DNA of 64,000 bases from assembly GCF_028714775.1 (NCBI RefSeq), contig NZ_JAQTLS010000005.1, positions 161,573 to 225,572 on the forward strand, read 5' to 3'. Origin of the DNA: Thiothrix sp. (lineage in GTDB: Bacteria > Pseudomonadota > Gammaproteobacteria > Thiotrichales > Thiotrichaceae). The notes beneath the pieces were generated by a model. It was not told the DNA's origin. It made no database searches and was given only the letters and a program-made list of their open reading frames with translations. Both the position numbers and the translations under genes were made by a program. Below are positions 1 through 64,000 of this stretch, piece by piece (the first letter of the stretch is position 1; every line of letters starts with the position of its first letter).

Positions 1-2543
1 GGGTCGGCGGCGTCAACCGCGAAGTGCGCATTGAACTTAACCCCGCGCTGATGGCGGGCATGGGTGTAACTTCCGCTGACGTTTCCAGCCGCTTAGGGCA
101 AATGCAGCAAGACGCCCCCGGCGGACGCGGTGACGTAGGCGGCAGCACACAATCGGTACGCACCTTAGGGCGGGTTAAAACCGCAGCGGAACTGGCTGCG
201 ATTGAAATCCCCCTCGCCAACGGGCGGCATGTACGGCTCGACCAAATTGCCAGCATCCAAGACAGCATTGCTGAACGTTCCACCCACGCGCTGTTGGACG
301 GCAAGGAAGTGGTCGGTTTCCAGATCACCCGTACCCGTGGCGCAAGCGAAATTGCGGTAGTGGATGGCGTGCGGGCGACCCTCAAAACCTTTGCCCTTGC
401 CCACCCGCAAGTCAAAATCGAAGAAGCCTACAACGCGGTCGAACGTATTCAAGCCAACTACACTGGTTCCATGCACCTGCTGTACGAAGGCGCAGCACTG
501 GCAATTCTGGTGGTCTTCCTGTTCTTGCGCGACTGGCGGGCAACCTTTGTTTCTGCCGCCGCGTTGCCACTGGCGATCATCCCCACTTTCATGGCGATGC
601 AATATTTCGGCTTTTCACTCAATATCCTCACCTTACTGGCACTCGCCTTGGTCGTCGGGGTGCTGGTGGACGATGCCATCGTCGAAGTGGAAAATATCGA
701 ACGCCACCTGCGCATGGGTAAAACGCCCTATCAAGCAGCGATGGAAGCGGCGGATGAAATCGGCCTCGCGGTCATTGCCACCACTTTCACACTGGTCGCG
801 GTATTCCTGCCCACCGCATTCATGGGCGGCGTACCGGGTAAATTCTTTGAATCCTTCGGCATCACGGCGGCAGTATCTGTGGTGTTCTCACTGATGGTAG
901 CGCGGTTGCTCACCCCGATGATGGCTGCGTACATGCTCAAGCCACACCCAGAAAAGGCAACGCAAGACGGCTGGATCATGCTGACCTACCTCAAAGCCGT
1001 CAATTGGTGCTTGAAATACCGCGCCATCACGCTAGCAATCGCCATTGCCCTGTTCATTGGCTCGGTAATGCTGGCGAAATTGCTGCCGAAAGGTTTCGTC
1101 CCGCCCGCTGACACCGCGTTGACTTCGGTCGCTTTGGAATTGCAACCGGGCAGCACGCTGGAAGAATCCCTTGCCACCGCTGAAAAAGCCCGCCAATTGC
1201 TCGCGCCAATGGGTGATGTAAAAAGGGTCTTCACACTGGCGGGCGGCAGTAGCGGCGTCAGCTCCGGCCCGATGCAGGAAAGTAGCGCGGCGGATGTACG
1301 CAAAGCCACCCTGACCCTGCAACTCACCACCCGCGAAGAACGTTCGCGCAAGCAAACGGAAGTGGAAAACGAAATCCGCACGCGCCTCAAACCGTTGCCG
1401 GGAGTGCGCTTCACGGTTGGTTCCGGCGGTGCTGGCGACAAAATGCAAGTAGTGCTGGCAAGCGATGACGGCGAGGTATTGATCGCCGCCGCGCAAGGGG
1501 TAGAACGCGACCTGCGTACCCTGCAAGGCATCGGCAACGTGGTTTCCGGCGCAAGCTTGCAACGCCCTGAAATCCACATCACCCCGGATTTTGCGCGGGC
1601 GGCGGAACTCGGCGTCAGCACCGAAGCCTTGGGTGCGGTAGTACGGGTAGCCACCAGCGGCGACTTTTCCACCCGTTTGCCCAAGCTCAACTTACCGCAA
1701 CGGCAAATCCCAATCCGGGTGCAACTTGACCTGTCGGTACGCGAAAATCTGGATACCATCCGCCAACTGCGCATTCCGGGGCGTAATGGTTCCGTGCCGC
1801 TTTCCGCTGTAGCCGATGTGCAATTGGGCAGTGGCCCAGCGCAAATTGCCCGTTTCGACCGGATGCGTAATGTCAGCATTGATGTGGAGCTGAACGGCCT
1901 GCCTGTCGGGCAAGTCATCGCACAGGCGGATAAATTGCCGTCGCTGCAAACACTGCCACCCGGTGTTTACCGGCAATCATCCGGCGATGCCGAACGCATG
2001 GCTGAACTGTTTGGCGGCTTCGGCGGAGCCATGCTGATCGGTGTGTTGCTGATTTACATTGTGCTGGTGCTGTTGTTCCACGACTTCTTGCAGCCGATCA
2101 CGATTTTGACCGCGTTGCCGCTGTCGGTGGGCGGGGCATTCCTCGCGCTGCTGGTGACGGGGATGAGTTTTTCGATGCCTGCGGTCATTGGCTTGCTGAT
2201 GCTGATGGGGATTGTGACCAAAAACTCGATCCTGCTGGTCGATTACGCGGTGATGGCGCGGGAACGTGACCAGTCCGGTCGCATCCCGGCGCTGATTGAC
2301 GCTTGCCACAAACGGGCGCGACCGATTGTCATGACCACAATTGCGATGGGCGCGGGGATGATGCCGACCGCGTTAGGGCTGGCGGCTGACCCCAGTTTCC
2401 GCCAACCGATGGCGATTGTGGTGATCGGCGGGTTGATTGCTTCGACGTTCTTGAGCTTGCTGGTGGTTCCGGCGGTGTTTACGTTTATTGATGATATTTT
2501 GGTGATTTTCAGGAAAGTGCGCGGGAAGTTACATCATGCTTAA
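1..2543 (+). CDS. RND efflux pump inner-membrane subunit (5' partial)
   Basis: Proton-driven RND permease of the AcrB/MdtBC type, cut by the window start. The reading frame is open from base 3, so the GTG at 24 given by the track is not a real start. About 846 C-terminal residues remain of roughly 1020. The paired aspartates of the proton relay are present in TM4 (GVLVDDAIVEVENIERHL) and the TM10 lysine in GLLMLMGIVTKNSILLVDY. It is closely similar along its length to the RND protein at 5102-8170, so the two are paralogues. They may form a mixed trimer as MdtB/MdtC do, but that is inference. The adaptor protein would lie upstream, outside the window. Substrate unknown. Confidence 0.93.
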   Translation, partial: VGGVNREVRIELNPALMAGMGVTSADVSSRLGQMQQDAPGGRGDVGGSTQSVRTLGRVKTAAELAAIEIPLANGRHVRLDQIASIQDSIAERSTHALLDGKEVVGFQITRTRGASEIAVVDGVRATLKTFALAHPQVKIEEAYNAVERIQANYTGSMHLLYEGAALAILVVFLFLRDWRATFVSAAALPLAIIPTFMAMQYFGFSLNILTLLALALVVGVLVDDAIVEVENIERHLRMGKTPYQAAMEAADEIGLAVIATTFTLVAVFLPTAFMGGVPGKFFESFGITAAVSVVFSLMVARLLTPMMAAYMLKPHPEKATQDGWIMLTYLKAVNWCLKYRAITLAIAIALFIGSVMLAKLLPKGFVPPADTALTSVALELQPGSTLEESLATAEKARQLLAPMGDVKRVFTLAGGSSGVSSGPMQESSAADVRKATLTLQLTTREERSRKQTEVENEIRTRLKPLPGVRFTVGSGGAGDKMQVVLASDDGEVLIAAAQGVERDLRTLQGIGNVVSGASLQRPEIHITPDFARAAELGVSTEALGAVVRVATSGDFSTRLPKLNLPQRQIPIRVQLDLSVRENLDTIRQLRIPGRNGSVPLSAVADVQLGSGPAQIARFDRMRNVSIDVELNGLPVGQVIAQADKLPSLQTLPPGVYRQSSGDAERMAELFGGFGGAMLIGVLLIYIVLVLLFHDFLQPITILTALPLSVGGAFLALLVTGMSFSMPAVIGLLMLMGIVTKNSILLVDYAVMARERDQSGRIPALIDACHKRARPIVMTTIAMGAGMMPTALGLAADPSFRQPMAIVVIGGLIASTFLSLLVVPAVFTFIDDILVIFRKVRGKLHHA

Positions 2544-2591
2544 AAAGCGCTCCATCCTAATGTACAGAAAAAAGACTGAGAAGAAACCTGA

Positions 2592-4460
2592 TCACTTTTT
2601 AGTTGGACGCAACACTGGAATACGAACGTTTGGCTGTGTTTCATTTATGGATGCAGAATTATCAAGTTGAGTAATGCCAGAAAAAAGTATTTCATCATAG
2701 ATTTGCTGCGTTGCTACTAAGCGACTTTCGTTATCAAGTTTTTTCAGAATGTTGAGAGCGCTTTTCAATAAATTCTTACGGTTACCTTCTTGAACTTGAG
2801 CAAGTCTATAGTATGACCATGCCAAATCAACCTGCCATTGCACCACCTCAGGATCAAGTTCTGCCAGCTTTTTACTGATTGCCAATGAATCCTGATACGA
2901 CTTCAGCACGGCGGGCGCATCGCCATTCGCTCTGTAAATGCCACCTAGATTGTGGTATTTCACCGATAGGGCGCGTTGCCAATCCGTCTGCTTAGGGTTG
3001 AGGTCTACCAGCCTTTTTATGATCGACAGCGAGTCCTGATACGACTTCAGCGCGGCGGGCGTGTCGCCGTTCGCTTGATACATATCTCCGAGTCTCTCAT
3101 AACTCACCGACAGGGCGTATTGCCAATCCGCCCGCTTAGGGTTGAGGTCTACCAGCCTTTTTATGACCGACAGCGAGTCCTGATACGACTTCAGCGCGGC
3201 GGGCGTGTCGCCGTTCGCTTGATACATATCTCCGAGTCTCTCATAACTCACCGACAGGGCGTATTGCCAATCCGCCCGCTTAGGGTCGAGAATTACCAGC
3301 TTTTTCCTGACCGACAGCGAGTCCTGATACGACTTCAGCGCGGCGGGTGTGTCGCCGTTCGCTTGATACATATCTCCGAGTCTCTCATAACTCACCGACA
3401 GGTCGTGTTGCCAATCCGCCCGCTTAGGGTCGAGAATTACCAGCTTTTTTCTGATCGACAGCGAGTATTGGTAAGACTTTAAAGCAGCGGCTTTATCACC
3501 GTTAACTACTTGCAGATCACCAATAGCTTGGTAACTCACCGATAGATCGTGTTGCCAATCTGCCTGCTTCGGGTCTAGGTCTACGAGCTTTTGGGCTATC
3601 GACAGCGAGTTCTGATACGACTTCATCGCGGCAAGCGCGGCGCCGTTTGCTTTGTACAGGCTGCCTACCTTGTTGTAGCTCACCGACAGATTGTGCTGTC
3701 GCGCGGCATCCTCTGGAAATTTCACTGTGCGTTTTTTATCAAATTCTAAGACTACAAGGTATTTTTCCATTGCTTTCGCAGTATCACCCAATTTTTCAAG
3801 AGCAGTTCCTTCATCAGCCAAGGCCATATACAACCAATCTTCATCTTCTGGTCTAAGATTTTTTTGTAGACCCTGAGCGGCTTCCAATGCCAAATTGTTA
3901 TTCCCAACCTTTTGGGCAATGTCGTAAACATTTTTCCATGCTATCAGGTTATCTGGCTGGAGTTGGGTGACTTCGCGGTAGCGGGCGAGAGCCTTGTCGT
4001 GGTCAAGGCGTAGTTCGGCGACTTCGGCGAGATCAAGGGCGCGTTGGGCGAGGTGCTGTTTGGAGAATTGCAGGTCTTTGTCGTAAGCCTGTTGCAGCAG
4101 GGTTTCAGCTTGTTCGAGGTTACCAGTGTCGAGTTCTTTGCGGGCTTGTTGGGCGAGTTCGTCGGTTTTGGCATATTCACCCAGTTTTTGCTGCAAGTCG
4201 GCGTATTTGCGTTTGAGTTCTTCCAACTGGGCGTTGAGTTGGTCTGCCGGAGTGCCTTGCGCTTTTAATGCCTGCGCCAGTTTTTCCACCAACTCAGGTG
4301 GCATATTGATCGTGGCATTCTGGATGTTGGTTTGCTGGACGCTAACATTTCCCCCCGCCACCACATTCGGCGAATAATCACCCTTGCTGCTTTGGCTGAC
4401 TTCCTGCTTGTCGCCACAGGCTGCGAGCAACAACACACTGGCAAATAACAAACGGCGCAT
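2592..4460 (-). CDS. TPR-repeat lipoprotein
   Basis: Predicted lipoprotein of 622 residues. The ATG at 4460 is preferred over the track start at 4487 because it follows a GAGG ribosome-binding site and begins a signal peptide with a lipobox (LLLAACG). After a short Gly/Asn-rich segment and a coiled-coil-like region (about 60-110) come TPR repeats, then an array of 48-residue units with the recurring core SVSYERLGDMYQANGDTPAA. Four central units are nearly identical even at DNA level. TPR arrays bind protein partners; none can be named. It follows the 117-residue membrane protein on the same strand, probably as one operon, and sits between two RND paralogues that point the other way. Confidence 0.85.
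   Translation of the reverse strand: MRRLLFASVLLLAACGDKQEVSQSSKGDYSPNVVAGGNVSVQQTNIQNATINMPPELVEKLAQALKAQGTPADQLNAQLEELKRKYADLQQKLGEYAKTDELAQQARKELDTGNLEQAETLLQQAYDKDLQFSKQHLAQRALDLAEVAELRLDHDKALARYREVTQLQPDNLIAWKNVYDIAQKVGNNNLALEAAQGLQKNLRPEDEDWLYMALADEGTALEKLGDTAKAMEKYLVVLEFDKKRTVKFPEDAARQHNLSVSYNKVGSLYKANGAALAAMKSYQNSLSIAQKLVDLDPKQADWQHDLSVSYQAIGDLQVVNGDKAAALKSYQYSLSIRKKLVILDPKRADWQHDLSVSYERLGDMYQANGDTPAALKSYQDSLSVRKKLVILDPKRADWQYALSVSYERLGDMYQANGDTPAALKSYQDSLSVIKRLVDLNPKRADWQYALSVSYERLGDMYQANGDTPAALKSYQDSLSIIKRLVDLNPKQTDWQRALSVKYHNLGGIYRANGDAPAVLKSYQDSLAISKKLAELDPEVVQWQVDLAWSYYRLAQVQEGNRKNLLKSALNILKKLDNESRLVATQQIYDEILFSGITQLDNSASINETQPNVRIPVLRPTKK
2979..3554 (-). repeat. Four 144-bp tandem repeats inside the TPR gene
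   Basis: Units begin at 2979, 3123, 3267 and 3411, exactly 144 bp apart, each coding for one 48-residue TPR-like unit. Neighbouring copies differ at only a few bases, pointing to recent duplication or gene conversion. Units farther out in the gene are much more diverged. Confidence 0.92.
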
Positions 4461-4484
4461 AACGAACCTCAGGCACGCATCCTT

Positions 4485-4536
4485 CACCTCCCCTGATAAG
4501 GGGAGGCCGGGAGGGGTTTCTTTCGAAAAAGGGGTT
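4485..4536. repeat. Dispersed palindromic repeat, copy 1
   Basis: Core CCTCCCCTGATAAGGGGAGG followed by CCGGGAGGGGTTTCTTTCG. It fills the gap between the TPR gene and the upstream membrane-protein gene. Two more copies of the same element, in inverted orientation to each other, lie inside the uracil-DNA glycosylase gene near 21.6 kb. Confidence 0.85.
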
Positions 4537-4888
4537 ACTTGGCGAAGTCCACCGTATTCGGGCTTTGCGTCCCGCTACTTTTCTGCCCGACATCAGCACC
4601 AGCCGGGACATTACCCGCCTTATTGCCGCTCTGCAAGCCCGCACTTTCCTGTTGCACCGTTGTTTGCGGCAAATGCTGCACCACACTCGACACAAAACCC
4701 AGCACAATAATCAGCACCGCCACTGCAAAGGTATACAGCAAGCCCTTATCCATCACCCGCCCGGTATCCTTGGCGGTGAGCTTATCGGTATTGAATGTTT
4801 TCAGCAAAGTCGCCAGCACCAGCAGCACAAAACCGAACAACACCAGCGGGTGTTTCAGATGTTCAATCCACGGGGTAGGGTTTTCCAT
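4535..4888 (-). CDS. Small two-TM membrane protein, unknown function
   Basis: 117 residues with two hydrophobic segments (about 15-29 and 50-69) joined by a short polar loop, then a Gln/Ser/Gly-rich hydrophilic tail. I do not recognise a family. The gene lies upstream of the TPR lipoprotein gene on the same strand, about 75 bp away, with a palindromic repeat between them, so the two are probably co-transcribed. The tail may interact with the lipoprotein, but nothing in the sequence shows this. It is divergent from the RND gene at 5102. Confidence 0.65.
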   Translation of the reverse strand: MENPTPWIEHLKHPLVLFGFVLLVLATLLKTFNTDKLTAKDTGRVMDKGLLYTFAVAVLIIVLGFVSSVVQHLPQTTVQQESAGLQSGNKAGNVPAGADVGQKSSGTQSPNTVDFAK

Positions 4889-5037
4889 CGCAAGCCTCCA
4901 ATAGGAAATAACACAAACGCTTGAAAGTTTAACAGATCATCAATGCGGATGGATTCCCCCCTTGCCGGATTGCCCACAAATAAACCGCAACAAAATAAGC
5001 ACCCCGACTAAACCAACCCTGCTTTTCTGGGTCAAAC

Positions 5038-5094
5038 TGGACAACTGACCCTTGGTCATCTAAGCTCCCTGCAAAACAACTGACTGGCAGTCAT
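5038..5094 (+). promoter_or_regulatory. Promoter and two operators for the RND gene (TetR-type sites)
   Basis: Two copies of an interrupted palindrome with core TGAC-N5-GTCA: AACTGACCCTTGGTCAT (5043-5059) and AACTGACTGGCAGTCAT (5078-5094). A -35-like TGGACA (5038-5043) lies 17 bp from a weak -10 TAAGCT (5061-5066), so site 1 covers the promoter spacer and site 2 lies just after the expected start. The same layout recurs before tetR at 13804. Confidence 0.75.
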
Positions 5095-5101
5095 TACCCT
5101 C

Positions 5102-8100
5102 ATGAACGTATCCGCGTGGTCAATCCGCAACCCGGTTCCGGCTATCCTGCTGTTCGCATTGCTGACTTTTATCGGCATTGGCGGCTTTAAAGCGCTCGGC
5201 ATCCAACAATTCCCCGAAGTGGAACTGCCCATCGTCACCGTGAGCATCGGTTTGGAAGGCGCATCGCCCGCACAACTGGAAACCGAAATTGCCCGCAAGG
5301 TCGAAAACGCCGTTGCCAGCTTGAGCGGCGTCAAACACATTTACGCCAACCTGACCGATGGCGCTGCGTTGATCAGCGTGGAATTCACCATCGACAAGGA
5401 CAGCGAAGTCGCGCAAAACGAAGTGCGTAATGCCGTCGACAGCATCCGCGCCAGCCTCCCCGCTGCCATGACCGACCCTGTGGTATCCAAACTCAGCACG
5501 GCGGGTAGCCCGATCCTGACCGTCACCGTGACGTCCGACAAATTGGATGAGCAAGGCTTGTCGTGGTTTGTCGACAACGAGGTTTCCAAAGAACTGCTTG
5601 CCACCAAAGGCGTAGGGCTAGTCTCGCGGGTCGGCGGGGTCAACCGCGAAGTGCAGGTCAACCTTGACCCGGCACTAATGGGCGGGCTTGGTGTGACCAG
5701 CAGTGACATTTCCACCCAGTTGGGGCGTGTGCAGCAAGATGCTTCCGGCGGGCGCGGTGATGTCGGCGGTGGTGTGCAATCCATCCGCACCCTCGCTGCT
5801 GTGCAAACTGCGGCGGATATTGCTGCATTGGATATTCCCCTGCCCGACGGCAGGCAAGTGCGCCTCGACCAGATTGCCCACATCAGCGACACCGCAGCGG
5901 AACGCGCCAGCTACGCCTTGCTGGATGGCAAACCCGTGATCGGCTTCCAAATCACCCGCACCAAGGGAGCCAGCGAAGTCAGCGTCGCAGCAGCAGCCCG
6001 CGCCACCATTGAAAAACTGCAAGCCACTTACCCGCAAGTACATTTCGAGGAAGCCTTCGACACCGTAGAGCCGATCCAAGAAAACTACGACGGCTCCATG
6101 ATGTTGCTGTACGAAGGTGCGGCACTGGCAATTCTGGTGGTGCTGATTTTCCTGCGTGACTGGCGGGCAACGCTGGTATCAGCGGCGGCTTTGCCACTGG
6201 CAATCATCCCCACCTTTGCGGTCATGCACTACTTTGGCTATTCGCTCAACCTGTTGACCTTACTGGCAATGGCGCTGGTAGTCGGGGTGCTAGTCGATGA
6301 CGCGATTGTGGAAGTGGAAAACATCGAGCGCCATTTACGCATGGGCAAAACACCCTACCAAGCGGCGATGGAAGCGGCGGACGAAATCGGCCTTGCGGTC
6401 ATTGCCACCACCTTTACCCTGATAGCGGTATTCTTGCCCACGGCGTTTATGGGCGGCATTCCGGGGAAGTTCTTCGAGCCGTTTGGGATTACGGCGGCGG
6501 TGGCAATTTTCTTCTCGCTGGTGGTAGCGCGGTTACTCACGCCGATGATGGCGGCTTACATCATGAAAGCGCACCCGCAGACGGATAGCCGAGACGGGCG
6601 GGTTATGAGCCATTACCTGCGGTTGGCCCGCTGGTGTTTGCGTCACCGCCTCATCACGGTTGCCGCTGCCATTACGCTGTTCGTGGCGTCGCTGGCGATT
6701 ATTCCGTTGTTACCCACGGGCTTTATCCCGGCGGGCGACACCATGCAAACCGCCGCCAAGCTGGAATTGCAACCGGGCAGTACCCTTGATGAAACCCGCG
6801 CCTCCGCCGAACAGGCACGCCAGTTGCTCGCGGACATCCCCGAAATTACCCGCGTATTCACGATGGTCGGCGCATTCAGCGGTGATGGCGGGCCGTTTGC
6901 GATGGGGGCAAGTGCTGACGTGCGCAAGGCGACACTCAATATCTTGCTGAAAAAACGCCACGAACGTAACCGCACCCAAAGCGAAGTCGAAATCGAGATA
7001 CGCCAGCGCCTGCAAGCCTTGCCAGGAGCGCGGGTTACGGTCGGTTTGGGTGGCGAAAAAATGCAAATCGTACTGGCAAGCGACGACAATAAAGCCCTGC
7101 AAATCGCTGCCACCGCCGTCACCCGCGACTTGCGCACCCTCAAAGGACTTGGCAATATTTCTTCCAGCGCCAGCCTGCAACGCCCGGAAATCCAGATCAT
7201 CCCCGACTACGGGCGGGCGGCGAATGCGGGGGTAACAGCGCAATCCTTATCCAGCACCATCCAGATGGCAACCAACGGCGACTTTGCCGCGCAATTACCC
7301 AAACTAAACCTGCCGCAACGCCAAGTGCCGATCCGGGTGCGTTTGGACAAAGCCTTCCGTAAGGATTTAGCGCAAATCCGCCAAATGAAAATTCCCGGCA
7401 GCCACGGCATGGTCAACCTCACCAATGTCGCCGAAGTGCGCATGGGCAGCGGCCCGGCACAAGTTGACCGTTTCGACCGCAAGCAAAACGTCACGCTGGA
7501 CGTGGAACTCAACGGGCGCAGCTTGGGCGAAGTGATTGCGGAAGCGGATAAACTGCCCGCCCTGCAAACCCTGCCTGCCGGGGTCAAGCGCCAGAATATT
7601 GGCGACGCGGAAACGATGGCGGAACTGTTTGGCAGTTTCGGCACGGCGATGCTGATCGGCGTCCTGTGCATTTACATCGTGCTGGTGTTGCTGCTGCACG
7701 ATTTCCTGCAACCCATCACGATTCTGGCGGCGTTGCCGCTGTCGCTGGGCGGCGCGTTGATGGCCTTGCTTGTCACCCACAACAGCATTTCCATGCCCTC
7801 GGTCATCGGCTTGCTGATGCTGATGGGGATCGTGACCAAAAACTCGATCTTGCTGGTCGATTACGCCATGCTCGGGCTACATGAACATGGACTGCAACGC
7901 TTCGATGCGCTGATTGACGCTTGCCACAAACGGGCACGACCAATTGTCATGACCTCAATTGCGATGGGCGCGGGGATGTTACCGACTGCGCTGGGGTTGG
8001 GTGCTGACCCTAGCTTCCGTGCACCGATGGCGGTGGTGCTGATCGGTGGGCTGGTGGCGTCCACCTTCCTCAGCTTGCTGGTTGTGCCGGTGGTGTTTAC

Positions 8101-8170
8101 GTTGGTGGATGATTTGGTGGTGGGGATTAAGAAGTTGTTTGGTAATACCCGACCTGCGGCTCGGCAATAG
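5102..8170 (+). CDS. RND efflux pump inner-membrane subunit
   Basis: Complete RND permease of 1022 residues, the usual family length, for export of an unknown substrate using proton motive force through an adaptor and outer-membrane channel. It starts with the typical cytoplasmic helix and TM1 (SIRNPVPAILLFALLTF). The TM4 aspartate pair (GVLVDDAIVEVENIERHL) and TM10 lysine (GIVTKNSILLVDYAML) are present. It is a paralogue of the partial RND gene at the window start. No strong ribosome-binding site precedes the ATG; a probable TetR operator ends 7 bp before it, so repression by the TetR encoded at 13804 is likely. No adaptor gene is adjacent; it may share one with its paralogue or use the 14442 lipoprotein. 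Confidence 0.95.
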   Translation: MNVSAWSIRNPVPAILLFALLTFIGIGGFKALGIQQFPEVELPIVTVSIGLEGASPAQLETEIARKVENAVASLSGVKHIYANLTDGAALISVEFTIDKDSEVAQNEVRNAVDSIRASLPAAMTDPVVSKLSTAGSPILTVTVTSDKLDEQGLSWFVDNEVSKELLATKGVGLVSRVGGVNREVQVNLDPALMGGLGVTSSDISTQLGRVQQDASGGRGDVGGGVQSIRTLAAVQTAADIAALDIPLPDGRQVRLDQIAHISDTAAERASYALLDGKPVIGFQITRTKGASEVSVAAAARATIEKLQATYPQVHFEEAFDTVEPIQENYDGSMMLLYEGAALAILVVLIFLRDWRATLVSAAALPLAIIPTFAVMHYFGYSLNLLTLLAMALVVGVLVDDAIVEVENIERHLRMGKTPYQAAMEAADEIGLAVIATTFTLIAVFLPTAFMGGIPGKFFEPFGITAAVAIFFSLVVARLLTPMMAAYIMKAHPQTDSRDGRVMSHYLRLARWCLRHRLITVAAAITLFVASLAIIPLLPTGFIPAGDTMQTAAKLELQPGSTLDETRASAEQARQLLADIPEITRVFTMVGAFSGDGGPFAMGASADVRKATLNILLKKRHERNRTQSEVEIEIRQRLQALPGARVTVGLGGEKMQIVLASDDNKALQIAATAVTRDLRTLKGLGNISSSASLQRPEIQIIPDYGRAANAGVTAQSLSSTIQMATNGDFAAQLPKLNLPQRQVPIRVRLDKAFRKDLAQIRQMKIPGSHGMVNLTNVAEVRMGSGPAQVDRFDRKQNVTLDVELNGRSLGEVIAEADKLPALQTLPAGVKRQNIGDAETMAELFGSFGTAMLIGVLCIYIVLVLLLHDFLQPITILAALPLSLGGALMALLVTHNSISMPSVIGLLMLMGIVTKNSILLVDYAMLGLHEHGLQRFDALIDACHKRARPIVMTSIAMGAGMLPTALGLGADPSFRAPMAVVLIGGLVASTFLSLLVVPVVFTLVDDLVVGIKKLFGNTRPAARQ

Positions 8171-8348
8171 CCTCCTCCTGCATATCCATATCCGTGCGCC
8201 GTTCCAGTAAGGCTTTTTGTGACAAACCATGGGCGCAACGCAACTCATACAGCGGCATTTCTGCCAGCATGATGTGCAGTTTCGCTTTAGCTTGAGCCTG
8301 TGCGTCAAGCGACATTTTAGCTGTTAACTCGGAAAATTTCTTAGCCAT
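8127..8348 (-). pseudogene. Remnant of a HigA/XRE-type antitoxin gene
   Basis: The first 49 residues or so resemble the small XRE regulators of HigA-like toxin-antitoxin pairs (AEMPLYELRCAHGLSQKAL). The part that should hold the rest of the helix-turn-helix is missing: the sequence jumps from SQKAL to LERRTDM, then runs into unrelated residues overlapping the antiparallel end of the RND gene. I read this as an internal deletion plus loss of the 3' half. No HigB-like toxin gene is next to it. Family assignment is from memory of typical members. Confidence 0.55.
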
Positions 8349-8396
8349 TAAGCAAGCCCTCCTTGCGTCTGAAAATCCGGTGATAAAACGGACTGT

Positions 8397-8444
8397 TGTA
8401 GGAGCTTGCCCTGCAAGCGATCGCCAGCATGGCTGGCTCCTACA
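8397..8444. repeat. REP-like inverted repeat
   Basis: Arms TGTAGGAGC and GCTCCTACA enclose an inner inverted repeat (GCTTGCCCTGCAAGC) and GCCAGCATGGCTGGC, the form of REP elements common in pseudomonads and other gammaproteobacteria. Its right arm contributes the stop codon of the Avd-like gene at 8440. Confidence 0.75.
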
Positions 8445-8766
8445 GGAAAAACAGGCGGGACGTTAGCTTACCGCCATGCTGGTAGCTGTTGAGCGGGATG
8501 GCACGGAAGTCGTAACACAAGCGCCACAGGTGGCGGCAAACTTCAAGGTCACGGTTGGCGAGAAATAGGAAGGTACGCTTGTTGGGCGCATAAGCCGCCG
8601 TCACCAGCGATTCGAGGATAATCAGCAGCCGATTTTCGAGCTTTTCGCCCAAAGTGAAACGTCGGTTACGGGGCAGCTTATCGAGGTGCGGGATCATCCA
8701 TAGCAACAATTCCCGGCAATCCTGAACGGCTCGTGGAACGGACGGGGCAGACTCTTTTTTATTCAT
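8440..8766 (-). CDS. avd: Avd-like four-helix-bundle protein, probably C-terminally truncated
   Basis: 108 residues resembling the bAvd accessory protein of diversity-generating retroelements (PSVPRAVQDCRELLLWMIP, LPRNRRFTLGEKLENRLL, LEVCRHLWRLCYDF). In known systems a basic Avd pentamer binds the retroelement reverse transcriptase and its template RNA. Family members usually carry another helix after the SYxHG region; here the frame ends shortly after SYQHGGKL, inside a REP-like repeat, so the last helix appears lost. It lies downstream of the FGE-ended target gene on the same strand, as expected for a DGR cassette, but no reverse transcriptase gene or template repeat is in the window. Fold assignment fairly sure; activity doubtful. 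Confidence 0.72.
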   Translation of the reverse strand: MNKKESAPSVPRAVQDCRELLLWMIPHLDKLPRNRRFTLGEKLENRLLIILESLVTAAYAPNKRTFLFLANRDLEVCRHLWRLCYDFRAIPLNSYQHGGKLTSRLFFL

Positions 8767-8861
8767 TAGGTTGCCTCAAAAAAAATCGACCGCGCGATGC
8801 GCGGTAACACCAACCCAACCACCACCATTCCCGGCAGCGACCTCAGAAAAGTATAGGCCAT
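8766..8861 (-). CDS. Possible 31-residue ORF between target gene and avd
   Basis: A short frame beginning MAYTFLRSLPGMVVVGLVL, with one hydrophobic stretch, whose TAA stop overlaps the avd start (TAATG). The overlap would allow translational coupling. It has no convincing ribosome-binding site and no recognised family, and it contains the GC-rich hairpin described separately. It may simply be the non-coding 3' flank of the variable region. Confidence 0.2.
   Translation of the reverse strand: MAYTFLRSLPGMVVVGLVLPRIARSIFFEAT
8789..8805. other. GC-rich hairpin downstream of the putative variable region
   Basis: ACCGCGC-GAT-GCGCGGT, a perfect 7-bp stem with a 3-nt loop, lies about 80 bp beyond the stop codon of the FGE-ended gene. 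Some DGRs (for example that of phage BPP-1) need a GC-rich hairpin or cruciform just after the variable region, though usually closer than here. Whether it has this role is inference. Confidence 0.45.
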
Positions 8862-8886
8862 CTCCCCGACGATAAAGGATAAAGGG

Positions 8887-11745
8887 CTAATTAGTCCTGG
8901 CGGCTCGCAAGACTCGAAATCCCACACCGTAGCTTCGGTTGACAGTGTTGGTCCAGAGACGCGCGGAGGAACGCAACCACTCAGGTTTGTCGTTCCACGA
9001 ACCACCACGCAACACCCGCACACCTGACTCATTTTTAGGCTCCATACAACGACCTTCACTGCCATCAAAGTCTGCTTTCCACTCAGAGCATGTCCATTCC
9101 CAAACATTGCCCGCCGTATCATACAACCCGAAAGCATTAGGAGAAAAACTGCCTATTGGCGCTACATACTTTCCACCCCATTGGTCATCACAACCATCAC
9201 AATTCGCTTTACCTTTTGCAGCATCTTGATCACCCCACCAGTAAGGCGTATCAGTTCCGGCACGTGCCACATATTCCCACTCAGCTTCAGTCGGCAGACG
9301 GTATTGGTAGTTGCCTTCCGTTTTGATACTCAACCATTGCAGATAAGCATTGGCATCATTCCACGACACATAGGTCACAGCACGCCGCCCACGCTCGTTT
9401 TTGCTGGGTTCACCATTCGGGTATTTCAGGTCTTTTTGTGTTCCTTGCTGTTGCCAAACGTAGTAATCGTACTGCTCATACGTCACTTCGTATTTACCGA
9501 TGAAAAAGGGCTGCGAAATTGTGGCATTGGTAGCAGGATAACCAAAATTTTGCTGACCATATACTCCCTGATCGTTCAATGATTTATTCGCCATCTCCCC
9601 GAAATCCTTGTCGTATTCCCCTACCCGGAATTCACCAGTCGGTGGCTGAATTTCTTTTTCCACCAGTTCAGGCAAAGGCTCCGGCAACCAACCCCAACTC
9701 ATTAGACGGAATTTTTGCAAGGTCAGCATGTAGGATGGCGGCAAGCTGTTATCCAGCGTCCACAAGTAAGATTGCCCGACGAAGGCCAGCAACAGCAACA
9801 GCATGACGCCTTGCCCCCATCCAACCCGACGGCTACGGCGCAGGAAACATTCATCCACACTGCCCTGCTCCGGGCGCAGCTTGCGGTAAGCACGTAATTC
9901 ACTCCAGCTTGCCAGATTGAACCAACGCCCCAAGCCCTTTTTACCCTGCCATTCCTTCGCTTGTCGGGTGAGTTGGTCACGGTAGAACCCACGCTCGCGG
10001 TTTTTGTCGATGTAGTCGTAGAGGGTTTTCCAGTAGCCGACCAGCTTGCCGCTGGTTTCATCCTTACCTTTGGCGCGGATCAGGGTTTCGTGGATGAGGT
10101 CAATGGATTGGTCGTGCTCATTATCGCCAACCGTCACCAGCAGGCGCAGGCTACCATTAGCTTTGCGGTTGCCACCGTCCGGCGTTGGCCTGCCCGTCAG
10201 GTAATCAATCACCTGTTGCCCACGTTTAGGGTCAACCTTTTTGCCCCCCGCTGCCAGCCGCGCTTCACCCAAGGGCAAACGACGGCGGGTATGACGGCCT
10301 TCGTCATTGATGCGGGTCAGCGCCAACAGCAATTCCAGCGCATCGGCTTTGCCTTTGGGCAGATCACTTTCCAAGCGTGCCAACAACGCATCAGCCTGTT
10401 CTTCCAGCAAACCAGCAATACCGCCCTTGCTGATGTACAACTCACCGCTGAGGCGATTGCCCTGCCGTTGTTCCCACAACACCCGCAAGGCATTTTCCAC
10501 CAGTGGCAATGCGCCCGGTTCATCTTTGGCATCGTTCATGATGGCGGTGGTAATCGCACCCACATCCAGCCCCGCCAGCCGTGCAGGCTGTTCGATGGCT
10601 TCGCGCAAGCCATCCTGCGCAATGGTTTTCAACAGGTAGCGTTTGCAGTGCTGGTTGTAGAGTTCCGACAGGCATGGCAATTGCTCGAAGCCTTCCAAGA
10701 AGTCGATGCGCACCGTGCTGATCACAAACAGCGGACAATCTTTGTCTTTCAACGCGGTGGATAGCTGCTGGTCAAAGTGCAACTTTTCGGCTTTGTCGGC
10801 AAAGGTGAACAACTCCTCAAACTGGTCAACCACCAGCAGAAAGGCTTTTTTATCCTGCTTGAAATCACGCAAGCGCAGGGCAAGCGCGTTAGGGTCTTGC
10901 CGCAAACTGCGGTAACGCTTGCCCGTATCACGTAACGCCGCGTCCGCCACCAGCGAATGCTCCAGCACTTCCGCCAGTTGTTGCAACGGCTTTTCCCCCG
11001 GCATCAACGGGCCGAGGATGTGCCACTGTTCGTAGCCAGTCCGTGCCCACAATGCACCCTGTTGGATCAGCGGCAACATTCCGGCGTTCACCAGCGAGGA
11101 TTTGCCTGCACCGCTATTGCCTTCAATTTGCAACCAGCGACAGTATTGCGTGTCGATGGGGATGTTGGCGGGATTGCTGTCGCGTTGTGTGCCGAGGAAT
11201 TTGAGGGCTTCCAGCGTTTCCTTGCGCCGCCCAAAAAACAGGTGTGCATGTTCGGGCTGGAAAGCACTCAAACCAAGGAACGGACAACCTTCCACGGTAT
11301 TGCTGTTGTCCAGCAGTTCGGTTTTATCGCGGATGGCGTGGATAAGGGTTTCTGGCAAAGCCTGATCGGCTTGCCAACGCTGGATTTGGAACAGGCTCAG
11401 GAACGGCGGCAGGCTATGCACATTGCCTTCCGGCAGCAGGATCGGGAAAATCGGCAGACGTTGCCCATCATCATGCGGCGACAGATGTCGCGCCAAAGCA
11501 AACTGGGTTTCCGCCATCACCCAACGCTGGATGCCGTTCGCCCCAACCAGCAGCACAAAGGCAGAACAGCTTTGCAGCGCGGTTTGTAGCTGCGCCATCC
11601 AATTATCGCCAACGCGGATGGAGTCTTCGTCACGGAATACCGTAAACCCGGCTTTTTCCAATTCAGTACGCAAGGCAAGCGCCGCTTCCAGATTGGTGCG
11701 GCTGTAGCTGAGAAAGATTTGTGCGGTCGGCGGGGTTACACTCAT
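8887..11745 (-). CDS. TIR - nSTAND NTPase - TM - FGE-domain protein (probable DGR target)
   Basis: A 952-residue conflict-type protein. The ATG at 11745 is chosen over the track start because GGAG precedes it and the TIR fold begins at once. Residues about 8-100 are a TIR domain (AQIFLSYSRTN, FRDEDSI, WVMAETQFA with the likely catalytic Glu). The central NTPase has a Walker A GNSGAGKSS and a Walker B-like LLVVDQFEELF, as in nSTAND1 proteins. A TM segment (VMLLLLLAFVGQ) precedes a C-terminal formylglycine-generating-enzyme/C-type-lectin domain (YRLPTEAEWEYVARAG, RGGSWN, GVGFRVLR). In known relatives the lectin domain senses a ligand and the TIR depletes NAD. The Avd-like gene downstream and the C-terminal codon pattern suggest it is or was diversified by a DGR. 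Confidence 0.85.
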   Translation of the reverse strand: MSVTPPTAQIFLSYSRTNLEAALALRTELEKAGFTVFRDEDSIRVGDNWMAQLQTALQSCSAFVLLVGANGIQRWVMAETQFALARHLSPHDDGQRLPIFPILLPEGNVHSLPPFLSLFQIQRWQADQALPETLIHAIRDKTELLDNSNTVEGCPFLGLSAFQPEHAHLFFGRRKETLEALKFLGTQRDSNPANIPIDTQYCRWLQIEGNSGAGKSSLVNAGMLPLIQQGALWARTGYEQWHILGPLMPGEKPLQQLAEVLEHSLVADAALRDTGKRYRSLRQDPNALALRLRDFKQDKKAFLLVVDQFEELFTFADKAEKLHFDQQLSTALKDKDCPLFVISTVRIDFLEGFEQLPCLSELYNQHCKRYLLKTIAQDGLREAIEQPARLAGLDVGAITTAIMNDAKDEPGALPLVENALRVLWEQRQGNRLSGELYISKGGIAGLLEEQADALLARLESDLPKGKADALELLLALTRINDEGRHTRRRLPLGEARLAAGGKKVDPKRGQQVIDYLTGRPTPDGGNRKANGSLRLLVTVGDNEHDQSIDLIHETLIRAKGKDETSGKLVGYWKTLYDYIDKNRERGFYRDQLTRQAKEWQGKKGLGRWFNLASWSELRAYRKLRPEQGSVDECFLRRSRRVGWGQGVMLLLLLAFVGQSYLWTLDNSLPPSYMLTLQKFRLMSWGWLPEPLPELVEKEIQPPTGEFRVGEYDKDFGEMANKSLNDQGVYGQQNFGYPATNATISQPFFIGKYEVTYEQYDYYVWQQQGTQKDLKYPNGEPSKNERGRRAVTYVSWNDANAYLQWLSIKTEGNYQYRLPTEAEWEYVARAGTDTPYWWGDQDAAKGKANCDGCDDQWGGKYVAPIGSFSPNAFGLYDTAGNVWEWTCSEWKADFDGSEGRCMEPKNESGVRVLRGGSWNDKPEWLRSSARLWTNTVNRSYGVGFRVLRAARTN
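8890..9009 (-). other. Putative DGR variable region
   Basis: The last 40 codons of the FGE domain, from RGGSWN to the stop. Codons GAC, CTC, ACC, AAC, GTC, AAC, AGC and TAC share a final C with differing first two bases, as expected if an ancestral template carried AAC codons randomised at adenines. No matching template repeat is visible in the window. Confidence 0.45.
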
Positions 11746-11797
11746 GCCCGATCTCCAAGCCCATAGGAATAGCAAGGATTATGGCACAAAAACCCAC

Positions 11798-11844
11798 ACT
11801 GTCATGCATAGCATCTTGTACGCCTGATGTTGTAACATGACAGT
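11798..11844. promoter_or_regulatory. Inverted repeat before the TacA/TacT pair (candidate operator)
   Basis: ACTGTCATG (11798-11806) and CATGACAGT (11836-11844) form a perfect 9-bp inverted repeat in the intergenic region shared with the divergent TIR-STAND gene. TacA-type antitoxins commonly repress their own promoter by binding such repeats, so autoregulation is a reasonable inference. Confidence 0.55.
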
Positions 11845-11867
11845 ATGAATTCCAAGGGAGGAACACC

Positions 11868-12152
11868 ATGCTCGCCACCACCGCCACGACCCGCCCTGCC
11901 CGTTTCGGCCTGCGGGCAACCTTGCAACAAGAAGCCATTTTGCGCCGCGCCGCTGAAGTCAGCCGCAAGTCCCTGACGGAGTTCATTCTGGACAGTGCCT
12001 GTGCCGTTGCCGAACAGACCTTGCTGGAACAGCGCCTGTTCATGGTTTCCGGGCAACAATACCAAACCTTGCTGGAACTGCTTGACCGCCCACCCCAAGC
12101 GAATGCCGGGTTAGAAAAACTGTTCAGCAAAACCGCACCGTGGGAACAGTGA
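11868..12152 (+). CDS. TacA-type (DUF1778) antitoxin
   Basis: 94 residues with the DUF1778 antitoxin pattern: an N-terminal ribbon-helix-helix DNA-binding segment (RFGLRATLQQEAILRRAAEV, then SRKSLTEFILDSA) and a C-terminal tail that binds the toxin (ending in LEKLFSKTAPWEQ). A strong GGGAGG ribosome-binding site stands before the ATG. Its stop overlaps the toxin start (TGATG), which couples translation of the pair. In this family the antitoxin neutralises a GNAT acetyltransferase toxin and represses the operon; an inverted repeat upstream is a candidate operator. Confidence 0.88.
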   Translation: MLATTATTRPARFGLRATLQQEAILRRAAEVSRKSLTEFILDSACAVAEQTLLEQRLFMVSGQQYQTLLELLDRPPQANAGLEKLFSKTAPWEQ

Positions 12153-12640
12153 TGCACGCACCAGCACCGTTATTGCGCGAACACGAATTGGAAGATTTTG
12201 ATTGCGGGCAAACCTCCCTCAATGACTGGTTACAACGTTATGCCCGCCAAGCACAAGGCAGCGGCTCTGCCCGTACCTTTGTGGTTACAGATGAAAAGCG
12301 TGTAGTTGGCTATTTCAGCCTGACGGTAGGCCAAGTTGATACGCTGGATGCGCCGGAACGGGTACGCAAAGGTATGGGGCAATATCCCATTCCTGTCATT
12401 CTGCTGGCGCGGTTGGCGGTTGACCAACGCTACCAAGGGCAAGGGATTGGCGTAGGGTTACTGAAAGATGCGATCCGCCGTGCCCTGATGATTGCAGAAC
12501 AGGCGGGAGTGCGGGCTATGATGACGCATCCCCTCAACGAGGATGCTGCACGTTTCTACCGTACATTCGGCTTTGAAGCATCCCCACTGGGCGGACAACA
12601 ACTGCTGCTGTTGTTGAAGGATGCCAAAAAATACGCCTAA
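12152..12640 (+). CDS. TacT-type GNAT acetyltransferase toxin
   Basis: 162 residues of the GNAT toxin family, which acetylate the amino group of charged tRNA and block translation. The start at 12152 is chosen because it overlaps the antitoxin stop; the track start four codons upstream lies inside tacA. Family landmarks are the N-terminal DCGQTSLNDWL, VVGYFSLTVG, the acetyl-CoA loop RYQGQGIGVGLL, and FYRTFGFE near the end. It forms a type II toxin-antitoxin module with the upstream DUF1778 protein. Full length, with no sign of decay. Confidence 0.9.
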   Translation: MHAPAPLLREHELEDFDCGQTSLNDWLQRYARQAQGSGSARTFVVTDEKRVVGYFSLTVGQVDTLDAPERVRKGMGQYPIPVILLARLAVDQRYQGQGIGVGLLKDAIRRALMIAEQAGVRAMMTHPLNEDAARFYRTFGFEASPLGGQQLLLLLKDAKKYA

Positions 12641-12646
12641 CACCCG

Positions 12647-13003
12647 TTACTTCTTCTTCATCTTCTCTTTCAAATCCGCAAACGGGTTATGCGTTGCCGC
12701 TGCTGGGCCTTTGGTTCCCGCTGAGCCGCCATGCATTGCTTCGATCAGCTTTTGGTGTTCGTTGTCGTGGCAATACAGGCATAACAATTCCCAGTTACTG
12801 CCATCTGCCGGATTATTGTCGTGGTTGTGGTCACGGTGATGCACGGTCAGTTCCCGCAGGTTGGCGTGGGTAAATTCACGGGTGCAACGCCCGCAAATCC
12901 ACGGGTACAGTTTGAGCGCTTGTTCGCGGTAGCCTTTGGAACGGTCTTCGGCATTCTTGCGGGCTTTGAGGACGATTTTTTCGTGTTCGGGATTCAGGTT
13001 CAT
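12647..13003 (-). CDS. yajD: YajD-family HNH nuclease
   Basis: 118 residues with the HNH/zinc-finger arrangement of YajD: CGRC, then the HHRDHNHD catalytic block, an Asn, and a second zinc pair in LLCLYCHDNEH. The Lys-rich C-terminus (DLKEKMKKK) matches the family. YajD is a conserved small nuclease of unclear role. It converges on the TacT gene with a 6-bp gap and is transcribed alone. Confidence 0.87.
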   Translation of the reverse strand: MNLNPEHEKIVLKARKNAEDRSKGYREQALKLYPWICGRCTREFTHANLRELTVHHRDHNHDNNPADGSNWELLCLYCHDNEHQKLIEAMHGGSAGTKGPAAATHNPFADLKEKMKKK

Positions 13004-13104
13004 GGATATTTGCCCTTCAATTCAGTAGTAGGGGCAAGCATAGCACAGCCCATCAGGCAGGTGGAGCCGTGCAACACCTGCCCGATTTAGCGCGGCTAAC
13101 CCCC

Positions 13105-13680
13105 TTAGCGGTGCGGCCTTCTTTTCACCGGAATCGGTTTGAGGTTGCTCGCGCTCAGCCCCATTTCCTCGTCTGCCATCATGCGGCTGCGGTCAACGAA
13201 AATGGAAATCGGATAGCCGTACTTACGGTCATATTTCACATCAATTTGCGCGGCCTTGCTGTTGACCGCTTCTTGAATGGTTTTGAACAAACCATCTACA
13301 GTCATGGCACGGTCACGGGCATCGGTATTGGCAGGAGCCATGCGTCCATTTCCGGCAGGTAACGCGGCTGGCGGCGTTGACACGGCTTTCACGACCTTGC
13401 CGCCTTTCACCGTAATCTGGATGGGAGCGGTAAATTCCGGCGCACAGAAACAACTGCGGGCTAGAGTGAATGTGTAATTGCTGATTTTCTGCGCTTTCCA
13501 CTTCATCTGATTGGCTTTCAATGCTTTGAGGATCAACGGCATACGTGGATCAGGCTGTTCAATCGGCATTCCCCCGTCAACAGGTGGTGGCGGTGGTACT
13601 GGCGGCAAACCGGCAGCATTGGCAATAGCGCTGAACCCCAGCATTAACGACAGCAACGTGGTAACTAATGGCTTGAACAT
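13105..13680 (-). CDS. DUF6174-like exported protein
   Basis: 191 residues with an N-terminal signal peptide (LVTTLLSLMLGFSAIANAA) and a proline-rich linker, so probably periplasmic. The body matches the DUF6174 pattern as I remember it: an ISNYTFTLARSCFC segment with two Cys, ITVKGGKVVKA, a TVDGLFKTIQEA helix and a VKYDRKYGYPISIFVDRS strand pair with a following DEE. Function is unknown for the family. It is transcribed away from the tetR operon and shares the region in which the tetR operators lie, so it might respond to the same regulator. Confidence 0.7.
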   Translation of the reverse strand: MFKPLVTTLLSLMLGFSAIANAAGLPPVPPPPPVDGGMPIEQPDPRMPLILKALKANQMKWKAQKISNYTFTLARSCFCAPEFTAPIQITVKGGKVVKAVSTPPAALPAGNGRMAPANTDARDRAMTVDGLFKTIQEAVNSKAAQIDVKYDRKYGYPISIFVDRSRMMADEEMGLSASNLKPIPVKRRPHR

Positions 13681-13743
13681 AAAAAGATTCCTTTCGTGAG
13701 TGTTATGATCAGTTTGGCAGCTTAATGGTGTGGAAGTTCCCGC

Positions 13744-13799
13744 TCGACAACTGACTGCCGGTCATTTACAATCGCTACAAACAACTGACCGCTAGTCAT
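13744..13799 (+). promoter_or_regulatory. tetR promoter with two operators
   Basis: -35 TCGACA (13744-13749), a 17-bp spacer and -10 TACAAT (13767-13772). Two operators, AACTGACTGCCGGTCAT (13749-13765) and AACTGACCGCTAGTCAT (13783-13799), 34 bp apart; the first fills the spacer and the second follows the predicted start. The second ends 4 bp before the ATG, leaving no room for a ribosome-binding site. Confidence 0.8.
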
Positions 13800-13803
13800 T
13801 TAT

Positions 13804-14445
13804 ATGCAAATCCGCGCTACCAATCCCGAAGATAAGGAACTGCGCCGCGAGGCCATCCTTGATGCTGCCGAACAACTGTGGCTTTCCCAACCCGAACGCA
13901 TGGCGAATGTGGCAGACATTGCCAGCGCTGCTGGGCTTGCTAAAGGTACAGTCTATCTGTATTTCCGCAGCAAGGAAGAGCTGTTTCTCGCCATCCACGA
14001 ACGGCATGTGACGGAGTTTTTCAACCGCGTCGCAGAACGTGCCCGACAAGACGCCCCGATGACGCTGGAGGATATGCTCAGCCTCACCCGCCAGTTCTTG
14101 CTCAATACCCCCGCGTTTTTACCTTTGGCGACGCAATGCCACGGCATGATGGAACGGCACATCCCGCTGGAAGTCGGCTACGCCTTTGAAGAGCGCACTT
14201 ATGCCCGCCTGAATACGGTTGTCGCCGCCCTGCAACGCCATTTCCCGCTGATTACCCCGGCGCTGATGCTGCAAAGCTACGCACTGATTCTGGGGCTGTG
14301 GCAATTGCTGCGCCCTACCCCGCTGAAAGAGCTGATGAAAGAACGCTCGCTGATCTGCGCTTGCACCGACGATTACCTGCTCATGCTGGAAAATGCCCTG
14401 AACGCCCTGTGGCGCGGTGCACTGACCCCGGAGGAACTGACATGA
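13804..14445 (+). CDS. TetR-family repressor of the RND pumps
   Basis: 213 residues. The N-terminal TetR DNA-binding domain spans about 12-60 (REAILDAAEQLW, then ADIASAAGLAKGTVYLYFRS, then KEELFLAI); the rest is the helical ligand and dimer domain. It is the first gene of tetR-MFP-RND, with its stop overlapping the next ATG (ATGA). Two matching palindromes cover its promoter and two more sit before the RND gene at 5102, so it probably represses itself, its own pump operon and the distant pump. Inducer unknown. Confidence 0.92.
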   Translation: MQIRATNPEDKELRREAILDAAEQLWLSQPERMANVADIASAAGLAKGTVYLYFRSKEELFLAIHERHVTEFFNRVAERARQDAPMTLEDMLSLTRQFLLNTPAFLPLATQCHGMMERHIPLEVGYAFEERTYARLNTVVAALQRHFPLITPALMLQSYALILGLWQLLRPTPLKELMKERSLICACTDDYLLMLENALNALWRGALTPEELT

Positions 14446-15512
14446 AACGCATCTTACTGCTGGCTTTGCTCGCATCATTAGCGGCTTGCAAGGAATCAGA
14501 AGCCCCCGCAGCCCCCATCCGCCCCGCCCAAGTCTGGACAGTTACCGACCAAACCACAGCCAGCAATGTCAGCTATTCCGGCGAAATCAAGGCGCGTTTT
14601 GAGGCCGACCTGTCGTTCCGTGTCAGTGGCAAAATCATGGCACGCGAAGCAGAAGCCGGTGACAGCGTAAAAGCCGGACAAGTGTTGGCACACCTCGACA
14701 CCACCGACTTGAACCTGAACACCCAAGCCGCGCAAGCCGCTGCCCGCGCCGCCCTCTCCGACCAAGCCACCGCCAAAGCGGAACTGGCACGCAACCGCGA
14801 ACTGTTCCAGAAAAATTTCATCAGCAAAGCCGCGTTGGAAGCCTACATCAACCGTTACAACGCCGCCGAATCCAGCGCCAAGGCCGCCACCGCACAGTTT
14901 GATCTGGCACAAAACCAATCCGGCTACAGTGACCTGAAAGCCGACAAAGACGGGGTAATCACCACGTTCAGCGCCGAAAGCGGGCAAGTGGTCGCTGCCG
15001 GACAACCCGTCGCACACATTGCTTACGACGGCGAACGCGAAGCCTACATCCGCATCGGTGAAAATACCGCCAAAACCCTCACTGCAGGCACGTTGGTCAA
15101 TATCAAACTGTGGTCACAGCCGGACACAGCCTTTCAGGGCAAAGTGCGGGAAATTTCCCCTGCCACCGACGTTACCCGCAGCTTTTTGGTCAAGATCAGC
15201 CTGTTGAACCCGCCGGAAGGTGTACGGCTGGGTGCAACCGCCGACATCAGCTTGCCTGCGGCGCGTACCCAAGAAACTAACTGGTTGCCTGCTTCCGCAC
15301 TGTTCCAACAAAGCAAACAAGCTGCCGTGTGGGTCATGGGGGCAGATCATCAAGTACACACCCAAGCCGTCAACGTGATTGCCTATGGCGAAGACGGGGT
15401 AATAGTCAGCGGTTTGCAAGCGGGCGCACAAGTGATCGCCGCCGGTATCCACAAACTGAGCGAAGGGCAAACCATCACCCCCATTCCATATGACGGGAAG
15501 GCTGGCTCATGA
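14442..15512 (+). CDS. RND efflux periplasmic adaptor lipoprotein (MFP)
   Basis: 356 residues. The ATG at 14442 overlaps the tetR stop and begins a lipoprotein signal (LLLALLASLAACK); the track start at 14298 lies inside tetR. The order is that of HlyD/AcrA adaptors: a first beta-barrel strand (SYSGEIKARFEADLSFRVSG), a lipoyl half-motif (EAGDSVKAGQVLAHLD), a coiled-coil hairpin (about 85-150), the second lipoyl half (GVITTFSAESGQVVAAGQPV), then barrel and membrane-proximal domains. It bridges the RND protein at 15509, whose start overlaps its stop, to an outer-membrane channel not encoded here. Confidence 0.93.
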   Translation: MKRILLLALLASLAACKESEAPAAPIRPAQVWTVTDQTTASNVSYSGEIKARFEADLSFRVSGKIMAREAEAGDSVKAGQVLAHLDTTDLNLNTQAAQAAARAALSDQATAKAELARNRELFQKNFISKAALEAYINRYNAAESSAKAATAQFDLAQNQSGYSDLKADKDGVITTFSAESGQVVAAGQPVAHIAYDGEREAYIRIGENTAKTLTAGTLVNIKLWSQPDTAFQGKVREISPATDVTRSFLVKISLLNPPEGVRLGATADISLPAARTQETNWLPASALFQQSKQAAVWVMGADHQVHTQAVNVIAYGEDGVIVSGLQAGAQVIAAGIHKLSEGQTITPIPYDGKAGS

Positions 15513-18500
15513 ACGGTTTCAATCTCTCGGAATGGGCGCTGCGCCACCGTAATTTCGTCCTGTATTTGATGATACTGACGCTGGGTTTAGGCATTTTCGG
15601 CTACGGCAAGCTGGGGCAATCGGAAGACCCGCCCTTCACCTTCAAAGTGATGCTGATACAAGCCTATTGGCCCGGTGCGACTGCGCAAGAAGTGGAATCG
15701 CAAGTCACCGACCGGATTGAGAAAACCGTACTCGAAACCGATTACGTCGACGTGGTTCGCAGCTTTTCGCGCCCCGGCGAGGCTAATATTTTCGTCATTG
15801 CCAAAGATAATGCCCCTTCCAGCGCCATGCCGGATATGTTTTACGACATCCACAAACGCACCGAAAACATGGAACGCAGCCTCCCCCAAGGTGTGCAAGG
15901 GCCGTTTTTCAACGACGAATTCGGCGAAACTTACGGCAATATTTTTGCCCTGACGGGTGATGGTTTCAATTTCGCCCAATTGCGTGACGCGGCAGATGAC
16001 ATCCGCAAGGAATTGCTGCGGGTCAAAGACGTGGCGAAAGTCCTCAGCATTGGTGAGCAAGATGAGCGCATTTACATCGAACTCTCCAATACTAAGCTGG
16101 CGACTTTGGGTTTCACCGTGCAACAACTGGTCAATGTCTTGCAGGCGCAAAACAGCATCGCCGCCGTGGGTGCGTACAACACCGCTTCCGACCGCATTTA
16201 CGTGCGTCCACAAGGGGCATTCACCAGCCTTGAAGACATCCGCAACCTGCCGATCAATATCGGCGACCGCACCTTGCGCCTGCGCGAAGTGGCGGAAGTG
16301 AAACGCGGATTGGTCGATCCGCCGCATTCCACCTTCCGTTATCAGGGGCAAGAAGCGCTCGGGATTGGCGTTTCCATGCGCAAAGGCGGCGACATTATTG
16401 CGCTGGGCAAATCACTGGATGAAGCGCTAGTCCGTATCGAAAGCCAGCTTCCCGTCGGCATGGAACTGCACCGGGTCAATGACCAACCCTCGGCGGTGAA
16501 ACGCTCGGTCGGCGAATTCCTGCAAACCGTGTTTGAAGCCGTCGTCATCGTGCTGGCGGTAAGTTTTATCAGCCTTGGGGTACGCGCTGGAACAGTGGTC
16601 GCACTGTCGATCCCGCTGGTACTGGCGGCAACCTTTTTCACTATGCACCTGTTCGGCATTGGCCTGCACAAGATTTCGCTAGGGTCATTGGTGCTAGCCT
16701 TGGGGCTGCTGGTGGATGACGCCATCATCGCTATCGAAATGATGGTGGTGAAAATGGAAGAAGGCTGGGATCGGGTCAAAGCCGCAAGCTTCGCCTACAC
16801 CACCACCGCGTTTCCGATGCTAACCGGGACGTTGGTCACGGCGGCAGGCTTCCTGCCAATTGCCACCGCACAATCCTCGGTCGGGGAATACACCCGTTCA
16901 ATCTTTGAAGTAGTCACGATTGCGCTGGTGATTTCGTGGTTTGCGGCGGTAATTGTGATCCCGTATTTGGGGTTCAAATTGTTGCCGGAGCATGTGTCGC
17001 ATGATCCCTCCCAGGAAAAGGAAGGGTATTTCGCCAAATTACTCAAACCCTTACTGGATGCCCAACATCACCTCGCGGAAAGGTTCTATCGCCATTTCCG
17101 CCACCTGATCCAAGCCTGCGTCAATTACCCAGCAATCGTCATCTTACTGACGCTCGCCACCTTCATCGGCTCCATCATGCTGTTCCAGTTGGTGCAGAAA
17201 CAGTTCTTCCCCGATGCCACACGCCTAGAGTTGATCGTTGACCTGAAATTACCAGAAGGTTCTTCTCTGCAAGCGACCCAAGCGGAAGTCGGCAAGCTGG
17301 AAAAATACCTGAATACCCAGCAAGACCATATCGACAACTTCGTCGCGTATGTGGGCAACGGTTCGCCACGTTTCTACCTGCCGCTTGACCAACAACTGCC
17401 TGCCGCCAGTTTTGCGCAATTCGTGATTACCACCAAAAGCATTCCCGACCGCGAAGTTTTACGCACCCAACTAATCGACCTGTTGGATAACAGCGGGCAA
17501 TTCACACTGACGCGCGGGCGTGCCGTGCGCCTAGAAAACGGCCCGCCAGTAGGCTACCCGGTACAGTTCCGCATTTCCGGCGATGATTTGTGGAAACTGC
17601 GCGAACTTGCCGAACAAGTTGCCAGCGCCATGCGTGCCAACCCACATCTGGTCAACGTGCATTTGGACTGGAACGAACGCAGCAAAGCCATTCGCCTGAA
17701 AGTAGACACGGCAAAAGCCATCAGCCTCGGCGTGACCCAAGCCGCCCTGTCGCAACTGCTGCAAAGCACCCTGCAAGGCACACCCATCGGCGAATTCCGC
17801 GAACAAGACCAAACCATCCCCATTCTGCTGCGCGGGACAGAAGGCGAACGCGACCAACTTTCCCGCCTTGCCGGGCTGAATGTGCCAACCTCCACCGGCA
17901 AAACCGTGCCGTTGTCACAACTGGCGAATGTCGAATACGCGCAGGAAGAAGGCATCCTCTGGCATCGCAACCGCGTCCGCACCATCACGGTACGCGGGGA
18001 TATTTACGGTAAAATCCAAGCACCCACTGTCACCGAAGAAGTGGAAGCGCGGCTGGGTGACATCCGCAAAGCCTTGCCGCTGGGCTACCGGCTGGAAACG
18101 GGTGGGGCGGTAGAAGAAAGCGCGAAAGGCAACGAATCCATCGGTGCGGGTTTCCCACTGTTCATCATCGTGGTGCTGACCTTGCTGATGATCCAATTGC
18201 AGAGTTTCCAGCGCGTCATTATGGTGATGCTGACCGCGCCGTTTGGGCTGATAGGAGTGGCGGTATTCCTGCTGCTGTTTAACCAGCCATTCGGCTTCGT
18301 GGCAATGCTGGGGACGATTGCACTTTCCGGCATGATCATGCGCAACTCAGTAATCTTGCTGGATCAGATCGAGCGCAATATCGAAGAGGGGCAAGTGCCA
18401 CGCGAAGCGGTGATTGATGCTGCGGTAAGGCGTTTCCGCCCGATCATGCTGACTGCGCTGGCGGCAATACTGGCGATGATCCCACTATCAGAAAGTGTGT

Positions 18501-18649
18501 TTTTCGGGCCGATGGCGGTAGCGATCATGGGTGGGTTGCTGGTGGCAACGGTGCTGACCTTGTTATTCCTGCCAGCGCTTTATACCGTGTGGTTTAAGCT
18601 GAGCAAAGGGAAGGATGCGTTTGTGAGTGAAACTCAAGCCAGCGGATAA
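15509..18649 (+). CDS. RND efflux pump inner-membrane subunit, third copy
   Basis: 1046-residue RND permease, translationally coupled (ATGA) to its adaptor. It begins WALRHRNFVLYLMILTL and carries the TM4 aspartate pair (LGLLVDDAIIAIEMMVVKM). In TM10 the position of the usual Lys reads Arg (SGMIMRNSVILLDQIE). It belongs to a subfamily different from the two paralogues upstream. Together with the TetR and adaptor it forms a complete regulator-adaptor-pump operon lacking only an outer-membrane factor. Its 3' end overlaps the convergent folK gene by 16 bp. Substrate unknown. Confidence 0.94.
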   Translation: MNGFNLSEWALRHRNFVLYLMILTLGLGIFGYGKLGQSEDPPFTFKVMLIQAYWPGATAQEVESQVTDRIEKTVLETDYVDVVRSFSRPGEANIFVIAKDNAPSSAMPDMFYDIHKRTENMERSLPQGVQGPFFNDEFGETYGNIFALTGDGFNFAQLRDAADDIRKELLRVKDVAKVLSIGEQDERIYIELSNTKLATLGFTVQQLVNVLQAQNSIAAVGAYNTASDRIYVRPQGAFTSLEDIRNLPINIGDRTLRLREVAEVKRGLVDPPHSTFRYQGQEALGIGVSMRKGGDIIALGKSLDEALVRIESQLPVGMELHRVNDQPSAVKRSVGEFLQTVFEAVVIVLAVSFISLGVRAGTVVALSIPLVLAATFFTMHLFGIGLHKISLGSLVLALGLLVDDAIIAIEMMVVKMEEGWDRVKAASFAYTTTAFPMLTGTLVTAAGFLPIATAQSSVGEYTRSIFEVVTIALVISWFAAVIVIPYLGFKLLPEHVSHDPSQEKEGYFAKLLKPLLDAQHHLAERFYRHFRHLIQACVNYPAIVILLTLATFIGSIMLFQLVQKQFFPDATRLELIVDLKLPEGSSLQATQAEVGKLEKYLNTQQDHIDNFVAYVGNGSPRFYLPLDQQLPAASFAQFVITTKSIPDREVLRTQLIDLLDNSGQFTLTRGRAVRLENGPPVGYPVQFRISGDDLWKLRELAEQVASAMRANPHLVNVHLDWNERSKAIRLKVDTAKAISLGVTQAALSQLLQSTLQGTPIGEFREQDQTIPILLRGTEGERDQLSRLAGLNVPTSTGKTVPLSQLANVEYAQEEGILWHRNRVRTITVRGDIYGKIQAPTVTEEVEARLGDIRKALPLGYRLETGGAVEESAKGNESIGAGFPLFIIVVLTLLMIQLQSFQRVIMVMLTAPFGLIGVAVFLLLFNQPFGFVAMLGTIALSGMIMRNSVILLDQIERNIEEGQVPREAVIDAAVRRFRPIMLTALAAILAMIPLSESVFFGPMAVAIMGGLLVATVLTLLFLPALYTVWFKLSKGKDAFVSETQASG

Positions 18650-19122
18650 AGGTCATCACACGCCAACGCCGCCAAACAATCCTGCAACTTGCGCCCATCC
18701 GCAAACACCTGATGCGGCGCAAGATCAGCCAATGGCAATAGCACAAACGAACGCTCGCAAATACCGGGATGCGGCACTAGCAAATCGACATCACGAATAA
18801 CGGCATCACCGTACAGCAACAAATCAAGGTCAAGGGTACGCGGCCCCCAACGCAAACTCGCATCACGCACCCGCCCGTGCGCCCGTTCCACCGTAAACAG
18901 GATTTGCAGCAAAGCATGGGGATCCAGCATGGTTTGTACACAAGCGACAGCATTCACATAATCCGGCTGGTCTTGCGGCCCCATCGGTTTGCTGGCGTAG
19001 AAACGGGAAACACCGCGCAATTCCACCCCTTCCGTGGCAGAGAGTTGCGCGATAGCAGAATGCAGGTTTGCCGCAGGGTCGCCGAGATTACTGCCTAATC
19101 CGACGTAGCAGATGGTATTCAT
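18634..19122 (-). CDS. folK: HPPK, folate biosynthesis pyrophosphokinase
   Basis: 162 residues of 6-hydroxymethyl-7,8-dihydropterin pyrophosphokinase, which transfers pyrophosphate from ATP to the pterin in folate synthesis. Landmarks are the start CYVGLGSNLGDP, the substrate-binding QPDYVNAVACVQT, and the signature RWGPRTLDLDLLLYG with the metal-binding aspartates. The start overlaps the pcnB stop (ATGA), the gene order seen in many gammaproteobacteria. Length is normal. Confidence 0.95.
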   Translation of the reverse strand: MNTICYVGLGSNLGDPAANLHSAIAQLSATEGVELRGVSRFYASKPMGPQDQPDYVNAVACVQTMLDPHALLQILFTVERAHGRVRDASLRWGPRTLDLDLLLYGDAVIRDVDLLVPHPGICERSFVLLPLADLAPHQVFADGRKLQDCLAALACDDLYPLA

Positions 19123-20417
19123 TCAGCAGACGGAGCCGCAGAAGTCGCTTTGGCGTTACTGCTCTTGCGCCGCTTTTTACGGCGGGGCGGGCCTTTCTTG
19201 CCGGGTGCATCTTTGCACAACTCCGGGCGCTCGTCTGGTGCGGCATGTTGGAAAGCTGTCCACCATTCGCAATCGCCTTCCACTTTTTCCCCGGATTGGG
19301 CACGCAGACAGAAGAAATCATAGGCAGCGCGGAAACGTGGGTGACTTACCAGCACGCTAGCACGGCGCAAATCGCGGAAACGGAAACGCCCTTGCAACGC
19401 CCATATTTCGCGGGTGATATTGCTGTAACGGCGCGGCACGGCGGTGAAATCCACCTGATCCTGCAAGGCTTCGGTAGCAGCTTGCTGGATCGCCTGATTT
19501 TCCGGCATTCCTTTGAGTTGCAGTTCTTCGGAAATGTAATTCACTTCAAACCACAGCAACACCGCATACAAAAACGCAGGCATGACCGACTTGCCTTCGG
19601 CAATGCGCTGGTCGGTGTTACGCAACGACAATTCCAGCATTCGGGCGAATGCGCCTGTGTCATCGTCAGCAATGCCTTCGTCGGTCAATGGCAAAACGTT
19701 TTTCAATAAATCGTATTTGCGCAATAACTGGAAGGTGTTCCAACCATCGCCGCTATGCAGCAACTTGATGATTTCGTCGAACAAACGCGCCGAAGAAACG
19801 CCATCCAACAGGATTCCCAAAGGCTGGACAAACGCCTCCGTGCTTGGCTCAATATCAAACCCCAATTTAGCGGCGAAACGGATGGCACGTAGCAAACGCA
19901 CCGGGTCTTCGCGGAAACGCTTTTCGGGGTCGCCAATCAGGCGAATTTTACCGTTACGCAGGTCATCCAAACCGCCGACAAAATCCAGCAGCTCGCCATT
20001 CGAGGGGTCATAAAATAAGGCATTAATGGTGAAATCACGCCGCCATACATCTTCTTCCAACGTGCCGTACACATTGTCGTGGATAATGCGGCCTTCGTCG
20101 TTAACTTTACCGCCATCATCGTTGTCATCGTGGGGAGCGCGGAAAGTTGCCACTTCCAAATAATCGCGCCCGTAATAAATGTGGGCAAGGCGGAAACGCC
20201 GACCAATCAGGCGGCAGGAGTTAAATAAGCGGCGAATTTCTTCGGGGCGGGCGCTGGTGGCAATGTCAAAATCTTTGGGGGTCTTGTCAAGCAGCAGGTC
20301 ACGGACGCACCCACCCACCAGATAGGCTTCATAGCCCGCCTTCTGTAGCCGACGGATAACATCCTTAGCTCGACCACATACTTTGTCAGGATGAATCTCA
20401 AGTTCCGTTTTAGACAC
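19119..20417 (-). CDS. pcnB: Poly(A) polymerase I
   Basis: 432 residues. PcnB adds poly(A) tails to RNA 3' ends and promotes decay. The nucleotidyltransferase head is clear (YLVGGCVRDLLL with the GG motif, KDFDIATSA with catalytic aspartates), followed by the RNA-binding region (RDFTINALFYDPSNGELLDF, DPEKRFREDPVRLLRAIRFA) and a basic C-terminal tail (KKGPPRRKKRRK) typical of bacterial poly(A) polymerase. PcnB and CCA-adding enzymes are related, but the basic tail and the folK neighbour favour PcnB. Translationally coupled to folK. Confidence 0.93.
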   Translation of the reverse strand: MSKTELEIHPDKVCGRAKDVIRRLQKAGYEAYLVGGCVRDLLLDKTPKDFDIATSARPEEIRRLFNSCRLIGRRFRLAHIYYGRDYLEVATFRAPHDDNDDGGKVNDEGRIIHDNVYGTLEEDVWRRDFTINALFYDPSNGELLDFVGGLDDLRNGKIRLIGDPEKRFREDPVRLLRAIRFAAKLGFDIEPSTEAFVQPLGILLDGVSSARLFDEIIKLLHSGDGWNTFQLLRKYDLLKNVLPLTDEGIADDDTGAFARMLELSLRNTDQRIAEGKSVMPAFLYAVLLWFEVNYISEELQLKGMPENQAIQQAATEALQDQVDFTAVPRRYSNITREIWALQGRFRFRDLRRASVLVSHPRFRAAYDFFCLRAQSGEKVEGDCEWWTAFQHAAPDERPELCKDAPGKKGPPRRKKRRKSSNAKATSAAPSAE

Positions 20418-20497
20418 AGCTAAATCACTACTCCCCGATGTGAAAGTGGTAATAATACCACTGCCAAAAGCATATACCTACCCTAACTGCAACTTTT

Positions 20498-20968
20498 TTA
20501 CAACACATGAAAGAGTGTTTTCGCCATGACGATGGCATTTTCCCGCCCCACCACGGCTGGGTAGTAGCCTTTGCGCAAACCGATCTCATTAAAACCAATG
20601 TTCATATACAAACGGATTGCTGAAAAATTAGACTGTCGCACTTCCAAAAAACACGTTTCCGCTTTCATGCCTTGCCCAATGCGCTCCAGCGTTTTCCACA
20701 GACGGCTGCCTAAACGCTTACCTTGGTCTTCCGGGCGGATGCAAATATTCAGCAGGTGCATTTCATCCAAGGAGAACATGACCGCTGCGTAACCGACCAT
20801 CTGGTTATTTTCTTCGTAAACCCAGCAAGAATAGCCGTGACGGAGGCAGTCGAGAAAAATGTTGCGTGTCCACGGGAAAGGAAAAGCCCGTTCTTCAATC
20901 GCCATTACTGCATCCATGTCCTCGGGGGTCATGGGGCGTAAGGGCAGGAAATCAGTGTCGTTCGGCAT
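20498..20968 (-). CDS. rimI: Ribosomal-protein S18-alanine N-acetyltransferase
   Basis: 156 residues of the GNAT fold, RimI type, which acetylates the N-terminal alanine of ribosomal protein S18. Landmarks are EERAFPFPWTRNIF, the beta-strand DEMHLLNICIRPEDQGKRLGSR with the acetyl-CoA loop, and LEVRQSNFSAIRLYMNIGF followed by RKGYYP. The ATG at 20968 is preferred over the TTG at 20977; either start overlaps the end of the upstream udg gene, so the two are coupled. Full length. Confidence 0.92.
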   Translation of the reverse strand: MPNDTDFLPLRPMTPEDMDAVMAIEERAFPFPWTRNIFLDCLRHGYSCWVYEENNQMVGYAAVMFSLDEMHLLNICIRPEDQGKRLGSRLWKTLERIGQGMKAETCFLEVRQSNFSAIRLYMNIGFNEIGLRKGYYPAVVGRENAIVMAKTLFHVL

Positions 20969-21761
20969 GGCGGGCAAATACTTCTAGGGCAAACTGCAAA
21001 TCCTGCCATGCCTTGCGTTTGTCGGCAGGCTGGCGCAGCAAGTAAGCAGGGTGATAGGTGACGATGACTGGCGTTTGGCTCAACGGGGCTCGGTGTTCCT
21101 GACCACGCAGACGAGCCAACGGCGCTTGGGTATGCAACAGGTTTTGTGCAGCAATGCGCCCCACCACCAGAATCAGTGTGGGGTTAACCAGCTCAATTTG
21201 GCGCTCCAAATAAGCGCGGCAATTGGCGGCTTCTTCGGGTTTGGGGTCACGGTTGTTGGGCGGGCGGCATTTCAACACATTAGCGATGTAAACCGACTCA
21301 CGCGGCAAACCGATGGCACTTAACATATTGTTGAGCAATTGCCCTGCCTTACCGACAAAAGGCTCGCCCCGGCGGTCTTCATCTGCACCGGGGGCTTCGC
21401 CAATGATCATCCAGCGGGCTTGCGGGTCGCCAACGCCGAATACCGCTTGCTTGCGGGTTTTGCTGATGTCGCAACGGGTGCAAGCTAGGACAGTGGCGCG
21501 GAGGTCTTGCCAAGAAAGAGTGGAGCAATCGGAAACACGTTCCCCCGACTGCACCGAAGAAACTCCTCCCGACCTCCCATTGTCAGGGGAGGAGAAAGGA
21601 ACCACCTCCGCTCTTGCCCTCTCCCCTGATAAGGGGAGGGTTGGGGAGGGGTTTTCTTCCGGGAAAACTGGGACAACTTCGGCAGCAACAACAGCAAGCT
21701 TCGGCTTCCACACCGGAATCCCCATCGCCTGCATGTAACGCTGACGCCGTTGCGCATCCAC
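20952..21761 (-). CDS. Uracil-DNA glycosylase, family 4, with repeat-derived insertion
   Basis: 269 residues, GTG start, 6 bp after leuA. Family 4 enzymes remove uracil from DNA and hold a 4Fe-4S cluster. Visible are the cluster cysteines (LACTRCDISKTR and CRAYLE), the uracil pocket GEAPGADEDRRGEPFVGKAGQLL, LVVGRIAAQNLL and the catalytic HPAYLLR. An N-terminal arm of about 20 residues (often found as a DNA-polymerase-associated tail) is separated from the core by a low-complexity stretch, about residues 37-75, encoded by two inverted palindromic repeats. The insertion keeps the frame and all catalytic motifs, so the enzyme is probably active. Confidence 0.9.
   Translation of the reverse strand: MDAQRRQRYMQAMGIPVWKPKLAVVAAEVVPVFPEENPSPTLPLSGERARAEVVPFSSPDNGRSGGVSSVQSGERVSDCSTLSWQDLRATVLACTRCDISKTRKQAVFGVGDPQARWMIIGEAPGADEDRRGEPFVGKAGQLLNNMLSAIGLPRESVYIANVLKCRPPNNRDPKPEEAANCRAYLERQIELVNPTLILVVGRIAAQNLLHTQAPLARLRGQEHRAPLSQTPVIVTYHPAYLLRQPADKRKAWQDLQFALEVFARHAERH
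21537..21662. repeat. Inverted pair of dispersed palindromic repeats inside udg
   Basis: Copy A (21617-21662, CTCCCCTGATAAGGGGAGGG then TTGGGGAGGGGTTTTC) and copy B on the other strand (about 21557-21599, CCTCCCCTGACAATGGGAGG then TCGGGAGGAGTTTCTTC) match the intergenic copy at 4485-4536. They face each other across about 18 bp and could fold into one long hairpin. They code for the low-complexity linker of the glycosylase. Confidence 0.85.
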
Positions 21762-21767
21762 TGGTGC

Positions 21768-23318
21768 TTACACCCCGTCGTGCTGGTGCGGGTGCGCCCG
21801 TTGGTTCTGGCTAACCAGCTTGTTCCATGCCTCCACGTAAGCCTTGGCGGAAGCAATCACGATGTCAGTGTCTGCGCCGTGCCCGTGAATGATGCGCCCT
21901 GCTTTTTCCAAACGCACCGTTACTTCGCCCTGCGCATCCGTGCCGCTGGTGATGTTGTTGACGGAATACAGCGCAAGGTTAGCCGTTTCACCCACGATAA
22001 TTTCAATCGCTTTGTAAACGGCATCAACCGGGCCACCACCAACCGCTTCGGCAGTCTGCTCCACGCCGTTGGCTTTCAAGGTCACGGTCGCATGGGGCGC
22101 TTCGCCTGTGGAGGAACACACGTGGGATGAAACCAGTTCGTAGGCTGCATCTTCCTGTGCGGAACGCGCATCCATCATCAGCACCATCAAGTCTTCGTCG
22201 AAAATGTCGTGCTTGCGGTCAGCCAAATCCTTGAAGCGCGAAAACGCGGCATTGAGTTCCTCTTCCGAGGCCAATTCGATACCCAAATCCTGCAAGCGGG
22301 TTTTCAAGGCATTACGCCCGGAATGCTTACCGAGCACAATTTTGTTGTCCGACCAGCCCACATCTTGCGCCCGCATGATTTCGTAGGTTTCACGGTGTTT
22401 TAAGACGCCATCTTGGTGGATGCCGGATTCGTGCGCGAAAGCATTCGCCCCGACAATCGCCTTATTCGGCTGCACCGGGAAGCCGGTAACGTTGGAAACC
22501 AAACGCGAAGTCGGCACGATGTGGGTCGCGTCAATGCGGGTTTCAACCGGGAATACGTCAGCGCGGGTGCGTACTGCCATGACCACTTCTTCCAAAGAAG
22601 CGTTACCGGCACGTTCGCCCAAGCCGTTGATGGTACATTCCACCTGCCGTGCGCCTTGCATCACCGCTGCGAGGGAATTCCCTACCGCCAAGCCCAAGTC
22701 ATTGTGGCAATGCACGGAGAAGACGGCTTTGTCCGCATTTGGGATCGTTTGGATCAAGCGACCGACCATATCGCCGAAAACGGAAGGAATCTGGTAGCCG
22801 ACCGTATCAGGGATATTGATAGTCCGCGCCCCCGCCACAATCGCCGCTTCGATTACCCGGCAGAGGAAATCAAACTCGGAACGCCCCGCATCTTCGCAAG
22901 AAAATTCCACATCATCGGTGTAATTCCGCGCACGCTTGACTGCATGTACCGCCTGTTCCACCACTTGATCCGGCGACATGCGCAACTTGTTCAGCATGTG
23001 GATCGGGGAAGTGGCGATGAAAGTGTGGATACGCCCGGAATTGGCGAATTTGATCGCTTCCGCTGCGCGGTCAATGTCCTTATCCAAAGCACGCGCAAGG
23101 CCGCACACCGTACTGTCCTTGACGATACTCGCAATGGCTTTGACCGACTCAAAATCGCCGGGGCTGGCAATTGGGAAGCCCGCTTCGATAACATCCACGC
23201 GCATTTTTTCCAGCATCAACGCAATACGGATTTTCTCTTCCTGCGTCATGGATGCGCCGGGGCTTTGCTCGCCGTCACGCAAGGTCGTATCGAATATAAT
23301 TAAACGCTCTTTTGACAT
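21768..23318 (-). CDS. leuA: 2-isopropylmalate synthase
   Basis: 516 residues. Condenses acetyl-CoA with 2-ketoisovalerate in the first committed step of leucine synthesis. The TIM-barrel signature is at the start ([19 protein letters not shown]), with the metal-binding [12 protein letters not shown] and the active-site segment [18 protein letters not shown]. The C-terminal regulatory domain (about 390-510) for leucine feedback is present. Length equals that of the long LeuA type. It heads a same-strand run leuA-udg-rimI-pcnB-folK. The 200 bp upstream hold an imperfect GC-rich inverted repeat near 23402-23443 but no clear leader peptide. Confidence 0.96.
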
Positions 23319-23518
23319 GATGTTGCTCCAAACCGCCGCCTGTACATAGCTTGGTTGACAGGCAGTGTATCAATCTAAAATGGGGGTAATGATAGCGCGT
23401 GTTGCCCCGCCGGGCATGAGAATTTATGCCGCCCAGCAGGGCAGTCGAAAGAGGGGCAGGAGCAGCGTGTAGCGACGTGTATTCATAGTGCCGACGCTAC
23501 ACCAAAGCTGCGGGGAGA

Positions 23519-24439
23519 TCAAGCATTTGCAACGTCGAAAGGAAATGCGCGCCGTGCCGCTGCCAACTCCTGCTGGGTTTGGATGCGGGTCAAAGCCACA
23601 TCACGCTGCACCATTTCCAGCGCCAGTTCTTTGGCGATCTGGATTTCCTCCAACTCCTGCTCAGCCTTCGCATCCGCTTCTGCCTTAAAACGGATATGCT
23701 GCAAGCGGGCGACAAACTCTTTCCGCTCCCACTCCATACGCTGGATAGCCACATCGAAATCGTGCCGTTTGCTGGACAACACGTCCTCACGCTGCTGGAC
23801 ACGACGTTGTTTGCTATAACTCAAACGGGTCTGTTCCAACAACGCCAAGCCTTTCACATCCAAGCAATTTTTGGGGTCGTAAAAATCCGGGGCAGTTTGC
23901 TGCAATTGCACAAGGGAAAGGGATACCAACTCCAGCCCATACTTCGCCAACGAAGTGCTGATGTCCCGTGCAATATGGTCGGTAAAGGCGGAACGCTGCT
24001 GGTGCAGTGTTTCTAATTCCCTGCCCGCCACAAGCGTTTCTACCAGTGCCTTAAAATCGGTGTCACGCCATTGTTGCACATGCGCGTATTGCAAACCCGC
24101 TTGCCCAAAAGTACGCGCCGCTGTAAGGATTGCCCCCTCCTGTGCCGCCAAGCGTATGCTGGCAACCAAGGTAATATCCACCCGCAACAAGTCCTGGGTA
24201 CGTAACGCTGCTGTCCCCATTGCCGCCAACTCAACACTGTAGGTTTGCAAACTGAAAGCAGTGATGTGCTGGATACCGGGAATAACAAAAGCCCCTTGTT
24301 TCAACAATACTTTTTGCCCACCCCAACCAGAGCGCACGTAAGCCATCCCCGTTGGAACCCGGATATACATGAGATACAACAATCCCACTACGCCAGTAAG
24401 CAAGCCCAACAGTAGCCCCGGATAAATGAAATTCCCCAT
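23519..24439 (-). CDS. SPFH/flotillin-like membrane protein
   Basis: 306 residues. One N-terminal TM helix (YPGLLLGLLTGVVGLLYLMY) is followed by an SPFH/band-7-like region (about 30-190: VRSGWGGQKVLLKQGAFVIPG, LRTQDLLRVDITLVASIRL, ISTSLAKYGLELVSLSLVQL) and a long charged coiled coil to the end. This is the architecture of flotillin/YqiK-type scaffolds of membrane microdomains, but shorter than typical flotillins. It is cotranscribed with the small XRE regulator 9 bp upstream. The role is unknown; partners of such proteins often lie next to them, but here only the regulator does. Confidence 0.72.
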   Translation of the reverse strand: MGNFIYPGLLLGLLTGVVGLLYLMYIRVPTGMAYVRSGWGGQKVLLKQGAFVIPGIQHITAFSLQTYSVELAAMGTAALRTQDLLRVDITLVASIRLAAQEGAILTAARTFGQAGLQYAHVQQWRDTDFKALVETLVAGRELETLHQQRSAFTDHIARDISTSLAKYGLELVSLSLVQLQQTAPDFYDPKNCLDVKGLALLEQTRLSYSKQRRVQQREDVLSSKRHDFDVAIQRMEWERKEFVARLQHIRFKAEADAKAEQELEEIQIAKELALEMVQRDVALTRIQTQQELAAARRAFPFDVANA

Positions 24440-24448
24440 TGTTTCGCC

Positions 24449-24691
24449 CTACCCCATCACACTGCCGGACACACGCCCTTCAAAATACACATCAAGCAAC
24501 TGCAAGGGCAGCACACCCAACACCTCGGCGATACTGATTATGGTCGACAAGCGGACTTCCTTGATGTCTGCATTCAGCAGGTTGTACCACGTCTGGCGGG
24601 ATATTTTGGCGCGTTTCGCCACGTCGATGTTGGAAAGCCCCTGTTTTCGCATTTGTTGGAGCAAGAAGGCAGAAAGTGCCTGAGCTGACAT
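24449..24691 (-). CDS. XRE/Cro-type helix-turn-helix regulator
   Basis: 80 residues, almost all one Cro/C1-type helix-turn-helix (LSNIDVAKRAKISRQTWYNL, then LSTIISIAEVLGVLPLQLL). It probably controls its own operon with the SPFH gene. An inverted repeat TGTCCA-N6-TGGACA in the divergent intergenic region is a candidate operator and could also influence the exported-protein locus starting at 24872. Confidence 0.82.
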   Translation of the reverse strand: MSAQALSAFLLQQMRKQGLSNIDVAKRAKISRQTWYNLLNADIKEVRLSTIISIAEVLGVLPLQLLDVYFEGRVSGSVMG

Positions 24692-24758
24692 GATTGTTCC
24701 CCCTGATTCTTGTTATTGGCATATTTTTATCACACTTCGCGAACAAAAACACACCAAT

Positions 24759-24776
24759 TGTCCAACAAGCTGGACA
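24759..24776. promoter_or_regulatory. Inverted repeat in divergent XRE/exported-protein intergenic region
   Basis: TGTCCA-ACAAGC-TGGACA, followed closely by the related half-sites ACACAATGTTGTGTACAAT. It lies 68 bp before the XRE start and 96 bp before the ATG at 24872. Candidate binding site for the XRE protein; inference only. Confidence 0.4.
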
Positions 24777-24871
24777 CAATGTTGTGTACAATCTGCACAG
24801 GGCTGAAACAACATACCTGCTCACAACGAAAATAACTTGAACAACTCAATAAGAAATAAAGGGCGCATTCC

Positions 24872-25447
24872 ATGAAAAAGAAACTACTTGTCCTCTCCCT
24901 CGCAGCCATCCTCGCTGCACCTGCCGCGTTCGCCTTATACGATGGCAGTACAGACCTAAATACCGGCACTGCCGATGATGCAGCAGACAAGCAAAATGTC
25001 AAAATTATCGTCCCGGAAGTAGCACTGCTACAGGTTGCAGACGCTGACGTGAACATAACCATGCCTGCGCCAGTAAATGCTGGTGAAGGTTTCAAAGTCA
25101 CAAGTAATCAGACATCCAGTGCGCAATTACTCAAAATCAGCTCAAACAGCGAAGCCGGTGTCACCACAGGAGACCGCAAACTAACCGCAAGCATCGCAAC
25201 AGAGCTACCTAGTCATTGGAAGTTGACTGTTGCCCCGAGCACAACTGTTGGCACACTAAATACATTAGCATTTACTGATTCAGTGAAATCTATTGATATA
25301 ATCACAGCTATATTGAACAAAAGAGATGCTAGTGGAACCATCACATATACATTTGGCCCGGAAACTGATGGGGACATGATGGCATTTTCTGCGGCGGATG
25401 ACGCTGCCAAAACCATTGAGATTACTTACACACTATCCGACGTGTAA
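24872..25447 (+). CDS. Small exported protein A of the usher-like locus
   Basis: 191 residues with a clear signal peptide (KKLLVLSLAAILAAPAAFA). The mature part looks all-beta and shares a pattern with the proteins at 29729 and 30299: an IVPEVALLQV strand, a PAPVNAGEGF segment, SS/SN-rich strands (LLKISSNSEAG) and an ITYTLSDV end. No cysteine pair. I do not recognise a family; size, export and position before chaperone- and usher-like genes suggest a fibre subunit. A GC-rich inverted repeat follows the gene and could set its level apart from the genes after it. Confidence 0.62.
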   Translation: MKKKLLVLSLAAILAAPAAFALYDGSTDLNTGTADDAADKQNVKIIVPEVALLQVADADVNITMPAPVNAGEGFKVTSNQTSSAQLLKISSNSEAGVTTGDRKLTASIATELPSHWKLTVAPSTTVGTLNTLAFTDSVKSIDIITAILNKRDASGTITYTFGPETDGDMMAFSAADDAAKTIEITYTLSDV

Positions 25448-25461
25448 GCAAAACATCCAGT

Positions 25462-25478
25462 CCGGGTGCAATGCCCGG
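25462..25478 (+). terminator. Weak inverted repeat after exported protein A
   Basis: CCGGG-N7-CCCGG followed by GCTTTCT. Too weak for a full terminator, but placed where a partial terminator would raise the first gene over the rest of the operon, as in many pilus operons. Confidence 0.3.
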
Positions 25479-25515
25479 GCTTTCTGGGGATTTCGGAGCT
25501 AATGGGGTAAACATC

Positions 25516-26007
25516 ATGCGATTATGGCAACAGGCATTGTTCAGCGTTGTGCTGGCGGGTGTATTCGTAACGGCACAAGCTGCTGATATTACTGTAACTG
25601 ACTGGTCGTACACTTTCACGGATGACATTACCAATGCTGGCACCTACTACGACAAAACGTTGGACAGCCCCAGCAATGCAAGCACTATCAGCGTCCAGAA
25701 TCTGGGTGGCAGCCTTACTTATTGGAAGGTTCAAGCAAAACGCTCAAACAGCAACAATAATGGCTTAAACATTCACATCACCCGCACAGGTGCAGGCAGT
25801 GGTAACGGCACAATCAGCGGCAACAGCATCATCCTTTTGGACGAATCGTTCAAAACCATTTTCTGCGGTTCCGGTACTGGCAACCGTACAGACATACCAT
25901 TGCAATTTCAGCTAACCAACCTAGGTGTCGAAGATGGCTACGGTACACCACTCCGCCTACCAATTGATTACAAAATAATCACAAGTACAACTGAAGACTG
26001 CACATAA
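25516..26007 (+). CDS. Small exported protein B of the usher-like locus
   Basis: 163 residues. The start at 25516 is chosen because a signal peptide begins there (LWQQALFSVVLAGVFVTAQA); the track start is 15 codons upstream. The mature protein is Ser/Asn/Gly/Thr-rich and looks beta-stranded (DITVTDWSYTFTDDI, GGSLTYWKVQAKRS, IPLQFQLTNLG), with a possible disulphide (IFCGSG and the terminal EDCT). It does not share the NAG and SSN motifs of proteins A, C and D, so it may be a tip or adaptor component. No known family recognised. Confidence 0.58.
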   Translation: MRLWQQALFSVVLAGVFVTAQAADITVTDWSYTFTDDITNAGTYYDKTLDSPSNASTISVQNLGGSLTYWKVQAKRSNSNNNGLNIHITRTGAGSGNGTISGNSIILLDESFKTIFCGSGTGNRTDIPLQFQLTNLGVEDGYGTPLRLPIDYKIITSTTEDCT

Positions 26008-26032
26008 TTTCATATAAACAGGGGCTTACACT

Positions 26033-26857
26033 ATGAAACACACCTTCCTGAAATGCGTGGCTCTCGCTATTCCATGCCTATTCTTTAACCCAGCACAAGC
26101 CGCCGTCATGCTCTCTGGCGGATTGACGCATGAATACAACGTCAACCCCGGCAGCACCGTCAGCGGTGTACTGGAACTCAAAAATACTGGCAATGAAGCT
26201 GCTGAAGTCAAAATTTATCAAGAAGATGTTAAAGTCAATGCGGCGGGCAGTACGGAATACACCCCCGGCAACGGTAGCCATGCACGTTCCAACGCCAACT
26301 GGATTAACCTTGGCACTGACCGTGTAACACTTGCCCCCGGCGCAAGCCAAAGCGTCCCTTATACCCTGCAAGTCCCCGGCGGCAACCTGCAAGGCTCGTA
26401 TTGGAGCATGTTGATGCTCGAACCTGTTTCTAACAGCTCCCGCGAATCACAGCTTGCCCCACAAACAGAGAAACCCGGCCTGACCATCCACCAAAAAGTC
26501 CGCTATGCCGTACAAGTCCTCGCCAACGTGGGCAACCAAGGTGCTGCCAACCTGAAATTTGAAGCCCCGCAAGTCACGAAAGATAGACAGGGCGGACGCG
26601 CTTTCCATGTTGCCATCGCCAACACAGGTAATCGTCACAGCCGCCCCAAAGTCTGGCTGGACGTGTTCGGTGCGGACGGCAGCAACGTTGGCAAATTCAG
26701 TGCTGAAACACACGGCTTATACGCGGGTGAACGCGAAATGTTCAGCATCAACCTCAGCGACTTATCCCCCGGTAATTACAAAGCATTACTCGCCGCAGAA
26801 GACAATAACAACGGACAAATGTTTGGCTCCGATATAAACCTGACCATCAAGCCATAG
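26033..26857 (+). CDS. Periplasmic chaperone-like Ig-fold protein
   Basis: 274 residues with a signal peptide (CLFFNPAQAA) and two beta-sandwich-like halves. The first resembles PapD- or DUF916-like domains (YNVNPGSTVSGVLELKNTGN, WINLGTDRVTLAPGASQSVP, QGSYWSMLMLEP). The second repeats a strand pattern (FHVAIANTGNRHSRPKVWLD, LSPGNYKALLAAEDNNNGQ). It lies between the small exported proteins and the large outer-membrane-like protein, where a subunit chaperone is expected. The role rests on context and a loose fold resemblance. Confidence 0.55.
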   Translation: MKHTFLKCVALAIPCLFFNPAQAAVMLSGGLTHEYNVNPGSTVSGVLELKNTGNEAAEVKIYQEDVKVNAAGSTEYTPGNGSHARSNANWINLGTDRVTLAPGASQSVPYTLQVPGGNLQGSYWSMLMLEPVSNSSRESQLAPQTEKPGLTIHQKVRYAVQVLANVGNQGAANLKFEAPQVTKDRQGGRAFHVAIANTGNRHSRPKVWLDVFGADGSNVGKFSAETHGLYAGEREMFSINLSDLSPGNYKALLAAEDNNNGQMFGSDINLTIKP

Positions 26858-26888
26858 TTTGTTCCAGCAACGGCATCTTGAAGGGGCA

Positions 26889-29708
26889 ATGAACGTGGAA
26901 CAACCACAGCCAACCGTGGCACGGGATGCTTTGCGGCTAACACTTGCTGCAAGCTTGCTGGTGCTGGCGCAAGTTGCAACGGCTGCGGATGAAATCAGCA
27001 TTACCCCCGGACAACGCCAAGTTACCGCCAGCAAGCCGGGCATCATTACCCTGCGGATTGAAATCGAAAACCGCACCGGACAAGCCCAACAGCTACAGGA
27101 AAACCTCACCCTGCCAGCCGGTTGGGAACTTGTTACCAACACCGCGCCTTTTTTACTCGCCAGCGGGGCGCGGGATATACGCCTTATTCATGTCGTTGCC
27201 CCACGTGGCACGGCATCTGGCACGTACATGATTGGCTATCAAGTTTCCGCACAAGATAACGGCGGCATCACCAGCAGCCAAACCGTTGCCGTCCAGATGG
27301 AAGAACAGGCGGGTGTAAAACTCGCCGCCGTCGCCCCACCCAGCAGTTTATTGGGCGGGGAAGAATACAATGTCAGCTTCATGCTGGAAAACACCGGCAA
27401 CCATGCCGTTACCTACAGCCTCGCTGCCAATGATGACGATGGCTACGTTAAAGCAGTGACACCACGCAGCCTAACGCTAGCCGCCGGTGAAACCGGGAAT
27501 GTCACGGTCACAGGGCAAATTCCCCGCAGCATCGAAGAAAGCACTGCTTACCGTGTCAACCTACAAGCACGTGGCGGCGGTAAACTGGCAGAAGAATCTG
27601 TCACCATCCCGTTAATTGCCCGCACCCCCAAAGGCATGGGCAAATACCAAAAACTGCCCGGCAAGCTAACCACTCACTACACGCGGCAAAAACGCCAAAA
27701 TGCCGATGGCAGCGAAACCGATTCCAGCCAAGCCCAACTGGAATATTACGCCAAAGGGGCTATCGACCAAGATGGCGAACACAATGTTGAAATCCGCTTA
27801 CGCAATGGGCGCGACAGCAATGAAACAGACACCAACAGCAACCAGCAAGCTGAATACCAGTTCACTTACGATAATGGTGCGTGGGAAGTCAAAACAGGCC
27901 ACCAAAACTTCCACACCAGCAACCTAAGTGGCAATTCCCTATCCGGCGTAGGTGTTGAAACAACTTACACCCCAAAAAACAAAAAACACCGCAAACCGCT
28001 GGAGATCAAAGCCTTTAGCGGGCAAAGCCGTCCTGCTGATACCAATAAGGAAAAAGTTTCAGGCGCTGCCATCCATTACCAATGGGATGAATTCGACGCG
28101 GGTGCAAGCGTTATCCAGCACAAAAAGGAAGCCACCACCACTGAACCGGCAAAGAATGAAACTATCGCCGCCGTTAATGGCGCATGGCAGGGGGAACACG
28201 CAGGCATCCGTTCTGAAGTCGCGAAAGACAACGATGCCAAAGCCTGGAGCGTCGACCTCAATGGACAATGGCATGAAATCAGCGCGAATGCTTCCTACGT
28301 CGAAGCTGACCCCAAATTTGATGGTGGCAGTTCGGATACTAAACAAGCTTTCGCCAATGCCCGTTACCAGATTGACGAAAAAACCAGTGTAGAAGCCAGC
28401 AGCCGCCATACCCGCGATAATCTGGCGCAAGACTCCAGCAAAGAAATCCGCCAAGACAAAGAACATCAAGTCAGCATCAGCCGTAGCTTCGGCGACGAAC
28501 GGCAAATCGAAGTCAGCTTAGGGCATAAGCGGCGCAATGAAAAAGACTTACGCATCGCCCCGTCCACCGACCGGGAAATCCAAGCCACCACATTGGAATA
28601 CCGTCAGCAGTTTGAAACTTTCCATGTCCGCGCAGCACTCGCCCATGGATCACGTACTGACCGTATAAAAAGCAGCAGCAAAGGTAACAAACAAGAATTA
28701 GCCATCAACTGGAAGCCCACCACATCACTCGACATCAATACCAGCTACGCCATCAGCAACGGCCTTGATAGCGACGGCAAAACCACCTCCGCCGGTTTGA
28801 ATGCCACTTACCAACTCGACCGCAAAACCGAGTTATCCGGCTATTTACAACGTAACCAAAATGATAGCGACAACACCCACGCCAATAGCTTTGAAGCCAA
28901 ATACAGCCGCGACCTAAAACGTTGGGGAAATATCGGCCTCAGTGCCCGCCGGGTCGATAGCCTCGCCAGCGATGGCAAGTTGAGCCATGACAATATTTTC
29001 CAAGTCGAATACGGCCTACCGCTGGACATGCCTATCCGCAAACGCAAAAACATCGGCTCTGTACGTGGGAAAGTGCGTTTCGCCGCTGATGAGCGTCCTG
29101 CCAGCGATGTGGTGGTACAAATGGGCGGGCAATTTGCTGTTACCGACCAAAACGGTAAATTTCACTACCCGGATATGGTTGCCAAAGCGTATCCGATCCA
29201 AGTCGACGGCAGTCGGGCGAATACCCAAGGCTACATGCTCAGCCAAAACGGTGAGGAAGCCAACGTCACCGTGCAATCCAGCCAAACCGTAGAGCCGGTA
29301 TTGGAGTTGTACCCTGCTTCGCGCATTAGCGGCAAACTCCAGACTTATGTGCCCGATGCTGCCGCCGCCTTAAATATCGACCACGCAGATAGCCCTCTGC
29401 GGGCTGAAAAGGGGCTGGGAATGGTTCTGGTGGAACTACGCCCTGTCGGTGAGGTCGGCAAACGCATTACCCACAAACGCACCACACTGTACGACGGCAG
29501 TTTCAGCTTTGTCGGCATCCCACCCGGACAATGGCAACTGGTGGTGGTGGACAGTGACAAAGTTCCCGACAATTATCGCCTTGAACAAACCCAGTTTGCC
29601 ATCGACCTAAGTTCTGGTGGCAATCAGGAAGTCTTGATACGCGCCCTGCCAACAGCGCAAAACATCAAAAAAACCGGCCCCAGCGGGGGCTTTAACGTTG
29701 TCGGCTAA
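26889..29708 (+). CDS. Large usher-like outer-membrane protein
   Basis: 939 residues. The ATG at 26889 follows AAGGGGC and is preferred to the TTG at 26859. After a signal sequence (LAASLLVLAQVATA) come two Ig-like domains of the NEW3/COG1470 type (about 35-230), then about 450 residues of alternating, glycine-spaced, charged beta-strands resembling a usher or porin barrel (QAEYQFTYDNGAWEVKTGHQ). The end holds two carboxypeptidase-regulatory-like domains (RGKVRFAADERPASDVVVQM; YDGSFSFVGIPPGQWQLVVV), which in ushers act at the periplasmic face. It is probably the export pore of this locus; it does not look like a classical FimD. Confidence 0.6.
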   Translation: MNVEQPQPTVARDALRLTLAASLLVLAQVATAADEISITPGQRQVTASKPGIITLRIEIENRTGQAQQLQENLTLPAGWELVTNTAPFLLASGARDIRLIHVVAPRGTASGTYMIGYQVSAQDNGGITSSQTVAVQMEEQAGVKLAAVAPPSSLLGGEEYNVSFMLENTGNHAVTYSLAANDDDGYVKAVTPRSLTLAAGETGNVTVTGQIPRSIEESTAYRVNLQARGGGKLAEESVTIPLIARTPKGMGKYQKLPGKLTTHYTRQKRQNADGSETDSSQAQLEYYAKGAIDQDGEHNVEIRLRNGRDSNETDTNSNQQAEYQFTYDNGAWEVKTGHQNFHTSNLSGNSLSGVGVETTYTPKNKKHRKPLEIKAFSGQSRPADTNKEKVSGAAIHYQWDEFDAGASVIQHKKEATTTEPAKNETIAAVNGAWQGEHAGIRSEVAKDNDAKAWSVDLNGQWHEISANASYVEADPKFDGGSSDTKQAFANARYQIDEKTSVEASSRHTRDNLAQDSSKEIRQDKEHQVSISRSFGDERQIEVSLGHKRRNEKDLRIAPSTDREIQATTLEYRQQFETFHVRAALAHGSRTDRIKSSSKGNKQELAINWKPTTSLDINTSYAISNGLDSDGKTTSAGLNATYQLDRKTELSGYLQRNQNDSDNTHANSFEAKYSRDLKRWGNIGLSARRVDSLASDGKLSHDNIFQVEYGLPLDMPIRKRKNIGSVRGKVRFAADERPASDVVVQMGGQFAVTDQNGKFHYPDMVAKAYPIQVDGSRANTQGYMLSQNGEEANVTVQSSQTVEPVLELYPASRISGKLQTYVPDAAAALNIDHADSPLRAEKGLGMVLVELRPVGEVGKRITHKRTTLYDGSFSFVGIPPGQWQLVVVDSDKVPDNYRLEQTQFAIDLSSGGNQEVLIRALPTAQNIKKTGPSGGFNVVG

Positions 29709-29728
29709 GCCATCATAGGAGCTTCAGT

Positions 29729-30211
29729 ATGAAAACTTTCTACTACACCCTCACTATCGCCCTGTTGGGTAGCACGGGGACGACCCATGCGGCTGATACC
29801 GTTACCCAAAACATAGACCTGACTATTCCCCTTGTAGAGCTGATTGATGTCGAGAACATATCCCCCACTTTTGACTTCAGCGCCCCCAGCAATGCAGGGG
29901 ATGGATTTGCAGCACCAGAGGGCGTCACGTCCAGTGTTGCCATTACCTCCAATAACCCAAATGCGCAGTTAGATGTCCACACCAGTAGTAATATAAACGG
30001 CATTGACCTAAAAATTAGCAGCACCAGTGGGATTTGCGACTCATCGACATTATCCGACCGGCTCAGTACAGCACCTCAATATTGTAGTGTTGGCAAACGT
30101 CAAACCAGCTCAGGTAGCCTGACAATCAGTGCTGAGCCATCGGGCGGTAACGGCATGATCCCTTACGGCACGTACTCCACGGATATTATTTATACGCTAA
30201 CGCAAAACTGA
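29729..30211 (+). CDS. Small exported protein C of the usher-like locus
   Basis: 160 residues with signal peptide (TIALLGSTGTTHA). It shares the subunit pattern of protein A: LTIPLVELIDV, FDFSAPSNAGDGFAAPEG, SSVAITSNNPNAQLDVH and the end DIIYTLTQ. A cysteine pair (GICDSS and QYCSVG) may form a disulphide. It follows the usher-like gene by 20 bp after a GGAGC site. Probably a second fibre subunit. Confidence 0.6.
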   Translation: MKTFYYTLTIALLGSTGTTHAADTVTQNIDLTIPLVELIDVENISPTFDFSAPSNAGDGFAAPEGVTSSVAITSNNPNAQLDVHTSSNINGIDLKISSTSGICDSSTLSDRLSTAPQYCSVGKRQTSSGSLTISAEPSGGNGMIPYGTYSTDIIYTLTQN

Positions 30212-30298
30212 AATGGCACTGCCACTGATCGTGGCGCACGGGACAAAAGGCAGGGAATCACGTAGCCTGTAGGGGTCAGAACTGGTAGGAACTCCCCC

Positions 30299-30697
30299 AT
30301 GCGCCCCAGATACTATTTCGGCATTTTATTGATTGCAGCAGGAAGTACGCTCGCGCTTGCGGGCAACACGTCCCAAATCCTCAAGCTTACTGTGCCCAAA
30401 GTTGTCTTGATCGACATTGACCCCGCCATCCCCTTTAGTTTTGCGCAGGGGGCAAAGAATGCCAGCGGCAACAGCCTCCTCTCCATCAGCTCCAATGACC
30501 CGCAAGCCAAGCTGCAAATCACGCCTTCAGGACTGAACCTTGCCGTTACATCCGAAGTGCTGGGCTGCCCAACGGAAGCCAGCACAACCACGATTATCTG
30601 CAAGGTAGGGGTGACACGCACCAAGGGCGCTGTTCTAGCATTTAACGCTACCCAAATAGGTAGCGCCCCCAATATTGTCTATACGATCAGCGATTAA
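30299..30697 (+). CDS. Small exported protein D of the usher-like locus
   Basis: 132 residues with signal peptide (GILLIAAGSTLALA). Third member of the subunit family: LKLTVPKVVLIDI, PFSFAQGAKNASGN, LLSISSNDPQAKLQI and the end NIVYTISD, with a possible disulphide (LGCPTEA and IICKVG). It lies 87 bp after protein C, with no terminator seen between. It ends 6 bp from the convergent pssA gene. Confidence 0.58.
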   Translation: MRPRYYFGILLIAAGSTLALAGNTSQILKLTVPKVVLIDIDPAIPFSFAQGAKNASGNSLLSISSNDPQAKLQITPSGLNLAVTSEVLGCPTEASTTTIICKVGVTRTKGAVLAFNATQIGSAPNIVYTISD

Positions 30698-30703
30698 CGA
30701 GGA

Positions 30704-31483
30704 TTACTCGACGCCCTTTCTGCGCCGCTGGAACTTCCGGTAACGCCGCCACACCCACAGCACTGGCCCGGATGACGCATACAAGAAAAACACCCCAAAC
30801 AGCACTTTCGGCGGGTCAATCGTGGTCAAGGCAAACACCAGCAACACCGCCAGCACCGCTATAAACGGCACACGGTTGCGCAGGTCAAGGTCTTTGAAGC
30901 TATAGAAACTGACATTGCTCACCATCAGCAAGCCCGCCGCCAACGTAAGGAAAAGGGCTGGCATTTGCAGGTTACGCCCGGTCATGGCGAGATCATTGAA
31001 TACCCACACCATCCCCACCACCAAAGCGGCAGCGGCTGGGCTGGGCAAACCGACGAAGAAGCGCTTGTCCACCTTACCGATTTGGACATTGAAACGTGCC
31101 AAACGCAACGCGGCGCACGCAACGTAAACGAAAGCTGCTAACCAGCCAGCTTTGCCCCACGCCACACCATAAGATTGCAGGTGCACCAACGCCCACTGGT
31201 ACATGACCAGCCCCGGTGCAACCCCGAATGAAATCAAATCTGCCAAGCTATCGTATTGTGCCCCAAACTCTGATTGGGTATTGGTCATACGGGCAACGCG
31301 CCCATCCAGACCATCAAGGATCATGGCGATAAACACGGCAATTGAAGCCGCCTCGAACTTGCCCTGCATCGCAGCGACAATAGCGTAGAAGCCACAGAAC
31401 ATGGCTCCGGTAGTCAGAAGGTTAGGTAAAAGATAGATGCCCTTGCGCGGCGATGATTTTAGTTCTGGTTGTTGGTCTTCCAC
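30704..31483 (-). CDS. pssA: CDP-diacylglycerol-serine O-phosphatidyltransferase
   Basis: 259 residues, GTG start. Makes phosphatidylserine from CDP-diacylglycerol and serine, the step before phosphatidylethanolamine. The CDP-alcohol phosphotransferase motif DGx2ARx8Gx3Dx3D is intact (DGRVARMTNTQSEFG then AQYDSLAD). About eight TM helices, as in the membrane-bound PssA class. Its start overlaps the end of the small membrane-protein gene upstream by 25 bp, so the three-gene set from 31792 downward looks like one transcript. Confidence 0.94.
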   Translation of the reverse strand: MEDQQPELKSSPRKGIYLLPNLLTTGAMFCGFYAIVAAMQGKFEAASIAVFIAMILDGLDGRVARMTNTQSEFGAQYDSLADLISFGVAPGLVMYQWALVHLQSYGVAWGKAGWLAAFVYVACAALRLARFNVQIGKVDKRFFVGLPSPAAAALVVGMVWVFNDLAMTGRNLQMPALFLTLAAGLLMVSNVSFYSFKDLDLRNRVPFIAVLAVLLVFALTTIDPPKVLFGVFFLYASSGPVLWVWRRYRKFQRRRKGVE

Positions 31484-31683
31484 TGTGCATTATTCCCATT
31501 AACTGGCGTTATCAGAGGCTTGGCAGCAGGTCGCTCGACGACAGGCGGCGTCACCGTTTGGATGATATTGTGATAAATCATCCAAACGGTATACGCAAGA
31601 CTAACGGCACTTGCTGCCAGCAGAATATTAGCCAGCATCCTCGCAAAGTGGAACGTATTTTTACTCGGTTCCTTATTCTTCAC
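31459..31683 (-). CDS. Small single-TM protein upstream of pssA
   Basis: 74 residues, GTG start. One N-terminal TM helix (ANILLAASAVSLAYTVWMIY), then a Pro-rich polar tail probably outside the cytoplasm. No family recognised. It overlaps the DUF3149 gene at its start and pssA at its end (25 bp), which argues for a real, translationally coupled gene rather than a chance frame. Confidence 0.5.
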   Translation of the reverse strand: MKNKEPSKNTFHFARMLANILLAASAVSLAYTVWMIYHNIIQTVTPPVVERPAAKPLITPVNGNNAQWKTNNQN

Positions 31684-31792
31684 CCGATTTCTTTACGAAC
31701 ACCCAGCCCAGATATGCCATCATCACCAACATGAAGACGATCACGATTAGGGTCAACACCCCCATCCAACTTCCAAACAGTAGCTCAGTCAT
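31673..31792 (-). CDS. DUF3149-like small membrane protein
   Basis: 39 residues, too short for the ORF track. Reads MTELLFGSWMGVLTLIVIVF, then a continued hydrophobic run and the charged end VFVKKSGEE, matching the DUF3149 pattern of small single-TM proteins. Function unknown. It begins the overlapping gene set leading to pssA and is divergent from fnr, sharing a regulatory region that holds an FNR box. Confidence 0.6.
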   Translation of the reverse strand: MTELLFGSWMGVLTLIVIVFMLVMMAYLGWVFVKKSGEE

Positions 31793-31866
31793 GGTAGCCT
31801 AATCTCCTATACTAATGACAGTAAACGTGTACAATGCCAAGTTTAAGCGAAGATGTGCACGTAAAT

Positions 31867-31880
31867 CTGATTTACATCAA
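31867..31880. promoter_or_regulatory. FNR box upstream of fnr
   Basis: Read on the minus strand, TTGATGTAAATCAG matches the FNR consensus TTGAT-N4-ATCAA at 9 of 10 positions. It lies 87 bp before the fnr ATG and 75 bp before the divergent DUF3149 start, so autoregulation of fnr is likely. Confidence 0.75.
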
Positions 31881-31966
31881 GAAAACGATTGCCTCATGCG
31901 ATTTACAGGGATGGTGAGGTAACTATCTTGCAAGTCGTTGACAATTGTCACGGTTCGGGACAACAC

Positions 31967-32719
31967 ATGAAGACAGTGCCAGTACAGACAACCAAAAAAT
32001 CAGCCGTTGCTTGCCACAATTGTAGCTTGAGCGAACTCTGCCTTCCCCGTGGACTCACCCGCGAGGAGCTTGAGTTGTTGGAAAATGCCATCAACAAAAC
32101 AGTAAAAATCAAGAAGAAAGATTACCTGTTTCACCGTGATGACCAACAACACTCCATTTTTGCCGTCAAGGCAGGAGCCGTCAAAACGTCCCTTTCCACC
32201 CCCGATGGCGAAGAACAGATACTGGGCTTTTACCTGCCGGGCGATTTACTGGGCTTTGATGCCTTCGCCAACAACCGCCACACCTGTGACGCACAAGCAC
32301 TGGACGACACCTTAGTCTGTGAACTCAACATGGACAGTTTTCAGGAATTATGCGGCAGACTGAGCAGCATGCGCGGGCAAATGATGCGCCAGATCGGTGC
32401 TGAAATCGAACGTGAACACATGCTGCTGCTGACCTTAGGGCAAATGCGCACTGAAGAACGGCTGGCAACTTTCCTATCCGGCTTGTCAGAGCGCAATAAG
32501 GATCGCGGCTTTTCATCCACCGAATTCAACCTGCCGATGGCACGCCACGACCTCGCCAACTACCTTGGCATGGCCGTAGAAACCCTCAGCCGCATGTTTT
32601 CCCGCTTACAGGAAGAAAACATCATCGTGGTGCAGCATCGCCTGATCAAAATCCAAGATATGGAGCGCCTCAAACAATTGGCGCACCACACCTGCCGTCC
32701 AGCCAGCGACGTGCTCTAA
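31967..32719 (+). CDS. fnr: FNR, oxygen-sensing transcription regulator
   Basis: 250 residues from the ATG at 31967; the track's extra 26 residues upstream do not look like FNR. It switches gene expression on loss of oxygen through a 4Fe-4S cluster. The N-terminal ligands are in CHNCSLSELC and the central one in NNRHTCDAQAL. A cAMP-binding-type beta-roll (FLPGDLLGFDA-like GFYLPGDLLGFDAFANN), a dimer helix and a C-terminal helix-turn-helix with FNR-type recognition (ANYLGMAVETLSRMFSRLQE) follow. FNR boxes stand before this gene, hemN and the cco operon in the window, giving it local targets. Confidence 0.96.
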   Translation: MKTVPVQTTKKSAVACHNCSLSELCLPRGLTREELELLENAINKTVKIKKKDYLFHRDDQQHSIFAVKAGAVKTSLSTPDGEEQILGFYLPGDLLGFDAFANNRHTCDAQALDDTLVCELNMDSFQELCGRLSSMRGQMMRQIGAEIEREHMLLLTLGQMRTEERLATFLSGLSERNKDRGFSSTEFNLPMARHDLANYLGMAVETLSRMFSRLQEENIIVVQHRLIKIQDMERLKQLAHHTCRPASDVL

Positions 32720-32729
32720 ATAAGAGCGC

Positions 32730-34115
32730 TTAAATAACGCGCGAGAAACGTTGCTGAGCACCCTGCTTACGCAGGCCGACATCAAATACCATGCAAATGT
32801 TACGGATCAAGAAACGCCCACGCGGCGTTACCTCAATACCACCGTCAACAAAACGCAGCAAATCATCACCTGCCATCGGTTGCATCAATGCCAACTCAGT
32901 TGCGAAATATTCGGCAAAGTTCACATGGTATGCCCGTTCAATTTGCGCAAAGTTCAGGCTGAAATGGCAAGCCAGTTGCTGGATAATTTCCCGCCGCAAG
33001 ACATCATCCTCATCCAAGGTAATGCCCCTAACAACCGGCAAATGCCCCGCATCAATCGCAGCATAGTATTCATCAAGCGTTTTGACGTTCTGGCTGTAGC
33101 ATTCCGCCACACTGCTGATGGAGCTGACGCCCATCGCCACCAGATCACAATCTGCATGGGTGGTGTAGCCTTGGAAATTGCGGTGCAACGTTCCTTGGCG
33201 CTGGGCAATCGCCAGTTCATCATCCGGCTTGGCAAAGTGATCCATGCCGATGTATTCGTAGCCTGCCGAGGTCAGGTGCTCAACTGCCAATTGCATGATT
33301 TGTAATTTAGTTTCACCCGATGGCAAATCATCATCATTGATACGCCGCTGCGCCTTAAACAGGTTGGGCAGGTGCGCGTAGTTGAATACCGAAATGCGGT
33401 CTGCTGACAACTCAATGATGGTATCCAGCGTCTGGCGGAAACTTTCCACTGTCTGGAATGGCAAACCGTAAATCAGGTCGACACTGACAGATTTCGCCCC
33501 GTATGCACGGCACGCCTCAATCACCGCCTTGGTTTGTTCAATCGGCTGGACGCGGTTAACGGCGACTTGCACACGCTCATCCACATCCTGCACACCCAGA
33601 CTGAAACGGTTGAACCCGATTTCACGCAGCACGCCAATCGTTTCCGGGGTGACTGAACGCGGGTCAATTTCAATCGAGTAATCGCCTTCGTCGGTAATGT
33701 GCAGGGAAAAGTGTTCCCGCGTTTTTTCCATCAGCGCACGCATTTCGTCATGGCTGAGGAAGGTGGGCGTACCGCCGCCCCAATGCAATTGCTCTACCAA
33801 GCGGTCGCGGTCATACAGGCGCGACTGCATCTCGATTTCCCGGAACAGGTAGGTGAGGTACTTTTCAGACAGCGAACGGTCTTTAGTGGCGATTTTATTG
33901 CAGGCGCAGTAGAAACAGACGGTATCGCAGAACGGAATGTGGAAATACAGTGACAACGGCAACGGGATTGGGTCTTCGTTGCTCATGTAGGCATGTGCCT
34001 TGTATTCGTCCTCAGTGAATGGCCCGAATGCAACCGCCGTCGGATAAGACGTGTAGCGCGGCCCTGCCGTGTCATACCGACGAATCAAATTTGCATCAAA
34101 CTGGACTGTACTCAT
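32730..34115 (-). CDS. hemN: Oxygen-independent coproporphyrinogen III dehydrogenase
   Basis: 461 residues. Radical SAM enzyme converting coproporphyrinogen III to protoporphyrinogen IX for haem synthesis without oxygen. The ATG at 34115 follows AGAGGTTGGT; the track's 16 extra residues are rejected. The cluster motif Cx3Cx2CxC is in FHIPFCDTVCFYCACNK, with the upstream YTSYPTA, GGGTPTFLS and the long HemN-specific C-terminal domain. A perfect FNR box lies 93 bp upstream, so it is probably induced at low oxygen, fitting the haem need of the nearby cbb3 oxidase and octahaem cytochrome. Convergent with fnr, 10 bp apart. Confidence 0.96.
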   Translation of the reverse strand: MSTVQFDANLIRRYDTAGPRYTSYPTAVAFGPFTEDEYKAHAYMSNEDPIPLPLSLYFHIPFCDTVCFYCACNKIATKDRSLSEKYLTYLFREIEMQSRLYDRDRLVEQLHWGGGTPTFLSHDEMRALMEKTREHFSLHITDEGDYSIEIDPRSVTPETIGVLREIGFNRFSLGVQDVDERVQVAVNRVQPIEQTKAVIEACRAYGAKSVSVDLIYGLPFQTVESFRQTLDTIIELSADRISVFNYAHLPNLFKAQRRINDDDLPSGETKLQIMQLAVEHLTSAGYEYIGMDHFAKPDDELAIAQRQGTLHRNFQGYTTHADCDLVAMGVSSISSVAECYSQNVKTLDEYYAAIDAGHLPVVRGITLDEDDVLRREIIQQLACHFSLNFAQIERAYHVNFAEYFATELALMQPMAGDDLLRFVDGGIEVTPRGRFLIRNICMVFDVGLRKQGAQQRFSRVI

Positions 34116-34207
34116 ACCAACCTCTTTTGCACCCAATCGGGGGTGAATACATAAATGCTGCATGTGCTGCTCAAATGCAAGCCTCTGGCACGAAAGATCA
34201 CACTAAG

Positions 34208-34221
34208 TTGATATGCATCAA
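34208..34221. promoter_or_regulatory. Perfect FNR box between hemN and the sRNA candidate
   Basis: TTGATATGCATCAA, an exact match to TTGAT-N4-ATCAA. Being symmetric it could activate both hemN (minus strand) and the short transcript on the plus strand. A start at about 34256 would place it at -41.5, the class II activation position. Confidence 0.88.
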
Positions 34222-34255
34222 GAAAGTGTCAGCTCATGGATTGTATCCCATACGG

Positions 34256-34386
34256 AAAATGGGTCTAATGAACCTTGGAAGCTGTTGGCATCGATGTTCG
34301 TTACCTCCTCTGGTCGGCAGTTTCCATCAACGCTCTACATACCCTAAAGCATTAGGCTCTCACTTTTTCGAGAGCCTTCTTTTTTT
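34256..34386 (+). ncRNA. Candidate FNR-activated small RNA (FnrS/AniS-like in setting)
   Basis: No ORF, but a perfect FNR box upstream at the class II distance, a TATCCC -10-like element near 34244-34249, and a strong intrinsic terminator ending at 34386 predict an RNA of about 130 nt. It contains a single-stranded-looking CCTCCTCT (34304-34311), the type of sequence trans-acting sRNAs use to pair with ribosome-binding sites. FnrS of enterics and AniS of Neisseria are FNR-driven sRNAs of similar size, but I see no sequence homology I can claim. The start is estimated from the box position. Confidence 0.6.
34355..34386 (+). terminator. Intrinsic terminator of the sRNA candidate
   Basis: GGCTCTC (34355-34361) pairs with GAGAGCC (34370-34376), followed by TTCTTTTTTT. 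The U-tract is on the plus strand only, and no plus-strand gene lies between the hemN start and here, so it must end a non-coding transcript. Confidence 0.85.
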
Positions 34387-34502
34387 CAGAATCCCACAAC
34401 TGATACAGGCCATTGACAGCTTGTAACTGGTCAGGTTCCGTCCTCTAGCCCCAAGAGCGCGATATTAACTTGCTGGCGGCAACAGCACAAACCGCTGAAC
34501 GG

Positions 34503-34967
34503 CTAATTCACAGCTACGACCGCCTTACCTTCCTTGACCCAACCAGTAATACCGTGCGTCACGTTGTAAACTTGTTTATAACCCACTTGCACCAACATTT
34601 CTGATCCCGCACGGGTGCGGTTGCCAGTACGGCAAATCAAGGCAACGGGCTTATCCATCGGGGCAACTTGCTGGATTTTTGTGAGGAAATCTGCCGCAAC
34701 CGAACCGTCTTTCTGAAACAGGGTGATCGGCTGGCTACCCGCCACGATGCCCGTTTCTTGCCATTCTTCTGGCAAACGAATATCCACCAGCGGGACTTTT
34801 TCATCCAGCAAGGTTTGCAGTTCGGTATTGGAGACATTGCTCACACCACCCTGTTGCCCAGCAGCAACTGCACTCTTTATGCCTACGCTTTCTGCTTTCG
34901 AGCATGCCCCGACACTGACAAGCGCACTGAACGCAATTGCCAACGCCAACCATTTAACTCCATACAT
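34503..34967 (-). CDS. Rhodanese-domain lipoprotein
   Basis: 154 residues. A lipobox (LVSVGACSKA) suggests anchoring to a membrane facing the periplasm. The rhodanese fold follows with LLDEKVPLVDIRLPEEW, active-site loop CRTGNRTRAG and the end HGITGWVKEGK. Rhodaneses move sulfane sulfur or bind sulfur compounds. It is the last gene of a same-strand group with a thioredoxin, cytochrome b and octahaem cytochrome, so a role in periplasmic sulfur handling fits, but this is inferred. Confidence 0.85.
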   Translation of the reverse strand: MYGVKWLALAIAFSALVSVGACSKAESVGIKSAVAAGQQGGVSNVSNTELQTLLDEKVPLVDIRLPEEWQETGIVAGSQPITLFQKDGSVAADFLTKIQQVAPMDKPVALICRTGNRTRAGSEMLVQVGYKQVYNVTHGITGWVKEGKAVVAVN

Positions 34968-35016
34968 TGTTGTTTATACTCCAAAATAAAGTCTATTCTA
35001 AACGCTTATCAAACCA

Positions 35017-35391
35017 TCAATCTTTGCTGAAAATCCCATTGCTGGTGATGATCACCCGGTTTACCCAACGGTCAGACATTTTACCCACGCAAGCCTCAAC
35101 CTTGCTACCATCCAGCAATTGGGCTTCAAGGCTATAACCCCTGCTCGGTTCGTGATTGAGGGTAATCATGCGGGTTTCGCCCGCCCGCAATTGGGTCAGC
35201 AGAATCTTTTCCTGCGTGGTGTCGCTGCCGTGTTCGATTTTCAGCAAGGGGATGATTTCCCCGCGCATATTGCTGATTTCCACAAATAAGGGACGCCCCG
35301 GATATTGCAACCCATACCAGAGCTTCATGCCAAACGCGCCCACGACCACGCCCATCAGGGTAAGCAATACCAACGGCTTGAAATTTGTCAT
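35017..35391 (-). CDS. Small membrane-anchored periplasmic protein, unknown
   Basis: 124 residues. One N-terminal TM helix (PLVLLTLMGVVVGAFGMKLW) and a soluble part that looks all-beta (GRPLFVEISNMRGEIIPLLK, ETRMITLNHEPSRGYSLEA). No family recognised. It starts 6 bp after the thioredoxin gene and is followed by the rhodanese, so probably part of the same operon. Confidence 0.6.
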   Translation of the reverse strand: MTNFKPLVLLTLMGVVVGAFGMKLWYGLQYPGRPLFVEISNMRGEIIPLLKIEHGSDTTQEKILLTQLRAGETRMITLNHEPSRGYSLEAQLLDGSKVEACVGKMSDRWVNRVIITSNGIFSKD

Positions 35392-35397
35392 CGTGAT

Positions 35398-36249
35398 TTA
35401 CTGTCCTGAATGACTGACAGCATCTTGCAGGAAGGGCAGGTATCCTTCCCAAGCGGGTGGCGCTCCTGAGAGGGAGAAGACCACCATGCCGTGTTTGTCC
35501 AGCACATAGGTGGTGGGGAAAACTTCCGCCAATGTCCGATCTGACAGCCGCGTGCCATCCGCCAGTGCAAGCGACTCTTCCCCCATATCGGAAGCACCGC
35601 CATCAAACACGGGCAAGTCAAGATGCTTGGTTTTCAACCATGCACGGGATTCAGCGGCATCTTCACGCACAGGTACGAACAGCATTTCCACATCCAGCTT
35701 ATCTGCCTGTAAACGTTGGCGTAACTTAGCCAAATCGGGCAATTCATGGGCGCAGGAAGGACACCAACTGCCCCAGAAATGGAGCATCACCACATGACCC
35801 CGGTGCTTTTCCAAGGAAACCACATCACCATCGGCTGCAACTAAACGCAAGTCGGGGAAACGTTCGCCGCGTTTTGTCCCGACTTTGGCTTTAGCTGCAT
35901 CTTCTGCGTTTGCGTAATCCCCCCACAACCCTGACCAGCGTTGGGCATCAAACACGACGCTATCGTCTTGTGCGTAAGGGACGCATTTCTGCTCGGTGTA
36001 ACCGCCACACTCTTCCAAAGCGGTATCCAAGGCCATGTCGGGGGTGGATTGCTCAGCAGACCATGCCCACGTCCCGCCGGGTGCAATGACAAAGGCTTTG
36101 TGCTCGGCAGAGGCCATGTAATCCTGATACCCTGCCAAGCCTTTCTCGCCGAGGTGCGGAATAGCGGCTTGCCCGCCCTCCTCCGCCACTGCCAACGCAG
36201 TGCCAAACCATGCAGCAAAGAACAAAACAAGTGTCAGTTTACTGCCCAT
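35398..36249 (-). CDS. TlpA-like periplasmic thioredoxin
   Basis: 283 residues with signal peptide (LVLFFAAWFGTALA). The C-terminal half is a TlpA/ResA-type thioredoxin with redox motif WCPSC (VMLHFWGSWCPSCAHELP) and a PTTYVLDKHGMVVF strand containing the cis-proline region. The N-terminal part (about 30-130) holds a conserved-looking Cys pair (EECGGYTEQKC) and may be a substrate-recognition domain. Such proteins keep the cysteines of apocytochromes or partner enzymes reduced; next to an eight-haem cytochrome, that use is likely. Confidence 0.82.
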   Translation of the reverse strand: MGSKLTLVLFFAAWFGTALAVAEEGGQAAIPHLGEKGLAGYQDYMASAEHKAFVIAPGGTWAWSAEQSTPDMALDTALEECGGYTEQKCVPYAQDDSVVFDAQRWSGLWGDYANAEDAAKAKVGTKRGERFPDLRLVAADGDVVSLEKHRGHVVMLHFWGSWCPSCAHELPDLAKLRQRLQADKLDVEMLFVPVREDAAESRAWLKTKHLDLPVFDGGASDMGEESLALADGTRLSDRTLAEVFPTTYVLDKHGMVVFSLSGAPPAWEGYLPFLQDAVSHSGQ

Positions 36250-36256
36250 AAGTATC

Positions 36257-36877
36257 TTACTTATGCTCCTCTTCGATCTCTTCCCAGCCCGTGATCATGG
36301 TTTTGATGTGCGCAAATACCGTATGCCCGGTGGTGGTGAGGTAAATGTGGGCAATAATGAATATCAGGAACATGAATGCCCCCGCCGTGTGGACAAACGC
36401 CACCACATCTAATGGCAGGTAGCCACCCAGCCAAGTTGGTTGCCACACACCGTAAAACAGGTAGAACAAGCCCGACCCCCAAACCAGCGGTGACATCAGC
36501 GACAGTACCGCCAAATATGCCAAGCGTTGCAGTGGGTTGTGCTTGTTGTCCGTGGTTTTCTGGTAGGGGTTAGGCGCATGGACAAAGATGCCGTAAGTGT
36601 AATACTTAATCATCGCATCCACCTTTTTCAGGCTAGGGATGTAATGCCGCCATTCCCCCGTCGTGAACTGCCAAAAGATCGTGAATGCCCACAGCACCAG
36701 CAACGCCCACGCCGCATAGATATGGTATTCCACCGCCGTTTTGAAGCCCCAAAATTCATACGTGCCGTGGACTTCAAACCCCGTAAACAGCATGAAAAAA
36801 ATCAGCCCCGCCTGCGACCAGTGCCAAAAGCGTTCATAGCCTTTGTAAAGGTAAATTCTGTTCACCACCGCTGACAT
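36257..36877 (-). CDS. Membrane cytochrome b (thiosulfate-reductase/hydrogenase type)
   Basis: 206 residues from the ATG at 36877. A cytochrome b561-type four-helix dihaem protein: His-containing TM segments around RFWHWSQAGLIFFMLFTGF, VEYHIYAAWALLVLWAFTIF, VAFVHTAGAFMFLIFI and AHIYLTTTGH. Such subunits oxidise quinol and pass electrons to a periplasmic partner. Its start overlaps the end of the octahaem cytochrome gene by 16 bp, so the two very likely form one quinol-linked reductase. Confidence 0.85.
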   Translation of the reverse strand: MSAVVNRIYLYKGYERFWHWSQAGLIFFMLFTGFEVHGTYEFWGFKTAVEYHIYAAWALLVLWAFTIFWQFTTGEWRHYIPSLKKVDAMIKYYTYGIFVHAPNPYQKTTDNKHNPLQRLAYLAVLSLMSPLVWGSGLFYLFYGVWQPTWLGGYLPLDVVAFVHTAGAFMFLIFIIAHIYLTTTGHTVFAHIKTMITGWEEIEEEHK

Positions 36878-38601
36878 GCTAGCCCCCTCTTTTTCCTGCT
36901 GACGCAAATAGTGCGCAATGCACCGTGGATAATGACACCGAGCAAAGCAAGTATCGCCGCCGCCCAGCCAAACATATCGAGGTATTTATTACCATCAACC
37001 CCCGGCATGTACACCCCGCCGATGCCCTTCAAACGGCTTTCTGCCTGATGGCATTGGGCGCAAGCCAAGGCATCACCTTTAGGTGCAACCATGTGGGCAA
37101 TCGGCCATGACATTTCCGTGCTAACAAAATCAAACTTGCCGCTGTAAGGCATTTCAGCGCTCGCCATGCCTGCGGTAATCGCTTTTTGCCAATCAAAGTT
37201 GTGCCACAATGCTGTTTCATCTTCGCCCGCCGTATGCACATTAAGCAGATAGCTGAATTCCTTGTCGTAAGCCTGTTTGCCCCGATGCACCTTGAAAGGC
37301 CAAATGCGCGAATCTGCTGCCCCTGCTGTCCCTTCCGGTTGGTTGATATTGACGGTTTTACTGGGGTCGATCTTGTCACCACGAGCGCTGTAATTCATGT
37401 CGCCATTGAACCACTTGTATTCGGGAATCAAGTAAGAATCCCACACGAAAGTTCCTTTCTTGGAGTCGAAAGCCCGCCGTCCGGCACTGTCTTTGGTGGC
37501 AATCGGTTTACCTTCTGGCCCCATCTTTGTGGCAGTAGACCAATCCCACGATTTTTCAGTACCCACACCGCCACGCGCATATTCGGGAATATGGCAGGTC
37601 TGACAAGCCAACTTATCGGTATGGGCATTCAGTTGCCCCATCAATAACGGATTTTGCTGGTGCGGTTTATCACCGTGGCAAGACTGGCAAGAGGCCGGAT
37701 TCTTATCGTCTTTAGCACCACGGGTATGTGCATTCCCCGTCATGACTGCGGTCACTTCGTAACGGCTACCGGAGACTTTATGCTCATCCGTTTGGTGGCA
37801 CGTGGTACAACTGAAGTTCAAGCCCTGTGCATCCATGTGTACGTCGAGGTACTTGCCCGGTTTTTTCAAGGAACTGTCCAAATCACCGTGCTTCGTGCCA
37901 TCGCCGCCCGCACCGTAAAAATGGCAAGAACCGCAGTTGGCACGGTTGGGCTTAGCAACCAATTGCGCAATCATTTTCAGGTCTGCCGCTTCCACAAACT
38001 TACCGGAATCTTTGGGGAATTCCTTGCGCTCGTACACCGGATGCCCCGCATCCCCCGGCAGCTTGCGGTAAGTCGCGGTACTGTCATGACAAACCAGACA
38101 ATCCACGTTCTTTTCATTTTTAAAATCGAAGTGCTTATCCTGCCAACCGTAACCCGCGTGGCAAGCCATGCAATCTTTTTCGTTGGAAATGGCGCTGGTG
38201 CAGAAGTTGTTGATGACATTCTTCTTACCCAATTTCTTGCCGGACTTGTCGATGTATTCCCACGTCCAATGCTTGGTTTTCATGACGTGTTTGGCGGCTT
38301 CGGTGTGGCAGGTCAAGCAGGCTTCGGTCACTTCAGGGCCAGACTTGAAATCTTTTTGCAGCGCTTCAAACCTGCTGTGATCAGCCGTGGTGTGGTCTTT
38401 GTTCGCCATTGCTGCCGTCAACGGTGGTGTTGCAGGCGGCGCAGGTGTGGCGGGTGTTGGTGGTGCAGGCTGTGCCGCTACTACCGCTGTCGGAGCTGGC
38501 GCGGGTACTGCCGTCGTTTTAGGGTCATCAGCAAATGCCACCGACGTTACCCACGCCAACATCAAGGGAAGCAATAATCCCCGTGCGTATAACCACTGCA
38601 T
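36862..38601 (-). CDS. Octahaem tetrathionate-reductase-type cytochrome c, C-terminally anchored
   Basis: About 579 residues. The third of three tandem ATGs has the best spacing to GAGGAG. Signal peptide, then an Ala/Pro linker (about 30-65), then eight CxxCH haem sites in order: CLTCH, CMACH, CLVCH, CGSCH, CTTCH, CQSCH, CQTCH, CAQCH. The segment NNFCTSAISNEKDCMACHAG resembles the active-site region of OTR of Shewanella, where a Lys ligates the catalytic haem. OTR reduces tetrathionate, nitrite and hydroxylamine in vitro; the true substrate is uncertain. Unlike soluble OTR it ends in a TM helix (AAAILALLGVIIHGAL), fitting a membrane complex with the cytochrome b encoded next. Confidence 0.88.
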   Translation of the reverse strand: MQWLYARGLLLPLMLAWVTSVAFADDPKTTAVPAPAPTAVVAAQPAPPTPATPAPPATPPLTAAMANKDHTTADHSRFEALQKDFKSGPEVTEACLTCHTEAAKHVMKTKHWTWEYIDKSGKKLGKKNVINNFCTSAISNEKDCMACHAGYGWQDKHFDFKNEKNVDCLVCHDSTATYRKLPGDAGHPVYERKEFPKDSGKFVEAADLKMIAQLVAKPNRANCGSCHFYGAGGDGTKHGDLDSSLKKPGKYLDVHMDAQGLNFSCTTCHQTDEHKVSGSRYEVTAVMTGNAHTRGAKDDKNPASCQSCHGDKPHQQNPLLMGQLNAHTDKLACQTCHIPEYARGGVGTEKSWDWSTATKMGPEGKPIATKDSAGRRAFDSKKGTFVWDSYLIPEYKWFNGDMNYSARGDKIDPSKTVNINQPEGTAGAADSRIWPFKVHRGKQAYDKEFSYLLNVHTAGEDETALWHNFDWQKAITAGMASAEMPYSGKFDFVSTEMSWPIAHMVAPKGDALACAQCHQAESRLKGIGGVYMPGVDGNKYLDMFGWAAAILALLGVIIHGALRTICVSRKKRGLACQRW

Positions 38602-38649
38602 CATCATCTCCTCACTTTAGTTACGCCCAATCACCAGGTATGCTGCCAC

Positions 38650-39198
38650 TTAACATCCGCCGCCAGCTTCTTTGCCAGCGCCGCCACCAGCGCCGGGCAT
38701 ACCTTTAATCAGGGGAGGGGCAGGTTTAGAAGGGTCAAATGCAATGAAACTGGCTTGGTCAGCAGCAACCTCAGCCATGATTTCACCGACTTTACTGCCG
38801 AACATACGTCCCAACAGGCCAGCATTCATCAAGCCAACGTAAGTTTTGCCGTCGTTCTTTTTGTAGACCGTAATGGTGCAAGGCATCAAGATCGAGAGGA
38901 TGCGGGTTTTATCATCTTTGAGCATTGGCCCAGAATAACGGGTGCTGCACGCTTCAATCAAGAGTACTGGAAGCGCATTTTCACCCGCTGCCTGAAGCGG
39001 CTTAACAGGGTCACGCAAGCCAGAAAGCGACCAACCTTTGTCCTTTTTGGCTTGAATATTAGCCTGAATCCGGGCGGCTGTTTCCTCTACTGTGAAAGGA
39101 CTTTCAATTTCCCGAAACATAAAACTACCCATCATGGTTCCAGCCAAAACCAGAACAGACACGATGCCTGCGATAAAACCACCGATAACTTTGAGCAT
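38650..39198 (-). CDS. DUF302 protein with N-terminal TM helix
   Basis: 182 residues. A TM helix (GGFIAGIVSVLVLAGTMMGS) precedes a DUF302-like domain (VEETAARIQANIQAKKDKGW, LIEACSTRYSGPMLKDD, SILMPCTITVYKKNDGKTYV). The C-terminus is Gly-rich and ends in Cys. DUF302 proteins are common beside sulfur and heavy-metal genes, function unknown. It lies 48 bp before the octahaem cytochrome on the same strand and is probably the first gene of that operon. Confidence 0.78.
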   Translation of the reverse strand: MLKVIGGFIAGIVSVLVLAGTMMGSFMFREIESPFTVEETAARIQANIQAKKDKGWSLSGLRDPVKPLQAAGENALPVLLIEACSTRYSGPMLKDDKTRILSILMPCTITVYKKNDGKTYVGLMNAGLLGRMFGSKVGEIMAEVAADQASFIAFDPSKPAPPLIKGMPGAGGGAGKEAGGGC

Positions 39199-39313
39199 GT
39201 CACCCCTCCAGCCGCCGAATAGAAGCAGCCCACATACTCAACTAATAACCACACAAATACATTGAAAAACCGCAATACTTCCGGGAAGCCGATAAAAAAC
39301 ACGTAGAGGGCAT

Positions 39314-39346
39314 AAAAAAGGCCGCTGCACAAACCATGCAGCGGCC
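39314..39346 (-). terminator. Intrinsic terminator after the cco operon
   Basis: On the minus strand a 10-bp stem GGCCGCTGCA/TGCAGCGGCC is followed by TTTTTT. It lies 30 bp beyond the ccoH stop, closing the ccoNOQP-ccoGH transcription unit. A shorter U-tract exists on the other strand. Confidence 0.88.
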
Positions 39347-39377
39347 TTTTACACAAAATAACCAGCGTTTTGCGGAC

Positions 39378-39878
39378 TTACAAATCCGGCTTCATGTCCA
39401 AAACCATGTCTGCCTCGTGCATCATGCCAGACAAGCGCCAACTTTCATCTTGCGCACTTAAATAGACATACCATTTGCCGGGTGCTAAAGGCTCAAACTG
39501 CCCTGACCAAAAGCCATCAGCCGTTTGTGCCAACATCACCGCCTGATCCAATTGTGGGAAGGTGGCATGGGAAAACTTCATCCGCAAGGTTTCACCTTTT
39601 GCCACATCTGTCTTGTTCAGCAGCACCTGTAAACTTTTACCACTAACCGACAACTTCGCCGTCAATCCCAAGGACTGGGCTTTTTGCCCGTGCTCCTTAA
39701 TATCATTGATTGCCAAGCCAGCCTTGTAGTAATCGTCCACAACCAGCCCGCTTGAGGTCAGTGCAGCCAATCGGTAAGTATAAAGGCTCGCCACCACCAC
39801 TGAACCCGGCAACGCAATCAATATCCAAGGCCACACCTGCTTATACCAAGGCTTTGTGTCTTCAATGCGCATACGCAA
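39378..39878 (-). CDS. ccoH: FixH/CcoH-type cbb3 oxidase assembly protein
   Basis: 166 residues. One TM helix near the N-terminus (WPWILIALPGSVVVASLYTY) and a periplasmic FixH domain starting with the family motif LVVDDYYKAGLAIN. CcoH stabilises cbb3 oxidase assembly intermediates. It follows ccoG by 8 bp and is the last gene of the oxidase cluster. Confidence 0.87.
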   Translation of the reverse strand: MRMRIEDTKPWYKQVWPWILIALPGSVVVASLYTYRLAALTSSGLVVDDYYKAGLAINDIKEHGQKAQSLGLTAKLSVSGKSLQVLLNKTDVAKGETLRMKFSHATFPQLDQAVMLAQTADGFWSGQFEPLAPGKWYVYLSAQDESWRLSGMMHEADMVLDMKPDL

Positions 39879-39886
39879 CCCTCACT

Positions 39887-41287
39887 CTATTTACCCGGAC
39901 CAAGGAAGCGGCCCTCTTGGGAATCCGTCAACGTTGGATTCTCCTCCGCTTCAATGTGGAACATAACCTTTTCACTCTTGGATGTCATCTTATCCGGGTT
40001 CGCCCTGACGTTCACGGTCACTTCAGCCACTTTGCCGGAAGGTACATTCACATTATCCACACCAGAGAGCGTCATACCTTCAATGCCGGATACCGTAATC
40101 TTGTACTTATGCGCCTGCTGATCCATGTTGATGACTTTCAGGATGTAGATATTTTCAATACCACCATCCCCCGTATCACGGAACAGCACATTGCGGTCAC
40201 GGATAACGTCCATGTCCAGCGGAATGCGGTTCACCATTGAATACAGCAAAGCCACTGTAATCAACGTCAACAACCCGGCATAGATTAAGGTACGTACACG
40301 CAGGATATGGGTTTTACCACCATTCAGTTCATGCTCAGTGGTATAGCGCACTAAACCACGCGGGGAACCGATTTTATCCATAACCGTATCGCAAGCGTCG
40401 ATACAAGCAGCACAACCGATACACTGGTATTGCAGGCCATCGCGGATGTCGATACCTGTCGGGCAGGCTTGCACACACAAGGTACAATCGACGCAATCGC
40501 CTTCGCCCGCAGATTTATCCGCACCACGTTTACGCACACCACGCGGCTCGCCACGCGCTTCGTCATAGGAAATGATCAGGGTATCTTTGTCAAACATCGC
40601 ACTTTGGAAACGTGCATAAGGGCACATGTACAAGCAGATTTGTTCACGCAGGAAGCCCGCATTGCCATAAGTGGCGAAACCGTAAAACAGCACCCAGAAC
40701 AATGCCCAACCACCTAACGTACCGCCAGAGAATTCAGTCCACAAGGTTTCCATCGGGACAAAGAAGCCCACGAAGCTGAAACCTGTCAGCAGCGAAAAGA
40801 ACAACCACAGGGCATGTTTAATGACTTTCTTACTGATCTTGGAACGATCCCAAGCAGCATTTTCCAACTTGATTTGCTGTGGCCTGTCGCCTTCCACCCA
40901 CTGCTCAATCCAGACAAAAACCTCGCTCCACACCGTTTGCGGGCAAGCATAGCCGCACCAAATGCGTCCTGCCAAGGCCGTCACGAAGAATAAGGTTAGC
41001 GCGGAAATGATTAGCAACAGCGCCAAATAGAAGAAATCCTGTGGCCAGAAAACCATGCCAAACAGGTAGAATTTGCGGGCAGGCAGGTCAAACAGCACCA
41101 ATTGCTGTCCTCCCCACTTAATCCAAGGCAGGATATAGAACAATCCTAGCAACAACCACACAGTCACTTTGCGCAAGGTCGTGAAAAAACCTTTCGTTTG
41201 TCGCGCATAGATTGTCTTGTGCTTTTGATAAAAACCGCTGTCAACCAGCCCGTCTTCTGCCGGTGTTTTGTCAGGAGCTTTTTCCAT
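39887..41287 (-). CDS. ccoG: CcoG/RdxA-type ferredoxin-like protein for cbb3 oxidase maturation
   Basis: 466 residues from the ATG at 41287. Membrane protein of the NapH/RdxA family with several TM helices, the GRIWCGYACPQTVW segment and two 4Fe-4S motifs (CVDCTLCVQACPTGID; CIGCAACIDACDTVM), then a C-terminal periplasmic Ig-like domain (VSGIEGMTLSGVDNVNVPSG). In Rhodobacter CcoG reduces copper for CcoN assembly. It lies 163 bp after ccoP, beyond a terminator-like hairpin. Confidence 0.94.
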   Translation of the reverse strand: MEKAPDKTPAEDGLVDSGFYQKHKTIYARQTKGFFTTLRKVTVWLLLGLFYILPWIKWGGQQLVLFDLPARKFYLFGMVFWPQDFFYLALLLIISALTLFFVTALAGRIWCGYACPQTVWSEVFVWIEQWVEGDRPQQIKLENAAWDRSKISKKVIKHALWLFFSLLTGFSFVGFFVPMETLWTEFSGGTLGGWALFWVLFYGFATYGNAGFLREQICLYMCPYARFQSAMFDKDTLIISYDEARGEPRGVRKRGADKSAGEGDCVDCTLCVQACPTGIDIRDGLQYQCIGCAACIDACDTVMDKIGSPRGLVRYTTEHELNGGKTHILRVRTLIYAGLLTLITVALLYSMVNRIPLDMDVIRDRNVLFRDTGDGGIENIYILKVINMDQQAHKYKITVSGIEGMTLSGVDNVNVPSGKVAEVTVNVRANPDKMTSKSEKVMFHIEAEENPTLTDSQEGRFLGPGK

Positions 41288-41401
41288 CTTGATACCCTTT
41301 AACCTTACTACACAGTGGAGACGTAGCAAGCCTAGCATGTTAGTGGGATTAGCTTATTGATAAAAAGCGATTTAGCGGGCAGTTTTATTAATTTTCGTAG
41401 C

Positions 41402-41432
41402 CCCAAAACAAACAAGCCGCCTTGCGGCGGCT
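41402..41432 (-). terminator. Hairpin between ccoP and ccoG
   Basis: On the minus strand AGCCGCC-GCAA-GGCGGCT is followed by TGTTTGTTTTGG. A moderate terminator that may let part of the transcription through, lowering ccoGH relative to the oxidase subunits. Confidence 0.65.
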
Positions 41433-41450
41433 CGTTGATCTAAGCAAAGA

Positions 41451-42347
41451 TTACTTCTTAGACAGGCTATAAACGTAAGCTGCCAACAGATGTACCTTGT
41501 CTGCGCCAAGGAAATCTGCGTGTGCTGGCATCTTGCCGTTACGCCCTTTGCTGATGGTTTCCTTGATGGTGTCAAGGGAAGAACCATACAACCAAGTGGT
41601 GTCAGTCAGGTTAGGCGCACCCATTGCTTGGTTGCCTTTACCATCCGCACCGTGGCAGGCAACGCAATCCAAGGTTGGATACATCGCTTTACCTGCTTCC
41701 GCTTTAGCAGCGTCAACACCTTCAGTACGACCACTCAAGCTAGCAACATAGTTAGCCACTTTATCAAGGTCATCCCCAGCAAGTGCCGGATGTGGTGGCA
41801 TAGCCCCCTGACGACCCATCATGATGCTTTGTTTGATCTGGTCAGGTGTACCGCCGTACAACCAATCGGCATCTGCCAAGTTAGGGAAGCCTTTCGCACC
41901 CTTACCGTCAGAACCGTGGCACAGTGCACAGTAGCTCAGGAACATACGCTGCCCCATGCCGTGTGCATCTGCGTCAGACGCGACCTGTTCAATCGGCATG
42001 GCAGCATACTTCTTGAAAATCGGGTCGAACGTCTTAGCTGCATTATCCATCTCAGCGCCGTACTGGCTACCTTGTGAAGTCCAGCCCAGATACCCTTTGA
42101 AAGTACCTAAACCAGGGAACAACACCAGATAAACCAGAGAAAAGACGATAGTGATGTAGAACAACCACAGCCACCAACGCGGCAATGGGTTGTTAAACTC
42201 TTGCAGGCCATCCCACGCATGTCCAGTGACATCACCTTGCGCCGCTTCGCCGGGACGCTTTTTGGTTGTCCAGCGCACCAGCCAGTAACAGGCAAAGATA
42301 TTGCCCAGCGCGATCACGATGATCCACGCACTCCAAAAACTGCTCAT
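41451..42347 (-). CDS. ccoP: cbb3 cytochrome c oxidase subunit III (dihaem)
   Basis: 298 residues. Two N-terminal TM segments (ACYWLVRW region; WLWLFYITIVFSLVYLVLFP) and two class I cytochrome c domains with haem sites CALCH and CVACH. It passes electrons from soluble cytochrome c to CcoO and CcoN. Its ATG overlaps the ccoQ stop (ATGA). Confidence 0.96.
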   Translation of the reverse strand: MSSFWSAWIIVIALGNIFACYWLVRWTTKKRPGEAAQGDVTGHAWDGLQEFNNPLPRWWLWLFYITIVFSLVYLVLFPGLGTFKGYLGWTSQGSQYGAEMDNAAKTFDPIFKKYAAMPIEQVASDADAHGMGQRMFLSYCALCHGSDGKGAKGFPNLADADWLYGGTPDQIKQSIMMGRQGAMPPHPALAGDDLDKVANYVASLSGRTEGVDAAKAEAGKAMYPTLDCVACHGADGKGNQAMGAPNLTDTTWLYGSSLDTIKETISKGRNGKMPAHADFLGADKVHLLAAYVYSLSKK

Positions 42348-42523
42348 TTATCTACCTCCTTCACAGACGCCTCGTGTACACGCTCATCCTCTTGGTCGAA
42401 GATGGAATTGGCAGCCACATCGAAGCGTCTTTTACGCTTCCGGCTATACGCCCACACCACCATCAATACGAAGGCAATCAGTAACGTCAGCGTCGTAATA
42501 CCACGGAAATCGTTGTAATCCAT
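42344..42523 (-). CDS. ccoQ: cbb3 oxidase small subunit CcoQ
   Basis: 59 residues, missing from the ORF track. Reads MDYNDFRGITTLTLLIAFVL, then MVVWAYSRKRKRRFD and an acidic tail, the single-TM CcoQ/FixQ pattern. It sits between ccoO (9 bp) and ccoP (4-bp overlap), the standard place. CcoQ stabilises the oxidase complex. Confidence 0.9.
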   Translation of the reverse strand: MDYNDFRGITTLTLLIAFVLMVVWAYSRKRKRRFDVAANSIFDQEDERVHEASVKEVDK

Positions 42524-42532
42524 GACACTGCC

Positions 42533-43141
42533 TCAACGCTGTGTCTTGATGACAGTACCCAAGTTTTGCAGATAAGCAACCAGCGCATCCTGTTCGGTTT
42601 TGCCTTTTACTTCCTCTGCACCCTTAGCGATTTCCTCGTCAGTGTACGGTACACCCAGTGTCTGCATGACTTTCATCTTAGCAGCCGTATCCGCGCCATC
42701 CAGCACGGTTGTAGCCATCCAAGGGAAACCAGGCATGTTAGACTCAGGCACCACATCACGCGGGTTGTTCAGGTGGGTACGATGCCAGTCATCACTGTAA
42801 CGCCCGCCAACACGTGCCAAATCAGGGCCAGTACGTTTGGAACCCCATTGGAACGGATGGTCGTAGACAAATTCACCCGCAACAGAGTAGTGACCATAAC
42901 GTTCAGTTTCAGCACGGAACGGACGGATCATTTGCGAGTGGCAGTTATAGCAACCGTTTTTGAGGTAAATATCACGCCCTTCCAGTTGCAGTGCGGTGTA
43001 GGGCTTCAACCCATCAACCGGCACGGTGGTGTCTTTCATGAAGAACAGCGGCACGATTTCCGCCAAGCCCCCCATGCTCACCGCCAGCACCATCAGGACG
43101 GCCATCAGACCCACGTTCTTCTCGACGACTTCATGACTCAT
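42533..43141 (-). CDS. ccoO: cbb3 cytochrome c oxidase subunit II (monohaem)
   Basis: 202 residues. An N-terminal membrane anchor ([20 protein letters not shown]) and one cytochrome c domain with haem site CYNCH and distal methionine region ([10 protein letters not shown]). Normal CcoO length. It lies 12 bp after ccoN and transfers electrons to the CcoN active site. Confidence 0.96.
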
Positions 43142-43153
43142 GATAAATCCTCC

Positions 43154-44587
43154 TTAGTGGGCTGGAGCCGCAATGGCAACATCAACAGGTTTTGCGCCAG
43201 CCACGGTTTTCAACACGTTGTAGAGCATGATAACCATGCCTGACACCACGAGGAGACCGCCCAAGAAGCGCACGAAGTAGAACGGATAAGTGATTTTCAG
43301 CGATTCAATGAAGCTGTAAGTCAATGTACCGTCTGCGTTCACTGCACGCCACATCAAGCCTTGCATAACACCAGAAATCCACATGGAAGCGATATAAAGT
43401 ACGACACCGATAGTCGCAACCCAGAAATGGATTTCGATCAGCTTGGTGCTGTACATGCTTTCACGCCCGAACACTTTTGGAATCAGCGCATACAAAGAAC
43501 CGACAGAAACCAGCATTACCCAGCCCAAAGCGCCGGAGTGGACGTGGCCTACAGTCCAGTCAGTGTAGTGTGACAGTTCGTTAACGGTTTTGATTGCCAT
43601 CATCGGGCCTTCAAAGGTAGACATACCATAGAAAGACAGGGAAACAATCAGGAAGCGCAGGATAGGGTCAGTACGCAGTTTGTGCCATGCACCGGAAAGC
43701 GTCATAATGCCGTTGATCATACCACCCCAGCTTGGAGCCAGCAGGATCAGGGAGAACACCATACCCAAAGATTGGGTCCAGTCTGGCAGCGCGGTGTAGT
43801 GCAGATGGTGAGGGCCTGCCCACATATAAGTAGAGATCAATGCCCAGAAATGCACAACTGACAAGCGATAAGAATAAACCGGACGGCCTGCCTGCATCGG
43901 AACGAAGTAGTACATCATCCCCAAGAACGCTGCTGTCAGGAAGAAACCAACCGCATTATGCCCATACCACCATTGCACCATAGCATCAATCGCGCCAGGG
44001 TAAACAGAGTAGGACTGGAGCCAGCTTCCGCCAAACAGGGCAATTGGCAACTCAGCGTTATTGACCAAGTGCAGCAATGCAATTGTCAGGATGAACGCAC
44101 CGTAGAACCAGTTCGCCACATAAATGTGGGAAGTCTTGCGCTTCATGATCGTACCGAAGAACAGGATAGCGTAAGCAACCCAGACTACAGTGATCAACAA
44201 GTCAATCGGCCATTCCAGTTCTGCGTATTCTTTGGAAGAAGTGATCCCCAACGGCAGGCTAATCGCCGCCAGCAGGATAACCGCTTGCCAACCCCAAAAC
44301 ACGAAAGCAGCCAGTTTGTCAGAGAGCAAACGGGTATGACAGGTACGCTGTACAACATACAGCGAGGTCGCAAACAAAGCAGAGCCACCGAAGGCAAAAA
44401 TAACTGCATTAGTATGCAATGGGCGTAAACGACTGTACGTCAGCCACGGAATATCAAAATTCAATTCCGGCCAACGTAATTGTGCGGCGATGAGCACGCC
44501 CACCGTCATACCGACGATCCCCCAGATCACCGTCATGATGGCAAACTGCCGCACGACCTTGTAATTGTAGGTCTGCTGGTTCTCCAT
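43154..44587 (-). CDS. ccoN: cbb3 cytochrome c oxidase catalytic subunit I
   Basis: 477 residues, about twelve TM helices. Haem-copper oxidase of the high-affinity C family. The metal ligands lie in [17 protein letters not shown] (low-spin haem), [16 protein letters not shown] and [13 protein letters not shown] (CuB), and [13 protein letters not shown]. It heads ccoNOQP, whose products respire at low oxygen. FNR boxes at 44707 and 44767 and a perfect palindrome at 44649 lie upstream. Confidence 0.97.
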
Positions 44588-44648
44588 AAAGTCCCTCCGA
44601 AAGAGTTGAACACCTCACCGGGAATAGTGCCATAAAACACGCAATGAT

Positions 44649-44666
44649 GTGTGTGAAATCACACAC
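44649..44666. promoter_or_regulatory. Perfect palindrome in the cco leader
   Basis: GTGTGTGA-AA-TCACACAC, an 8-bp perfect inverted repeat 62 bp before the ccoN ATG. The spacing differs from a CRP site (2 instead of 6), so it is either an operator for another regulator or an mRNA hairpin in the leader. Confidence 0.5.
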
Positions 44667-44706
44667 TCCGGTAAGCGAAGCATCTACTAGAGAGGGGCTG
44701 TTATGC

Positions 44707-44720
44707 TTGATTAAAGTCAA
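44707..44720. promoter_or_regulatory. FNR box upstream of ccoN
   Basis: TTGATTAAAGTCAA, 9 of 10 to TTGAT-N4-ATCAA, 120 bp before the ccoN ATG. It supports FNR activation of the cbb3 operon at low oxygen. Confidence 0.8.
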
Positions 44721-44766
44721 CATTGACTGTGGCAGATTGGAGACATTTACGTAAACTGTCATTTTT

Positions 44767-44780
44767 ATGACTTATATCAA
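44767..44780. promoter_or_regulatory. Second, weaker FNR-like site upstream of ccoN
   Basis: On the minus strand TTGATATAAGTCAT, 8 of 10 to the FNR consensus, centred 60 bp from the stronger box. It may be a second activator site or serve the divergent gene. Confidence 0.45.
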
Positions 44781-44972
44781 GTAATTCCACACCCACTACT
44801 TGAGCAAATAATAAACAACCCCATGCAAGGGCGAGCACTAATTAAAAAATAAGCAAAATCAATTTTCCCGATTATCGCAATAAACTACCCGATTGGCCTC
44901 GTCTGCAACTGCACCGTTTAGCGCCTTTGGTATGCTTATCTACAGCGTGACCACTCCCAAACCCGATTGACG

Positions 44973-46241
44973 ATGAACAAAAAAACCAGCCAGACCTATG
45001 TCGTCCATATCATTACCAGCCTAGCCGCTGACGGGGCTGGGACAATGCTGTATCGGCTGCTGGCGCACACCAACCGCAGCCAGTTTTACCCCATAGTCAT
45101 TTCACTGGATAACGATGCGCACCTCGCTGCCAAAATCCGCGCCCACGGCATCCCCGTACACTGCCTCAACATGGCTAACAGCCTCACTTCCGGGTGGCAC
45201 ATCCTTAAACTGGCAAGATTGTTGCGGGAACTGACCCCCGATGTCATCCAAGGCTGGATGTACCACGGCAATCTGGCGGCATCCATTGCCAACACAACAC
45301 TTTCCAACCGCTACCCGGTGTTCTGGAATATCCGCCAAAGCCTTTACGACATTGAACTGGAATCCACCACCACCCAATGGGCGATCCGGCTATCCGCCAA
45401 ACGTTCAGACAAACCCACTGGTATCCTCTACAACGCTTACCTCGCTGCCGAACAACACGCCAATTTCGGCTTTAAAGAGGCGAAAGCCCATATCATCCCC
45501 AACGGCTTCGACACCCACCTATTCGCCCCCAACATTTACAGCCGGGAAAACATCCGCCAGAGCTTGGGTATCCCCGCTGATAGCGTTGCCATCGGCATGG
45601 TGGCGAATTATCAGCCTATGAAGAACCATGCGCTGTTCATTGATGCTGCCAATTTTCTGGCGCAACACCAAAAGAATGTGCATTTCATCCTAACAGGAAG
45701 GGACATCACCCCCGAAAACCGTGACATTGCCGCACTCCTGAAACGTTGTCCGTCGTTACAAAACAAGCTCCATCTCCTCGGAGAACGCAACGACATCCCC
45801 GCCGTCATGAATGCGCTAGACATATTTTCCCTCACCTCCACCTACGGCGAAGGCTGTTCCAATGTCATTGGGGAAGCAATGGCGTGCGGCATACCCTGCG
45901 TTGCCACCGATGTCGGCGACATACCACGCATTGTTGGCAATACCGGGCAAATCCTACGGGACGCAACTGCATCCTCACTGGCATTTGCATGGCTGGAATG
46001 GATTAACGCAGGTGAAACTTGGCGCAAAGAACAAGGGCAACGGGCACGGCAACGCATCCAAAAGCACTACAACATCAAAGACATCACCGCGCAATACCAA
46101 GAATTATATTGCGCAGCGGCACGTGCATCAGGCGGGAACAGCCCCCATCAACCGGGTGAGAAAAACGCCTCATCAAACATCTCGATAAACCGTTTTGCCT
46201 GCGGGGTAAAGAACTTGCCACGCCTCACAATCAGCCCGTAA
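44973..46241 (+). CDS. Glycosyltransferase family 4-like protein
   Basis: 422 residues from the ATG at 44973; the track begins at a TTG two codons earlier. Two-Rossmann GT-B fold. N-terminal acceptor domain (HIITSLAADGAGTMLYRLLA, with the family's glycine-rich loop) and C-terminal nucleotide-sugar domain (IGMVANYQPMKNHALFIDAA, VHFILTGRD, then EGCSNVIGEAMACGIPCVAT with the donor-binding Glu). Probably adds a sugar to a cell-surface glycan; donor and acceptor unknown. The last 30 residues overlap the convergent LysR gene by 94 bp and look unlike the family, so the natural end may have been extended by loss of an earlier stop. Confidence 0.88.
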   Translation: MNKKTSQTYVVHIITSLAADGAGTMLYRLLAHTNRSQFYPIVISLDNDAHLAAKIRAHGIPVHCLNMANSLTSGWHILKLARLLRELTPDVIQGWMYHGNLAASIANTTLSNRYPVFWNIRQSLYDIELESTTTQWAIRLSAKRSDKPTGILYNAYLAAEQHANFGFKEAKAHIIPNGFDTHLFAPNIYSRENIRQSLGIPADSVAIGMVANYQPMKNHALFIDAANFLAQHQKNVHFILTGRDITPENRDIAALLKRCPSLQNKLHLLGERNDIPAVMNALDIFSLTSTYGEGCSNVIGEAMACGIPCVATDVGDIPRIVGNTGQILRDATASSLAFAWLEWINAGETWRKEQGQRARQRIQKHYNIKDITAQYQELYCAAARASGGNSPHQPGEKNASSNISINRFACGVKNLPRLTISP

Positions 46242-47059
46242 CTGCGTGATGGGAAATGGTCATTCAGCGGAATCGCCTTGATTTTTTCGTTCCCGGTCAG
46301 GCAGACCTCGGTCACGATGGAAACCCCCAAGCCCATTTCCACGTATTTTTTGACGATTTCCCAACCACCGGCTTCCATCGCCACCGAATAAGGCAACTCG
46401 TTCTGGCGGAACACGGTATCCACCATGCGCCACGTACTCATGTTGCGCGGCGGCAAAATCAAACCGTAAGGACTGATGTCTTCCAACGTCACCGTCTCCT
46501 TCTCCGCCAAGGGGTGGTTTTCCCCGGTGATCAGGATCGAGCCAAAGGAGACAAACGGGCGATAGATGATGCCATCAGGAATTTGCAGCAACGGCCCCAC
46601 CGCCAAATCCACTTGGTCCTCCAGCAACATTTTCATACCGCTTTGCCCGGTAACGTTATGCAGGTTGATGCGGATGCCGGGGTAAACTTCGTGGAAACGG
46701 CGCAGGTACTCAGGCAATACATACAAGGCCGTAGACTGCCCGGCAGCAATGTTCAGTTCGCCCTTTTCCATCTTGCCCAAATTGGCGGCAAAACTTTCCC
46801 GCAAGCCATCTATCCCGGCAGCAATTGGCTGTACAAGCTGGTAAAGTATCTTACCTTCGGGGGTCAAACGCACACTCGGGCCGCGCCGCTCCAACAACTG
46901 CTCGCCCATCTCACGTTCAAGCGCTTGGATTTGCAGGGAAACCGTGGGCTGGCTGATATGCAATTGCTCAGCAGCGTGGGTGATGTTCTCCTTTTGCGCC
47001 ACCACACAAAAAGTCCGCAATAATTTGTAGCGCGTTTGCTTGTAGTAGTGCATTGCCAC
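46148..47059 (-). CDS. LysR-type regulator, CysB-like
   Basis: 303 residues. N-terminal winged helix-turn-helix (TYKLLRTF-like YKLLRTFCVVAQKENITHAA, EQLHISQPTVSLQIQALERE) and a periplasmic-binding-protein-type effector domain (about 95-295: GELNIAAGQSTALYVLPEYL). It resembles the CysB/Cbl/CbbR group by eye but cannot be assigned further. A TATTGTG-CAG-CACAATA repeat 30 bp upstream of its start is a likely autoregulatory site. It is divergent from ppsA, which it may control; the effector is unknown. Confidence 0.9.
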   Translation of the reverse strand: MAMHYYKQTRYKLLRTFCVVAQKENITHAAEQLHISQPTVSLQIQALEREMGEQLLERRGPSVRLTPEGKILYQLVQPIAAGIDGLRESFAANLGKMEKGELNIAAGQSTALYVLPEYLRRFHEVYPGIRINLHNVTGQSGMKMLLEDQVDLAVGPLLQIPDGIIYRPFVSFGSILITGENHPLAEKETVTLEDISPYGLILPPRNMSTWRMVDTVFRQNELPYSVAMEAGGWEIVKKYVEMGLGVSIVTEVCLTGNEKIKAIPLNDHFPSRSYGLIVRRGKFFTPQAKRFIEMFDEAFFSPG

Positions 47060-47088
47060 GGTCGTTCATCCTCCCTAAATTATTCCAT

Positions 47089-47105
47089 TATTGTGCAGCA
47101 CAATA
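47089..47105. promoter_or_regulatory. LysR-type binding site between lysR and ppsA
   Basis: TATTGTG-CAG-CACAATA, a perfect 7-bp inverted repeat containing T-N11-A, the LysR-family core, embedded in AT-rich sequence with further ATTATT/AATAAT half-sites. Candidate recognition site for the adjacent LysR protein. Confidence 0.65.
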
Positions 47106-47167
47106 GTAATAATTGAAACAATTGATTTTTGAACAGGGCAATTTTTCGTTACATTACGCCGCAGTTA

Positions 47168-47240
47168 AACATTCACACCGAATGTTTTTCTCATGCTAAC
47201 TGTGGTGCTTGCGGCGTCGATGTAGACGCCGCTCTTTTTC
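47168..47240 (+). promoter_or_regulatory. Two terminator-like hairpins in the ppsA leader (possible attenuator)
   Basis: AACATTC-N5-GAATGTT followed by TTTC (47168-47190), then GCGGCGTC-N6-GACGCCGC followed by TCTTTTTC (47211-47240), 83 bp before the ppsA ATG. The second has the form of an intrinsic terminator in the direction of ppsA. Either the leader is attenuated or a short RNA ends here. Confidence 0.5.
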
Positions 47241-47322
47241 CCCTTCTTCCCCTATGAAACAATAATGCTAACCGTTCGGTAGGAATCAACATTTTCCAAC
47301 AGCGACTCAGGAGTATTTCACG

Positions 47323-49710
47323 ATGGCAGATTACATTCTTTGGTTTGATCAATTGGGAATGCACGATGTCAACATCGTCGGCGGTAAGAACGCATCCCTC
47401 GGGGAGATGATCAGTAACTTAGCAAACGTCGGGGTCAGCGTCCCTAACGGCTTCGCTACCACCACACATGCTTACCAAGATTTTATCCGCGCTGATGGTC
47501 TGGCTGACCGTATCAACGCGCTATTGAATTCCCTTGACGTAGACGACATCCACGCCCTGACTAGCGCAGGCAAAACCATCCGTGGTTGGGTCATGGATAC
47601 ACCACTGCCAGAGAAACTGCTGGAAACCGTGCGTGAAGCCTACGACACACTGGCTGCCGGTTCTGGCGACACCGCTTCTTTCGCAGTACGCTCTTCCGCC
47701 ACCGCTGAAGACTTACCGGATGCCTCTTTCGCAGGCCAGCAAGAAACCTTCCTCAATGTACGCGGCCTCGACAACGTAATCGCGGCAATCAAGGAAGTTT
47801 TCGCTTCCTTATATAATGACCGCGCGATTGCTTACCGTGTCCACCAGCATTTCGAGCACGACAAAGTGTTCCTGTCTGCGGGCGTGCAAAAAATGGTACG
47901 CAGCGACATCGGCGCTAGCGGCGTATTGTTCACCCTCGACACTGAATCCGGCTTCCGTGATGCAGTATTCGTCACTGGCGCATACGGCTTGGGCGAAACC
48001 GTGGTACAAGGCGCAGTCAACCCGGACGAATTCTACGTTTACAAACCCAACATTGAAGCAGGCCGCCCAGCGATCCTGTCACGCCGTTTGGGGACTAAAG
48101 CCATTGAAATGGTGTACGCAGCCACTGCTGGCGATGCGCATAACAAGGCAACCCTGACCCGCGAAGTGGACACTGCACGCAGTATGCGTTTCTGCTTGAG
48201 CGACGAGCAGGTTGAATCCCTTGCCCGCCAAGCCATGATCATCGAAAAGCATTACCAGCGCCCGATGGACATCGAATGGGCACTCGACGGCGGCGACGGC
48301 AAGCTCTACATCGTACAGGCTCGCCCTGAAACGGTCGAAAGCCGCGCCTCCGCGACCATCATTGAACGTTACCAGCTCAAAGAAAAAGGCACTGTCGTTG
48401 CCGAAGGCCGCGCTATCGGCCAAAAAATCGGCCAAGGCCCTGCCCGCATCATCATGAGCATCAACCAGATGGATCAGGTCAAGGAAGGCGACGTGCTCGT
48501 TACCGACATGACCGACCCAGACTGGGAACCGATCATGAAACGCGCTTCCGCCATCGTCACCAACCGGGGTGGACGTACTTGCCACGCCGCGATCATTGCG
48601 CGTGAAATGGGTATTCCAGCGGTCGTTGGTTGTGGCGATGCTACCCAGCGCGTCAGCGACGGCGATGAAATCACTGTTTCCTGCGCTGAAGGTGACACCG
48701 GCTTCATTTACAGCGGTTTGCTGCCATTTGAAGTACGCACTGCCGACACTGGCAACCTGCCTGACCTTTCCGTCAAAATCATGATGAACGTGGGCAACCC
48801 ATCCCGTGCTTTCGCCTTCTCGCGTCTGCCAAATGCAGGTGTAGGTCTGGCACGTTTGGAATTCATCATCAACAACACTATCGGTATCCACCCGAAAGCG
48901 TTGCTGGAATTCGACAACCTGCCTGCTGACCTGATGGCTAAGATTGGCAAGAAAATCGCCGGTTACGCCAGCCCAGTCGACTTCTACGTGGAAAAACTGG
49001 TCGAAGGCATTGCGACCCTCGCAGCGGCTTACGCGCCTAACAAAGTCATCGTGCGCATGTCCGACTTCAAGTCGAACGAATACGCCAACCTGATGGCAGG
49101 CGACCGTTACGAGCCGCACGAAGAAAACCCGATGATCGGCTACCGTGGTGTTTCCCGCTACCTGTCCGAATCATTCCGCGCCTGCTTTGAACTGGAATGC
49201 CGCGCACTGCGTAAAGTCCGTAACGAAATGGGCTTGACCAACGTCGAAATCATGATCCCATTCTGCCGTACTTTGGAAGAAGCACAGCAAGTGGTTGCAC
49301 TGCTGGCAACCCAAGGTATCAAGCGTGGCGAAAACGGCCTGCGTTTGATCATGATGTGCGAAATCCCATCCAATGCGGTACTGGCGGAAGAATTCCTCGA
49401 ATACTTCGACGGCTTCTCCATCGGTTCCAACGACATGACGCAGTTGTCCCTCGGCCTCGACCGTGACTCTGGCTTGATTGCGCACCTGTTCGACGAACGT
49501 AACCCAGCAGTGAAAAAGCTGTTGAAGATGGCGATTGATGCCTGCCACAAGCACGGCAAATACGTCGGTATCTGCGGTCAAGGGCCTTCTGACTACCCGG
49601 ACTTCGCCGTATGGTTGCACCAACAAGGTATCAGCAGCCTGTCGCTGAACCCGGATACCGTGGTTGACACTTGGTTGCACCTTGCCAGCTTGGACGAATC
49701 CAAGGCATGA
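47323..49710 (+). CDS. ppsA: Phosphoenolpyruvate synthase
   Basis: 795 residues, the normal length. Converts pyruvate and ATP to PEP, AMP and phosphate, the entry to gluconeogenesis from C3 compounds. ATP-grasp-like N-domain ([35 protein letters not shown]), phosphohistidine loop [21 protein letters not shown], and the C-terminal PEP/pyruvate TIM-barrel ([29 protein letters not shown]). GGAG site before the ATG. Its stop overlaps the ppsR start, so enzyme and regulator are coupled. Confidence 0.97.
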
Positions 49711-50552
49711 GTGACGGCAAATGCAAAAAACGTCGGACGGTATTTTACCTGTCCGACCGGACTGGCATTACCGTCGAAACACTGGGTCACAGCTTGCTGA
49801 CCCAGTTTGACGGCATCCAGTGGCGCAAAGTCGGCATCCCCTTCCTCGATACCGAAGAAAAGGCTATCGAGGCGGTGGAACAGATCAACCTGATGGCGGC
49901 ACTCGATGGTTGCCGCCCGCTGGTATTCAGCACCCTGATCAACCCAGAAGTACGCTTGTGGATTGAGAAGGCCGAGTGCACCATTTACGATTTCTTCGAC
50001 ACCTTTATCGGGCCGTTGGAGCAAGAGTTAGGGCAGCAATCCTCCCACGCTATCGGGCGTTCGCACGGTTTGCACAACAATGCCTCTTACACCAAGCGTA
50101 TTTCCGCCATCAACTTCGCGCAAGCGAACGACGACGGCATCAGCGCCAAAAACTTTGCGGACGCTGATATTATCTTGGTGGGTGTATCACGCTCTGGCAA
50201 AACCCCGACCTGTTTGTATTTGGCAATGCAATACGGCATTTACGCTGCCAATTACCCGCTGACAGAAGAGGATATGAATTCCTCTACCCTGCCTGCGATC
50301 ATCCGCCCTTTCCGCAACAAGCTGTTCGGGCTGACCATTACGGCGGAACAGTTGCAACGCATCCGGCAGGAACGCAAGCCTAACAGCCGCTATGCCTCAC
50401 TCAGCCAATGCCAGCAGGAACTCGAATGGCAGCACAGTCTCTATCGACGGGAAAATATTCCGTTCATTGACACCACTGCTATCTCGATTGAGGAAATTGC
50501 CACCACCATCATTAACCGTAGCGGCCTCAAGCGCCAGTTGTACGGCGAATAA
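49707..50552 (+). CDS. ppsR: PEP synthase regulatory kinase/pyrophosphorylase
   Basis: 281 residues from the ATG at 49707, which overlaps the ppsA stop; the track start lies inside ppsA. A DUF299 protein that inactivates PEP synthase by ADP-dependent threonine phosphorylation and reactivates it by Pi-dependent removal. Landmarks are [20 protein letters not shown] at the N-terminus, the P-loop [10 protein letters not shown], and the end [19 protein letters not shown] pattern. Its target threonine would be near the ppsA phosphohistidine (GGRTCHA). Confidence 0.95.
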
Positions 50553-50693
50553 GCTACACCAGTTATCTGGTTTTATATCGCGCCCATACAGATTATTGAT
50601 TACGATAGTGATTAGTCGTCGGGTACCGCCCCATGCAGTACCCTGCGGATAAACCCATTATTCAGTATAAAAATAACTCAAGGGAGACAGCCT

Positions 50694-52202
50694 GTGGCAA
50701 TACGCAAGCCCGGCGCGATACCTTACCTGTTCCTCGCTGCCCTCCTCTGTGGATTACTGTTTTCCGCTGCCATGCGCCTTCACCTCAATTTCAACGGCGG
50801 GCATATCGACGAATACGATTACTTGTTTGTCGGCAAGCAATTGCTGGCGGGCAAGGAATGGCGTACCTATTTCTACATTTTTGGTTCCAACCTAGACTGG
50901 TATCTGCTGGGCATCGGTGAGGCCATCGCGGGGCTGGAAGGGGCACGGGCAGTCGCGGGCTTGCTTGGCCTGTTGTCATTGGCTGGCATGTATTTCTTTG
51001 TGCGCCAGTTATACGGCTCGGTGGTGCTGGCGGGCTTGAGCGTGGCGCTGTTTGCGATGCAGGCGGCACATATTTTCATCAGCAAGTTTGCGACTTACGA
51101 CATCATTGCTCTGACATTTTTCAGCCTGTCGTTGGCTCCGTTGCTACAAGCGTGCGAGCGTCAGGGCAGGCAACGGTACCTGGCATTGCTGATGGCGGTG
51201 GCATTGTTTGCGCTAGCTGTAACCAGTAAATATATCGTGGTTGCCTACCTACCTTTGCTGGTATTGGTGGCCTTATGGTTATCACCACTGGTGGGTGTGC
51301 TGTTTGGCTTGGGCGTTACGCTGATTCTGGGGATATATGTCGGTTTGCACTGGGAAGACCTGCAAGGGCTGTACACCATACAGATCAAAGGGGTGCATGG
51401 TGCAAACTCCAACTACGAATACCTGTTGCACATGGAAACCCTGTATCTGGCCTTGCCGCTGACAATGTGGCTGGCAGCGCTGGGTTGGCAAGTATTCCGC
51501 CTGCGGGGGCAAGCCCTGCGTGACCGCACGACACTGATCATGCTGACCCTGCTGGTATTTGCTTTGCCACTGGCGGCTTACCATTTGCACGGAAAAAACA
51601 TGATTTCGCTGTACAAGCATCTGGTGTACGCGCTGTTTTTCCTCTCGCCAGTGATGGCATGGCTGTTGTGGAATGTGCTGGAACGTTTCAATTTCAAACT
51701 GGCGGTGCAGGCAGTTGCTGCGGCTATGGTGCTGGGCATGGTATGGCTGAATTACGCCCTACTGCTTGATATGGAAAATGGCTACCCGGATGTACGCCCA
51801 ATCATCGACGCAATGGCAGCACAGCCTATTGATGCCAATACCACCATTGCCAGCGAAGACCCCTACCTGATGCGTTATGCCGCCTTCGGCAAGCTTTCGC
51901 AAAATCACATCAAGGAATTGCAATGGATGGACAACAACATGGATGGCAAATCGGAAAAGAAAGATGTGGTCGAAGCCTTGTGGGACAACAAGTTTACCTA
52001 CGTATTCATGGATAACCTGATCCAGCCCACCGCCAACCAAGATTTGCGCGGGGTGATGAAAAGCCGGGGCTATGAAAAGGTATTGGAAATCCCTTGGAAA
52101 ACTACGCAAGTGATGAGCAGGCAGGATAAGGGTGTGCTGGAACTGTACAAAAGCACCCGTCCGCCGCGCATTCCCATCACTGAAGATGCGATGTTCAAAT
52201 AA
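50694..52202 (+). CDS. GT39/ArnT-like membrane glycosyltransferase
   Basis: 502 residues, GTG start after GGGAG. About ten TM helices. An early acidic pair in the first periplasmic loop (GGHIDEYDYLFVGKQLLAG) matches the metal-binding DE of GT39/ArnT-type polyprenyl-phosphate-dependent transferases. A soluble C-terminal domain (about 360-500) follows. Such enzymes take a sugar from an undecaprenyl carrier at the periplasmic face and attach it to a glycan, lipid or protein. It begins a five-gene operon with a GH31 enzyme, two ArnEF-like proteins and a GT2. Acceptor unknown. Confidence 0.82.
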   Translation: MAIRKPGAIPYLFLAALLCGLLFSAAMRLHLNFNGGHIDEYDYLFVGKQLLAGKEWRTYFYIFGSNLDWYLLGIGEAIAGLEGARAVAGLLGLLSLAGMYFFVRQLYGSVVLAGLSVALFAMQAAHIFISKFATYDIIALTFFSLSLAPLLQACERQGRQRYLALLMAVALFALAVTSKYIVVAYLPLLVLVALWLSPLVGVLFGLGVTLILGIYVGLHWEDLQGLYTIQIKGVHGANSNYEYLLHMETLYLALPLTMWLAALGWQVFRLRGQALRDRTTLIMLTLLVFALPLAAYHLHGKNMISLYKHLVYALFFLSPVMAWLLWNVLERFNFKLAVQAVAAAMVLGMVWLNYALLLDMENGYPDVRPIIDAMAAQPIDANTTIASEDPYLMRYAAFGKLSQNHIKELQWMDNNMDGKSEKKDVVEALWDNKFTYVFMDNLIQPTANQDLRGVMKSRGYEKVLEIPWKTTQVMSRQDKGVLELYKSTRPPRIPITEDAMFK

Positions 52203-52210
52203 GGATGCAG

Positions 52211-54727
52211 ATGATACGCAAGTTCATCCCTTTGTTGCTGTTGTGGGCGGGTGCATCGCCAGCCGCACAACTTGCTGCCCGTACTGAACTGGCGTGCATG
52301 GATGTGCAGGTGCTGGAACCCGGCCTGTTCCGCACCAGTTACCGCCCGGCAGCACGTTGCAATGAACCTGCATTTCCCCCCAGCCCTTATGTGCTGGACG
52401 ACAAACTTGCACCCAACGCGGCAGACATCCGTATGGAGGGTGACAAGCAGGTGCAGGAAACCAGCCGCCTGCGTTTGACGCTTGATACCACATCACTCTG
52501 CCTCGGCGTCTATGACAATGTGAAGCAACGTGACGTTACCCGGCTATGCCCCGGTCTCGGCAACAACGGCGGATTTACGCTGGCAATGGATAAGGGTAAG
52601 GTGGAACAGCTTTACGGCCTTGGTCAGCAGCACCCTGCCCCCGGCACAACCGATGGCGACTGGCTAAAACGCGGCACGCGGGTGGCAGGCAGCAAATACG
52701 GCAACCAATTAGTCGATGCCAACGGCGGTTTGGTCGGCAATACCCAATTCCCCATCCTCTATGCACTCGGTAAGGACATAACGCCGTGGTCGCTGTTTCT
52801 GGACAATTCCTATCCGCAAAACTGGGATTTCCAACAAGACCCGCTGAAAGTCGGGGTAAGCGGCGGGGATGACCTGCGTTTCTATTTCCGCGTGGGTGAT
52901 TCACTGGCGGATTTACGGCGTGGTTACATGCAATTGGTGGGCAAGCCGCTGGTTCCGTCGCGTAAACTGCTGGGCTTGTGGATGTCCGAATACGGCTACG
53001 ATGACTGGGCGGAACTGGACGGGGTGCGTAAATCCTTACAGAACAATGGCTTTCCGCTGGACGGTTTCGTGATGGATTTGCAGTGGTTCGGCGGGATCAT
53101 TGACGGCTCTGAGGATAGCCGCATGGGGGCGCTGACGTGGGATGAAAGCCATTTCCCCAAGCCTGCCGACAAAATCAAGGAACTGAGCAAACAGCACGTG
53201 GGGTTGATGCTGATCGAGGAATCCTACGTCAGCCGGGGCTTGCCGGAACACCAAACCTTGCAGGACAAGGGCTATCTGGTCAAACAGCCGGATGGCAAGC
53301 CGGTGTATCTGGCAAAAAAACCGTGGTGGGGCAAAGGCGGGATGATCGACTGGAGCAACCCAGAAGCCGCCGCTTACTGGCACGACACCAAACGCCAACC
53401 TCTGGTGGACATGGGCATTCTAGGGCATTGGACAGATTTGGGCGAACCGATGGATTTCGCCGCCGATGGTGTTTATCACGGCTTTACGCCCGGCAAAACC
53501 CACCATTCCGATCTGCACAATTTGTATAACCTGTTATGGCATCGCTCGATTTTCGAGGGGTATCAACGTAATGGCAGCAAGCACCGCCCGTTCATGCTGT
53601 CACGTTCCGGTGGGCCGGGGATGCAGCGTTACGGCGCGGGCATGTGGTCGGGGGATATTCCGGCACGGCTGGAGAACCTCGCTTCCCACCTGAATGCGCA
53701 GATGCAGATGAGCCTGTCGGGGGTGGATTATTTCGGCTCGGATTCTGGTGGCTTCTACCGCAAATCGTTTGATGGCAAGCCGGAAGCGTATGGGGATTTG
53801 TATACCCGCTGGTTCGCGGTTTCTGCGCTGATTGACCTGCCGCTGCGCCCGCACGCGGATAATGTCTGCAACTGCTTCCACACCGCGCCGGATCAAGTCG
53901 GTGATATTGCCAGCAACCGGGCGAATGCACGCCTGCGTTACGAACTGATGCCTTACTACTATGCACTAGCGCACCGCGCCCACCGTTTCGGCGACCCGAT
54001 CATTGCCCCGGCAATCTACGCCGATGAAAACGACCCGGCGCTGCGTGGTATGGGTGCGGAAAAATTGATTGGCGATGATTTGCTGGCGGCGTTAGAAACA
54101 CGTTCCAGCAGCAAGGCCATGCGTGTTTACCTGCCCAAAGGCGAGTGGTTCGATTACCACACCCATGCGTGGCAAGGCAGCAAAGGCGAATGGCTGGAAA
54201 ACGTCCCGTTGTACCACGGTAAGCTCTACCGCCTGCCGTTGTATGCACGCGCCGGAGCGATCATCCCGGTTCTGGCTATGGCGGATGGCAGTGTGGATGC
54301 TTTCGGACGCACCCAAGGCAGCATGGATAAACCCACGCTGTTGAAACTGGACATCTTCCCGCACAATCAAGCCAGCGAATTCACCCTGTATGAAGATGAC
54401 GGCGAAACCACTGCCTATTTGCAAGACGCCGTGCGCACTACCCGCATCCGCCAGCAGCGCGGGGAAAACGACCAGCACATCTGGCTAGATGCCGCCAAAG
54501 GCGACTACCAAGACGCTCCCGAACAGCGCGAAGTGCAACTGGTACTGGCAGAAATCGCCCCAGTTGCCTCCATCAGCGTTGATGACAAGCCGCTGGATGC
54601 TGCCGGGAAATCCGGCTACGGTTGGCAACGCATCAACCCCAATACCCTGCAACTGCGCTTGCCTGCACTCGCAGCCAAACAGGATCACCACATCGACATC
54701 CGCTATCAGGCGAAGGAGAAAAAGTAA
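52211..54727 (+). CDS. Exported GH31 family glycosidase
   Basis: 838 residues. The ATG at 52211 is better spaced from AAGGA than the one at 52205. Signal peptide (LLLLWAGASPAAQLAA), N-terminal beta-sandwich, then the GH31 barrel with nucleophile region GHWTDLGEPMDF, acid/base region GMWSGDIPARLENL, and the WMSEYGYDDWAELDG entry strand, followed by C-terminal beta domains. GH31 members hydrolyse alpha-glucosides, alpha-xylosides or related bonds; specificity cannot be read here. Sitting inside a polyprenyl-sugar transfer operon, it probably trims a periplasmic glycan. The TAATG overlap couples it to the next gene. Confidence 0.9.
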   Translation: MIRKFIPLLLLWAGASPAAQLAARTELACMDVQVLEPGLFRTSYRPAARCNEPAFPPSPYVLDDKLAPNAADIRMEGDKQVQETSRLRLTLDTTSLCLGVYDNVKQRDVTRLCPGLGNNGGFTLAMDKGKVEQLYGLGQQHPAPGTTDGDWLKRGTRVAGSKYGNQLVDANGGLVGNTQFPILYALGKDITPWSLFLDNSYPQNWDFQQDPLKVGVSGGDDLRFYFRVGDSLADLRRGYMQLVGKPLVPSRKLLGLWMSEYGYDDWAELDGVRKSLQNNGFPLDGFVMDLQWFGGIIDGSEDSRMGALTWDESHFPKPADKIKELSKQHVGLMLIEESYVSRGLPEHQTLQDKGYLVKQPDGKPVYLAKKPWWGKGGMIDWSNPEAAAYWHDTKRQPLVDMGILGHWTDLGEPMDFAADGVYHGFTPGKTHHSDLHNLYNLLWHRSIFEGYQRNGSKHRPFMLSRSGGPGMQRYGAGMWSGDIPARLENLASHLNAQMQMSLSGVDYFGSDSGGFYRKSFDGKPEAYGDLYTRWFAVSALIDLPLRPHADNVCNCFHTAPDQVGDIASNRANARLRYELMPYYYALAHRAHRFGDPIIAPAIYADENDPALRGMGAEKLIGDDLLAALETRSSSKAMRVYLPKGEWFDYHTHAWQGSKGEWLENVPLYHGKLYRLPLYARAGAIIPVLAMADGSVDAFGRTQGSMDKPTLLKLDIFPHNQASEFTLYEDDGETTAYLQDAVRTTRIRQQRGENDQHIWLDAAKGDYQDAPEQREVQLVLAEIAPVASISVDDKPLDAAGKSGYGWQRINPNTLQLRLPALAAKQDHHIDIRYQAKEKK

Positions 54728-55092
54728 TGCACAACGCTTCCCTGTGGGTTTATGTACTGCTGGTGCTATCCATCGGGTGCAGCAGTACGGCGCAGATTTT
54801 TCAGAAACTGGCGGCGCACGATCTGGCAACCCACACGGGTTCGCCGCTGTCTTTACTGCTGAAACCTAACATCCTGCTGAGCGTGTTTTTCCTCGGCACG
54901 GGCTTGCTGCTGTGGCTGGTGGTACTGGGCAAGCTGGAACTGAGCATTGCCTACCCGATGCTGAGCCTAGGCTATGTGGTGGTGATGCTGGCAGCTCGCC
55001 AGTTGTTCCATGAAAGCATTCCACCGCGCCGCTGGCTGGGCACGGCTTTCATCATGGCAGGCATTTCGCTGCTGGTCGGGGGTATCGCATGA
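54727..55092 (+). CDS. EmrE/ArnE-like small four-TM protein
   Basis: 121 residues, starting at the ATG overlapping the GH31 stop; the track start lies inside the GH31 gene. Four TM helices of the EamA/SMR fold (STAQIFQKLAAHD early, KLELSIAYPMLSLGYVVVML in the third helix). Paired with the similar protein at 55089, which it overlaps, it recalls ArnE-ArnF, which flip an undecaprenyl-phosphate-sugar across the inner membrane. The flippase role is inferred from the operon. Confidence 0.8.
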   Translation: MHNASLWVYVLLVLSIGCSSTAQIFQKLAAHDLATHTGSPLSLLLKPNILLSVFFLGTGLLLWLVVLGKLELSIAYPMLSLGYVVVMLAARQLFHESIPPRRWLGTAFIMAGISLLVGGIA

Positions 55093-55487
55093 AATGGTTA
55101 CTGATGGCGATTTCGATTACCTGCGGGGCGCTGGGGCAATTGTTCATGAAGGCGGGGATGCAATCGGTGGGGGCGCTGGCGGCGTTTTTCCCCGCGTTGC
55201 AATCCGGGCAGGTTAGTACGGAACAATGGTTTGGCGTGCTGTGGGTGGTGGCGGGCATTGTCTGTTACGGCATTGCCATGCTGGTGTGGATTTATGTGCT
55301 CGGGCATTTTGAACTGAGCGTGGCGTACCCTTTACTGAGCGTGGGGTACATTCTGGTTTATCTGGGCGCGGTACTATGGCCCCGGATCGGCGAATCTTTC
55401 ACGCTGGGCAAGACCGGCGGGATCATGCTGATCATGCTGGGCGTGGCGCTGGTAGCAGCACCTTCTGAGGCAAAACAACATGAATAA
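55089..55487 (+). CDS. EmrE/ArnF-like small four-TM protein
   Basis: 132 residues. Four TM helices of the SMR/EamA fold (TCGALGQLFMKAGMQSVGAL, GHFELSVAYPLLSVGYILVY). It overlaps the previous gene by 4 bp (ATGA) and the following GT2 gene by 8 bp. Probably the partner subunit in a heterodimeric lipid-linked sugar flippase. Confidence 0.8.
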   Translation: MKWLLMAISITCGALGQLFMKAGMQSVGALAAFFPALQSGQVSTEQWFGVLWVVAGIVCYGIAMLVWIYVLGHFELSVAYPLLSVGYILVYLGAVLWPRIGESFTLGKTGGIMLIMLGVALVAAPSEAKQHE

Positions 55488-56220
55488 CGAACGACCTTAC
55501 CTTTCCATCATCATTCCGGCCTACAACGAGCAAAGCCGGATTGCCGATTCGCTGTACAAGGTGAAGGATTACCTCTCCCGCCAAACCTACCGCAGCGAAA
55601 TCATCGTGGTGGATGACGGCAGCCGCGACCTGACCACCGAAGTGGTGAAATTCATCGACATTTACGGCAAGGAAACCAAGGAGCAGGAAGAAGGCCAGTT
55701 GATGGAAAACATCAAAAACGTCGGTAAAGGCTTTTCGATTGCACGCGGCATGATCAAAGCATCCGGCGACATCGTGCTGTTCAGTGATGCTGACCTTTCC
55801 ACCCCGATTGAAGAAATCGAAAAGCTGCTGCCGTACTTTGAGCAAGGCTTCGATGTGGTGATCGGTTCACGCAAACTGGCGGATTCCGAGGTGGAAAAAA
55901 AGCCGTGGTATCGGGATGCGATGAGCCTGATCTTCAACATAGCCGTGCGCACCCTCTCTGTTCCCGGCATCAAGGATACGCAGTGTGGGTTCAAGGCCTA
56001 CCGGCGTGAAGCGGCGCAACGGATTGCCTTATTACAGCGCATTTACGGCTTCGGCTTTGACGTGGAGCATTTGTACATTGCCCGCAAGCAGGGCTTTAAA
56101 ATCAAGGAGGTGGCGGTGAAATGGGAACACATGGACGGCTCCAAGGTTGACCCAATTAAGGATTCGATCCGCATGTTTACGGATTTGTTGAAGATTCGGT
56201 GGTTGCATCGGGCGATGTAG
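55480..56220 (+). CDS. GT2 polyprenyl-phosphate glycosyltransferase (Alg5/DPM1-like)
   Basis: 246 residues. GT-A fold with YLSIIIPAYNEQSRIADSL, the donor site IIVVDDGSRDLT, the metal-binding DADLSTP and the acceptor region CGFKAYRREAAQRI. It has no C-terminal TM pair, so it resembles dolichyl-phosphate glucosyltransferase (ALG5) more than ArnC. It probably charges undecaprenyl phosphate with glucose or a similar sugar for the flippase and GT39-like transferase encoded upstream. Last gene of the glycan operon. Confidence 0.88.
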   Translation: MNNERPYLSIIIPAYNEQSRIADSLYKVKDYLSRQTYRSEIIVVDDGSRDLTTEVVKFIDIYGKETKEQEEGQLMENIKNVGKGFSIARGMIKASGDIVLFSDADLSTPIEEIEKLLPYFEQGFDVVIGSRKLADSEVEKKPWYRDAMSLIFNIAVRTLSVPGIKDTQCGFKAYRREAAQRIALLQRIYGFGFDVEHLYIARKQGFKIKEVAVKWEHMDGSKVDPIKDSIRMFTDLLKIRWLHRAM

Positions 56221-56329
56221 TGAACGTGTCAGCGATCAGGAAATTCATGTGTTACCTTGAGAAGGTTTTCAAACAGGCTGTAAACTGCACCACCAATTGG
56301 AAAAAAACCACTCAAACGGGATTGCATGA

Positions 56330-57262
56330 ATGTATCAAATTACTGAAATTACGGAACGTCACCAGCTAGAGCAGCTAGGCAGTAAGCCGAAATTTTGGTT
56401 TTATGATGAAGCTGCGGGTGTTCAACAACTTTGTAAGGTAGGACGTGCGGGAACAGGCGAGAACTGGGCAGAAAAAGTTGCCTATGAACTGGCTCGACTC
56501 ATTGGGCTACCCAGTGCAGGCTACGATCTGGCTACATGGCAAAAGCAGCAGGCTGTTGTATCTCCATCTTTTGTTCCTGAAAACTGGTTGTTAGCACACG
56601 GCAATGAAATATTGACAAAGTTTGTCGAGAGTTATGATGAAAAACAGGCATTTCAGTTGAGGCAATACCGGCTAAATACTGTCATGGCACTGCTCTACCA
56701 ATGGCAACAAAAGGAAGTCGTCCAGCTACCACTTGGGTACAAACCCACAAGCGATGAAGGCGTTTATGATGTGGCAGGTATGTTTGTAGCATACTTGATG
56801 TTCGACTGTTTGATAGGTAATCAGGATCGGCACGACCAGAATTGGGGCATAATTCTGGACTATACTGAACCAAGCGGGGGGATTTTCCTTGCCCCATCGT
56901 TCGACCATGCGTCCAGTCTGGCCTGCCGTTTGACGATAGAAGAGAAAAAAGAACGCTTGAAGACCAAGGATGTGGGGTATTCTGTAGAAGGCTTTGCCCG
57001 GAAGGCCAGAACGCCATTTTTCAGCAATGACGGCACGCAGCGGTTACGAAATCTGGAATGTTTCGAGAGTGCCGCAATGATGAGCAAGAAACCAGCGCAA
57101 ATTAAGCAGTGGGTTGAACGGCTAGGTGCTATAGAACCAGCACAAATTGAACACATTCTTGGGCAAGTGCCCGCAGAATTCGGGATGGATGCTGTGACCA
57201 GCGAATTTACGCTGAAATATCTGGAAGCGAACAGGAAATTTATTTTAGGTCTGGAGTTATGA
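56330..57262 (+). CDS. HipA C-terminal-type kinase (stand-alone)
   Basis: 310 residues carrying the kinase core of HipA-like proteins: an N-lobe with KVGRAGTGENWAEKVAYELA, the catalytic loop CLIGNQDRHDQNWGI (Asp and Asn both present) and the metal-binding APSFDHASSL. The usual HipA N-terminal subdomain is absent and appears instead in the next gene, which overlaps by 4 bp. HipA kinases phosphorylate aminoacyl-tRNA synthetases or other proteins; the target here is unknown. No HipB-like repressor is adjacent. Close to a type III restriction system, so a defence role is possible. Confidence 0.75.
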   Translation: MYQITEITERHQLEQLGSKPKFWFYDEAAGVQQLCKVGRAGTGENWAEKVAYELARLIGLPSAGYDLATWQKQQAVVSPSFVPENWLLAHGNEILTKFVESYDEKQAFQLRQYRLNTVMALLYQWQQKEVVQLPLGYKPTSDEGVYDVAGMFVAYLMFDCLIGNQDRHDQNWGIILDYTEPSGGIFLAPSFDHASSLACRLTIEEKKERLKTKDVGYSVEGFARKARTPFFSNDGTQRLRNLECFESAAMMSKKPAQIKQWVERLGAIEPAQIEHILGQVPAEFGMDAVTSEFTLKYLEANRKFILGLEL

Positions 57263-58011
57263 GTAAGAAGCTACTGTTATTCTGGCAAAACCCAACGAGT
57301 CGGCGCTGGATGACCTTGGGGTTACTGGAAAAGCGTGGGGGTATCTATTCGTTCCGCTATAGCCAGTCAGCCAAAAAATCACCAGAATTTGTCCCGTTTG
57401 GGGTGATGAACAACGTCACTAAAACCTATGAGTCGCAGGCGTTGTTCCCTATCTTCAAAAATCGCCTGTTAGCCAAGAACCGCCCGGAATATGCCGACTA
57501 CATGGAGTGGTTGGGCTTGAGCAAACAGCTCGTCACCGATATGGATGAACTGTCCAGATCAGGTGGCATCCGTGCTACTGACAACTTGCAACTGTTCCCT
57601 TACCCTGAAAAGCAGGATGGCAAGTATGTAGTGGAGTTTTTTGTGCATGGCATCCGTCATGTACCTACCCGACAGGCTGACAGAATCGCCACATTGCAAA
57701 GTGGTGATGAGCTATTCCTGATGAAGGATGTGCAGAATCGGGCGGATGCTTTGGCACTGGCGATCAGGACGAATGACCCACCGGAAATTATCGGCTACTG
57801 CCCCAGTTTCTTTACGGCTGACATTAATCAGTTATTGGATGCGCAACCCCCAGCCAACGTGAAGCTATCTGTCGCCAAGATTAATCTGACTGCACCGTTA
57901 CAGTACCGTTTGATGTGCAGGCTGGAATCTCCGTGGTTATCAAACTTCACCACCTTTGCTGATGGTGAGTTTGAAGATGAATGCCCCGTTATGCTGAAAG
58001 TGGCTTCATAG
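57259..58011 (+). CDS. HipA N-domain-like/HIRAN protein
   Basis: 250 residues. The first 90 or so resemble the HipA N-terminal subdomain (RRWMTLGLLEKRGGIYSFRY, ESQALFPIFKNRLL). From about 125 to 195 there is a HIRAN domain (VEFFVHGIRHVPTRQADRIA, SGDELFLMKDVQNRADALAL, IGYCPSFFTADI), a fold that binds DNA ends or stalled forks in Rad5-type proteins. A C-terminal beta region follows. It is translationally coupled to the HipA-like kinase, so the two probably form one kinase complex. It converges on mod, 7 bp apart. Confidence 0.72.
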   Translation: MSKKLLLFWQNPTSRRWMTLGLLEKRGGIYSFRYSQSAKKSPEFVPFGVMNNVTKTYESQALFPIFKNRLLAKNRPEYADYMEWLGLSKQLVTDMDELSRSGGIRATDNLQLFPYPEKQDGKYVVEFFVHGIRHVPTRQADRIATLQSGDELFLMKDVQNRADALALAIRTNDPPEIIGYCPSFFTADINQLLDAQPPANVKLSVAKINLTAPLQYRLMCRLESPWLSNFTTFADGEFEDECPVMLKVAS

Positions 58012-58018
58012 CTGACTG

Positions 58019-60814
58019 CTAAATCCGAAACACCTTCATCACCTCATCCCCCAAATGGTTGATCACCTTCACCGCGATCCGCCCTGACTGCGGCTTTTTG
58101 AACGGGCGGGAAACGTCGCTGTTGAGCGTTGCCCATGCTTCTTCGTTGATTTCGGCCTTGAGGGTGGTTTTGAGTGCCTTGTACGGGTCATTTGCGCCGA
58201 GGAAATAGGCGTGGCGCACGAAGAAACTTTCTTCGTTGTAGTCGGTGTCGATGAACCAGCAGGCGATGCCGTCAGCATTGTCGCTGATGACTTCGCCGGT
58301 TTGGGGTTTGAATACGTCCACGCCGTTGACTTTGACTTGGATGCGGTTGCTGCCTGCGTCGAGGATGTCGATGTCGGGTTCGCCGAAGATGACGAATAGG
58401 TTGCCTTTGCCAGTGTTTTTGAGGTCTTCCGCCATGTGCAGGTCGGCGTTCATGCGGGCTTTGAGTACCGGGATGCGCCCCAGTTTGTGGAATTCGGCGG
58501 AATGCGCGTCGTAGTTGAAGGCGCAGGCAATCAGCACGTCGAATCCGGCGTCACCGGCTTCGCGGGCAGCTTGTACCAGATCGGGGCGCGAGACTGTGCC
58601 GAATTCGGGGCCGATGAAAATGGCGGCACGGCGTTCTTCACCGCCGTCGGTGTTGCCTTCGAGGTAGCGGCCTTCGGCGCAGATCAGGTCGCCCGGCCAA
58701 GGTTGCAGGCTGATGAAGTTGATTTTGTCTTCTTTGTGCGCTTGCTGGACTCCGGCGGTTTTGAGGTTTTCGAGGATAATCTGGGCGAAATCGCGAGCAT
58801 CCGTGTAGCCACTGGCGGATTCTTTGACGCCATCCATCAGTTCGTCGTTTTCGTCCACGCCGAGGACGCGGTGGGGGGAAAGGCTTTCGACGGTGAATGG
58901 CCCGGCAACGCGCACTTTGCTTTTGTCGTCATAGGGTTTGTCGTAGAGGTATTCGTAGTCGGCTTTGGCGGCGATGGAGGCGTCGATTTCCTGCTGGCGG
59001 GCAATGCGGTGTTTCCACCAGTCGGCGTGCAGTTGTTTGGCGGCTTTTGACCATTTCTCATCGGCTTCGCGGGGGATTTCCCATTCCTGCCAGTCTTGCT
59101 TTAGGGTGGTGTTGAGTTGTTGGCGCAGGGGTTCGAGTTTGGCTTGGTGGTTTTCCCAGATTACGTCGATTTCGGCGTTGTTGGCGATGGCTTTGAGGGT
59201 GATGTGGGGGACGCGCTCGTAGACGAAGCCTTGGCGGATGTTGCCGTAAGTGGGTTTGCTGGCGGGGATAGTGCGGGTGATGTCGGCTTCTTTTTGTTGG
59301 CCTTCGGGGGAGTCGGCTAGCAGGTAATAGGGGTAGCGTGCGCCCATGATGCGGGCGCGGGCTAAGGCCAGTGCTACCCGTGAGGTGTCCACCGTGATCC
59401 AGCGGCGACCCCATTGCTCCGCCACGTATGCGGTTGTGCCGCTGCCGCACGTCGGGTCAAGCACCAAATCCCCCGGATCAGTCGTTATCAAGATGCATCT
59501 TTCAATAACTTTACGCACAGTTTGAACAACATAAAGTTTGTCATCACCAAACCCTCCTGTACGGGTGTCTTCCCAAATATCCGAACTAGACTTGAACGGG
59601 AAATCATTGAAGTAGCGGATAAAATTAAGACTGCGCCCAATTGGTAATAGTCGGTCTGCTAATTCCAGCTTTTTTAGACCGGTGAGATTTGTACTGAATG
59701 TGCGGTTTCCTGGTGAATAAGAAGTGCCCTGAAACGTATAGCTTTGAAGGTCATTGGCATTTTTTGACCGAGCACTTGTCAATGGATTCGGACGATAAAC
59801 ACGTGAATTAGGTGGTGGTTCTGCCACACTCGAAATTTCTTCGCTTGTTAGATTACGACGAGTGCCGTCTGATAGTTCAACAAATCGAATGTTAACTTCT
59901 GAACGCCAGTTTCTTGGCTCGTAGGAATTCCGAAACTTAACCTCTTCGCGACGTTTTGCGAACCAAAGCAGCAGATCTGTGGTTACATCCAGAAGGCCGC
60001 TTCCTTTACCAGTAGTTTTACGAAAAACGATTTGTCCGCAAAAATTTTCATCGCCGAAAACTTCGTCGAGGACGGCGCGGACGCGGTGGACGTTTTCGTC
60101 GCCGATTTGGACGAAGATAGAGCCGGAGTCGGTGAGCAGGTCGCGGGCGACGGTGAGCCGGTCACGCAAGTAGGTGAGGTAGGAGTGGATGCCATCACGC
60201 CACGTATCGCGGAAGGCTTTGACCTGTTCGGGTTCGCGGGTGATGTGTTCCTTGTTGCCATCCTTCACGTCGCGGCTGGTGGTTGACCACTGGAAGTTGG
60301 AGTTGAATTTGATCCCATACGGCGGATCAAGGTAAATGCACTGCACCTTGCCGCGCAAGCCCTCACGTTCCGCCAGCGATGCCATCACTTGCAAGCTGTC
60401 ACCCAGAATCATGCGGTTCGTCCAGTTGGCATCATGCTGGTAGAACTCGGTGCGGGCTTCCTCACTCGGCACGCCATTGAAATCGGCAAACAGCTCAAAC
60501 TGGTTCTCCGCTGCCTTGTCATCCTGCCCGCTACGCCGCAGCAAGTCATCAATCAGCACCTTCGGATGCACCTTGTCCTGAATGTACAACGGCGGCGCAT
60601 TCACCACCAGATCAGACCAATCCTGCTCATCCTTGCCCCGCCACACCAATTGCGGATCAAAGTCACGGTTACGCCGCTCATACGCGACCCGCACCGGATT
60701 GGCCTCGTCCTGACGCATCACCGACTGGTATTCAGCGGTGGGGATATTTTTGCGCGTGGCCTCGGTGTGCTTGAGGGCAGAAACGGTTTTTTTGTCTGAA
60801 GGTTGTTGTGCCAT
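58019..60814 (-). CDS. mod: Type III restriction-modification DNA methyltransferase
   Basis: 931 residues from the ATG at 60814 (AGGA upstream). Beta-class N6-adenine methyltransferase: motif IV DPPY (CIYLDPPYGIKFNSNFQ) comes before the target-recognition region, and motif I follows it (LVLDPTCGSGTTAYVAEQWG). Larger than a classic Mod (about 650), with an extra C-terminal third. It gives the sequence specificity of the Mod2Res complex. The target-recognition segment (about residues 275-450, DNA 59470-59990) is visibly more AT-rich than its flanks. It follows res by 4 bp. Confidence 0.93.
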   Translation of the reverse strand: MAQQPSDKKTVSALKHTEATRKNIPTAEYQSVMRQDEANPVRVAYERRNRDFDPQLVWRGKDEQDWSDLVVNAPPLYIQDKVHPKVLIDDLLRRSGQDDKAAENQFELFADFNGVPSEEARTEFYQHDANWTNRMILGDSLQVMASLAEREGLRGKVQCIYLDPPYGIKFNSNFQWSTTSRDVKDGNKEHITREPEQVKAFRDTWRDGIHSYLTYLRDRLTVARDLLTDSGSIFVQIGDENVHRVRAVLDEVFGDENFCGQIVFRKTTGKGSGLLDVTTDLLLWFAKRREEVKFRNSYEPRNWRSEVNIRFVELSDGTRRNLTSEEISSVAEPPPNSRVYRPNPLTSARSKNANDLQSYTFQGTSYSPGNRTFSTNLTGLKKLELADRLLPIGRSLNFIRYFNDFPFKSSSDIWEDTRTGGFGDDKLYVVQTVRKVIERCILITTDPGDLVLDPTCGSGTTAYVAEQWGRRWITVDTSRVALALARARIMGARYPYYLLADSPEGQQKEADITRTIPASKPTYGNIRQGFVYERVPHITLKAIANNAEIDVIWENHQAKLEPLRQQLNTTLKQDWQEWEIPREADEKWSKAAKQLHADWWKHRIARQQEIDASIAAKADYEYLYDKPYDDKSKVRVAGPFTVESLSPHRVLGVDENDELMDGVKESASGYTDARDFAQIILENLKTAGVQQAHKEDKINFISLQPWPGDLICAEGRYLEGNTDGGEERRAAIFIGPEFGTVSRPDLVQAAREAGDAGFDVLIACAFNYDAHSAEFHKLGRIPVLKARMNADLHMAEDLKNTGKGNLFVIFGEPDIDILDAGSNRIQVKVNGVDVFKPQTGEVISDNADGIACWFIDTDYNEESFFVRHAYFLGANDPYKALKTTLKAEINEEAWATLNSDVSRPFKKPQSGRIAVKVINHLGDEVMKVFRI

Positions 60815-60818
60815 GTGT

Positions 60819-63800
60819 TTATTCCTGTCCCTGTTTGCCCACAATGCTGGTATTGATCATGCTGTCGAATTCCGTTGCAATTTTTTGTGCGAAATCTTCT
60901 TCCATCCCCCACACGTCGCCAAATTCGGCAAACGCCCAGCGCCCGTAACGCTTGAGGTTGTTGACTCCCGGAACCCAGTAGTTTTCCATCGTCGCCCGCT
61001 TTTCCTTGGCATCTTCACGCCGGTAGCCCTTGATCTCGACAATCAGGTTCAGCGGGTCGGCTTGCCCGTCATCCACCAGCACGATGAAATCGGGGATGTA
61101 GGTGCGCCGGGTGGAACCGTACTGGTAGGGCGCTTCCAGTCCCAAATTGTGGTTCTTGACGTAAGCGATGACACGCGGGTGCGCTTCCACCACCCGGCAG
61201 AATTCGCCCTCCCAATCGCTGTCGAGGATTGCCCAGTTGACGTGGCAATGCTGCGGGCTGGTTTCCCAGCGGTCGGTTTTGGCGGTGTGAAAACTGACGT
61301 GCGCGGTGGAGCCGGTCGGGTTGTAAGCATCCAGCATGGCCTTGACCGGGCGTTCCCCGACCATTGCCCGCGTGATCCCGGCAGTGATGCGCTCGCAAGC
61401 CATGTCCGCCAGTTCCTGATACATCAGTTGCGCCGGGTACGTGCCGCCCTTGCACACCAGATAGCCATCCAGCCATTGCTTGGCGATGCGCTTGAGTTGC
61501 CCGAACAAATGCAGTTTCGGTTCTTCGCCGGGGTCGCGCCACTTGGTGTACAGCAGCCGTTTGGTCAGGTTCATCAACAGGGTGGAATGGCGCATGTCGC
61601 CCAGATGCTTGAGGTTCAAATCCACTGCTTCGCCAATGATGCCGGAATTGCGGGTAATGGATGGCCCGACCAGTGCTGGCGTCAGTTCCAGCAGCGAATC
61701 TTCGTTGAAGGTGGCGCTGAGGCGTTCTTCCGGCAATTCGACCCGGTAGCCTTCCACCCGTGGGAAGGTGATAGCCAGCGGGTTGCGTGCCGGGCTGATC
61801 GCCTTGACGTGGATGGTTTCACGCGGCGGTTGCGGTTTCACCACCACCGGCTTGGCAGTGAAATCAAACGGAATGCCCAGCACGTCGGCATATTCCACGT
61901 TGAACAGGCCATCCGCATTCAGCTCATACGACTGGCGGCGCAAGGCACGGCCTATCACCTGTTCGCACAACAATTGCGTGCCGAAAGCGCGTACCCCCAG
62001 CACATGCGTGACGGTGTTCGCGTCCCAACCTTCGGTGAGCATCGAAACCGACACCACGCAGCGGATGGATTCGCCCAGCCGCCCTTGCTTGCCCACGGTG
62101 TTCATGACCTCGCGCAGCAAGTCCTGATCGGTGATGTTTTCCGCCCCTTTGTGGTCGCCACGCTCGCGCATGTCGTAGCGGAAACGTTCGATTTCATCCC
62201 CCGCCATGCTGCGGAAATTGGTATCCAGTGCATCACCAGATTCGAGTTGCTCGCTGTCGATCAGCAGGGTATTGGGACGTGGCAGCGGGTTGCCATGTGC
62301 GTCGTAGTTCCTGAACAGTGCCAGCCGCCCGTTTTCCAGACTGCTGGAACCGTCATCATTGTCACGCTGGAAACCGGCAATGAAGTCATACACCAGCTTG
62401 GAAGTGGAGGTGTTATTGCACACCACAATGAAACAGGGCGGGACGGTGATGCCACTCTCTTGCCACAAATGGAAGGTTTTTTCGTAATGCCCGTACAGGG
62501 CTTCGAGCGCAGTCTGCAATTCCACCGGCAGGCTGAGCGGGTCAAGGGTATTGGCTTTGCCCCGGCCTTTTTTCGGCATTCGGGTGCGGATATGCGTCCA
62601 CAAATCGCGGAACTTGGGCATTTCGCCGCCGGGGATATTGTCCGACACCGGCACGCGCGGCAGTTTAACAATGCCGCATTCAATCGCATCCATCAGCGAA
62701 AAGTCGCTCATTGTCCACGGGAACAACGTGCCTTCGGCATAACCGGAACCACGCAGGAAAAAAGGCGTGGCGGACAAGTCCATCACCCGCAGCACACCCA
62801 GCTTGCGCTTGATCGCTTCCAGCCCGGAAATCCACAGGCGGGCAGCTTCGTTGTTTTTCTGTGCCTCGGTTTTGTCTTCACCCTTCAAGGCGCTGAGGTC
62901 GTCTTCGCCCGGCTTTTCGCGGTAGCAATGGTGCGCCTCGTCATTCAGCACCATGATATTTTTCATGCCCATCAGTTCCGGCATAACCCGCTGCAACATC
63001 TGGCCTTCGGTTTCCTGCGTATTGAGCGGCTCGCCTTTGCGCCCCTGAAGCAGCAAGCGCCCGCCTTTGGAAAGCTCCATGCGTTCGCGCAGCTTGAAAG
63101 CATGGTAGTTGGTAATGACAATTTTGGCGCGTTCCAGATCGGGCAGCATGTCGCCCGGAACCAGTTCACGGCTCTGGTAATAGCTGTACGGGTCATTGGG
63201 TTGCAACACTTGCAAGCGGTCACGGATGGTCAAGCCCGGTGCGACAATCAGGAAACCACGGGTGAAACGTTTGCTGTTGGGGTAACGTACCGCATTGATG
63301 GTCTGCCACGCGATCAGCATCGCCATGACGGTAGTTTTGCCTGCCCCGGTAGCCAATTTCAGCGCCAGTCGCAGCAGTTCGGGGTTGGCTTCCTGATTCG
63401 CACCTTCCAGATGATCCAGAAAATAGCGGCCTTTGTTGCCAGAAGTCGGTGCGACTTCCAGCAGCCAGATGGCTGTTTCGACCGCTTCCACCTGACAGAA
63501 AAACGGGCGGATGCTGTTGAATTCGTGGGAACGCCAATGTTGCAGCAAACGAGCGGTTTCTGGTGTCACCTTCCAGTCTTTTTGCGGGAGTTTGCGCCAG
63601 TCATCCACGTACTTGCGCAATTCATTGATCAGCGAAGTCGGATCGTATTTTTGTCCCTGACTTGCCAGCTCTGGTATATCAAACAGTAAATCTTGCTGGG
63701 GCGCGGCATCTTTGCGTTTTTTGGGCTTAGGGATAGGGGTAATGAAATCGGCACGGCGACGGGCTTCAATGGTTTTCTGGGTGGGCTGGCCTTGATCATC

Positions 63801-63872
63801 CAGCTCCCAGTGCCGGGTTGGGTAGGCGTAGGGTGAATTCAGTATGGGTTGTTCAAAAAAGGGGTTTTGCAT
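60819..63872 (-). CDS. res: Type III restriction enzyme Res subunit
   Basis: 1017 residues. SF2 helicase with Walker A ATGAGKTTVMAMLIA, DEAH-type box (VLNDEAHHCY), SATPFFLRG (motif III) and the late motifs (MLTEGWDANTVTHVLGVRAF, QVIGRALRR). A C-terminal PD-(D/E)xK-like nuclease (YIPDFIVLVDDG then NLIVEIKGYRRED). It cuts DNA after ATP-driven communication between two unmodified sites. The start MQNPFFEQPILNSPY matches the family start, yet no ribosome-binding site precedes it: an IS-like end lies about 6 bp upstream, so expression may be altered. Confidence 0.93.
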   Translation of the reverse strand: MQNPFFEQPILNSPYAYPTRHWELDDQGQPTQKTIEARRRADFITPIPKPKKRKDAAPQQDLLFDIPELASQGQKYDPTSLINELRKYVDDWRKLPQKDWKVTPETARLLQHWRSHEFNSIRPFFCQVEAVETAIWLLEVAPTSGNKGRYFLDHLEGANQEANPELLRLALKLATGAGKTTVMAMLIAWQTINAVRYPNSKRFTRGFLIVAPGLTIRDRLQVLQPNDPYSYYQSRELVPGDMLPDLERAKIVITNYHAFKLRERMELSKGGRLLLQGRKGEPLNTQETEGQMLQRVMPELMGMKNIMVLNDEAHHCYREKPGEDDLSALKGEDKTEAQKNNEAARLWISGLEAIKRKLGVLRVMDLSATPFFLRGSGYAEGTLFPWTMSDFSLMDAIECGIVKLPRVPVSDNIPGGEMPKFRDLWTHIRTRMPKKGRGKANTLDPLSLPVELQTALEALYGHYEKTFHLWQESGITVPPCFIVVCNNTSTSKLVYDFIAGFQRDNDDGSSSLENGRLALFRNYDAHGNPLPRPNTLLIDSEQLESGDALDTNFRSMAGDEIERFRYDMRERGDHKGAENITDQDLLREVMNTVGKQGRLGESIRCVVSVSMLTEGWDANTVTHVLGVRAFGTQLLCEQVIGRALRRQSYELNADGLFNVEYADVLGIPFDFTAKPVVVKPQPPRETIHVKAISPARNPLAITFPRVEGYRVELPEERLSATFNEDSLLELTPALVGPSITRNSGIIGEAVDLNLKHLGDMRHSTLLMNLTKRLLYTKWRDPGEEPKLHLFGQLKRIAKQWLDGYLVCKGGTYPAQLMYQELADMACERITAGITRAMVGERPVKAMLDAYNPTGSTAHVSFHTAKTDRWETSPQHCHVNWAILDSDWEGEFCRVVEAHPRVIAYVKNHNLGLEAPYQYGSTRRTYIPDFIVLVDDGQADPLNLIVEIKGYRREDAKEKRATMENYWVPGVNNLKRYGRWAFAEFGDVWGMEEDFAQKIATEFDSMINTSIVGKQGQE

Positions 63873-63878
63873 CCGTTG

Positions 63879-64000
63879 AGGCTGTAGAAAAACCCTCCAA
63901 ACCCCTATGTTGTGGGATAATTAGGCATCGCAAGCATCCGAACGGGTAAGCAGGCATGGCACGCTACAAACCGATCCATCAAGGCGTAAAACTGTTGGCG
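63879..64000 (+). mobile_element. Left end of an IS1182-type insertion sequence
   Basis: From about 63879 (AGGCTGTAGAAAAACCCTCC) the sequence runs into a transposase start at 63956. The end position is a guess, as the right end and target duplication are outside the window. Confidence 0.5.
63956..64000 (+). CDS. Transposase, N-terminal fragment at window edge
   Basis: Fifteen codons, MARYKPIHQGVKLLA, running off the window. This matches the conserved start of IS1182-family DDE transposases as I remember it. Nothing can be said of whether it is intact. Confidence 0.55.
   Translation, partial: MARYKPIHQGVKLLA

Follow-up and report, generated by a model that had tools for sequence, protein, structure and literature searches.

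A putative FNR-linked small RNA divergent from hemN in Thiothrix

The hemN-divergent locus

The window, the whole 64-kb stretch of Thiothrix DNA analysed here, carries hemN as the divergent neighbour of a predicted small RNA (sRNA), with fnr, encoding its likely regulator, close by. The features of the locus are as follows.

31889..32719, + strand: fnr, likely regulator (NF008365 Fnr, 245 bits versus a cut-off of 228; Pfam CRP/FNR domains)
32730..34115, − strand: hemN, oxygen-independent coproporphyrinogen III oxidase (start codon 34115; TIGR00538, 613 bits)
34208-34221, no strand assigned: FNR box TTGATATGCATCAA, perfect consensus, probably common to the sRNA (+) and hemN (−)
34240..34249, + strand: conserved promoter element ATTGTATCCC, with candidate −10 TATCCC at 34244-34249 (TAAACC in most relatives)
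34256..34386, + strand: predicted sRNA, about 131 nt, conserved in 16/16 genomes
34277..34289, + strand: stem 1, 5' arm of a 13-bp hairpin
34300..34311, + strand: loop core GTTACCTCCTCT, anti-Shine-Dalgarno-like, conservation 0.98
34313..34325, + strand: stem 1, 3' arm, pairing with 34277-34289
34329..34351, + strand: invariant linker AACGCTCTACATACCCTAAAGCA, mostly single-stranded, identical in 16/16 genomes
34354..34386, + strand: intrinsic terminator, hairpin plus T-run

The fnr product, containing CHNC-x5-C cysteines and probably starting at the ATG at 31967, is classed as a true Fnr by NCBIfam. Hfq is also encoded by the host genome (PF17209, 102.5 bits).

Across the window, seven FNR sites with at most one mismatch are observed versus 2.2 expected. 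A one-mismatch box, CTGATTTACATCAA (31867-31880), sits just upstream of the fnr frame, raising possible autoregulation, and another, TTGATTAAAGTCAA (44707-44720), lies upstream of a − strand gene (43154-44587), apparently the ccoN gene in a cluster for a cbb3 oxidase. At 36257-38607, an octaheme tetrathionate-reductase-family cytochrome (TIGR04315) adjoins a cytochrome b subunit, near cbb3/FixG genes.

FNR box, promoter spacing and sister-genus homologues

The box at 34208-34221 is the sole occurrence of TTGATNNNNATCAA without mismatch in the window, matching the perfect FNR box described in an earlier note on this DNA, and its pattern TTGA[TC]NTG[TC]ATCAA is kept in all 16 Thiothrix genomes. 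With the sRNA start placed at 34256 from the −41.5 spacing and its end taken from the terminator, the box centre (34214.5) occupies the class II position and TATCCC (34244-34249) spans −12 to −7. The class II spacing to a −10-like element claimed in that note is therefore recovered; the hexamer is weak, however, matching TATAAT poorly, and a generic sigma-70 scan made no promoter call at 34244-34249. Mean pairwise conservation over the 16 genomes is 0.89 for the promoter element (34240-34249) versus 0.59 for the spacer.

Distances from the box to ATTGT (18 nt) and to TAAT (44 nt) are constant in 16/16 genomes, whereas the distance to the hemN start varies between 83 and 96 nt. Fixed spacing on the sRNA side with loose spacing on the hemN side is the pattern expected of a box held by RNA polymerase contact at the sRNA promoter. 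A hemN promoter at constant distance from the box, followed by a variable leader, is a possible alternative source of the fixed spacing.

Reading the sequence upstream of hemN, combined with a motif pattern, located a diverged homologue in two genomes (G068 and G069) of another genus in the same family. Both are divergent from hemN as in Thiothrix, with a different downstream gene, and carry a C-rich loop ACATCCTCCTCC and a terminator. They have ACATACCCTAAA in common with Thiothrix, extending to the longer GCTCTACATACCCTAAAG in G069, where linker identity reaches 18 nt, making the linker the best-shared part; the sister-genus homologues (L041, L066, L067) place extra hairpins before it. In each genome the FNR-like box near hemN is accompanied by a second, sRNA-proximal one. 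The sRNA-proximal boxes (ATGATCTACGTCAA or GTGACCTACGTCAA) depart from the strict consensus and precede TAACAT or TAATAT by 23 nt, a class II spacing with the centre at about −42.5. Because covariance models R1 (terminator mis-paired) and R2 give these homologues no significant score, homology rests on synteny, linker, loop, terminator and box. A motif search of 369 genomes across the class found no further homologue, two other matches being judged chance from their sequence.

FNR-like boxes also lie upstream of hemN in many genomes of other genera without the sRNA, so the Thiothrix box is probably common to hemN and the sRNA. The same distribution, along with the weak −10 element, would suit a real, trans-acting sRNA with a constitutive or otherwise controlled promoter, the box serving hemN only. 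We consider this arrangement unlikely, since all 16 Thiothrix genomes combine a constant spacing towards the sRNA with a loose one towards hemN, and the sister-genus genomes carry an additional, sRNA-proximal box; fixed spacing and sRNA-proximal boxes instead support FNR control of the sRNA.

Fold, conservation and coding potential of the predicted RNA

Box, promoter and terminator frame a predicted transcript of 131 nt, close to the roughly 130 nt proposed earlier, which folds at −38.7 kcal/mol (z = −3.4; 0/200 shuffles as stable). Stem 1 covaries: compensatory changes occur at nine of 13 pairs, with 96.4% of cells paired in the 16-genome alignment. This covariation exceeds all 500 shuffles (0/500 reach it), a control that ignores the relatedness of the genomes, and all slid controls, which preserve it. 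The C-rich stretch CCTCCTCT (34304-34311) lies inside the loop of the 13-bp hairpin, where single-sequence folds form mostly just a few weak pairs, leaving the motif in an unpaired loop. The terminator, AGGCTCTC-8-GAGAGCCT followed by TCTTTTTTT, is predicted on the + strand only and ends at 34386; among relatives its stem sequence varies while the hairpin and T-run are retained. The exposed C-rich stretch and the one-directional terminator put forward in the earlier note are borne out, and the hairpin, for which that note proposed a covariation search in relatives, does covary. Covariation was also sought in an outer helix, GGGUNU/AUACCC, and none was found, so this helix is not claimed.

One-base insertions in the loop segment 34290-34312 (alignment A2 columns 43 and 60) divide the genus into loop-length types.

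Conservation is established by sequence comparison, as are the covarying stem, the terminator, the fixed promoter spacing and the non-coding character of the locus; the flanking DNA diverges. By blastn, the sRNA region is present in 15/15 other Thiothrix genomes and in 0 of 24 other relatives searched. Box, loop and terminator, whose poor conservation the earlier note had named as grounds for giving up the sRNA, are all retained in 16/16 genomes. Mean pairwise identity in these genomes is 0.98 for the loop core and 0.99 for the 23-nt linker versus 0.28 for downstream DNA. The 19-mer CTCTACATACCCTAAAGCA occurs in just six contigs of an 84,980-species collection, all apparently Thiothrix (five titled as such, one a gammaproteobacterial MAG).

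The linker, not singled out in the earlier note, is the most conserved segment and, as noted, the part best shared with the sister genus. Both properties would fit a real, FNR-linked sRNA that works mainly through its linker, as target seed or protein site, with the loop secondary, or one that titrates a protein or RNA. The loop is also near-invariant, though, and matches the soxX start region, and our search found neither a linker target nor a linker-binding protein; we judge linker-driven action improbable and retain the loop as the likely pairing element.

Conserved intergenic DNA serving hemN regulation alone, with no transcript, would suit the position upstream of hemN but is very unlikely in view of the covarying hairpin, a strand-specific terminator kept despite stem changes, and conservation reaching far past the box, away from hemN.

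The earlier note recorded no open reading frame (ORF) at the locus. A 135-aa + strand ORF (34019-34426) mechanically overlaps the sRNA; it was rejected as a coding gene, as Pfam recognises nothing in it and relatives do not preserve the reading frames. That the locus encodes a small protein is scarcely credible: many genomes have a short frame beginning at a loop ATG (ATGTTCGTTACC), but a one-base insertion disrupts it in several, C-termini differ, several genomes lack such an ORF, and substitutions track base pairing.

Relation to known sRNAs and candidate targets

To our knowledge, few lineages have a described sRNA under the control of FNR. One such sRNA, FnrS, is FNR-controlled in enterobacteria. 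It is described as an intergenic, terminator-ended sRNA that represses aerobic functions (Durand and Storz 2010; Boysen et al. 2010, as cited in PMC8595263). The predicted Thiothrix sRNA would likewise be intergenic, terminator-ended and FNR-linked, but has another hairpin and other pairing motifs. No Rfam family, FnrS included, reaches its gathering threshold in the 64-kb window; a permissive search returns only RF00519 suhB/mmgR, whose 13.6 bits (gathering score 41; E = 2.8) are no better than chance. AniS, or gonococcal FnrS, of Neisseria is produced under oxygen limitation (PMC5362039), as predicted for the Thiothrix sRNA; Neisseria is distant from Thiothrix, and the sequences were compared through Rfam only.

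Anti-Shine-Dalgarno motifs in unpaired regions, as the Thiothrix sRNA exposes, also occur in the Alpha-r14/NfeR1 sRNAs of rhizobia (PMC10746234) and the NmsR sRNAs of Neisseria (PMC5362039). In Alpha-r14 the motifs are ultraconserved and the stems divergent (PMC10746234), a pattern repeated in Thiothrix; Alpha-r14 differs in having three CCUCCUCCC hairpins, against one CCUCCUCU loop and its own invariant linker in the Thiothrix sRNA. The literature searched (open-licence papers) contained no description of an sRNA in Thiothrix. Predicted to work like FnrS and AniS, and matching no catalogued family, the RNA represents a putative new sRNA family.

We compared the loop and linker with 387 start regions from 461 kb (a batch of about 397 kb plus the window, ~11% of the genome), picking ORF starts by a simple rule. 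Over these regions, neither element showed an overall pairing gain relative to shuffled versions, and long complements of the linker revealed no conserved target. The longest loop complement belongs to soxX (TIGR04485), which sits in a sox gene cluster: 11 contiguous bp (AGAGGAGGUAA), with the next at 9, soxX being the best of the sample and chosen after inspection. A complement of at least 8 bp is present in 13/16 genomes by direct count, or 14/16 with G004, where a genus-wide pattern search finds GAGGAGGTAACCATG beside the soxX match; the site pairs poorly in G005 and G008. Other genes of the same sox loci offer 4-6 (soxY) and 4-8 (soxZ) bases complementary to the loop. Because seven bases of the soxX site (AGGAGGU) are an ordinary Shine-Dalgarno sequence, the 16 genomes are related and the match was noticed post-scan, soxX is only a candidate.

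The reading we favour, and hold to be probable, is a trans-acting sRNA of ~131 nt, FNR-activated at low oxygen, whose loop represses translation at ribosome-binding sites, with soxX as best candidate target. We infer that the RNA is expressed when Fnr, encoded about 1.5-2 kb away, activates its promoter from the class II site at −41.5 under low oxygen, and that transcription runs divergently from hemN to the terminator. The RNA would present an anti-Shine-Dalgarno loop GUUACCUCCUCU and the invariant linker AACGCUCUACAUACCCUAAAGCA; the loop would pair with ribosome-binding sites, most likely repressing translation, probably assisted by Hfq. The sRNA is thus probably turned on at oxygen depletion, and a sulfur-oxidation mRNA is perhaps blocked. 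A fuller version remains tentative and rather doubtful: a family restricted to Thiothrix and one close sister genus, coupling FNR oxygen sensing to shutdown of thiosulfate oxidation through occlusion of the soxX ribosome-binding site, with the linker providing a second module for pairing or protein binding.

An FNR-linked sRNA without FnrS homology in filamentous sulfur oxidisers would point to an independent origin of the circuit, and soxX, if truly a target, would provide a direct link between oxygen sensing and sulfur oxidation. The two conserved elements, loop and linker, yield specific predictions open to mutation.

A further sox-cluster start (G000:C2:60160, probably soxA) ranks eighth in the loop scan. 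Within the sox cluster L174/L175 (G000:C2:58422-61882), the soxY-soxZ pair is duplicated, with near-identical copies at 59361-60140 and 61103-61882.
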